Source of the DNA: an uncultured Caryophanales bacterium
Lineage (GTDB): Bacteria > Bacillota_I > Bacilli_A > RF39 > UBA660
Assembly: GCA_946629545.1 (NCBI GenBank)
Contig: CAMOXZ010000004.1
Coordinates: 1-32,920, forward strand
Length of the DNA stretch: 32,920 bases
Direction of reading: 5' to 3'
The translations under genes were made by a program, and so were the position numbers. Shown here piece after piece: positions 1 to 32,920 of this stretch; positions within the stretch are counted from its first letter, which is position 1, and every line of letters starts with the position of its first letter. The notes under the pieces were generated by a model. The model searched no databases. It was given only the letters and a program-made list of their open reading frames with translations, and had not been told where the DNA came from.

Positions 1-59
1 ACTCTATCGCTAGAAGCAGATTTTGAGTCTGCCGCGTCTACCAATTCCGCCATGGGAGC
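1..59 (-). tRNA. tRNA-Leu (anticodon CAA), 3' part outside window
   Basis: The reverse complement begins GCTCCCA (acceptor 5' arm) followed by TGGCGGAATTGGTAGACGC, the usual D-arm of a bacterial leucine tRNA. The anticodon stem-loop GCAGA-CTCAAAA-TCTGC then follows, with anticodon CAA, which reads UUG. The window ends in what should be the long variable arm of this class II tRNA, so the T-arm and 3' acceptor strand are not visible. An extended -10 element lies just upstream, so the gene probably has its own promoter at the end of scpB. Confidence 0.93.
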
Positions 60-70
60 AGCTATAAAGT

Positions 71-79
71 ATTATAGCA
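71..79 (-). promoter_or_regulatory. extended -10 promoter for tRNA-Leu
   Basis: On the minus strand the sequence TGCTATAAT (TGN plus consensus -10) ends about 12 nt before the tRNA 5' end. No good -35 is visible at 17 nt. It overlaps the spacer between scpB and the tRNA. Confidence 0.5.
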
Positions 80-82
80 TAA

Positions 83-670
83 TTATTCTTCATCAACTAT
101 CTCTTTTTCAGTATATTTTGAAGAGTATAAATCAGTATTTTCATCTTCAGAATCTACTTCTTCAGAAACAAACTCAGATATATCTGGTAAATCTTCTGTA
201 GAAGATAATCCAAAGTAATCTAAGAATTCATTTGTAGTTTCATAAAGAATTGGTCTACCTGGTAATTCACTTCTACCACTTTCTTTAATAAATCCTTTAG
301 CAACAAGTTTTCTAATTATATTAACAGAACCTACTCCTCTTATAGCATCTACTTGAACTCTAGTAATTGGTTCATTATAAGCTATTATTGCAAGTGTCTC
401 TAAAGCTGCTTGTGAAAGTGTATTAGTTTCAGGATTTTCAATTAGTTTTTGATAATACTCTTTATGTTCAAACTTAGTAGTTAATTTAAATCTATTACCT
501 AAAAAATCTATTCTAAGACCACGAGATTCATCTTCATAATCTTTCTTTAATTCCATAATTAAATTCTTAGCAGATTCCTCATCTATTTCTAAAACATCTT
601 CTATTTGTTCTAAAGTTAAACCTTCTTCTCCAACAACAAATAAAAGTCCTTCTAATACTGCTTTATTCAT
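83..670 (-). CDS. scpB: Segregation and condensation protein B (ScpB)
   Basis: ScpB is the winged-helix kleisin partner of the bacterial SMC-ScpA-ScpB condensin, which acts on the nucleoid in chromosome organisation and segregation. The 195-aa product has the family's features: N-terminal MNKAVLEGLLFVVGEEGLT, and the central ALETLAIIAYNEPITR and GRSELPGRPILYETT motifs. The C-terminus is acidic (about residues 160-195), as is common. I place the start at 670 rather than the ORF-track 685, because GAGGTG lies 7 nt before the ATG at 670 and the family begins there. The gene overlaps the scpA stop by 8 bp, which indicates translational coupling in an scpA-scpB operon. Confidence 0.96.
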   Translation of the reverse strand: MNKAVLEGLLFVVGEEGLTLEQIEDVLEIDEESAKNLIMELKKDYEDESRGLRIDFLGNRFKLTTKFEHKEYYQKLIENPETNTLSQAALETLAIIAYNEPITRVQVDAIRGVGSVNIIRKLVAKGFIKESGRSELPGRPILYETTNEFLDYFGLSSTEDLPDISEFVSEEVDSEDENTDLYSSKYTEKEIVDEE

Positions 671-1382
671 TCTTATACACCTCACAAATTATATCATCAA
701 AATTTTCTTCTTGTATAATTCTTATTTCCCTATTCTTAGCCATTTCAAGTATAGCTAAAAATGTAGCCACTACATATTCTTTAGTCATAATAGGAAACAA
801 TTCAAAGAAACTCATTCTATTCTTTTTCTTTAATAAATGTTTAATCTCACTTCTTCTAGAAGATACACTAATCTCATTAACAGTTACTTTTGTATTTAAA
901 GGTTTATTATCTAATTTTCTTTGATAATACTTTTGAAAAGCACTAATTAAATCATCTAATGTAACATCAGCATGTATCTCATGTACCTCTTCTACATAAT
1001 TATTAAAGTTTTCTGGTAACTTAGTAAATATATCTTTTCTTAATAATTCTTTTTCTTGAAGTACTTTAGTAATATCTTTATAAGCTTGATATTCTAATAA
1101 TCTATTAACTAAATCAGTACGAGGATCAACTTCTTCTTCCTCATCTAATTTATTATTTGGAAGTAATAACTTAGATTTTATTTCTATTAATTCAGAAGCA
1201 AGTACTAAGTATTCACTAGATACTTCTAGATTCATTTTTTCTTGTTTTTCTAAGAATTCTACATATTGTTTAGTAATAGATTCTATTTCTATATTCATTA
1301 TATCCATCTTAGATTCTTTAATTAAATGTAATAATAAATCTAATGGTCCTTCAAAATCATTAATTCTAAATTCCATTTCCAT
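663..1382 (-). CDS. scpA: Segregation and condensation protein A (ScpA)
   Basis: ScpA is the kleisin subunit that bridges the heads of the SMC dimer and binds ScpB. The 239-aa protein opens with the diagnostic FRINDFEGPLDLLLHLIKES and ends with the winged-helix segment (MTKEYVVATFLAILEMAKN), the usual length and order. The start at 1382 follows a GGAAG element at good spacing; a second in-frame ATG two codons later is also possible. It is the first gene of the scpAB pair. An extended -10 promoter lies about 23 nt upstream, divergent from the RNHCP-domain gene. Confidence 0.96.
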   Translation of the reverse strand: MEMEFRINDFEGPLDLLLHLIKESKMDIMNIEIESITKQYVEFLEKQEKMNLEVSSEYLVLASELIEIKSKLLLPNNKLDEEEEVDPRTDLVNRLLEYQAYKDITKVLQEKELLRKDIFTKLPENFNNYVEEVHEIHADVTLDDLISAFQKYYQRKLDNKPLNTKVTVNEISVSSRRSEIKHLLKKKNRMSFFELFPIMTKEYVVATFLAILEMAKNREIRIIQEENFDDIICEVYKNE

Positions 1383-1404
1383 CTTATCACTTCCAGACTA
1401 TTAG

Positions 1405-1413
1405 ATTATATCA
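1405..1413 (-). promoter_or_regulatory. extended -10 promoter of scpAB
   Basis: TGATATAAT on the minus strand (TGN plus TATAAT) ends 23 nt before the scpA ATG. The -35 region is poor, as expected for an extended -10 promoter. Confidence 0.55.
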
Positions 1414-1445
1414 TAAAACAAAAAAATAATAAAACACCTATTTTA

Positions 1446-1454
1446 TGTTATAAT
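1446..1454 (+). promoter_or_regulatory. extended -10 promoter of the RNHCP-domain gene
   Basis: TGTTATAAT (TGN plus TATAAT) lies 16 nt before the ATG at 1471. The predicted leader is only about 10 nt and consists almost entirely of the AGGTG ribosome site. No clear -35 is visible. Confidence 0.55.
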
Positions 1455-1470
1455 GTTTTTAGGTGAATTT

Positions 1471-1773
1471 ATGAAAAAATTTAATGAATTAGATGAAGGA
1501 TTTATCTGTGAGAACTGTGGTCAAACCGTTACTCCTCTAGGATACACTTCTAGAGATCATTGTCCATATTGTTTATATTCAAAACATGTAGATATAAATC
1601 CTGGAGATAGAGAAAACACTTGTAAAGGTTTATTAAAACCAATAGAAATAGAAAAATTTAAAGATACTTATAAAATAGTATATAAATGTACTAAGTGTAA
1701 TGAAATTCATAAAAACATAGTAGCTAAAGATGATGATATGAATGAAATTATAAAAATATCTAATATAAATTAA
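1471..1773 (+). CDS. RNHCP-domain protein
   Basis: This is a 100-aa protein of the RNHCP-domain family, whose function is not established. The visible signature is four Cys pairs: CENCG at about residues 13-17, the family-naming motif here as RDHCPYCLYSKHVD followed by PGDR, a lone Cys (NTCKG), and a C-terminal CTKCNE. The cysteines suggest a zinc-binding fold. The start at 1471 has AGGTGA 6 nt upstream; the ORF-track start at 1453 lies inside the promoter. It is a single-gene unit, divergent from scpAB and ended by a hairpin terminator. The motif reads RDHCP rather than RNHCP, a conservative change. Confidence 0.85.
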   Translation: MKKFNELDEGFICENCGQTVTPLGYTSRDHCPYCLYSKHVDINPGDRENTCKGLLKPIEIEKFKDTYKIVYKCTKCNEIHKNIVAKDDDMNEIIKISNIN

Positions 1774-1796
1774 AAAACATCCAACGGATGTTTTTT
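1772..1796. terminator. bidirectional intrinsic terminator
   Basis: A perfect hairpin, AAAAAACATCC-AAC-GGATGTTTTTT, has A/T runs on both sides. It lies between the convergent RNHCP gene (+) and the 433-aa protein gene (-), and overlaps the stop codon of the latter. Confidence 0.88.
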
Positions 1797-3096
1797 ATAA
1801 TTCTACTTTTCCAAATCTAAGTATTGATTTGTAAATATCCTTTTTACTATTTACAGGATCATTTGAAAATACTGAATAATATATTAATTCTTTTTCATCA
1901 CAATAAATAATCTTATATCCATATGAACCATAACCATCATCATCAGACATCTCTTTAGGAACTAATGTTTTTGCTTTAAAAGATTTTATTTCCTTCCCAT
2001 TTTCATCATACACACTTAATAGCATTTCTTCATCAGTAGTGCCTTCTACTAATATATATAATTCACCATTATATACATAATAATCAGAGATGCTACAATT
2101 AACGTCTTCACCAAATTTTTCTTTAATTACTTCATATGTATATTTTATATTATTAACTATATTTAATTCTTTATCAAGAACTAAAAGTCCTGAATACCCA
2201 CGAGTATTTGTATTACTACGAACAAAATATGATATGTATATTCTTTCATTAATTACTCTTATATCGTTATAATCAGTATCAATACCTCTAACCCCTATCA
2301 ATTTATCCAAACTTAAAATTTTCTTTTCAACAAATTCTTTATCTAATACATATAAACTATTTGTACCTTTTGATACACGTTCAGAACCATCAATATAAGA
2401 AAGTATTTGTGAAGCAACTACATAACCATCATCATTTTTATCTAAAATTCTAAATATGCTTTCTTTAAAACTACTAGTATCAAACTTAGATATTTTCTTA
2501 GTTTCATAATTATACATATACAATTCACTCAAACCATATAATGTAACTACTTTATCTTCAACAGAAATTATAGAAGTAATATCCTCTTCAAATCTATGTT
2601 CATCATATAATGAACCATCTTTGTTTAGTATTAATAATCTATTATTTTCATAACCTGTAGTTGGAGAGTAAACACTAATAATAAAGAATAATTTACCTTC
2701 CTTCTCTATCATTTTTTCATTATAAGATATTAGATATTTATTTTCTTTTTTCTCTTTTTTAGATACTATATAATCATTTTCATCATGAATATAATCATAT
2801 GACCATAATTTTTTAAATGTTTCATCATATTTAACAATTCTAATATCATTATCATATTCACCAGTAATGCCACCCTTAATATTATTATTAATATTAGAAA
2901 TCATAATATATCCATCGCTGACTTTTTCTATACGTTGCGGATCCATTTTTGCCATGTCAAATTCATAAGTTGAAAAACCTTTTCCTTCTTTTAAAATACC
3001 ATAAGAAGATTTAGATATTTTATCAAATATTAAACACAAAATTCCAATAATTATAATAACTATTGGAATAATAATTAAAAACATTTTCTTACCCAT
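1795..3096 (-). CDS. Membrane-anchored extracellular protein, unknown function, beta-propeller-like
   Basis: I do not recognise this 433-aa protein. Residues 5-25 (FLIIIPIVIIIIGILCLIF) form a single N-terminal membrane anchor, and the rest should be outside the cell. The remainder is rich in short beta-like repeats such as LLILNKDGSL, LYVLDKEFVE and LLVLDKELNI, spaced through the chain, which suggests a beta-propeller. No Cys lipobox and no C-terminal LPXTG-type sorting signal are present, so it is unlikely to be a sortase substrate. It starts 5 nt after the sortase stop with an AAAGGTGAT ribosome site, so it is co-transcribed with the sortase. It shows a clear membership of this envelope operon but no testable activity. 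Confidence 0.8.
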   Translation of the reverse strand: MGKKMFLIIIPIVIIIIGILCLIFDKISKSSYGILKEGKGFSTYEFDMAKMDPQRIEKVSDGYIMISNINNNIKGGITGEYDNDIRIVKYDETFKKLWSYDYIHDENDYIVSKKEKKENKYLISYNEKMIEKEGKLFFIISVYSPTTGYENNRLLILNKDGSLYDEHRFEEDITSIISVEDKVVTLYGLSELYMYNYETKKISKFDTSSFKESIFRILDKNDDGYVVASQILSYIDGSERVSKGTNSLYVLDKEFVEKKILSLDKLIGVRGIDTDYNDIRVINERIYISYFVRSNTNTRGYSGLLVLDKELNIVNNIKYTYEVIKEKFGEDVNCSISDYYVYNGELYILVEGTTDEEMLLSVYDENGKEIKSFKAKTLVPKEMSDDDGYGSYGYKIIYCDEKELIYYSVFSNDPVNSKKDIYKSILRFGKVEL

Positions 3097-3100
3097 ACTA

Positions 3101-4030
3101 TCACCTTTCCTTTATTAATTTAGCATGTACTACATTTCTATTTTTATTATCATCTGTACAAGTAGATAAAGTAATAATTTTATCTTCTTTACTAATTTCT
3201 ACACCATAATCATATTTACTTCTAGATTTTAGTGTATTAGCAAATCTTTCAAAGTCTTCATCTTTTTCAAAATTTGTTTGTAAATAATAAAGTTCTGGAT
3301 CTATAGTGTAAACTGAGAATACTTCATATATATGTTTACCCTCTTCACTTAAAACAACTATATAGTGATTAGAAGTATTATACCAATCTTCACTAAATAC
3401 ATTAATCAAACTACCAAAAGCAGTTTTATTAGTTAGATTGTGTCCATAGAAGATAGTATTATCATCACTCATATCAGTTGAATTATGATAATCCATAAAA
3501 GTCCAACCACTCATCTTTAAATCACCATTAATATCATGATTTAAATAGAAACTATTATCAGTGCCTTTAACTATAGGATAATTAATATTAGTTCCATCAA
3601 CAGTAAGCCATACTGCTATGTTTTCATTATCTTTTCTTAATTCACTAATAGATATGTCATTTATATTAAGTTTTCCATATCTTCTATATAAATTTAATTC
3701 AGTCTCATCTAATTCTGCCTTTTTTGTATCTACCTTTCTATCATTAATAACACTTGAAGATACATGTGCAACATCATTATTACCATCATAAAATATAATA
3801 TACATATTAACACCAAATAAGAATGCGACTACTATAAATAAAAATGCTACTGCATCATTTTGTTTCCTAGCAAAATACTCTTTTTGTTTTCTAAATATAG
3901 ATAGAGGAATAATCTTATGTAGCAATCCCGCCATAAAAGAAAAATAAAAGAAGAAGCCTTTTGAAAACACAACAAATATTTTGTATAAAAACTCTTCTAT
4001 ACTATTTATTATTTTCTTTATAGTTTTCAT
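3101..4030 (-). CDS. Class B sortase
   Basis: This 309-aa cysteine transpeptidase should cleave a sorting motif on a secreted protein and attach it to peptidoglycan or pilin subunits at the outer membrane face. The catalytic residues are visible: His197 in FYGHNLTN, Cys291 in ITLSTC, and Arg298 seven residues later, followed by VVHAKL as in class B enzymes. The N-terminus is longer than in typical SrtB and has two hydrophobic stretches (about residues 17-43 and 60-81), the second being the likely anchor. The start overlaps the stop of a 45-aa membrane peptide gene (TAATG). No LPXTG or NPQTN substrate is encoded in the window. Confidence 0.9.
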   Translation of the reverse strand: MKTIKKIINSIEEFLYKIFVVFSKGFFFYFSFMAGLLHKIIPLSIFRKQKEYFARKQNDAVAFLFIVVAFLFGVNMYIIFYDGNNDVAHVSSSVINDRKVDTKKAELDETELNLYRRYGKLNINDISISELRKDNENIAVWLTVDGTNINYPIVKGTDNSFYLNHDINGDLKMSGWTFMDYHNSTDMSDDNTIFYGHNLTNKTAFGSLINVFSEDWYNTSNHYIVVLSEEGKHIYEVFSVYTIDPELYYLQTNFEKDEDFERFANTLKSRSKYDYGVEISKEDKIITLSTCTDDNKNRNVVHAKLIKER

Positions 4031-4167
4031 TATATTATTTCCTTATCATAAATAATATTTGTTTTGCTCTTCTTTACATCACGTTTATGTTCTACAACCA
4101 ATACAATATTGCCCGTGATAAAAGATAAAGCCAATATGATGGCAAATATAATATAAACTGTATACAT
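4030..4167 (-). CDS. 45-aa membrane peptide upstream of sortase (not in ORF track)
   Basis: This short gene falls below the ORF-track cutoff. It reads MYTVYIIFAIILALSFITGN, then a charged tail rich in Lys, giving one N-terminal membrane helix (about residues 3-26) and a short positively charged end. A good ribosome site, GAGGTG, lies 5 nt before the ATG. The stop codon overlaps the sortase ATG as TAATG, which is strong evidence that it is translated and coupled to the sortase. Function unknown; by context it could be a small partner of the sortase. Confidence 0.72.
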   Translation of the reverse strand: MYTVYIIFAIILALSFITGNIVLVVEHKRDVKKSKTNIIYDKEII

Positions 4168-4190
4168 AAACTCACCTCTAATCTAAGTAA

Positions 4191-4196
4191 ATTATA
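4191..4196 (-). promoter_or_regulatory. -10 element for the peptide-sortase operon
   Basis: TATAAT on the minus strand lies 23 nt before the ATG of the 45-aa peptide. The -35 is weak (TACATT at 17 nt). The surrounding 4168-4255 gap contains no other gene. Confidence 0.45.
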
Positions 4197-4255
4197 CAAC
4201 AAGTAACACAAAAAATGTAAATAATAAGTGTAAATTTTATATTGCTTTACGTAAA

Positions 4256-4606
4256 TCAATCTTTAGGTTTACATATAAGAGTAAAGAAAAAAGCAAATAA
4301 AATAACTGCAACTATACCAGTAGCTGTTAAATCAAACATTCCCATAAATAAACCTATAACTCCATGTTCACTAGTATTAGAAAGTGCTCCATGTACTAAA
4401 GAATGTCCAAATGAAGTAATAGGAAGTTGTGCACCTCCACCTACTACTTTTATTATTGAATCATATATATGAAAGATATCTAAGAAAGCTCCAACAACCA
4501 CAAACAATGAAGTAATATGTCCGGGTGTTAACTTAGTATTATCTAAAATCATTTGTCCAATTAAACATATTAATCCACAAAATAAAAAAGAATAAACTAA
4601 TTTCAT
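4256..4606 (-). CDS. spoVAE: Stage V sporulation protein AE (SpoVAE/SpoVAEb)
   Basis: This 116-aa, multi-helix membrane protein is part of the SpoVA channel, which moves Ca2+-dipicolinic acid into the forespore and out again at germination. The sequence shows the short SpoVAEb form: a hydrophobic start (LVYSFLFCGLICLIGQMI), the conserved loop GGGAQLPITSFGHSLVHGAL, and a hydrophobic C-terminus. The start overlaps the spoVAD stop as TAATG, with GGAGGTGG upstream. It is the last gene of spoVAC-spoVAD-spoVAE. It resembles SpoVAC (same GFGHS/GFAHS-type loop), as known for this family. Confidence 0.93.
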   Translation of the reverse strand: MKLVYSFLFCGLICLIGQMILDNTKLTPGHITSLFVVVGAFLDIFHIYDSIIKVVGGGAQLPITSFGHSLVHGALSNTSEHGVIGLFMGMFDLTATGIVAVILFAFFFTLICKPKD

Positions 4607-5592
4607 TAAACCACCTCCAAACTAATTGCATGACAAATAGAATTTATATTCTCTTTTTGGTATATTAGTAAAGGAGAAAATAATGCCCCTGTAGCTAGAA
4701 ACAATACTCTCTTTAATTTTTTCTTTTTCATTAATTCATAAATATAAGAATAAACAACTAAAGCACTACATACAGGTCCACTTCCTCCAGCATGTATATC
4801 ACTCTGTTTTTCTAAGTCGTATAACATAACTCCACAATCATTATAATTAGAAAGAATAATATCATATTCTTTATCTAAATAATCTTTAAGTATTTCCATT
4901 CCATACTTACCTAAATCACCTGTAAGAATTAAATCATAGTAACTAACATCTCTACCAGTATCTTTTAAATGTCTAAGTAATGTATCTATAGCACTAGGTG
5001 CCATAACTCTACCCATATCATTAGGATCATTTTCTTTATAATCAATTATTCTTCCTAATGTAGCACAATCTACTCTCACATTACTTTTTTTATTGCTAAG
5101 TAAACAACAAGCACTTCCAGTAGAAGTAAATGTAGAACTATTCTTACGAGGTGCTCCATATTCTGTAGGATATCTAAATTGTTTTTCACTAGTCATATTG
5201 TGAGATGATACTAAAGATATTCCTCTAGAAATAAAACCACCTTCTATAAAATTAGAAACTATAATCATACCTAGTACACTACTACTACAAGCACCATATA
5301 TACCTATAAAATTTCCTATATCTACACTACCATAAGTAGAAGCAGTTATTTGATTTAATAAATCTCCTCCAACTACTAAATCAATAGAATCACTATTTAT
5401 CTTACTTTTTCTTAATAATATATTTAAAGAATCTTTAACTAATCTTATTTCCCCCTTCTCAAATGACTTCTCTCCCATATATAAATCAGAATAGGATTTA
5501 TCAAAGTACTCACCAAGTAATCCATCTTTTTCATAAGGACCAGTTACACAAGAAGTATTATTAAGATAAACATTATTATAATAAAATGTCAT
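4606..5592 (-). CDS. spoVAD: Stage V sporulation protein AD (SpoVAD)
   Basis: SpoVAD is a thiolase-fold protein that binds dipicolinic acid on the spore inner membrane as part of the SpoVA complex. The 328-aa product is close to the usual length. It has the recognisable segments GPYEKDGLLGEYFDKSYSD near the N-terminus, the thiolase-like GACSSSVLGMI, and a C-terminal DIHAGGSGPVCSALVVYSY. It is flanked by TAATG stop/start overlaps with spoVAC and spoVAE, so the three are translationally coupled. The order C-D-E without spoVAA/AB matches the minimal clostridial-type spoVA set. Confidence 0.95.
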   Translation of the reverse strand: MTFYYNNVYLNNTSCVTGPYEKDGLLGEYFDKSYSDLYMGEKSFEKGEIRLVKDSLNILLRKSKINSDSIDLVVGGDLLNQITASTYGSVDIGNFIGIYGACSSSVLGMIIVSNFIEGGFISRGISLVSSHNMTSEKQFRYPTEYGAPRKNSSTFTSTGSACCLLSNKKSNVRVDCATLGRIIDYKENDPNDMGRVMAPSAIDTLLRHLKDTGRDVSYYDLILTGDLGKYGMEILKDYLDKEYDIILSNYNDCGVMLYDLEKQSDIHAGGSGPVCSALVVYSYIYELMKKKKLKRVLFLATGALFSPLLIYQKENINSICHAISLEVV

Positions 5593-6026
5593 TATACTCC
5601 TCCTATCAAGTATCTTATTAATCCTAATATAAAAGCACTAACTACTCCATACACAATAACACTTCCAGCTAACTTAAACATATTAGAACCAATTCCATAT
5701 ATTAATCCTTCATTCTTAGCATCTAAACTACTACTCATAACTGAATGTGCAAAACCTGTTATTGGGATAATAAGTCCACATTTAAACTTAGTAACTAATT
5801 TGTCAAAAAAACCTAAAGAAGTAAATAAACAAGAAATAAATATAAATATAACTATCATATATATAGAACTATCAGTTCTAGATAATTTAAACCAATTCAT
5901 TAAACACTCTATTATTAATTCCGCAAGAAACCCCATTACTCCTCCACATATAAATGAAACAAAAGAATTATAAATTCTATTTTCTTTAGCTTTATGTAAA
6001 TCAGCTATTTCTTTATACCTATCCAT
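5592..6026 (-). CDS. spoVAC: Stage V sporulation protein AC (SpoVAC)
   Basis: SpoVAC is a membrane subunit of the SpoVA dipicolinate channel, described in Bacillus as mechanosensitive. The product has several membrane helices and the family loop IIPITGFAHSVMSSSLDAKN followed by the GSNMFKLAGSVIVYG segment. I start it at the ATG at 6026 (144 aa), because AGGTG lies 5 nt before it; the ORF-track TTG start at 6053 has no ribosome site and lies against the upstream terminator. It is separated from the sigma gene by a terminator and only 25 nt, so it may be transcribed separately or by partial read-through. Confidence 0.93.
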   Translation of the reverse strand: MDRYKEIADLHKAKENRIYNSFVSFICGGVMGFLAELIIECLMNWFKLSRTDSSIYMIVIFIFISCLFTSLGFFDKLVTKFKCGLIIPITGFAHSVMSSSLDAKNEGLIYGIGSNMFKLAGSVIVYGVVSAFILGLIRYLIGGV

Positions 6027-6051
6027 ATAATCACCTATATTTATTTTTTCC

Positions 6052-6080
6052 AAAAAAAAGAAAACTATAACCTAGTTTTC
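6052..6080 (-). terminator. intrinsic terminator after the sporulation sigma gene
   Basis: On the minus strand GAAAACTA-GGTTA-TAGTTTTC is an 8-bp stem followed by eight T. It includes the sigma-factor stop codon and lies only 26 nt before the spoVAC start, splitting the sigma/spoVA cluster. Confidence 0.75.
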
Positions 6081-6673
6081 AATTTTTTAAGTATTTTATT
6101 TTCTTCTCTAGATACCTGTACTTGACTAATACCTAGAATCTTACTAGTTTCACTCTGAGTTAATCCCTCATAATATCTAGAATATATTAATCTTTTCTCC
6201 TTAAGAGATAACTCATCTAATTCATTATTTAAGTCAAGAATTTCAGCACTAGTATTATCATAACTACTAATTTCAATTTGACTATCGTCAATTGAAGTAA
6301 CATCATCGAAAGATAATGCTTCATTAACTAAGTTCTCATCAATTTCTAAGTATAATGAAACTTCTAGATTAGTAGCTTCTCTACCTAGTTTTTGAGAAAT
6401 TATTTCTTTAGTTTTAATTATTTTGTTTTTCAAATCTACTAAATTCTTACTTACTTTTAAACTACTATTTTCTCTTATATATTTATTGACCTCTCCTACG
6501 ATATAGTAATAAGCAAAAGTAGAAAACTTAGTATCATAATTAGAATTATAATGTTTCAAAGCATCTATTAATCCAATCATAGATACTTGGTATAAATCTT
6601 CTCTATCATACTTCTTAGGATATTTACTTATAATACTATATATTAACCCATCATATTGTAAGAGTTCTTCCAT
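6065..6673 (-). CDS. sigF: Sporulation RNA polymerase sigma factor, SigF/SigG type (probably SigF)
   Basis: This 202-aa protein is a sigma-70 factor of the SigF/SigG/SigB group, which directs forespore transcription. Region 2 is clear (DREDLYQVSMIGLIDALKHY, then FSTFAYYYIVGEVNKYIREN), region 3 follows (LGREATNLEVSLYLEI), and the region 4 helix-turn-helix is typical (GLTQSETSKILGISQVQVSR). It is shorter than usual SigF (about 250 aa), mainly at the N-terminus. The ATG has a strong AAAGGAGG site. I favour SigF because two Spo0A boxes lie upstream and spoVA lies downstream, as in Bacillus spoIIA-spoVA. However, spoIIAA and spoIIAB are not beside it, so SigG is not excluded. Confidence 0.82.
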   Translation of the reverse strand: MEELLQYDGLIYSIISKYPKKYDREDLYQVSMIGLIDALKHYNSNYDTKFSTFAYYYIVGEVNKYIRENSSLKVSKNLVDLKNKIIKTKEIISQKLGREATNLEVSLYLEIDENLVNEALSFDDVTSIDDSQIEISSYDNTSAEILDLNNELDELSLKEKRLIYSRYYEGLTQSETSKILGISQVQVSREENKILKKLKTRL

Positions 6674-6724
6674 TATCCTCCTTTCATAAACAATATAAAA
6701 GAAATAATAAAAAACTTCTACTCA

Positions 6725-6733
6725 TTCGACAAA
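6725..6733 (-). promoter_or_regulatory. Spo0A box (perfect) upstream of sigF
   Basis: The minus strand reads TTTGTCGAA, an exact match to the Spo0A-box consensus, 52 nt before the sigma-factor ATG. A second box lies 26 nt further upstream in the same orientation. Confidence 0.6.
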
Positions 6734-6750
6734 ACAAGATAAAAAAAGAA

Positions 6751-6757
6751 TTCGACA
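6751..6757 (-). promoter_or_regulatory. Second Spo0A-like box upstream of sigF
   Basis: The minus strand reads AATGTCGAA, containing the TGTCGAA core, in tandem with the perfect box at 6725-6733. Confidence 0.5.
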
Positions 6758-6775
6758 TTTTATATAAAATTCTAG

Positions 6776-6804
6776 TTGGGATGACCATCTTTCATTCGTA
6801 TAAT
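6776..6804 (+). promoter_or_regulatory. sigma-A-type promoter of the toxin mRNA
   Basis: TTGGGA, a 17-nt spacer and TATAAT on the plus strand predict a transcript start near 6811, about 49 nt before the small peptide ATG. Confidence 0.6.
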
Positions 6805-6835
6805 ATATTAGGAAATACAAAGTTGTTGAGTGCTT

Positions 6836-6852
6836 ACCTCCGGAAAGGAGGT
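6836..6852 (+). promoter_or_regulatory. hairpin sequestering the toxin ribosome site
   Basis: ACCTCC-GGAAA-GGAGGT forms a 6-bp GC-rich stem whose 3' arm is the Shine-Dalgarno sequence of the 24-aa peptide. Two further U-G pairs can extend it. The same ACCTC can instead pair with GAGGT near 6987 in the 3' region. Confidence 0.65.
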
Positions 6853-6859
6853 GGTGTTA

Positions 6860-6934
6860 ATGACAAAGAAAGATTTTTTAATCTCATCTTTAATCATTAT
6901 CATCTTCTTACTTATCCTACTACTTATGAAGTAA
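6860..6934 (+). CDS. 24-aa hydrophobic peptide, candidate type I toxin (not in ORF track)
   Basis: The ORF reads MTKKDFLISSLIIIIFLLIL plus LLMK: a Lys-rich start, one membrane helix (about residues 6-22), and a terminal Lys. This is the usual form of small membrane toxins of type I systems. A very strong ribosome site (AAAGGAGGTGG) precedes it but is locked in a hairpin. It has its own promoter, and a convergent RNA on the opposite strand overlaps its 3' untranslated region. I do not recognise the peptide as a member of a named family. A leader peptide is the alternative, but no plus-strand gene follows. Confidence 0.6.
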   Translation: MTKKDFLISSLIIIIFLLILLLMK

Positions 6935-6943
6935 TGATAATGT

Positions 6944-6975
6944 AAAAAAAAGGCACTCAAGCATAGCTTAAGTGC
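6944..6975 (-). terminator. intrinsic terminator of the antisense RNA
   Basis: A 10-bp stem with one G-U pair (GCACTTAAGC / GCTTGAGTGC) is followed by C and eight T on the minus strand. It would also stop read-through from dut toward sigF. Confidence 0.75.
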
Positions 6976-6993
6976 ATAACCCAATTGAGGTGA

Positions 6994-7028
6994 GTACTCA
7001 ACATGCAAAAACTGAGTATTCCCTTTTT
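6994..7028 (+). terminator. possible terminator of the toxin mRNA
   Basis: GTACTCA pairs with TGAGTAT across a 12-nt loop, followed by TCCC and five T. The stem is short, so this is tentative. If used, the toxin mRNA would be about 215 nt and fully overlap the antisense RNA. Confidence 0.4.
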
Positions 7029-7039
7029 CTTATGTATTA

Positions 7040-7068
7040 ATATTAACACATTTTAATATCTTATGCAA
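7040..7068 (-). promoter_or_regulatory. promoter of the antisense RNA
   Basis: The minus strand has TTGCAT, a 17-nt spacer and TAATAT, immediately after the dut stop codon. Confidence 0.5.
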
Positions 7069-7069
7069 A

Positions 7070-7522
7070 TTATTTGTCTGTAGAACCAAATCCACCTAAT
7101 CTTTCACCAGTAGCATTATCATTATCAACTACTAGAAATTTAGTAAATACTACTTGTCCAATAACATCACCTTTTTTAACTTCAATATCATGATCACTAC
7201 AATTAAAATATGCAAAATAGAAATGACCATCGTTATCTGGATTACCATAATAATCACTATCAATTAATCCTACACTATTAGCAAGTATAAATCCTTTTTT
7301 AGGACCACTGCTTCTATTTAATAGTAAGAAACATTCATCAGGTTCACAATATGCTTTCAAACCTGTAGGAATTAATGTTGGTTTAATTCCAGGTGTGAAT
7401 TTTGGTATTACTATATCCTCTGCTGCTTCTACATCATATCCTGCAGCAAACTTAGTTTTTCTTACTGGTAAATTAATATGTTTGTCTTCATAGCCTTTTG
7501 CGATTTCAAATCCTCTTCCCAT
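7070..7522 (-). CDS. dut: dUTP diphosphatase (dUTPase)
   Basis: This enzyme hydrolyses dUTP to dUMP and pyrophosphate, keeping uracil out of DNA and feeding thymidylate synthesis. The 150-aa chain has the trimeric dUTPase motifs in order: AGYDVEA, NRSSGPKKG, GLIDSDYYG, and the C-terminal glycine-rich GERLGGFGST that closes the active site. The start at 7522 is supported by GAGGAGG 5 nt upstream and by the family N-terminus RGFEIAKGYEDK. It begins 61 bp inside the end of nrdG, so the two are tightly coupled. Its position after nrdD-nrdG groups dNTP-supply functions. Confidence 0.95.
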   Translation of the reverse strand: MGRGFEIAKGYEDKHINLPVRKTKFAAGYDVEAAEDIVIPKFTPGIKPTLIPTGLKAYCEPDECFLLLNRSSGPKKGFILANSVGLIDSDYYGNPDNDGHFYFAYFNCSDHDIEVKKGDVIGQVVFTKFLVVDNDNATGERLGGFGSTDK

Positions 7523-8025
7523 AAATCCTCCTCGTTTGTATATAATATTACTTCTCCACTAGCCAAAGACTTTTGAACATCAATAACTCTTTGATTAGAA
7601 GATCCTCTCCATTTTAAATTTGGGTTTCTCAACTCATCAACAAATTGTCCATCAACTAAAACATCTAAGTATTTACATACCTCTTTATTCTTAACATATG
7701 TATCAAATAGGAAACCTGACCAGGCCCATATAGTTTTATTTGGATATACTTCTTTGAACTTCTTAGCTAACTTTGTAGTACCAGCTATATTATTAGGATG
7801 CATAGGTTCTCCACCTAATATTGATATTCCTGAAATATGGTCAGCCTTACAAAGTTCAATAATCTCATCAATTTCTTTATCTGTGAAATCTTGTCCTCCA
7901 TTAAAATCCCATGTATCAGGATTAAAACAGTTTTTACAATGAAATTCACATCCTTGGAAAAATATGGATACTCTTATACCTTCTCCATTAGAAATGTCCA
8001 TTTTTCTTATCTTATTGTATCTCAT
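7462..8025 (-). CDS. nrdG: Anaerobic ribonucleotide reductase activating protein (NrdG)
   Basis: NrdG is a radical SAM enzyme that uses a 4Fe-4S cluster and S-adenosylmethionine to form the glycyl radical on NrdD. The 187-aa protein has the cluster motif as Cys26, Cys30 and Cys33 (GCEFHCKNC), followed by the SAM-binding ISILGGEPM. The start has AAGGACC 8 nt upstream and lies 2 nt after the nrdD stop. The C-terminal tail after GEVILYTNEEDL looks longer than the core family and is the part that overlaps dut in another frame. Confidence 0.95.
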   Translation of the reverse strand: MRYNKIRKMDISNGEGIRVSIFFQGCEFHCKNCFNPDTWDFNGGQDFTDKEIDEIIELCKADHISGISILGGEPMHPNNIAGTTKLAKKFKEVYPNKTIWAWSGFLFDTYVKNKEVCKYLDVLVDGQFVDELRNPNLKWRGSSNQRVIDVQKSLASGEVILYTNEEDLWEEDLKSQKAMKTNILIYQ

Positions 8026-8027
8026 AA

Positions 8028-10217
8028 TTATAGGTCCTTATTATCTAAGTGAATAACTCTTTCTTTTATTTCTTGAGTTCTTCCCTTATTCCAGAAGTTA
8101 GCTCCAATATATCCACATGTACGTCGTGCAACATTCAATGTACGATGATCTCTATTTCCACAATTTGGACAATACCATTCTAGATTATCATCTATTAGTA
8201 TTTCTCCATCATAACCACATGCTTGGCAATAATCAGATTTAGTATTAAGTTCTGCATACATTATATTGTCATAAATGAACTTAATAACTTCTAATACTGA
8301 ATCAATATTATTTGTAAGATCTGCTGTTTCAATATAAGAAATTGCTCCACCTGGTGAAAGTTTTTGGAATTCACTTTCTAATTTTAATTTAGTAAATGCA
8401 TCAATTTCTTCAAATACAGGTACGTGATAACTATTAGTAATATAATCTCTATCAGTAATTCCTTTAATTACACCAAATCTATCTCTTAAACATTTAGCAA
8501 ATTTATAAGTAGTAGATTCAATAGGAGTACCATATACTGAATAATCAATATCTTCTTCCTCTTTCCACTTCTTACATGCATCATTTAATCTTTGCATTAC
8601 TTCAAGTCCAAACTCTTTACCTTTACCATTATCAGTATGAGAATGACCTGTCATATATTTAACACATTCATAAAGTCCTGCATATCCTAATGATATTGTA
8701 GAATATCCATGATGAAGTAATTCATGTATACTTTCACCTTTTTCTAATCTAGCAAGTGCTCCATATTGCCATAAAATTGGTGCAACATCACTAGTAACTT
8801 TAGATAAACGTTTATGTCTTATTTGTAATGCTCTATGACATAACTCTAATCTTTCATCCATGATATGCCAGAAATTGTCCATATCTTTATCACTAGATAA
8901 AGCAACATCAACAAGGTTTAATGTAACAACACCTTGATTAAATCTACCATAATATTTTCCTTTACCAGGAACATAATTCTTAGCTTTAGCAATATTTCCT
9001 AAAGAAATACTTCTATCAGGTGTTAAGAAACTTCTGCAACCCATACATGGATAACATTCACCTTCACCAAATTCATTTTTCTTTAACTCTAACATTACTT
9101 TTTCAGAAATATAATCTGGTACCATTCTCTTAGCAGTACATTTAGCTGCTAATTTAGTTAAATAATAATATTTAGATTTAGGTCTAATATTATCTTCTTC
9201 CAAAACATATAAAAGTTTAGGAAATGCCGGAGTAATATAAGCTCCATTTTCATTCTTAATACCTTGAATTCTTTGTTTTAAGAATTCTTCTATAATCATA
9301 GCTAATTCATCTTTATATTCTTCTGTTTCACCTAAATACATACAAACACTTAAGAATGGTGCTTGTCCATTAGTATTAGTCATAGAATTTATTTGATATT
9401 GGAATGTTTGAACTCCATCAGTAATTTCTTTTTTCAAATCTTCTTCAACGAACTTGTCTACTTGTTCTTTAGTAAGTTTTCTTGCTTTATATTTCTTTTC
9501 TAGTCTTTCTTTACTAGATCTAACAAAAGGAGCAAGATGAGTAAGTGTAATAGTAGCTCCACCATATTGACTAGATGTAACTGCTGTAATTAATTGAGTA
9601 GCAATAGTCATAGCTGTTAAGAATCTATGAGGTTTCTCAATCATAACACCATTCATATTAGTTCCATTTTGTAACATATCATCTAAGTTAATTAAATCAC
9701 AGTTATGTAATGCATTTTGTGCAAAATAATCAGCATCATGGAAATGAATTATACCTTCATCATGTGCTTTAACTATATCCTCAGGTAATAAGAAACGTCT
9801 AGTAATATCAGTACTAGTAATACCTGCTAAATAATCTCTTTGAGTAGTAACGACTTGTGCATTCTTATTAGAATTTTCTGTATTCCAATATTCATTTTCA
9901 CCGTCTATTAATTCTTTTATAGATTGGTCAGTTGTATTAGCTTTTCTTACCATCTCTCTAGTATAACGATAAGTAATATACTTCTTAGCTAATTCATATT
10001 TACCAATACTCATCAACTTCATCTCAATAATATCTTGAATGTCTTCGACTAACATTCTCTTTTTACCAAGTCCCTCTATATACTTGATAATATTTTTAAT
10101 TTGAACAGCTGATGCTCTTTCTTCTTCAACTACATCTCTATTTGCTTTTGTAATTGCTTGTTCAATTTTTTCTGGACAATAATCGACCATATGTCCATCT
10201 CTCTTAATGATTTTCAT
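8028..10217 (-). CDS. nrdD: Anaerobic (class III) ribonucleoside-triphosphate reductase (NrdD)
   Basis: This enzyme reduces ribonucleoside triphosphates to deoxy forms without oxygen, using a glycyl radical. The 729-aa product has an N-terminal ATP-cone (MKIIKRDGHMVDYCPEKIEQ), the catalytic barrel (NALHNCDLINLDDML; TNTNGQAPFLSVCMYLGE), and a C-terminal zinc site (CQACGYDG and CPNCGN). The radical-glycine motif RRTCGYIGANFW is near the end. The start at 10217 has GGGAGG 5 nt upstream; the ORF-track extension to 10253 crosses that site. It is followed by nrdG and dut and divergent from a Crp/Fnr-family gene, which could regulate it through the palindrome between them. Confidence 0.96.
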   Translation of the reverse strand: MKIIKRDGHMVDYCPEKIEQAITKANRDVVEEERASAVQIKNIIKYIEGLGKKRMLVEDIQDIIEMKLMSIGKYELAKKYITYRYTREMVRKANTTDQSIKELIDGENEYWNTENSNKNAQVVTTQRDYLAGITSTDITRRFLLPEDIVKAHDEGIIHFHDADYFAQNALHNCDLINLDDMLQNGTNMNGVMIEKPHRFLTAMTIATQLITAVTSSQYGGATITLTHLAPFVRSSKERLEKKYKARKLTKEQVDKFVEEDLKKEITDGVQTFQYQINSMTNTNGQAPFLSVCMYLGETEEYKDELAMIIEEFLKQRIQGIKNENGAYITPAFPKLLYVLEEDNIRPKSKYYYLTKLAAKCTAKRMVPDYISEKVMLELKKNEFGEGECYPCMGCRSFLTPDRSISLGNIAKAKNYVPGKGKYYGRFNQGVVTLNLVDVALSSDKDMDNFWHIMDERLELCHRALQIRHKRLSKVTSDVAPILWQYGALARLEKGESIHELLHHGYSTISLGYAGLYECVKYMTGHSHTDNGKGKEFGLEVMQRLNDACKKWKEEEDIDYSVYGTPIESTTYKFAKCLRDRFGVIKGITDRDYITNSYHVPVFEEIDAFTKLKLESEFQKLSPGGAISYIETADLTNNIDSVLEVIKFIYDNIMYAELNTKSDYCQACGYDGEILIDDNLEWYCPNCGNRDHRTLNVARRTCGYIGANFWNKGRTQEIKERVIHLDNKDL

Positions 10218-10245
10218 AATTTCCTCCCTTTGACCTTTTTTATTA

Positions 10246-10252
10246 TTCGACA
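10246..10252 (-). promoter_or_regulatory. Spo0A-like box in the nrdD leader
   Basis: The minus strand reads ATGTCGAAT, the same 9-mer found in one of the boxes upstream of sigF, here 28 nt before the nrdD ATG and abutting a TATAAT. A single 7-bp core match could be chance. Confidence 0.3.
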
Positions 10253-10282
10253 TTATAATTATATAATTTTTTATAAAATAGC

Positions 10283-10304
10283 AAATGTTGCATTTGCAAC
10301 ATTT
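10283..10304. promoter_or_regulatory. 22-bp perfect palindrome, candidate Crp/Fnr-type operator
   Basis: AAATGTTGCA-TT-TGCAACATTT has two perfect 10-bp arms and lies between the divergent nrdD and Crp-like genes. Its centre contains TTGCAA, which reads the same on both strands and sits at -35 spacing for promoters on both sides. Confidence 0.75.
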
Positions 10305-10322
10305 TACATAATTTGATAAAAT
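10294..10322 (+). promoter_or_regulatory. promoter of the Crp-like gene
   Basis: TTGCAA, a 17-nt spacer and TAAAAT give a start near 10329. The -35 lies inside the palindrome, so a protein bound there should block or position polymerase. Confidence 0.45.
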
Positions 10323-10342
10323 ATTTTATAAGAGGTGTAAAC

Positions 10343-10972
10343 ATGGTAAATTTATTTGAAAATATCAACGAACAAAATATAAGAAAAATCAAGCGTTTCC
10401 TAATGGCAAGTACCCTTACATATCCTAAAGGAGTAAATATCTTATCTAATGTAAACCAAGGTGATTTCATCGCTATAATAGACCACGGCAGTGTTCAATT
10501 CATATCAACAGACTACGATGGCAATAAGTCAATAATTGAAGATATTCCTGAAGGTGGTATGTTTGGTAGTCTTACTTTTCCTATAAATAATGAAGAAGTA
10601 AGTTGTATAACAAAAGAAATAACTCAAATCACATATATTGAATATGATAGTATTACTAATGATGAAATTATAAAAACAGACTCTTATATCTTCTTTATTA
10701 AAAACTTAATAAAAATACTAAGTGACCAAGTAAGTGAAAAAAATACTAGAATAGAAATTCTTACTAAAAAGACTACAAGAGATAAACTATTAGAGTATTT
10801 TAAATCAGAAGCAAGAGAAAGAGGAAATAAAACTTTTACTATCCCTATGACATTTACAGAATTAGCTAGTTACTTATCAGTTGATAGAAGTGCCATGACA
10901 CGTGAAATAAGTTACCTAAAAGATGATGGAATAATTAAAACTAACGGTAGAAGAATTACATTATTGTATTAA
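10343..10972 (+). CDS. Crp/Fnr-family transcriptional regulator
   Basis: This 209-aa protein has an N-terminal cyclic-nucleotide-type beta-barrel (about residues 1-115, GDFIAIIDHGSVQFIS and IPEGGMFGSL), a long dimerisation helix, and a C-terminal winged helix (about 150-209). The recognition region is FTELASYLSVDRSAMTREIS, typical of the family. Only one Cys is present in the sensor half, so it cannot hold an FNR-type iron-sulfur cluster; the effector is unknown. The start at 10343 has GAGGTG 5 nt upstream. A palindrome overlapping its promoter suggests autoregulation and control of nrdD-nrdG-dut. A hairpin terminator follows the stop. Confidence 0.9.
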   Translation: MVNLFENINEQNIRKIKRFLMASTLTYPKGVNILSNVNQGDFIAIIDHGSVQFISTDYDGNKSIIEDIPEGGMFGSLTFPINNEEVSCITKEITQITYIEYDSITNDEIIKTDSYIFFIKNLIKILSDQVSEKNTRIEILTKKTTRDKLLEYFKSEARERGNKTFTIPMTFTELASYLSVDRSAMTREISYLKDDGIIKTNGRRITLLY

Positions 10973-10995
10973 AAAAAGAAGCATCGCTTCTTTTT
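10973..10995. terminator. bidirectional terminator between the Crp-like gene and tex
   Basis: AAAAAGAAGC-ATC-GCTTCTTTTT is a perfect stem with A/T runs on both sides, between converging genes. Confidence 0.85.
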
Positions 10996-13150
10996 ATCTT
11001 GGAAGTAAGCTTAAGCTTACTTTATTTTTTTCTAAATTAATATCATCAACGTAACAATCTACTATATCCCCTACACTAAATAAATCACTAGGATGTTTTA
11101 TATATTCTCTAGATAATTTTGATATATGTGCAAGTCCATCATCATGCAATCCAATATCTATAAATAAACCAAAATCTACTACATTTCTAACTGTTCCTTG
11201 TAACTTCATTCCTACAGAAAGATCTTTAATATCTAAAATATCACTTTTTAAAATAGGTTGAGGATACTCATCTCTTGGATCTAGATTAGGTTTCTTTAAT
11301 GACTTAACTACATCTTCTAATGTATAAATATCAGTATTAAGTTTTTTACTATAATCTTCTAAGTTAATACTATCTAGCTTTTCAATAAGCTCCTTAGTAC
11401 CTATATCTTTAATACCAAAGTTTAAATCATCTAATAATTTTAATGCAATATCATAACTCTCAGGATGGATTCCAGTAGAATCTAATATATTATCTCCTTC
11501 AGTAATACGAAGGAAACCTATAGCTTGTTCATAAACTTTATCTGATAAAACTTTTTTCTTTTTCAATTCTTCACGTGATTTAATTTTACCAACACTTTCA
11601 CGGTAATCTATTATTTTCTTAATAACAGTCTTAGTAATACCTGAAACATAGCTTAGTAATGAAGGACTAGCAGTGTTTATATTTACTCCTACACTATTAA
11701 CACACTTTTCAACTACAAAGTCTAATGAATTAGATAATTTAGATTCTGAAACATCATGTTGATAAAGACCTACTCCAATACCTTCTGGAGGTATTTTAAC
11801 TAGTTCAGCTAACGGATCTTGTAATCTTCTACCAATACTTACTGCACTTCTTTTTTCTACTGCTAAATCAGGAAATTCTTCTATAGCTTGTTTAGATGCA
11901 GAATAAATTGATGCACCTGCTTCACTAACAATAACATATTTACAATTTAAATTATATTCATGGATCATTTCACTACATAATTTTTCTGATTCACGAGAAG
12001 CAGTTCCATTACCTATAGCAATTATATCTACATTATATTTTTTAATTAACTGAGATACTAATTCTTTAGTTAATTTAATATTCTTTTCTTCTTGTCCTTT
12101 TAAGAATGGTTTTACTACTGTACTATCTAAGTATTTACCAGTCTTATCAATAACTGCTAACTTACAACCATTAACATAACCTGGATCAAATGCTAAAACT
12201 ATTTTTTCTTTCATCGGAGGAGTTAGAAGTAATGCTTCTAAGTTCTTACCAAAGTTTTCTATTGCAGCATCTTCTCCTTTTTCAGTTAATTCACTTCTTA
12301 CTTCTCTTTCTATACTTGGTTCTATTAATCTCTTATAAGAATCTTCTATAGCACTAATAACATAACTAGTTACAAAACTCTTATCATTTTTAATTACTCT
12401 ACTCTTTAAATATCCTATTATTTCATCTTTATTAACATCTATTCCTACAGTTAATACTTTTTCTTTTTCTCCTCTATTTAAAGCTAATATTCTATGAGGT
12501 TTAATATATAAAACTTTCTCACTATAATCATAATACATTTCATATACTCTATTAGTATCAGGATTATCTTTCTTTACTTTAGAAGTAATAACTCCATTCT
12601 TAAAAAAATAACTTCTTATCCATTTTCTATAAAAAGCATTATCACTTATCCATTCAGCTATAATATAACAAGCACCTTCTACTGCTTTATCGCAAGATTC
12701 TACTTTATCATTTATAAACTTACTACAAAGACCATTAATATCTCCTGTAGTTGGAAAAGATAAAATCATTTTAGCTAAAGGTTCTAATCCTAAAGCCATA
12801 GCTTCAGTAGCTTTACTCTTCTTCTTTTCTTTATAAGGTCTATATATATCCTCTACTTCTACTAACTTAGAACAATTCATTACATTATTCTTAATTTCAT
12901 CAGTAAGCATACCTTTTTCATCAATTAACCTTATAACATCTTCTTTTCTTTCTAATAGTTTAACTTGGTATTCATATACATCACTAATACTTCTAATAGT
13001 TTCTTCATCTAATGCCCCTGTTGCTTCTTTTCTATATCTAGCTATAAAAGGAATAGTATTCTCTTCTTTTAATAATTCTAATACAGTATTAACTTGTTTC
13101 TCTGTAATATTAAGATTTGTTGCAATCTCTTTTATTATCTGTTCATTCAT
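10994..13150 (-). CDS. tex: Tex-family RNA-binding transcription accessory protein
   Basis: Tex is a conserved cytoplasmic nucleic-acid-binding protein that affects transcription and RNA metabolism; its exact task is not settled. The 718-aa chain has the Tex order: an N-terminal helical region (FIARYRKEATGALDEETIR), a YqgF/RuvX-like core (IVLAFDPGYVNGCKLAVIDK), helix-hairpin-helix segments (NINTASPSLLSYVSGI), and a C-terminal S1 domain at about 647-718 (GMKLQGTVRNVVDFGLFIDI). The start at 13150 is set by GGAGGTG 6 nt upstream; the ORF-track extension crosses the promoter. It is a single-gene unit with its own promoter and terminators on both sides. Confidence 0.96.
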   Translation of the reverse strand: MNEQIIKEIATNLNITEKQVNTVLELLKEENTIPFIARYRKEATGALDEETIRSISDVYEYQVKLLERKEDVIRLIDEKGMLTDEIKNNVMNCSKLVEVEDIYRPYKEKKKSKATEAMALGLEPLAKMILSFPTTGDINGLCSKFINDKVESCDKAVEGACYIIAEWISDNAFYRKWIRSYFFKNGVITSKVKKDNPDTNRVYEMYYDYSEKVLYIKPHRILALNRGEKEKVLTVGIDVNKDEIIGYLKSRVIKNDKSFVTSYVISAIEDSYKRLIEPSIEREVRSELTEKGEDAAIENFGKNLEALLLTPPMKEKIVLAFDPGYVNGCKLAVIDKTGKYLDSTVVKPFLKGQEEKNIKLTKELVSQLIKKYNVDIIAIGNGTASRESEKLCSEMIHEYNLNCKYVIVSEAGASIYSASKQAIEEFPDLAVEKRSAVSIGRRLQDPLAELVKIPPEGIGVGLYQHDVSESKLSNSLDFVVEKCVNSVGVNINTASPSLLSYVSGITKTVIKKIIDYRESVGKIKSREELKKKKVLSDKVYEQAIGFLRITEGDNILDSTGIHPESYDIALKLLDDLNFGIKDIGTKELIEKLDSINLEDYSKKLNTDIYTLEDVVKSLKKPNLDPRDEYPQPILKSDILDIKDLSVGMKLQGTVRNVVDFGLFIDIGLHDDGLAHISKLSREYIKHPSDLFSVGDIVDCYVDDINLEKNKVSLSLLPR

Positions 13151-13168
13151 CTTAAACACCTCCATATT

Positions 13169-13197
13169 ATCATAGCAAAATTTTAATATAATGACAA
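13169..13197 (-). promoter_or_regulatory. promoter of tex
   Basis: TTGTCA, a 17-nt spacer ending in TGC, and TATGAT: five of six matches at both hexamers plus an extended -10. The distance to the ATG is 18 nt. Confidence 0.75.
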
Positions 13198-13199
13198 AG

Positions 13200-13225
13200 A
13201 AAAACATTCTATTAAGAATGTTTTT
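13200..13225 (-). terminator. terminator between the 124-aa protein gene and tex
   Basis: AAAAACATTCT pairs perfectly with AGAATGTTTTT across a 4-nt loop, followed by a T run on the minus strand. It ends the ATPase transcript before the tex promoter. Confidence 0.82.
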
Positions 13226-13233
13226 TACTTATA

Positions 13234-13608
13234 TTATTCATTAATACTAATCATTTTACTAATATTATCACTTTTATCTTTTATCCAAACATAATACTTT
13301 TTATATTTATAGATAGCAATTTTGCCATCACCATCTTCTAATTTCTTCCAACACATATTATTTAAATCTGGAGTTGATTTTGTTGATTTAACACAAAATT
13401 CACTACCTTCACCAGATGTCCTAATAACTAATTTTTCACCTTCAATAGCTAATTCATCAACTACTACATTAATATCATCATTACCACTTGCTAAATAAGA
13501 ATTACTTTCATAATTAGGTTTTAAATTAATAGAAAGAACTGATCCAAAAACTACTAATATAAATAATCCTGCAATAATTATAAATACTGTTCCATTATTC
13601 TTTTTCAT
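13234..13608 (-). CDS. Small membrane-anchored extracellular protein, unknown
   Basis: This 124-aa protein is not one I recognise. Residues 7-29 (TVFIIIAGLFILVVFGSVLSIN) are a single membrane helix. The remaining 95 residues are outside the cell and contain two Cys (EFCVKSTK and NNMCWKKL) about 15 residues apart, which could form a disulfide. The segment KYKKYYVWIKDKSDNIS looks like the end of a small Ig-like or bacterial beta-sandwich domain, but this is a weak impression. It starts 5 nt after the ATPase stop with an AGGTAA-type ribosome site, so it is co-transcribed with the ATPase. Confidence 0.75.
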   Translation of the reverse strand: MKKNNGTVFIIIAGLFILVVFGSVLSINLKPNYESNSYLASGNDDINVVVDELAIEGEKLVIRTSGEGSEFCVKSTKSTPDLNNMCWKKLEDGDGKIAIYKYKKYYVWIKDKSDNISKMISINE

Positions 13609-13613
13609 TAACC

Positions 13614-16214
13614 TTACCTCCTATAATCTTTGAAAAGTTTTACATATAATGGTTTTACTAATTCACCAATTATAAATGTACCTAAACATATTCCCAAAGT
13701 TATCAATATATCTTTAAGTGCTATACCACCAACAATAAAGAATTGTGATAATCCTGTAGTTAATACAACTACTTGTACTAATATTATAACACCTATACCA
13801 ATTGATAATCTTTTATTTTCAAAGAATCTTGTATTAAGAACAGAATGCTTTAAATTTCTACATGAGAATGAATATAGTAATTCATTAGCTACTAAGAATA
13901 TAAACATTAAAGAACCTGCAGTATTTGCATCATATGTCTTAGCATAATATATAAATAGTATTATCATAATAATTGATTTAAATATAGCACTAATAACTAT
14001 TTTAGAAGTTAAGAAAGGTGTAAAGAAACTCTTATTATCATTCTCTGATATAGGTGTTTCCATATCATCTTTTTCAATCTTTTCAAAAGCTAACATAATA
14101 GCTGGAATAGAATCAGTAACTAAGTTAATCCATAATAATTGAAGTGTAGTAAACATTTCCATATTAAGTAACATAGAAACAAATACTAATACAACTTCTA
14201 TTATATTACCAGCCAATAAGTATAAAATTACTTTTTTAATATTAGTAGTTATTCTTCTTCCTTCTTCAACACCATCTACTATTGTTGAAAAACTATCATC
14301 TACTAAAATACAATCAGCAACTTTCTTAACAACTTCAGTTCCTGTTATACCCATTCCAATACCAATATCAGCTTTTTGAATTGCTGGTGCATCATTAACA
14401 CCATCACCAGTCATCGCTACTACTAATCCTTGACTTTGTAATGCTTCAACTATACGAAGTTTACTATTAGGAGTTATTCTCGCATATACTTGATATTTAT
14501 TAACTGCTTCTAATAACTCATCATCAGTCATCTTCTCTATATATTTACCTTCTATAGATTTATTATCCACATCTATAATACCTACTTGTTTAGCTATTGC
14601 TGTAGCTGTATTTATACTATCTCCAGTAATCATAATAGGTTTAATACCTAATTTTTGACATATATGAATTGCATTTAAAACTGTATCACGTGGTGGATCC
14701 ATCATACCAATTAATCCTATAAATATCATATCATGTTCAGGATCATCTATATTTTCAGTTTTATATGCAAAAGCAAGTAATCTTAATGATAAAGCAGATT
14801 GTTCTTTTTCTATATTAAAAATCTTTTCTTTATACTCAGGAGTCATATCATATAGTTTTCCATCTATTGTATACTTAGTACAATTATTAATAACTGAATC
14901 TAAACTACCTTTTGTAAAAGAGTATTCTTTATCTTTTACAGAATTAATTGTAGACATCATCTTTCTATCTGAATCAAAAGGATATTCTTTTATTCTTTCA
15001 TATGGATGTTCTAGAGGATAATTAATAGCTTCTAAGTATTTATAAATAGCAACTTCTGTTTCATCACCAATGTATTTATCACCATTTTTAGTAACATTAT
15101 GGTTAACTCCAGCACATATTTCTAATAATTCTTCATTATCAATAGAATCTTCATCAGTATATAATTTATCATTAACAAATAATGATTTAACTAACATCTT
15201 ATTTTGAGTTATAGTACCTGTCTTATCAGAACAAATAACATTAGTAGAACCTAATGTTTCTACAGAAGCCATCTTTCTAATAATAACATTTCTCTTAGCC
15301 ATAGCAGTCATACCTAAAGATAATATTATTGTAATTATAGAAGATAATCCTTCAGGTATAGCAGCAACTGCTAATGATATTGATAACATTAATACATCAA
15401 AGAAATCATTCTTCATTAATAATCCAATAATCATCATTACAACTATAATGCCTAGAATAATATAAGTAAGAACTTTACTAACTTGATTTATTCTTTTTTG
15501 TAATGGAGTTAAATCACTTTTTTTATCCATTAAACTATTAGCAATCTTACCTAATTCAGTATTCATAGCAGTACCTGTAACAACCACAAGAGCATGTCCA
15601 TTAGTTACATTACATCCTGCAAATACCATATTTTTTCTTTCATATAATTGTTTTTCTTCAGTAATATCAGCACTATCTTTTTTTATAGTTTTAGATTCAC
15701 CTGTCAAAGTAGATTCATTTATCTCAAGACTCTCAGAAGTAATAATTCTTGCATCAGCAGATACATAATCACCCGCTTCAAGTTCTACTATATCTCCAAT
15801 TACTATGTTTCGAACATCAATACTTTGCTTTACACCATTTCTAATAACATGGTTAGAAGTAATAAACATTTTATTAAGTTCTTCAATTGCTACATCTGCT
15901 TTCTTTTCTTGTATAAAAGAAAGTATTGCATTTATAACAACTATTACAATTATAATTATTGAATCAACATAAGATTCATGTCTTACATAAGATATACCTG
16001 CTGAAAAGATAGAAGCAAATATTAATAGTATGATCATAAAATCATTAAATTGTCCTAAAAATAAAGCTATATTTGATTTCTTTTTTCTTTCAACTAATTT
16101 ATTTTGTCCATCTCTTTCAAGTCTCTTTTGAGCTTCTTCTTCACTTAGACCTTTTTCACCAGTTTCTAATTCTTTATATATTTCTTCAACACTCTTATTA
16201 TAAACTTCTTTCAC
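13614..16214 (-). CDS. Cation-transporting P-type ATPase, Ca2+-ATPase (P2) type
   Basis: This is a P2-type ATPase of about 866 aa, probably exporting Ca2+ with ATP hydrolysis. It shows the N-terminal cation-ATPase region (YNKSVEEIYKELET), the actuator TGES (about 171), the phosphorylated Asp330 in CSDKTGTITQ, the hinge MTGDGVNDAPAIQKADIGIG, and paired C-terminal helices (LLWINLVTDSIPAIMLAFEK). The M4 motif reads PEGLS rather than PEGLP. I start it at the GTG at 16214, preceded by GGTGAT; the ORF-track TTG at 16229 has no clear ribosome site. It lies just after a 58-aa zinc-ribbon protein gene. Ca2+ is inferred from family; Mn2+ is possible. Confidence 0.9.
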   Translation of the reverse strand: MKEVYNKSVEEIYKELETGEKGLSEEEAQKRLERDGQNKLVERKKKSNIALFLGQFNDFMIILLIFASIFSAGISYVRHESYVDSIIIIVIVVINAILSFIQEKKADVAIEELNKMFITSNHVIRNGVKQSIDVRNIVIGDIVELEAGDYVSADARIITSESLEINESTLTGESKTIKKDSADITEEKQLYERKNMVFAGCNVTNGHALVVVTGTAMNTELGKIANSLMDKKSDLTPLQKRINQVSKVLTYIILGIIVVMMIIGLLMKNDFFDVLMLSISLAVAAIPEGLSSIITIILSLGMTAMAKRNVIIRKMASVETLGSTNVICSDKTGTITQNKMLVKSLFVNDKLYTDEDSIDNEELLEICAGVNHNVTKNGDKYIGDETEVAIYKYLEAINYPLEHPYERIKEYPFDSDRKMMSTINSVKDKEYSFTKGSLDSVINNCTKYTIDGKLYDMTPEYKEKIFNIEKEQSALSLRLLAFAYKTENIDDPEHDMIFIGLIGMMDPPRDTVLNAIHICQKLGIKPIMITGDSINTATAIAKQVGIIDVDNKSIEGKYIEKMTDDELLEAVNKYQVYARITPNSKLRIVEALQSQGLVVAMTGDGVNDAPAIQKADIGIGMGITGTEVVKKVADCILVDDSFSTIVDGVEEGRRITTNIKKVILYLLAGNIIEVVLVFVSMLLNMEMFTTLQLLWINLVTDSIPAIMLAFEKIEKDDMETPISENDNKSFFTPFLTSKIVISAIFKSIIMIILFIYYAKTYDANTAGSLMFIFLVANELLYSFSCRNLKHSVLNTRFFENKRLSIGIGVIILVQVVVLTTGLSQFFIVGGIALKDILITLGICLGTFIIGELVKPLYVKLFKDYRR

Positions 16215-16230
16215 AATATCACCAACCAAT

Positions 16231-16407
16231 CTATAGTAAATATGACGCTACAAAAAGAGCTATCATACCAATTATACATAAAACTATAAATACAATAATT
16301 ACATTAGTTATTATATAATTTTTATTACTTTGTATAACACAACCACAGTTTCTACAGTACTTATCTGTATCTCTAACATTTGCTTCACAATTTAAACACT
16401 TTCTCAT
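16231..16407 (-). CDS. 58-aa zinc-ribbon membrane protein (not in ORF track)
   Basis: This ORF lies just below the ORF-track cutoff. The N-terminus is a four-Cys zinc ribbon (CLNCEANVRDTDKYCRNC, Cys4, 7, 18 and 21). Residues 31-57 form one membrane helix (YIITNVIIVFIVLCIIGMIA), so the ribbon should be cytoplasmic. AGGAGAT lies just before the ATG. It sits 9 nt after the stop of the HEFGH membrane protein gene and 16 nt before the ATPase start, so it belongs to this operon. Many Bacillota encode such zinc-ribbon/TM proteins without a known role. Confidence 0.8.
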   Translation of the reverse strand: MRKCLNCEANVRDTDKYCRNCGCVIQSNKNYIITNVIIVFIVLCIIGMIALFVASYLL

Positions 16408-16416
16408 AATTATCTC

Positions 16417-17583
16417 CTATAGTTTTGAACTAATAACACTAATTATTTCTTTACTAGCTTTATTCATATTATCACCATGTAAATAATAATCATGAACTGC
16501 TTCTGCAATTGTTTCATCTGCTATTAATTTACCTTCTTTATCTTTAGTAGCAGCATAATTTGAAATCATACTAGCAAATTCATTTATATTTAAATTAGTA
16601 ATATATTTTTTATTATAATTATTTAATGCTTCATTTAATAAAGATAATGAATATTCTCCACTATTAAATTCTTTAATAACACTATCTATCTTACTTTCAT
16701 TATCTTTAGTAACATAAGTTATATTATCAATACCATTCTTTTTTAATAATAATACAAAAGATACATAATGACCAAATTCATGAGCTATAGTAGATTCCCA
16801 TGTTGTATCTTTAACATAATAATCTTTACCTACAACACTCTCTACATCTTTTTTCATTATATCTTCATTTAAAAAATAATAACTATTTAAAAGTATTTGT
16901 GTTTTATTAACTTTATTATATGTATTAATATCTTCATCTATATTTACAAATTGATACATAGGTTGAAATCTAGCAATATACTCTGACTTAGTACTTGCAT
17001 TAGTTATTGTAATATTAGTCAAAGCACCTTTAACATTTGGAAATAATAAATACATTTTATCAATAACATTTTTTATCTTAGTACTTTCAGTATTTGAAAT
17101 ATCACAAAAAGATACACTAGGTATTGAATAATCAGATTCTAATTTATTAGTCATTACATCAACACTAGTATCATTAAAACAATTATATTCTTGTTTTAAG
17201 AAATCATTCTTTATAAATAATTTAGCTTCAGTATAACTATTAATACTCTCTTTACTATATTTATTATCTGTTTTCATAAGTGAAGTATTATAACCATACA
17301 TATAATTAAATGATTGTTTCTTTATATATGAAAATGGTTTATATAGTTTTTCTCCTCGTATCATTAACATACTTAAGAATACTACAACTAATATAACAAG
17401 TAATCCAAATAATACAGATAATCTTTCATTTTGTTTAAATGTTACTCCACTAGTAATTTTATTTACATTTTCTTTGTCTTTTAAAAATGAATAACCTTTA
17501 GAAGTATAGTATCCGCATTTATAACAAAAATTATCATCATTTTCTATTTCATTAGCATTACACTTATCATTTAAACATTTCAC
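16417..17583 (-). CDS. Zinc-ribbon membrane protein with extracytoplasmic HEXXH metalloprotease-like domain
   Basis: This 388-aa protein has three visible parts: a cytoplasmic N-terminal zinc ribbon (Cys3, 8, 20 and 23), one membrane helix at about residues 56-74 (VLFGLLVILVVVFLSMLMI), and a large outer domain. That domain carries HEFGH at 268-272 in the context STIAHEFGHYVSF, and a later ETIAEAVHDYYLHGD, whose Glu is a good candidate third zinc ligand. Together these suggest a gluzincin-like zinc peptidase, but the substrate is unknown. I choose the GTG start at 17583, after GGTGAT; the upstream ORF extension lacks a ribosome site. The domain order is uncommon in my experience. Confidence 0.78.
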   Translation of the reverse strand: MKCLNDKCNANEIENDDNFCYKCGYYTSKGYSFLKDKENVNKITSGVTFKQNERLSVLFGLLVILVVVFLSMLMIRGEKLYKPFSYIKKQSFNYMYGYNTSLMKTDNKYSKESINSYTEAKLFIKNDFLKQEYNCFNDTSVDVMTNKLESDYSIPSVSFCDISNTESTKIKNVIDKMYLLFPNVKGALTNITITNASTKSEYIARFQPMYQFVNIDEDINTYNKVNKTQILLNSYYFLNEDIMKKDVESVVGKDYYVKDTTWESTIAHEFGHYVSFVLLLKKNGIDNITYVTKDNESKIDSVIKEFNSGEYSLSLLNEALNNYNKKYITNLNINEFASMISNYAATKDKEGKLIADETIAEAVHDYYLHGDNMNKASKEIISVISSKL

Positions 17584-17641
17584 ACTAATCACCACATTAT
17601 TATAATAGTCTACTATATCTAGTATATCAAAAATATAAAAA

Positions 17642-17664
17642 AAAAGATACATAATGTATCTTTT
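17642..17664 (-). terminator. terminator after the 3D-domain gene
   Basis: AAAAGATACA-TTA-TGTATCTTTT is a perfect 10-bp stem followed by a T run on the minus strand. Confidence 0.8.
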
Positions 17665-18259
17665 AATAACCATATCTTAATATTTCAAATGTAGTATTTC
17701 TACTTAACCCAAAGTCATAAGATTCTTTCTCAGTCCAGAATAATAAATCAAACATATATCTACGACCAATTCCTATATCACTACCTCTATCAAGTACTAT
17801 AGCATTAAATGTACCTATCTTACTATTCTTAACTCTTACTATAGTTCCATATGGATATTTCTTATCTCCAGCAACTATTCTACATTCTCCATATACTGGA
17901 TCATTATATCTTAAATTGTTACCACGAGCATCATATCTAGCACCAACTACACCAGAACATCCCTTACAATCTAATCCATATCCTGACATAGTTCCAACTA
18001 CTGTTTCTAATACATCAGTAATTAATTTAGGCTCTGTAATATTATTATTAATAGTAGAAGTAAAATTATAAACTACTTCATCCATACTAGTATTATCTAC
18101 TATATCATCTTTAGAAGTTGCACTAATAAGACTAGTAGTTAGACTCTTAGAAAGCATTGAATTAGTTGCTTTTACATTCTTACTTTCAGGAACCATAAAT
18201 ACTAATCCTAATATTATTATTACTAAAATTGAATTTACTATTAAATAAAATCTTTTCAT
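17663..18259 (-). CDS. Secreted or membrane-anchored 3D-domain protein
   Basis: This 198-aa protein has an N-terminal hydrophobic helix (about residues 4-23) and a C-terminal 3D-type double-psi beta-barrel (about 88-198). That fold occurs in peptidoglycan lytic enzymes such as MltA-like and YabE/YuiC-type proteins. Visible landmarks are MSGYGLDCKGCSGVVG, YPYGTIVRVKN and the Asp-rich VLDRGSDIGIGRRYMFDLLF. The first acidic residues of the usual motif are partly changed (LDRGSD). I start it at the ATG at 18259, preceded by GAGGAG; the ORF-track extension runs into the hairpin upstream. It probably acts on cell-wall glycan outside the membrane. Confidence 0.82.
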   Translation of the reverse strand: MKRFYLIVNSILVIIILGLVFMVPESKNVKATNSMLSKSLTTSLISATSKDDIVDNTSMDEVVYNFTSTINNNITEPKLITDVLETVVGTMSGYGLDCKGCSGVVGARYDARGNNLRYNDPVYGECRIVAGDKKYPYGTIVRVKNSKIGTFNAIVLDRGSDIGIGRRYMFDLLFWTEKESYDFGLSRNTTFEILRYGY

Positions 18260-18263
18260 AATA

Positions 18264-18308
18264 AAAACTCCTCGTATTAAATATTTTATCATTAATACTA
18301 GGAGTTTT
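18264..18308 (-). terminator. Long hairpin: terminator or ribosome-site sequestering element
   Basis: On the minus strand AAAACTCCTAGTATTAA pairs with TTAATACGAGGAGTTTT (17 bp, one mismatch) across an 11-nt loop, followed by a short T-rich stretch. Its 3' arm contains GAGGAG, the ribosome site of the 3D-domain gene. It lies 6 nt after the stop of the preceding gene. Confidence 0.7.
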
Positions 18309-18314
18309 CAATAA

Positions 18315-19139
18315 CTATTTTTGTCTCTCACAAGAGTATCCAGAAGCCTTCATATTTTTCTCAATATCATCAATACTTTGATTGTATTGATATGTTGGAA
18401 CTATACCACCAGCTTCAGTAAATGCAGCATTTAATTTTTCACTATCAACTGTTTCTAATTCAAATACTTGTGTCTCAGTTAACTTCTTATCAGTGTATTC
18501 GCATCTAATAGAAACACCATCTAAATCTTTAGTAGTTTCTTTTAAAGTAACACATTTTTCATTTAATTCATCTAAAGCAGATTCTGTTGTTGAATCTCCT
18601 CTTGTATATACAATATATTTAGTTTTTGTTAACTTACTATCAGCAAAGCTAAAATCAAATTCATATTCTTTATCTAAATCAGAAGTATTAGATGTTAAAG
18701 TACATACTAACTTACCTGTTGTAACAACTTCTACTTGTGGTTGTTGATTATTAGTACCACTCATATAAATTCTAACATAACTAGAAATTTCTGGTAAAAA
18801 CATAATAAATACTATTAATAAAACAAAGAATAAAAATAATACAAACACTTTAAACTTACTAGGTGCTTTATAATTATTTATTTCTACTTTTTGTAAGTTC
18901 TCATTTATCATAGCATTATTATCTATCTGTGGTTGTGTTCCAACAGGTACTTCTGTAACAGGTACAGTTGAAGGTTCTACTGGAACTGGCATTGGTTGTT
19001 GAACAGCAGGTGCCGTATTAGGCATTACTGTTTGATTTATTTGATTATTAATAACTGGATTAGTCACTGGTGTAGTAGGAACTACAGGAACAGTATTTAT
19101 ATTTTGTCCATTATTAAAATTATTATTTTCATTATTCAC
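18315..19139 (-). CDS. Single-pass membrane protein with Asn/Pro/Val-rich cytoplasmic N-terminus, unknown
   Basis: I do not recognise this 274-aa protein. The first about 90 residues are low-complexity and rich in Asn, Pro, Val, Thr and Gln (TVPVVPTTPVTNPVINNQ). A basic segment and one membrane helix follow (FVLFLFFVLLIVFIMFLPEI, about residues 98-118). The outer part (about 140-274) has three or four Cys, beginning GKLVCTLTSN and ending in GYSCERQK, so disulfides are possible. The GTG start at 19139 follows AGGAG at 8 nt. An extended -10 promoter lies upstream. The layout, with an unstructured inner tail and a folded outer domain, is common among Bacillota envelope proteins of unknown role. 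Confidence 0.75.
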   Translation of the reverse strand: MNNENNNFNNGQNINTVPVVPTTPVTNPVINNQINQTVMPNTAPAVQQPMPVPVEPSTVPVTEVPVGTQPQIDNNAMINENLQKVEINNYKAPSKFKVFVLFLFFVLLIVFIMFLPEISSYVRIYMSGTNNQQPQVEVVTTGKLVCTLTSNTSDLDKEYEFDFSFADSKLTKTKYIVYTRGDSTTESALDELNEKCVTLKETTKDLDGVSIRCEYTDKKLTETQVFELETVDSEKLNAAFTEAGGIVPTYQYNQSIDDIEKNMKASGYSCERQK

Positions 19140-19164
19140 ACTATCAACTCCTATTTTCAAGATA

Positions 19165-19173
19165 ATTATAGCA
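19165..19173 (-). promoter_or_regulatory. extended -10 promoter of the 274-aa membrane protein gene
   Basis: TGCTATAAT on the minus strand, 25 nt before the GTG at 19139 and directly after the rpe stop codon. The -35 is weak. Confidence 0.5.
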
Positions 19174-19180
19174 CATATAA

Positions 19181-19810
19181 CTATCTAAGACTAGTTATTT
19201 TTTCTTGGTAATTATCACTACTTATAATATAGTATCCAGCTGTTAATATATCAGCATCTTCTACTTTATCTAAAATAGAATCACATATACCTCCATCAAC
19301 ATCAATTAATATATTTAAGTTATATGATTTTATTAATTCTTTTAATTCTTTTATTTTATTCTCAGTTTCAGGAATAAACTCTTGTCCACCTTCTCCAGGA
19401 TAAACACTCATAACAAGTACTTGATCTAGATAAGGTAAATAAGGTATAAGTTCATTTACTTTAGTATCAGGATTAATTACTAATCCACATTTAATTGAAA
19501 AACTCTTAATTAATTCTAAGTCTTTTAAAATATCTTCCTCTACTTCAACATGAAACATAATACACTCTGTATTTAATTCAGCATATAAAGGAATATACTT
19601 AGATGGATTTTCTACCATTAAATGAACTTCTAATCTCTTAGATGTATATTTATATATATTTTTCATTTCACTAAATGGCATAGTTTTATTCTTAACAAAT
19701 TTACCATCCATTATATCAACATGTATAAAATCAACATCTGTATCATTTAATTTAGTTAAATCTACTGGAATATTCTTACTACTTAAAAATGAAGCACTAA
19801 TTTTTTTCAT
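19181..19810 (-). CDS. rpe: Ribulose-phosphate 3-epimerase (Rpe)
   Basis: Rpe interconverts ribulose 5-phosphate and xylulose 5-phosphate in the pentose phosphate pathway. The 209-aa TIM-barrel protein keeps the metal and catalytic positions FIHVDIMDGKFV, LEVHLMVENP and LIDVDGGI. Two usual motifs are altered: VMSVYPGEGGQEF where most enzymes read VMTVNPGFGGQ, and AGYYIIS near the C-terminus in place of AGSAIF. It remains a convincing epimerase family member. I place the start at 19810, which has AGGAG 9 nt upstream. It overlaps the 3' end of rsgA by 14 bp. This rsgA-rpe pairing is usual in Bacillota. Confidence 0.9.
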   Translation of the reverse strand: MKKISASFLSSKNIPVDLTKLNDTDVDFIHVDIMDGKFVKNKTMPFSEMKNIYKYTSKRLEVHLMVENPSKYIPLYAELNTECIMFHVEVEEDILKDLELIKSFSIKCGLVINPDTKVNELIPYLPYLDQVLVMSVYPGEGGQEFIPETENKIKELKELIKSYNLNILIDVDGGICDSILDKVEDADILTAGYYIISSDNYQEKITSLR

Positions 19811-20639
19811 TATTATCAACTCCTATAAAATTTAAATAATTAAAATATCTACTCTCTAATATATTATTCGCAAGAACTTCCTTCTTCACAACACATTCTT
19901 TTTCATTTGTATGAGAACAATCTTTAAAAGGACAAGGATATTTACTAAATTCTATAAAAGAATTCCTAATTTGTTCTTTAGTATAATTTTTAAATTCTAA
20001 AGAAGAAAATCCTGGTGTATCCATTACTTTACCATTACAAATTTCAAATAATTCTACCACTCTAGTAGTATGTTTACCTCTACCAAGAGCTAAAGATACT
20101 TCTCCAGTCTCTAAATTCCAATCAGGATTTAATTTATTAAGTAATGTACTTTTACCAGCACCTGTCTGCCCTGTGAATACACTAGTCTTATCCCTCAATA
20201 ATTCTTTTATTTTATCTAATTCAGTATTATAAATTACTTTATAACCAATCTTTTTATAATAACTAAGTATTTCATCAATTTTATTTAATTCATATTGATT
20301 CATTAAATCTCTCTTAGTAATACAAATAATTGGTTCTACATGATTCATTTCCATAAGTGAAATAAATTTATCTAATAGATTTGTTGAAAAGTCAGGTAAT
20401 CTTAAACTAGTAATTAAAAAAGCTTGGTCTATATTACTTACTTTAGGTCTTTCAAATACATTCTTACGAGGCAGAACTTCTTCAATCAAACTTTTTTCTT
20501 TACTGAAAAGAACATAATCCCCTACTACTGGAGTAATATGTTCTTTTCTAAATATACCACGACATTTACAAGGATAAACTTCATTCTCACAACTTATAAA
20601 ATGTAAATCACTACTAATTTTTATAATTTGTCCTTTCAT
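19797..20639 (-). CDS. rsgA: Ribosome small subunit GTPase RsgA
   Basis: RsgA is a circularly permuted GTPase that checks late 30S ribosome assembly. The 280-aa protein has an N-terminal OB-fold (CRGIFRKEHITPVVGDYVLF), the permuted GTPase with G4 (CITKRDL) ahead of the P-loop GQTGAGKSTLLNKL, G3 as DTPGFSSLEF, and a C-terminal zinc finger (CPFKDCSHTNEKEC). The start at 20639 lies 10 nt after the prkC stop, behind GGAGA. It is downstream of prpC-prkC and upstream of rpe, the conserved Bacillota order, so stress signalling and ribosome assembly are co-expressed. Confidence 0.95.
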   Translation of the reverse strand: MKGQIIKISSDLHFISCENEVYPCKCRGIFRKEHITPVVGDYVLFSKEKSLIEEVLPRKNVFERPKVSNIDQAFLITSLRLPDFSTNLLDKFISLMEMNHVEPIICITKRDLMNQYELNKIDEILSYYKKIGYKVIYNTELDKIKELLRDKTSVFTGQTGAGKSTLLNKLNPDWNLETGEVSLALGRGKHTTRVVELFEICNGKVMDTPGFSSLEFKNYTKEQIRNSFIEFSKYPCPFKDCSHTNEKECVVKKEVLANNILESRYFNYLNFIGVDNNEKN

Positions 20640-20648
20640 AAATCTCCT

Positions 20649-22466
20649 TTATTCTGTCTTTTCTTCCTCTTTATTCTCTTCTTTAGTTTCCTCTTTAGGT
20701 TCTTCTTGTTTAGGTTGTTCTTTTACTTTAGGTTTAACTGCTACTGTTACTCTTAATGTTGTTCCTTTAACTATCTTAGTACCAGCAGTTCTAGATTGAG
20801 AAATAATAGCACCATCAGCATAAGCTGTAGTTTCTTGTTCACTCTTTTCTAAGATTAAACCATATTCACTACAGAAAGTTTCAACATCACTTAGACTCCA
20901 ACCTTCTCCAGCCATATCTGGGAATTTATCATATATATCTGGAACATAAAGAACTAATTGGTCACCCTTTTTAACTCTACTACCTTTTTCTAATGATTGA
21001 CCTATAACTGTATTTTCATCTTTTTCTTTTTGATCATCATTTGGTTCTTTCTTTTCAATAGTTACTTTAAGCTCATATTTAGTTTCTAATAATGTTTTAA
21101 CTTCTATTGCATTCTTATCAGTATAATCTTCTAAAGCAATAGTTTCCTCTCCACTAGATTTATAAATAACTACTTTACTTCCTTTTTTAACACTTCTACC
21201 AGCAGCTGGTTCAGTCTTAACAACTCTATTTTTATCTATATCATCAGATGGAACTAATTCAACTTTACCACTAACTGCAAAACCTAATTTTTGAAGTTTC
21301 TTTTCACATGAACTAACTTTTAAGTTTTCACAACTAGGAACAGTTACTGCAGTTTTATTCTTATGTAAGAAAGGAATTGCTCCAGACCATGCAAATAAGA
21401 ATATTATTACTGTTATTAAAACTAATCCAAATATAATAGCAAGTATAATTACTATTCTATTACTCTTTTTATCTTCTAAATCTTCTAAGTCTTTAGAAAT
21501 ATCTTTACTTGAAGTATCTTCTCCAATACTGTCTAGTTTTGCATCTTCTTCTTTATCTAATTCTTTTTCAGTTTTCTTTGATTTTTTACTATCAGAATCA
21601 GTCTCTGGATATTTATATTCATATGGTTCTTCATTCATTCTTTCATCATTTAAAGCTGTTAGTAAATCTTCATGCATACTACGTGCACTATCATACCTAT
21701 TTTTAGGATTCTTAGCTGTAGCTTTCTTAATAATATTTTCAATACTTTGAGGTATTGATGGATTATCTTCTCTTAAACTAGGTAGAGGTTCTCTCATATG
21801 TTTAAGAGCTATCTCTACTGCATTATCTCCTCTAAATGGTAAACTTCCACTTAATAATTCATAAAAGATAATACCCATAGAGTAAATATCACTCTTAATA
21901 GTACACCCTTTACCACTAGCTTGTTCTGGTGGTAAATAATGAACACTTCCCATTACACTATTAGTTTGAGTTAATTGTGTAGAATTAAGTGCCATTGCTA
22001 TACCAAAATCTGTAATCTTAATTTGTCCATCATCTTTAATCATAATATTTTGAGGTTTTAAATCTCTATGTATTATGTAAGAATCATGGGCATGAGCCAT
22101 ACCATCAGTTAATTGACTCATTATATCTATTGCTTCAGAAAGTGTAAGTGTTCCACGTTTCTTCAATAATTGTTTTAGTGTTTTACCTTCTACATATTCC
22201 ATTACTATGTAATATGTACCATCATCTTCACCTACATCATACATCTCAACTATGTTTGGATGGGCTAATGATGAAGCAGATAAAGCTTCTCTTTGAAATC
22301 TTCTAACAAACTTCTCATCATTTGCTAAATCACCACGTAGTATCTTAATAGCAACATTTCTATCTAGAATAGTATCATGTCCTAGATAAACATTTGCCAT
22401 ACCACCTTCACCAATTGATTTGATAATTTCGTAACGATCATTTATTTTTTGACCCTTTGTTATCAC
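20649..22466 (-). CDS. prkC: Serine/threonine protein kinase with PASTA domains (PrkC/Stk1)
   Basis: This membrane receptor kinase senses peptidoglycan fragments or lipid II and phosphorylates cytoplasmic targets; in Bacillus it also triggers germination. The 605-aa protein has an N-terminal Hanks-type kinase (GEGGMANVYLGHD, Lys41, HRDLKPQN with Asp135, DFG at 153-155), an acidic/basic linker, one membrane helix (about 338-360), and three PASTA repeats from about 374 to 580. The end is a Lys/Glu-rich tail. The GTG start overlaps the prpC stop by 4 bp. It pairs with its own phosphatase PrpC. Confidence 0.96.
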   Translation of the reverse strand: MITKGQKINDRYEIIKSIGEGGMANVYLGHDTILDRNVAIKILRGDLANDEKFVRRFQREALSASSLAHPNIVEMYDVGEDDGTYYIVMEYVEGKTLKQLLKKRGTLTLSEAIDIMSQLTDGMAHAHDSYIIHRDLKPQNIMIKDDGQIKITDFGIAMALNSTQLTQTNSVMGSVHYLPPEQASGKGCTIKSDIYSMGIIFYELLSGSLPFRGDNAVEIALKHMREPLPSLREDNPSIPQSIENIIKKATAKNPKNRYDSARSMHEDLLTALNDERMNEEPYEYKYPETDSDSKKSKKTEKELDKEEDAKLDSIGEDTSSKDISKDLEDLEDKKSNRIVIILAIIFGLVLITVIIFLFAWSGAIPFLHKNKTAVTVPSCENLKVSSCEKKLQKLGFAVSGKVELVPSDDIDKNRVVKTEPAAGRSVKKGSKVVIYKSSGEETIALEDYTDKNAIEVKTLLETKYELKVTIEKKEPNDDQKEKDENTVIGQSLEKGSRVKKGDQLVLYVPDIYDKFPDMAGEGWSLSDVETFCSEYGLILEKSEQETTAYADGAIISQSRTAGTKIVKGTTLRVTVAVKPKVKEQPKQEEPKEETKEENKEEEKTE

Positions 22467-23206
22467 TTATCTTCACCTTCTTCACGAATTAAATAAGCAA
22501 CCGAAATATTATCTGTTCCACCCCTATTATTTGCTTTTTGAATAAGCTTATTAACTTTCTCTTCACAAGTTCCTTCACTTAAAAGAACTTTTTCTATAGA
22601 ATCACGATCTAACATACCAGTTAAACCATCACTTGAAAGTAATATTTCTGTTGCATCCATATCACAATCAAATATATCAACATCTACTTCTAATGTAGCA
22701 CCAAGTGCTTTCATTAATACATTCTTCTTAGGATGTACACTAGCTTCTTCTTTTGTAAGTTCTCCTGCACTAACTAATAAATTAACTAGTGTATGGTCAT
22801 AAGTAACTTTATGAAGTTTTTTATCTTTCATAACGAAACCAGAAGAATCACCTACATTACCAAATAATAAATAGTTTTTAGTAAGTACTGACATAACTAA
22901 TGTAGTACCCATACCCTTACTTTCAGGATGAGTTTTTTCATGTTGAAAAATAAGTAAATTTATTTCATCAACAGAATCTCTTATCCAATTAACTGCATCT
23001 ACCTTACTCATATTTCTAAATGATTCTTTAAAATGTTTACCTAAATAACTAATCGCAATAGATGAAGCAACTTCACCAGCAGAATGTCCTCCCATTCCAT
23101 CAGCTATTGCCATTAGATAACTTCCTTCATCATTTTTTACTATAATTACACTATCTTCATTATGATCTCTTATCATTCCAGGATCTGTTAAATAAAACGA
23201 ACTCAT
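22463..23206 (-). CDS. prpC: PP2C-type protein phosphatase (PrpC/Stp)
   Basis: PrpC removes phosphate from Ser/Thr proteins phosphorylated by PrkC, using Mn2+ or Mg2+. The 247-aa protein has the PP2C motifs in order: DPGMIRDHNEDSVII, AIADGMGGHSAGEVASS, LFGNVGDSSGFV, LSSDGLTGML and GGTDNISVAY, with all the metal-binding Asp residues. It overlaps rlmN by 4 bp at its start and prkC by 4 bp at its end, so the three genes are translationally coupled. Confidence 0.96.
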   Translation of the reverse strand: MSSFYLTDPGMIRDHNEDSVIIVKNDEGSYLMAIADGMGGHSAGEVASSIAISYLGKHFKESFRNMSKVDAVNWIRDSVDEINLLIFQHEKTHPESKGMGTTLVMSVLTKNYLLFGNVGDSSGFVMKDKKLHKVTYDHTLVNLLVSAGELTKEEASVHPKKNVLMKALGATLEVDVDIFDCDMDATEILLSSDGLTGMLDRDSIEKVLLSEGTCEEKVNKLIQKANNRGGTDNISVAYLIREEGEDK

Positions 23207-24225
23207 ACTTCCTCCTTCTTACTTCTAAGTTGTCCACAAGCCGCACTAATCTTAGTACCAAACTCACGTCTTATTGTTACACCTATATTATTCTTTTTAA
23301 GTATATCATAAAATCTCTCTATTTGAATAGTATTTGAGCGAAGAAAACCTAAATTATTTGTTTCATTATAAGGAATTAAATTAATATAGCAATTTATTCC
23401 TCTAACTAAATTAGAAAGCTCCAAAGCACACTCTTCACTATCATTAATATCTTTAAGCATTATATATTCAAAAGTAACTCTTCTATTAGTCTTATTAAGA
23501 TATTCTTTTATAGCTGGAATTAATACTTCTAATGGATATGCTTTATTAATAGGCATTATCTTATCTCTAAGTTCATTATTAGGAGCATGTAAACTAATAG
23601 CAAGATTAATTTGTAGTGGAAAATCAGCAAATTCTAATATCTTAGGAACCAATCCACAAGTAGATACAGTAATATGTCTAGCTCCAATAGCTAATCCCTT
23701 AGGATCATTAATAATCTTAAAGAATTTAATTAAATTATCATAATTATCAAATGGTTCTCCTATTCCCATAACTACAACATGACTAATTCTTTCACCTAGT
23801 AATTTCTCTATCATAAGTATTTGTAGAACCATCTCATATGTTTCCAAGTTTCTAACCTTTTTACGTCTTCCTGATTCACAGAACTTGCATCCCATGTTAC
23901 ACCCAACTTGTGAAGAAATACATATACTATTTCCATAATCATGTCTCATTAATACTGCTTCTATATGTTCTTTATCCTCAAGTTCAAATAAGTACTTAGA
24001 AACATCTACATCATTTTGAACATCTACTATTTTTAATCTATCTATAGAATAATCTTCTTTTATCTTTTCAATTACTTCTTTCTTTATATCAGTAACTTCT
24101 GAATAACTTTCTATTCTTTTTTCATATAACCAAGAAAATAATTGTTTAGCATGAAACTTCTTAGACCCAATACTAATAAAGTATTCTTCTATATCTTCTA
24201 TAGTTAATCCATATATATTTTTCAT
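23203..24225 (-). CDS. rlmN: 23S rRNA (adenine2503-C2) methyltransferase RlmN
   Basis: RlmN is a radical SAM enzyme that methylates A2503 of 23S rRNA and A37 of some tRNAs. The 340-aa chain has the cluster motif GCNMGCKFCESG, the SAM-binding VVMGIGEPFDNYDNL, and the C-terminal catalytic Cys in ISAACGQL. I start it at the ATG at 24225 (MKNIYGLTIEDIEEY), after a GGATGTGAT site; the ORF-track extension is inside the promoter. A resistance Cfr enzyme is less likely given the chromosomal setting and operon with prpC-prkC. Confidence 0.94.
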   Translation of the reverse strand: MKNIYGLTIEDIEEYFISIGSKKFHAKQLFSWLYEKRIESYSEVTDIKKEVIEKIKEDYSIDRLKIVDVQNDVDVSKYLFELEDKEHIEAVLMRHDYGNSICISSQVGCNMGCKFCESGRRKKVRNLETYEMVLQILMIEKLLGERISHVVVMGIGEPFDNYDNLIKFFKIINDPKGLAIGARHITVSTCGLVPKILEFADFPLQINLAISLHAPNNELRDKIMPINKAYPLEVLIPAIKEYLNKTNRRVTFEYIMLKDINDSEECALELSNLVRGINCYINLIPYNETNNLGFLRSNTIQIERFYDILKKNNIGVTIRREFGTKISAACGQLRSKKEEV

Positions 24226-24243
24226 ATGATCACATCCAATATA

Positions 24244-24272
24244 ATTATACAAAAAAAAGCTAACACTCTCAA
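24244..24272 (-). promoter_or_regulatory. promoter of the rlmN-prpC-prkC-rsgA-rpe operon
   Basis: TTGAGA, a 17-nt spacer and TATAAT on the minus strand. The -35 lies in the loop and 3' stem of the upstream terminator, and the spacer includes its T run. Confidence 0.7.
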
Positions 24273-24282
24273 GTATTAGCTT
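24251..24282 (-). terminator. terminator after the 220-aa protein gene
   Basis: AAGCTAATACT pairs with AGTGTTAGCTT (one G-U pair) across a 4-nt loop, followed by eight T. It overlaps the stop codon at 24276 and the rlmN promoter. Confidence 0.82.
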
Positions 24283-24938
24283 ATCTTATTAAACTCTTTA
24301 TAATTAACAATTATATTAAGACTCTTACATGAATCTTTTTCTTTACAATAATTATCTAAATTATAATTAATTTCACTAATATACCCATTATTAACAGATA
24401 CCTTAATCTTATTAGGAATCTCATCATAATCAGTTTCTACTCCATTAATCATTTTATTTAATGTATTACTTGATACTAATAAATTATATGCCACTTCTCC
24501 ATTATCATAATTATTCTTAGAATCAATATATGATGAATTAATTATATTATTCATATTAGTTTCCTTCAAAAAACTATAAAACTTAATTGGATTATCTACT
24601 TCTTTCCAATTATCTTCTTTTATATAACTCTTATCATCTCTATTATAATACTCTTTACCATTATATTTATAATAAATAGTATTATACTCTTTATTACCAG
24701 TATAACTATAAGTATCATTATCTAATACTACTTTATATTCAAAAGAATAATTATACTTTTCTAAATTATTAACTACTACTCCAGTAGATTCATTATCTTG
24801 TCCTACATTACCTACACTACCTGTCCTAGCCATAATTGATATTATTGTAAAAAATATTATATAAAATCCAAAGAATAGTACTGCATTACCATAAGGTTTT
24901 TTTCTTAGTTCTTTTATGTATTCAATTAACTTTTTCAT
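24276..24938 (-). CDS. Membrane-anchored protein, unknown function
   Basis: I do not recognise this 220-aa protein. Residues about 19-36 (AVLFFGFYIIFFTIISIM) are a membrane helix following a basic N-terminus. The rest is extracytoplasmic and rich in Tyr, Asn and Asp, with repeated short patterns such as YNYSFEYKVVLDNDTYSY and KEYNTIYYKYNGKEYYNRDD, suggesting a beta-rich fold. Two Cys near the end (YCKEKDSCKS) are close together. It overlaps the fmt stop by 4 bp (TGAATGA context), so it is translationally coupled to fmt, and a terminator follows directly. Its link with formyl-Met-tRNA is positional only. Confidence 0.75.
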   Translation of the reverse strand: MKKLIEYIKELRKKPYGNAVLFFGFYIIFFTIISIMARTGSVGNVGQDNESTGVVVNNLEKYNYSFEYKVVLDNDTYSYTGNKEYNTIYYKYNGKEYYNRDDKSYIKEDNWKEVDNPIKFYSFLKETNMNNIINSSYIDSKNNYDNGEVAYNLLVSSNTLNKMINGVETDYDEIPNKIKVSVNNGYISEINYNLDNYCKEKDSCKSLNIIVNYKEFNKIS

Positions 24939-25861
24939 TCAAACACCTTACCTATTAATTTATCTTTACCAATACCATTAACATAACTATTAGCATCCAT
25001 TAACTTTTTACCAAATGGTTTAATCTTAGTAAGAATAATAGATCCATCACTAGTCTTTACAACAATACCTTCTTTAGTACAATCAACTATTTCTCCACAA
25101 GTACCAGAATAATTATCACTACCTATTTTACTTTCAAGTATCTTCATTTCTTCACCAAAAAGAATACTATTACTACTAGGTATAGGAGATAAACCTCTAA
25201 TTAAATTAAATACTTCTCTACTAGTTTTATTAAAATCAATATGTTCTTCTTCTCTTTTTATATTATAAGCATACTCTACTTTAGATTCATCTTGTTTTAA
25301 TCTATCATTAGTACCATCAATTATACTAGGTAAAGTTTCAAGTAATAAATCTCTTCCTAAGATACTTAATTTATCATGTACACTTTCTAAATTATCACTA
25401 TCTAGTATTTCTATTTCATCTTGAGAAATAATATCTCCAGTATCCATACCAACATCCATATACATAATAGTAATACCAGTCTTTTTATCGCCATTAATAA
25501 TAGACCAATGTATTGGAGCTCCTCCCCTATATTTAGGAAGAAGTGATGCATGTACATTAATACAACCATACTTAGGATAATCTAATATCTCTTTAGGAAT
25601 AATTTGTCCATAAGCACAAGTAATAATAATATCTGGATTAAGATTCAAAATATCTTGATAATCTTCTCTTATTCTAATAGGTTGAATAACTGGAATATTA
25701 TATTTTAAAGCTAACTCTTTAACAGGTGTATTTCTTAATTCTAAGTGTCTTCCTACTCTTTTATCAGGTTGACTGACTACACCAACAACATCATAATTAT
25801 CAATTAAACCCTGAAGCACAGGAACAGAAAAATCTGGTGTACCCATGAAAACAACTTTCAT
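24935..25861 (-). CDS. fmt: Methionyl-tRNA formyltransferase (Fmt)
   Basis: Fmt transfers a formyl group from 10-formyltetrahydrofolate to Met-tRNA(fMet) for translation initiation. The 308-aa protein has the N-terminal KVVFMGTPDFSVPVLQGL, the active-site segment NVHASLLPKYRGGAPIHWSI with its Asn-His pair, MDVGMDTGDII, and a C-terminal OB-like tRNA-binding domain (FVVKTSDGSIILTKIKP type). The start at 25861 lies 4 nt after the stop of the preceding gene. It is usually found with def and rsmB; here priA lies further upstream, and def is not in the window. Confidence 0.96.
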   Translation of the reverse strand: MKVVFMGTPDFSVPVLQGLIDNYDVVGVVSQPDKRVGRHLELRNTPVKELALKYNIPVIQPIRIREDYQDILNLNPDIIITCAYGQIIPKEILDYPKYGCINVHASLLPKYRGGAPIHWSIINGDKKTGITIMYMDVGMDTGDIISQDEIEILDSDNLESVHDKLSILGRDLLLETLPSIIDGTNDRLKQDESKVEYAYNIKREEEHIDFNKTSREVFNLIRGLSPIPSSNSILFGEEMKILESKIGSDNYSGTCGEIVDCTKEGIVVKTSDGSIILTKIKPFGKKLMDANSYVNGIGKDKLIGKVFE

Positions 25862-25865
25862 TTAA

Positions 25866-27038
25866 TCATCCCCTCAAAATATTAATAATCATTATAATAA
25901 CCCCTAAACTAATAAATATAGCTCCTAATAATAAGAATAATGAAACACTTCCATACTTATTATTAAAATCATCAGTTACTTCTTTTTCTTTTTTCTTTAA
26001 CTTTTCTTCTTCTTTTTGAATTTTTCTTTTTTCTTCTTCAATATCTATATAAGGATCTAATTCTAATACTTTTAAATCATCAATAGAAATAAACTCATTA
26101 TGCTCCAAATTATTATATTTAGGACTTAACATTCTATCAATAATCTCATATATATCATTACTATCTCTTAAGAAATCTTCTTCTTTAGCATCCTTACTAA
26201 ATATAATATTTCTTTTTACAAGTAATAAACTAATCTTTTCCTTATCCCTATGTAATAGATTATACTCATCTTCTACTAAGTCTAATATATATTTCTTATC
26301 TTCTTCTTTAAAAGAATTATTATTCATAAACCTTTTCAAGTGTCTATTAATTTCAGTACATTCACTATGCAAACAATTATCTTTTCTAATTCCTTTACCA
26401 AAAACTTCTTCATTAAATAATAACTTGTAGAAAAATAAAGGTGCATAACTAGAATAATAACATCCCATTACTAAATCATCTGTGAAATATACATCTTTTA
26501 TATTAAAATCTTTATTGATTACACTAGAGCAATCATACTTATCAAATATAGCATTTACTTTATCAAATCTATCATAATAATTCTCATAAACTTCTGGAGT
26601 AAATCCATTTTTCTTAATACTATCCACATAAATAGAATTAAATCCATGCATAAAATATCCATTTCTAATATATTTATCATAGACATGTTTAATAATCATT
26701 TCTTTTGATTCTATCTTTTTAGTATCTTCAATATTAAACTTAGTAATTAAGGTACTACAAATTAGTTTATTAATACCAAACTTAATACTTTCAAAATTAT
26801 CTAATTTACGATAAAGCTTTTCTACTTGGTCTAAATAATCATCAAATAAGAATTCATCATCAACAATTATTTTATATTTATACAATGCATCATAAAAAAT
26901 ATAAAGTGCAGCTTCATTTCCAATATGAATAAAAGAATCAGTTAAATGATCACTTTTCTTATTAAAGTATCTTTCATTATTTCTAATTTCTTTTATCATT
27001 CTTATAACACTAGTTTTAATGAAATATTCTTCTAACAC
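25866..27038 (-). CDS. Tail-anchored protein with ADP-ribosyltransferase-like motifs, function unknown
   Basis: This 390-aa protein is not in a family I can name. Residues 1-330 look cytoplasmic; a Lys/Glu coiled coil follows (about 334-355), then a C-terminal membrane helix (about 366-386), so it is tail-anchored. Around residues 129-199, FMHGFNSIYVDSIKKNGFTP and later VYFTDDLVMGCYYSSYA resemble the H-G...I...G and VYFT...YA motifs of ART-fold enzymes (ADP-ribosyltransferases). I see no certain catalytic Glu. The GTG start at 27038 has AGGAGGTG 6 nt upstream. Neighbours are fmt downstream and a 65-aa membrane protein upstream. Confidence 0.7.
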   Translation of the reverse strand: MLEEYFIKTSVIRMIKEIRNNERYFNKKSDHLTDSFIHIGNEAALYIFYDALYKYKIIVDDEFLFDDYLDQVEKLYRKLDNFESIKFGINKLICSTLITKFNIEDTKKIESKEMIIKHVYDKYIRNGYFMHGFNSIYVDSIKKNGFTPEVYENYYDRFDKVNAIFDKYDCSSVINKDFNIKDVYFTDDLVMGCYYSSYAPLFFYKLLFNEEVFGKGIRKDNCLHSECTEINRHLKRFMNNNSFKEEDKKYILDLVEDEYNLLHRDKEKISLLLVKRNIIFSKDAKEEDFLRDSNDIYEIIDRMLSPKYNNLEHNEFISIDDLKVLELDPYIDIEEEKRKIQKEEEKLKKKEKEVTDDFNNKYGSVSLFLLLGAIFISLGVIIMIINILRG

Positions 27039-27071
27039 TTTATCACCTCCTATGACTAAAGTTTACTTATT

Positions 27072-27269
27072 TTATTTATTAATATACATATATATAAAAT
27101 ATGCTGAACCTACTAATATAATAGCTCCTATAATTAATAGAATTACTCTAACTGCAGGATTATTACTATCCCAATACATATCTTTTTTAGTAGAAGATTC
27201 TTCCATTAATTTTTCAAAATCTTCTCTATTCTTTTTATTAATTTCTAATTCTTCATTTTCATCATTCAT
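27072..27269 (-). CDS. 65-aa small membrane protein, unknown
   Basis: MNDENEELEINKKNREDFEK starts a charged, probably helical, cytoplasmic half with many Glu, Lys and Asn. One membrane helix follows at about residues 39-60 (VRVILLIIGAIILVGSAYFIYMY). I place the start at 27269, 6 nt after AGAGGT; the ORF-track ATG at 27275 abuts the ribosome site. It lies between priA and the tail-anchored protein gene on the same strand, separated by 33-36 nt, and may be co-transcribed. Confidence 0.65.
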   Translation of the reverse strand: MNDENEELEINKKNREDFEKLMEESSTKKDMYWDSNNPAVRVILLIIGAIILVGSAYFIYMYINK

Positions 27270-27305
27270 AGACATACCTCTATTCTAATATAAGAATACC
27301 ATATT

Positions 27306-29465
27306 TTATATCATTTGACTAGGATTAAAATCTATATCTATCTTTATTTTATTATTAGTTAAATAATGATCTATAACTTTAGAAAGAATTAAATATAAAT
27401 TATCTTCTTTCTTATATTTTAAAATTATATTATATCTAAAAACATTATTCATTTTAAATAAACTAGAACTACTAGGTCCAAGTATTATAGTAGAAGTTAA
27501 ATTTCTTTCTAAACTATTCTTAATTTTTAAAGCTTCCCCTAGTATATAAGAAGCATCTTTTCCACTAACTCTTATATTACAAATATAATAATATGGAGGA
27601 TACTTTAAACTTCTTCTAATCATCATTTCTTGTTTATAGAAAGATACATAATCATGATTCTTACATAGATTTATTGCATAATGTTCTGGATTATATGTTT
27701 GAATAATAACAGAACCTTCTTTTAAAGAACGACCAGATCTACCCGCAACTTGACTAAGTAATGAGAATGTATTTTCACTACTTCTAAAATCAGGAATATT
27801 TAATGATGTATCAGCATTAATTACTCCTACTAAAGTTACATTAGAGAAATCTAATCCTTTAGCAACCATCTGAGTACCAAGAAGTATATCATATTTACCT
27901 TCTCTAAAATCATCAATCATCTTCTCATGCATACCTTTTTTACTTGTAGTATCATAATCCATTCTAAGTACTCTACTCTCAGGAAATAATTTATTTAATT
28001 CTTCTTCAATCTTTTGAGTACCTACACCTAAATTATTTAAAGATTTTTCTTTACATTCAGGACAAGTATCAAATACTTTTTCACCATGGCCACAATAATG
28101 ACATCTTAGAGTATTACTACTCTTATGATAAGTTAATGTAATATCACAATTAGGACATTTAAATGTATATCCACAATTCTTACATGTTACAAAACTAGAA
28201 TAACCTCTTCTATTTAATAATAGAATTACTTGTTCATTCTTCTCTAATCTACTACGTATAGCATCAACTAATTCATTAGAAAAATGTCCTTTTATTTTTC
28301 TAATTTCTTTATTCATATCAATTATATTAACTAGAGGCAATTCTTTACCATTTACTCTATGTGGTAAAGTAAGTAACTTATAAACACCTTTTTCCGCTCT
28401 AGCCATCGATTCTAAAGAAGGTGTAGCACTTCCAAGTAATACACTACAATTATGATATTTACTTCTCAAAATAGCTATATCTCTAGCATGGTATCTTGGA
28501 GATGGATCACTTTGCTTATATGAGTCACTATGCTCTTCATCAATAATAATTATTCCTATATTATCAAGTGGAGCAAATATAGCACTTCTAGCACCTATTA
28601 CTATACTAGCTTCTCCTCTACTAATTCTTCTATATTCATCATACTTTTCTCCATCACTTAATCCAGAATGAATAGCCGCAATTTTTTTACCAAATCTTTT
28701 CTCAAATCTCTCAATCATCTGTGGAGTTAAACTAATTTCTGGAACTAATACAATACTACTCTTACCTAATGATAAATAATAATCTATTATTTCCATATAT
28801 ACTTCAGTTTTACCACTACCAGTAACACCATATAATAAATAAGTATTAATATCACTAATAACACTATCTACTACAGCTTGTTGGTCCTTAGTTAATTTCA
28901 TCTTAGAATTATCTAATTCATCATAACTAACTCTATAATGTTCAGATTTTTCTTCTATTAAAACACCCTTCTTAATAAGTGTATTTAAACTACTAATAGA
29001 TATATCAACTAATTCTTTTCTAAGAACAGGTCCATTCTTTACTAATTCTATTATTTCTTTTTGTTTATCATTTAATTTAATATCTGAATAATTACTATTC
29101 AATTTATAATAAGTATCATATTTAATATTACCAGTACTACCAGCTTTTAATGCTTTAGGTAACATTACTTGATAACAACTAATTAAAGTAGATAAAGTAT
29201 TATCTCTCATTACTTTACCTAATTCTAATAATTCATCATTTAATACTATATCTTTATCAACTACTGAAATAATACTTTTTAATTCTTTAGAAGTACTTGA
29301 ATCATTTTTTATTTCTAATACAAAACCTTCTAAAGTCATTCTACCAAAAGGAACTAATACTCTGATACCAACTTTAATATCTTTTTCTAATTCTTTAGGT
29401 ACACTATAATCAAAAACTTTATCAATAGCTTTAGCACTTAATTCAACTAAAACACCTACTATCAA
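27306..29465 (-). CDS. priA: Primosomal protein N', replication restart helicase (PriA)
   Basis: PriA binds stalled forks and loads the replicative helicase at them. The 719-aa protein has the N-terminal DNA-binding domain (VGVLVELSAKAIDKVFDYSV), a superfamily 2 helicase core (YGVTGSGKTEVYMEI, IIIDEEHSDSYKQ, GSATPSLES, LLGTQMVAKGLDF, QVAGRSGR), and the zinc-binding Cys cluster (CKNCGYTFKCPNCDITL and CHYCG, CPECK). I choose the TTG at 29465 as start, with GGAGGTG 5 nt upstream; the ORF-track extension has no ribosome site and runs into the promoter and terminator. Confidence 0.95.
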   Translation of the reverse strand: MIVGVLVELSAKAIDKVFDYSVPKELEKDIKVGIRVLVPFGRMTLEGFVLEIKNDSSTSKELKSIISVVDKDIVLNDELLELGKVMRDNTLSTLISCYQVMLPKALKAGSTGNIKYDTYYKLNSNYSDIKLNDKQKEIIELVKNGPVLRKELVDISISSLNTLIKKGVLIEEKSEHYRVSYDELDNSKMKLTKDQQAVVDSVISDINTYLLYGVTGSGKTEVYMEIIDYYLSLGKSSIVLVPEISLTPQMIERFEKRFGKKIAAIHSGLSDGEKYDEYRRISRGEASIVIGARSAIFAPLDNIGIIIIDEEHSDSYKQSDPSPRYHARDIAILRSKYHNCSVLLGSATPSLESMARAEKGVYKLLTLPHRVNGKELPLVNIIDMNKEIRKIKGHFSNELVDAIRSRLEKNEQVILLLNRRGYSSFVTCKNCGYTFKCPNCDITLTYHKSSNTLRCHYCGHGEKVFDTCPECKEKSLNNLGVGTQKIEEELNKLFPESRVLRMDYDTTSKKGMHEKMIDDFREGKYDILLGTQMVAKGLDFSNVTLVGVINADTSLNIPDFRSSENTFSLLSQVAGRSGRSLKEGSVIIQTYNPEHYAINLCKNHDYVSFYKQEMMIRRSLKYPPYYYICNIRVSGKDASYILGEALKIKNSLERNLTSTIILGPSSSSLFKMNNVFRYNIILKYKKEDNLYLILSKVIDHYLTNNKIKIDIDFNPSQMI

Positions 29466-29487
29466 AGTATCACCTCCATATATATTT

Positions 29488-29496
29488 ATTATATCA
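29488..29496 (-). promoter_or_regulatory. extended -10 promoter of priA
   Basis: TGATATAAT on the minus strand, directly after the T run of the rseP terminator, 22 nt before the TTG start. Confidence 0.55.
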
Positions 29497-29520
29497 AAAA
29501 AAGAAAGCAAATGCTTTCTT
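29496..29520 (-). terminator. terminator after rseP
   Basis: AAGAAAGC-ATTT-GCTTTCTT is a perfect 8-bp stem followed by a T run on the minus strand. It overlaps the rseP stop codon. Confidence 0.8.
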
Positions 29521-30571
29521 ATTTAAATAACCTTAATATATCATTAAATGTTATAAATACCATTAAAAGTAATAATAGTATTAAGAATATACTATGTATT
29601 TTATTTTCTAATTCTGGTTTTACTGGCGAACCTTTTATTTTTTCAATAATTATAAATAATATATGTCCTCCATCAAATGCTGGTATAGGTAATAAATTAA
29701 TTACACCTACATTAATACTTAAGAATGCAGTTAAATATATTAAACTAGCAAGTCCTGCACTTCTTTGTTCCCCAACAATAGAGTATATTCCAACAGGACC
29801 AGATAATTGACCTAAACTAATTCTTCCTGTAAATAAATATGCTAAAGTAATATACATTTGTTTAAATATAGATTTAGTCTTTTTAAATGTATAGATAAAA
29901 GCATTACCAATACCTTTAGTCTTTTTTTGTTTCATGACTATTCCATATTTATAAGTTTCTTTACCATCTTCTTTTATCTTTTTTGGTTTTACTTTAAAAG
30001 TATATTTAGTATTATCTCTTTCTACTACTATAGTACTTGTTTTCTTTTCTCCAGCTATAGCTAAGTATAAAGAAATATCATCACTTGTTTCTACTTTATT
30101 TTTATTAATAGAAATAATTTTATCTTTACTTCTTAATCCAGCTTCATATGCTGCAGAATCTTTTTCTACTTTATGAAGTACTGGATTCATTGTAGATCCA
30201 CCCCAAATTAATCCAATTAAAAATATAAGTAATACAGCAAGTATAAAGTTATTCATAGGTCCAAATAACATTATTAAAAATCTTTGCCATGCTTTTTTAT
30301 TTTGTAATCTTTTCTCTTTAGGTATTTTCTTATCATCATCAGTTTCTAAATCTTCTCCAGCTAACTGACAAAAACCTCCAATAGGAATAGCTCTTAAATT
30401 ATATACAGTTTCACCTTTTTTAAATCCCCATATTTTAGGACCCATTCCTAATGCAAATTCATATACATAAACTCCATTTAATTTAGCTAATATAAAATGA
30501 CCAAATTCATGTACAAATACTATTATACCTAGTATTAAAACAAATAATAATATATTAATAATAGTTGACAA
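29519..30571 (-). CDS. rseP: Site-2 metalloprotease RseP/RasP
   Basis: RseP is an intramembrane zinc protease that cleaves anti-sigma factors and leftover signal peptides. The 350-aa protein has HEFGH at residues 21-25 in the first membrane segment (IIVFVHEFGHFILAKL), the YVYEFALGMGP and IPIGGFCQLAGED segments, a PDZ domain (about 145-200), and the C-terminal LLPIPAFDGGHILF containing the third zinc ligand. It starts 11 nt after the cdsA stop behind GGAGGG. The usual dxr gene between cdsA and rseP is absent here. Confidence 0.95.
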   Translation of the reverse strand: MSTIINILLFVLILGIIVFVHEFGHFILAKLNGVYVYEFALGMGPKIWGFKKGETVYNLRAIPIGGFCQLAGEDLETDDDKKIPKEKRLQNKKAWQRFLIMLFGPMNNFILAVLLIFLIGLIWGGSTMNPVLHKVEKDSAAYEAGLRSKDKIISINKNKVETSDDISLYLAIAGEKKTSTIVVERDNTKYTFKVKPKKIKEDGKETYKYGIVMKQKKTKGIGNAFIYTFKKTKSIFKQMYITLAYLFTGRISLGQLSGPVGIYSIVGEQRSAGLASLIYLTAFLSINVGVINLLPIPAFDGGHILFIIIEKIKGSPVKPELENKIHSIFLILLLLLMVFITFNDILRLFK

Positions 30572-30582
30572 ATAAATCCCTC

Positions 30583-31383
30583 CTATAATATTTCAATTAA
30601 AATTGTAAATGCTAAAACAACAAATATTAAACTATCAAATCTATCAAGTATACCACCATGTCCAGGAATTATTTCACTAAAATCTTTAACATCATAATAT
30701 CTTTTAATAGATGAGAATACTAAATCTCCTAATTGTCCTACTAAACATAATACAAATGTTAACATAATAACAGTAACTAAAGGTACAGAACTACTAATAA
30801 TAGTATTATAAAATACAGTAGCTACAAAAGTACCCATTATAGTTCCTCCAATTAATCCTTCTACTGTTTTCTTAGGACTAATCTTAGGACATAGTTTATG
30901 TTTACCTATTAATGAACCAGTAAATAATGCAAATGTATCAGTAATAGTAGTTATCAATAATAAGTATATGATATAAGTAATGTCATAATTACGAGTAATA
31001 ATAATTAAATTAAAACTTAATCCTATAAATAATACTGATCCTATTAAAAATAATGCATCATTTAAATTATATTTTTCATTATCATTTATAAATACCATAG
31101 GACTTATAAATAAAAATATAATTCCAGCCATTACTCTATAATCAAATTTATTAATAAATTCAATTGAACTAGTATTATATAAACAAAAATAACAAGTTAA
31201 TAAATAAGCAAATATCTTTAATACTAAAGGAAATTTCTTTTTAGTTTCTCTTACTCTTAATAATTCATATAAACCTAAAATACTAAGTACACTCATAAAT
31301 ATAGTAAAAGGAAGTTCCCCTACTATTATAAATGGTACAAATATTAATACTAATACAATAGCACTCACAATTCTCTTTGTCAT
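30583..31383 (-). CDS. cdsA: Phosphatidate cytidylyltransferase (CdsA)
   Basis: CdsA makes CDP-diacylglycerol from phosphatidic acid and CTP, the entry to phosphatidylglycerol and cardiolipin. This 266-aa multi-spanning membrane protein has the signature near its end: SSIKRYYDVKDFSEIIPGHG followed by GILDRFDSL. Other helices include ITDTFALFTGSLIGKHKLCP, a family segment. It overlaps the uppS stop by 4 bp (ATGA type), so the two are coupled. It is part of uppS-cdsA-rseP. Confidence 0.95.
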   Translation of the reverse strand: MTKRIVSAIVLVLIFVPFIIVGELPFTIFMSVLSILGLYELLRVRETKKKFPLVLKIFAYLLTCYFCLYNTSSIEFINKFDYRVMAGIIFLFISPMVFINDNEKYNLNDALFLIGSVLFIGLSFNLIIITRNYDITYIIYLLLITTITDTFALFTGSLIGKHKLCPKISPKKTVEGLIGGTIMGTFVATVFYNTIISSSVPLVTVIMLTFVLCLVGQLGDLVFSSIKRYYDVKDFSEIIPGHGGILDRFDSLIFVVLAFTILIEIL

Positions 31384-32090
31384 TTTGCATCTCCAAATCT
31401 TCTATTTCTCTTATTAAATTCTAATATAGCTTTATCAAACTCTTCCCCATTAAAATCAGGAAAATAAGTCTTAGGAAAATAAAACTCTGCATAACTAGCT
31501 TGCCACATCATAAAATTACTAAGTCTTAATTCCCCACTAGTTCTAATAACAAAATCTAATGGTGGTAAATCTTGATATAAGTTTTTACTTATTAAATCTT
31601 CATCTATAGATTCTAAATCTATTTCACCATTCTTATACATTTCACATATCTTCTTAGTAGTATCAACTATCTCAGAATGAGATCCATAATTAATACATAC
31701 ATTAAATACTAATCCAGTATTATTCTTAGTTTTTTCAACTATACTATTCATAGCTTTTAACACTTTTTCTGGAAGAGGATCTTTTCTACCAGAGAATATT
31801 ACTTTAATATTTCTTTCTATTAAAAAATCTGATCCTTTATCAAATACTCTAGTAAATAAATCCATTAAGAAATCTACTTCTGCTTTTTCTCTTTTAAAAT
31901 TCTCAGTAGAAAAAGCATATACTGAACAATATTTAAGTCCAACATCAGACATATGTGTACATAACTCCTTAATAGTATCTATAGCTGCCTTATGACCCAT
32001 AGAACGAATCATACCACGTTCTTTAGCCCATCTACCATTTCCATCCATAATTATACCAACATGAGTTGGCATTATAATTTCTTCATTCAT
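31380..32090 (-). CDS. uppS: Undecaprenyl diphosphate synthase (UppS)
   Basis: UppS condenses farnesyl diphosphate with eight isopentenyl diphosphates to the C55 carrier for wall polymers. The 236-aa cis-prenyltransferase has GIIMDGNGRWAKERG (catalytic Asp), GHKAAIDTIKEL, YAFSTENFKRE, and the C-terminal DFVIRTSGELRLSNF. The start at 32090 has GAGGT 7 nt upstream. It is the first gene of the uppS-cdsA-rseP operon and follows the khpA terminator directly, with a possible TATAAT at 32110-32115. Confidence 0.96.
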   Translation of the reverse strand: MNEEIIMPTHVGIIMDGNGRWAKERGMIRSMGHKAAIDTIKELCTHMSDVGLKYCSVYAFSTENFKREKAEVDFLMDLFTRVFDKGSDFLIERNIKVIFSGRKDPLPEKVLKAMNSIVEKTKNNTGLVFNVCINYGSHSEIVDTTKKICEMYKNGEIDLESIDEDLISKNLYQDLPPLDFVIRTSGELRLSNFMMWQASYAEFYFPKTYFPDFNGEEFDKAILEFNKRNRRFGDAK

Positions 32091-32125
32091 ATTATATACC
32101 TCATAAATAATTATATACTAAGAAC

Positions 32126-32154
32126 AAAAAAAAAGAAAGTCAAAAGACTCTCCT
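32126..32154 (-). terminator. terminator after khpA
   Basis: AGGAGAGTC pairs with GACTTTCTT (with G-U pairs) across TTTT, followed by a T run. It includes the khpA stop. Confidence 0.75.
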
Positions 32155-32401
32155 AAAATTTATCAATATCAATCTTTACATATTTATTATCAGATAAAGC
32201 AGAACTAGCTTGTACTAGAGTTCTAATAGCATTAGCAGTACGTCCTTCTTTACCAATAACTCTTCCCATATCAGAATCATCAACCATTACTTGAATAAGT
32301 ATAACATTTTCTTCTTCTGTAGGAAATTCTTTAACACTTACACTGTCTTTATTAACTACTAAAGATTTAACTATTTCTTCTGTTAATTTTACTAAATCCA
32401 T
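32153..32401 (-). CDS. khpA: KH-domain RNA-binding protein KhpA
   Basis: KhpA is a small RNA-binding protein, which with KhpB influences cell division and elongation in some Bacillota. The 82-aa chain is a single KH domain with the GXXG loop as VIGKEGRTANAIRTLVQA at about residues 49-66. It lies just after rpsP (2 nt gap), the conserved Bacillota arrangement. Confidence 0.93.
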   Translation of the reverse strand: MDLVKLTEEIVKSLVVNKDSVSVKEFPTEEENVILIQVMVDDSDMGRVIGKEGRTANAIRTLVQASSALSDNKYVKIDIDKF

Positions 32402-32403
32402 GA

Positions 32404-32673
32404 TTACTTACCTTTCTTTTTAGAATCAGCAAATTTCTTCATGATTCCTGCTTCACTAAATAAGTTTCTAACAGTATCAGATACAACTGCACCATTATTT
32501 AACCATTTTAAAGCTAATTCTTCATTGATTTTTGTTTCTGAATCAAGTGGTGCATAAGTACCAATTAATTCTAAGTATTGTCCATCTCTAGGTCTTCTAC
32601 CATCAGTAGCAACGATTCTATAAGTTGGTCTTTTCTTTGCTCCCATTCTTGTTAATCTTAATTTAACTGCCAT
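32404..32673 (-). CDS. rpsP: 30S ribosomal protein S16 (RpsP)
   Basis: S16 binds 16S rRNA during assembly of the 30S body. The 89-aa product begins [20 protein letters not shown] and has [17 protein letters not shown] and the family's ALKWLNNGA segment. The start at 32673 follows GGAGGG; the ORF-track extension to 32703 crosses the promoter. It is followed by khpA; rimM and trmD, its usual partners, are not next in this window. It has the best promoter of the region. Confidence 0.97.
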
Positions 32674-32703
32674 TAATATCCCTCCATTTCTAAATGCATA
32701 CAT

Positions 32704-32732
32704 ATCATACCAAATAATAATATATCTGTCAA
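32704..32732 (-). promoter_or_regulatory. near-consensus promoter of rpsP-khpA
   Basis: TTGACA, a 17-nt spacer and TATGAT on the minus strand. The predicted start is about 24 nt before the rpsP ATG. Confidence 0.85.
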
Positions 32733-32748
32733 CCTTTTTTTGTTAACA

Positions 32749-32920
32749 CTATTTCAATCTATATCCTATATTATATTTATAATATGAAGAATACTCAGTA
32801 TTCTCAATTATATTATTTAAATCATCAATACTATTAGTTACAATAATAGTATTATTATCTAGAATACTATAATCTTTAAACTCTCTTGTATAATAAACTT
32901 TATTATATTTAATTAAGTAT
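32749..32920 (-). CDS. 3' end of an unknown gene (runs out of the window)
   Basis: An open frame from the window edge encodes 56 residues ending TEYSSYYKYNIGYRLK and a TAG stop. It contains NTIIVTNSIDDLNNIIEN, not recognisable. Codon use matches its neighbours. It ends 17 nt before the rpsP -35, so it lies in the same direction as rpsP. No terminator is obvious. Too short to identify; the frame itself is reasonable but not certain. Confidence 0.45.
   Translation of the reverse strand, partial: YLIKYNKVYYTREFKDYSILDNNTIIVTNSIDDLNNIIENTEYSSYYKYNIGYRLK

What the first reader, a model, noticed from the sequence alone, without database searches (positions are those of the whole stretch)
25866..27038. 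Tail-anchored protein with ADP-ribosyltransferase-like motifs
FMHGFNSIYVDSIKKNGF and, about 53 residues later, VYFTDDLVMGCYYSSYA resemble the first two motifs of ART-fold enzymes. The C-terminus is a coiled coil plus a membrane helix, so the domain would be tethered to the inner membrane face. I see no certain catalytic Glu, so the enzyme may be inactive or the match misleading. An undescribed membrane-bound ART in a core region would be notable.
Basis: inference. Interest (0 to 1): 0.55.

Follow-up and report, generated by a model that had tools for sequence, protein, structure and literature searches.

The report
Membrane-tethered ADP-ribosyltransferase-like protein, probably non-catalytic
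A gene always wedged between two housekeeping genes in a group of uncultured gut bacteria makes an undescribed membrane-anchored protein that looks like a distant, probably non-catalytic cousin of the enzymes that attach ADP-ribose to other molecules.

Summary
The gene (minus strand, 25866-27038, GTG start, 390 aa; here 'X') has both quoted motifs, a C-terminal coiled coil and one membrane helix. Orthologues occur in 31 of 36 genomes of the genus and 56 of 291 of the family, and are nearly absent outside it. The syntenic ones lie between priA and fmt and are all tail-anchored. No Pfam, NCBIfam, PHROG, PADLOC or PDB sequence family matches.

The ART reading is supported but not proven. AlphaFold2 gives a confident core (pLDDT 92) with strands in ART order. 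Foldseek gives no significant hit, yet 31 of the 50 best PDB matches are ART folds (KptA, PARP14/15, DarT1). Motif 1 matches a KptA profile at E=3e-6 (best control 0.03). Motif 2 aligns in register, not significantly; motif 3 does not match.

The active site is not conserved. The window protein reads H131-Y184-D321; Y and E vary freely among orthologues and H was lost at least seven times. X is most likely a pseudo-ART or ligand/partner-binding protein at the membrane. Soluble paralogues all keep H. A missed 65-aa tail-anchored protein (27072-27269) directly precedes X in most loci. Human tail-anchored PARP16 has the same layout.

The parts
25866..27038 (-). X: 390-aa tail-anchored ART-like protein (GTG start)
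27043..27050 (-). Shine-Dalgarno GGAGGTGA of X
   Evidence: same sequence before the start in many orthologues
26664..27038 (-). N-terminal all-helical domain, residues 1-125
   Evidence: AlphaFold2 model
26049..26663 (-). ART-like core, residues 126-330
   Evidence: AlphaFold2 core model pLDDT 91.9; Foldseek; profile match
26601..26660 (-). Motif 1, residues 127-146 (GYFMHGFNSIYVDSIKKNGF): first strand with H131 and the following helix
   Evidence: hhalign to KptA E=3e-6
26439..26492 (-). Motif 2, residues 183-200 (VYFTDDLVMGCYYSSYAP); Y184 at the ART Tyr position, Y195 at the stacking-Tyr position (placement by comparison with PARP from general knowledge)
   Evidence: register agrees with DUF3990 but not significant
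26247..26438 (-). Helical insert between motif 2 and the third strand, residues 201-264
   Evidence: secondary structure; insert relative to PARP/KptA inferred
26049..26087 (-). Last strand region, residues 318-330; D321 sits where the ART Glu would be, column D/E/N/Q/K/S in the family
   Evidence: placement inferred from the model
25950..26042 (-). Coiled-coil linker, residues 333-363
25875..25949 (-). C-terminal transmembrane tail anchor, residues 364-388
27072..27269 (-). Y: 65-aa tail-anchored protein directly upstream of X, between priA and X
   Evidence: sequence; same-position homologues upstream of X in at least 40 of 65 loci; no Pfam match
24935..25861 (-). fmt, methionyl-tRNA formyltransferase, 4 bases after X; probably co-transcribed
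27306..29510 (-). priA, upstream flank of the Y-X unit

Best explanation
X is a divergent ADP-ribosyltransferase-like protein held on the inner face of the cytoplasmic membrane by a C-terminal tail anchor: helical domain, then ART-like core, then coiled coil, then membrane helix. Its catalytic triad is not maintained, so the function shared by the family is most likely not ADP-ribosyl transfer. The remnant NAD pocket would bind a ligand (NAD, ADP-ribose or an RNA/nucleotide end) or a protein partner, and X would act as a membrane-bound sensor or scaffold together with the small tail-anchored protein Y encoded just before it. Shown: the anatomy, the tail anchor in all syntenic orthologues, the fixed priA-(Y)-X-fmt position, purifying selection, the lack of triad conservation, and the profile match of motif 1 to KptA. 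Inferred: the ART fold as such, ligand binding, pairing with Y, and co-transcription with fmt.
For: Confident AlphaFold2 models, pLDDT 86 full-length and 91.9 for the core, with strands at 128-133 (H131), 183-186, 269-275, 311-313 and 322-327, the ART order. Foldseek: 22 and 31 of the 50 best PDB matches are ART folds from several families, KptA/Tpt1, PARP10/14/15 and DarT1. hhalign: core profile against a KptA NAD-lobe profile (86 sequences) E=7.8e-5, motif 1 alone 3e-6; best control 0.016 (full core) and 0.03 (motif 1), reversed KptA 0.68. Triad columns: H in 63 of 74, Tyr and Glu positions variable; H lost in 11 of 65 syntenic orthologues with at least 7 changes on the tree, and in 0 of 9 paralogues. 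Tail anchor in 65 of 65 syntenic orthologues against 1 of 9 paralogues. Synteny. Y upstream.
Against: No Foldseek hit in the PDB better than E 0.85 and all TM-scores below 0.5. The significant profile match covers only 24-48 columns. Motif 2 is not significant and motif 3 gives nothing. Most members keep H131 and Y195, and human mono-ARTs with H-Y-Y or H-Y-L are active (PMC9189837), so loss of Glu alone does not show inactivity. There is no experiment on any member.
Confidence: 0.5

Rival explanations
1. X is an active, non-canonical mono-ADP-ribosyltransferase working like PARP10 or PARP16 (H-Y-other triad, substrate-assisted), modifying proteins or RNA at the membrane.
For: The window protein keeps H131, Y184 and Y195. 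H-Y-E occurs in 7 of 74 members, including the 61%-identical orthologue L003 and the paralogues L065/L066, which have a GxGIYY motif. Tail-anchored human PARP16 with H-Y-Y is active. Two soluble paralogues sit beside a Nudix hydrolase gene.
Against: Residue 184 is Y, T, S, F, D, A, C or G among orthologues of one genus, and H131 is lost independently at least seven times in the syntenic set. H-Y-E is scattered: seven members need six changes on the tree.
Confidence: 0.2
2. The core is not an ART fold; H131-G132 and YFTDD are chance look-alikes in an unrelated alpha/beta family.
For: No significant Foldseek or HMM hit to any ART family. The third motif is missing. The coordinates could not be superposed here.
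Against: Excess of ART folds from several families among the weak hits, a motif-1 profile E-value four orders of magnitude better than controls, and correct register of motif 2 with DUF3990.
Confidence: 0.2
3. X and Y form a toxin-antitoxin-like pair, with Y as a small membrane partner that restrains an ART-like toxin.
For: A small conserved gene lies directly upstream in many loci. ART-fold toxins are common in bacteria (general knowledge).
Against: Vertically inherited at one core locus, under purifying selection with no conserved catalytic residues, and Y is missing from about a third of the loci that have X.
Confidence: 0.07

Closest known systems
Human PARP16/ARTD15 (tail-anchored mono-ART; PMC3372510, PMC10450202)
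   Same: Helical extension, ART domain and C-terminal membrane helix in the same order; cytosolic face; no catalytic Glu (H-Y-Y).
   Different: No detectable sequence relation; X has a helical insert between motif 2 and the third strand, a coiled-coil linker and a non-conserved Tyr position; X is bacterial and not shown to be active.
KptA/Tpt1 RNA 2'-phosphotransferase (PF01885)
   Same: Best profile match: HG-motif strand plus helix ending in G-I/L/F; top ART hit in Foldseek.
   Different: X lacks the N-terminal RNA-lobe motifs (LRH, GHS) and the Arg-His-Arg-Arg tetrad; it is not hit by PF01885.
DarT and DUF3990 ART families (PF14487, PF13151)
   Same: DarT1 is among the Foldseek hits; DUF3990 motif 2 aligns in register.
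   Different: No significant profile match; no conserved catalytic Glu; tail anchor.
LRRC9-type predicted pseudoART family (PMC7955679)
   Same: A predicted ART-like family with divergent active site, judged most likely pseudoenzymes.
   Different: Eukaryotic, embedded between leucine-rich repeats; unrelated context.

Membership tests
ART superfamily (fold) | Split beta-sheet ART fold | tested here: inconclusive
   AF2 strand order fits; ART folds dominate the weak Foldseek hits but none is significant and TM-scores are below 0.5
ART superfamily (fold) | Motif 1 (H or R on first strand, then helix, then G-hydrophobic) | tested here: met
   hhalign to KptA E=3e-6, best control 0.03; H131 in 63 of 74
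ART superfamily (fold) | Motif 2 (Y or STS on second strand) | tested here: inconclusive
   Register right, E=0.045 with DUF3990, similar to controls; Tyr position variable
H-Y-E ARTs (PARP-like), active | Conserved H-Y-E triad | tested here: not met
   Window is H-Y-D; only 7 of 74 members are H-Y-E
PARP (PF00644) | HMM match | tested here: not met
   No Pfam hit at E up to 10 for X; genome search with PF00644 found nothing, but its controls were silent too
KptA/Tpt1 (PF01885) | HMM match and Arg-His-Arg-Arg tetrad with N-terminal RNA lobe | tested here: not met
   No PF01885 hit; LRH and GHS motifs absent from X by reading the sequence; tetrad as in PMC6333775
Tail-anchored membrane protein | Single C-terminal TM helix close to the end, no N-terminal signal or TM | tested here: met
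   Hydropathy in 65 of 65 syntenic orthologues
Tail-anchored membrane protein | Membrane localisation with the N-terminus inside | not testable with these tools
   Needs fractionation and protease protection

The most novel reading that the evidence does not exclude
A bacterial, housekeeping-locus counterpart of PARP16: a tail-anchored ART-like enzyme or NAD/ADP-ribose sensor, paired with a second small tail-anchored protein, acting at the membrane next to the initiator-tRNA formylation gene and inherited vertically, not as a toxin.
Probability: 0.2. Interest if true: 0.75.

Novelty: new variant of a known kind. Interest (0 to 1): 0.48.

Why it matters
Bacterial ART-fold proteins are known mostly as toxins, phage or toxin-antitoxin effectors, and KptA. 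A membrane-anchored, vertically inherited ART-like protein in a core operon, with a decaying active site, soluble paralogues and a small membrane partner, would be a new place to look for endogenous NAD/ADP-ribose signalling or for ART folds reused as binding domains. The family has no entry in the libraries searched here.

Tried and rejected
Pfam, NCBIfam, PHROG, PADLOC and PDB sequence searches with X, with the family alignments and with distant paralogues: no credible hit. Phage origin: no tblastn hit in phages and no relatives in IMG/VR for X or paralogue alignments. Membership in KptA or PARP: rejected on defining residues and HMMs. X as a replacement of peptide deformylase, which I recall at this position in Bacillus: rejected, def is elsewhere in the genome, and X-less relatives have priA directly before fmt. 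BFVD hits, the best an uncharacterised Terrestrivirus protein at E 0.015, gave no interpretable function. Globin hits in Foldseek are taken as chance helical matches. The first hhalign run was in global mode by mistake and was repeated locally. The first genome-contig scan with X alone found nothing; an alignment query found 18 named MAG loci.

Full report
What is there. The finding is a 390-codon gene on the minus strand, 25866-27038, here called X. It starts with GTG behind a strong Shine-Dalgarno sequence that is conserved among orthologues. Its neighbours on the same strand are uppS, cdsA, a site-2 protease (M50), priA, X, fmt, an unknown 220-aa membrane protein, rlmN, a PP2C phosphatase and a PASTA kinase. 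X ends 4 bases before fmt. Named relatives are MAGs of uncultured Bacilli/Erysipelotrichaceae, several of them from deer, sheep and rabbit gut.

Family. Orthologues occur in 31 of 36 same-genus genomes and 56 of 291 genomes of the same family. In a class-wide sample of 395 genomes only family members gave strong matches. In the loci examined the orthologues lie between priA and fmt. In X-less relatives where priA precedes fmt, the two genes abut (L248, L250, L254, L260), so the insert was gained or lost as a unit. Nine more distant paralogues (L036, L064-L067, L069-L072) lie elsewhere in their genomes; eight of nine lack the membrane helix, and they form a separate side of the tree (94/95 support).

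Anatomy. AlphaFold2 with 27 sequences gives pLDDT 86 for the whole protein, and 91.9 for residues 104-333 with 74 sequences. There is an all-helical N-terminal domain (1-125). The core has strands at 128-133, 183-186, 269-275, 311-313 and 322-327, and an inserted helical bundle (201-264). A single helix 333-389 follows, its last 25 residues strongly hydrophobic. The tail anchor is present in all 65 syntenic orthologues.

Is it an ART? HMM libraries and PDB sequence searches are silent. Foldseek against the PDB gives no significant hit. However, 22 of the 50 best hits of the full model and 31 of the 50 best hits of the core are ART folds, from KptA/Tpt1, PARP10, PARP14, PARP15 and DarT1; many of these are repeated entries of the same proteins, so the independent evidence is a handful of families. 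Profile-profile comparison was done with controls: 13 unrelated families from the same loci, their reversed forms, and three deeper families. The core matches a deep KptA NAD-lobe profile with single-target E=7.8e-5, and motif 1 alone with 3e-6. The best control was 0.016 for the full core and 0.03 for motif 1; reversed KptA gave 0.68. Motif 2 aligns in the expected register with DUF3990 (E=0.045), no better than controls; the region of the third motif matches nothing. I put the ART-like fold at about 0.75-0.8.

Is it an enzyme? The columns that align with the ART His, Tyr and Glu are residues 131, 184 and 321. The Glu column is placed from the model's last strand and is therefore inferred. 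The window has H-Y-D. Across 74 members H is kept in 63, Y184 is replaced by T, S, F, D, A, G, E and others even within the genus, and 321 is D, E, N, Q, K or S; H-Y-E occurs in 7. On the tree H is lost with at least seven forced changes, always in the membrane-anchored syntenic set, while all nine paralogues keep it. H-Y-E members need six changes. In human PARPs, loss of His goes with inactivity (PARP9, PARP13), whereas loss of Glu alone leaves mono-ART activity (PARP16 H-Y-Y, PARP14/15 H-Y-L; PMC9189837). So the shared function probably does not need catalysis, although H-containing members, the window's included, could still bind NAD or ADP-ribose. X is under purifying selection (dN/dS about 0.27).

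A partner. Between priA and X lies a 65-codon gene Y (27072-27269, minus strand) with its own ribosome-binding site and a C-terminal membrane helix. Same-position homologues sharing a ...LM..SS...D.YWD..N... motif precede X in at least 40 of 65 loci; Pfam has nothing for it. X and Y therefore look like a two-gene unit of tail-anchored proteins inserted between priA and fmt. Their interaction is inferred.

Comparison. The closest parallel in layout is human PARP16: helical extension, ART, C-terminal membrane helix, experimentally tail-anchored with the catalytic domain in the cytosol (PMC3372510; PMC10450202). This is likeness of architecture, not shown membership. A literature search for a bacterial tail-anchored ART domain found no paper with all terms. 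X fails the defining residues of KptA (Arg-His-Arg-Arg tetrad, PMC6333775) and the H-Y-E triad. It is best described as a divergent ART-like family, probably pseudo-ART.

Noticed in passing
window 27072-27269 (-): Undetected 65-aa tail-anchored protein Y with its own ribosome-binding site, conserved upstream of X in most loci.
   Followed up: partly
window 24276-24938 (-): 220-aa protein of unknown family, with an N-terminal membrane helix in its homologues, between fmt and rlmN and conserved in many relatives at 25-47% identity; no Pfam, NCBIfam or credible PHROG match.
   Followed up: partly
L151 5026-5466 (-), L156 4845-5294 (-): Nudix hydrolase genes (Nudix box read by eye) directly upstream of two soluble paralogues of X (L067/L072), possibly linked to ADP-ribose or nucleotide metabolism.
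   Followed up: no
L065 1081-2310 (-), L066 1185-2888 (+): Paralogues with a complete H-Y-E pattern and a GxGIYY motif 2; the best candidates for an active enzyme in this superfamily.
   Followed up: partly
L064 1184-3016 (+): 611-aa paralogue with an extra C-terminal domain of unknown family after the ART-like core.
   Followed up: no
L055 (G590:C5:5500-6570): Homologue whose match holds one in-frame TGA in the search listing; could be an error or a broken copy.
   Followed up: no
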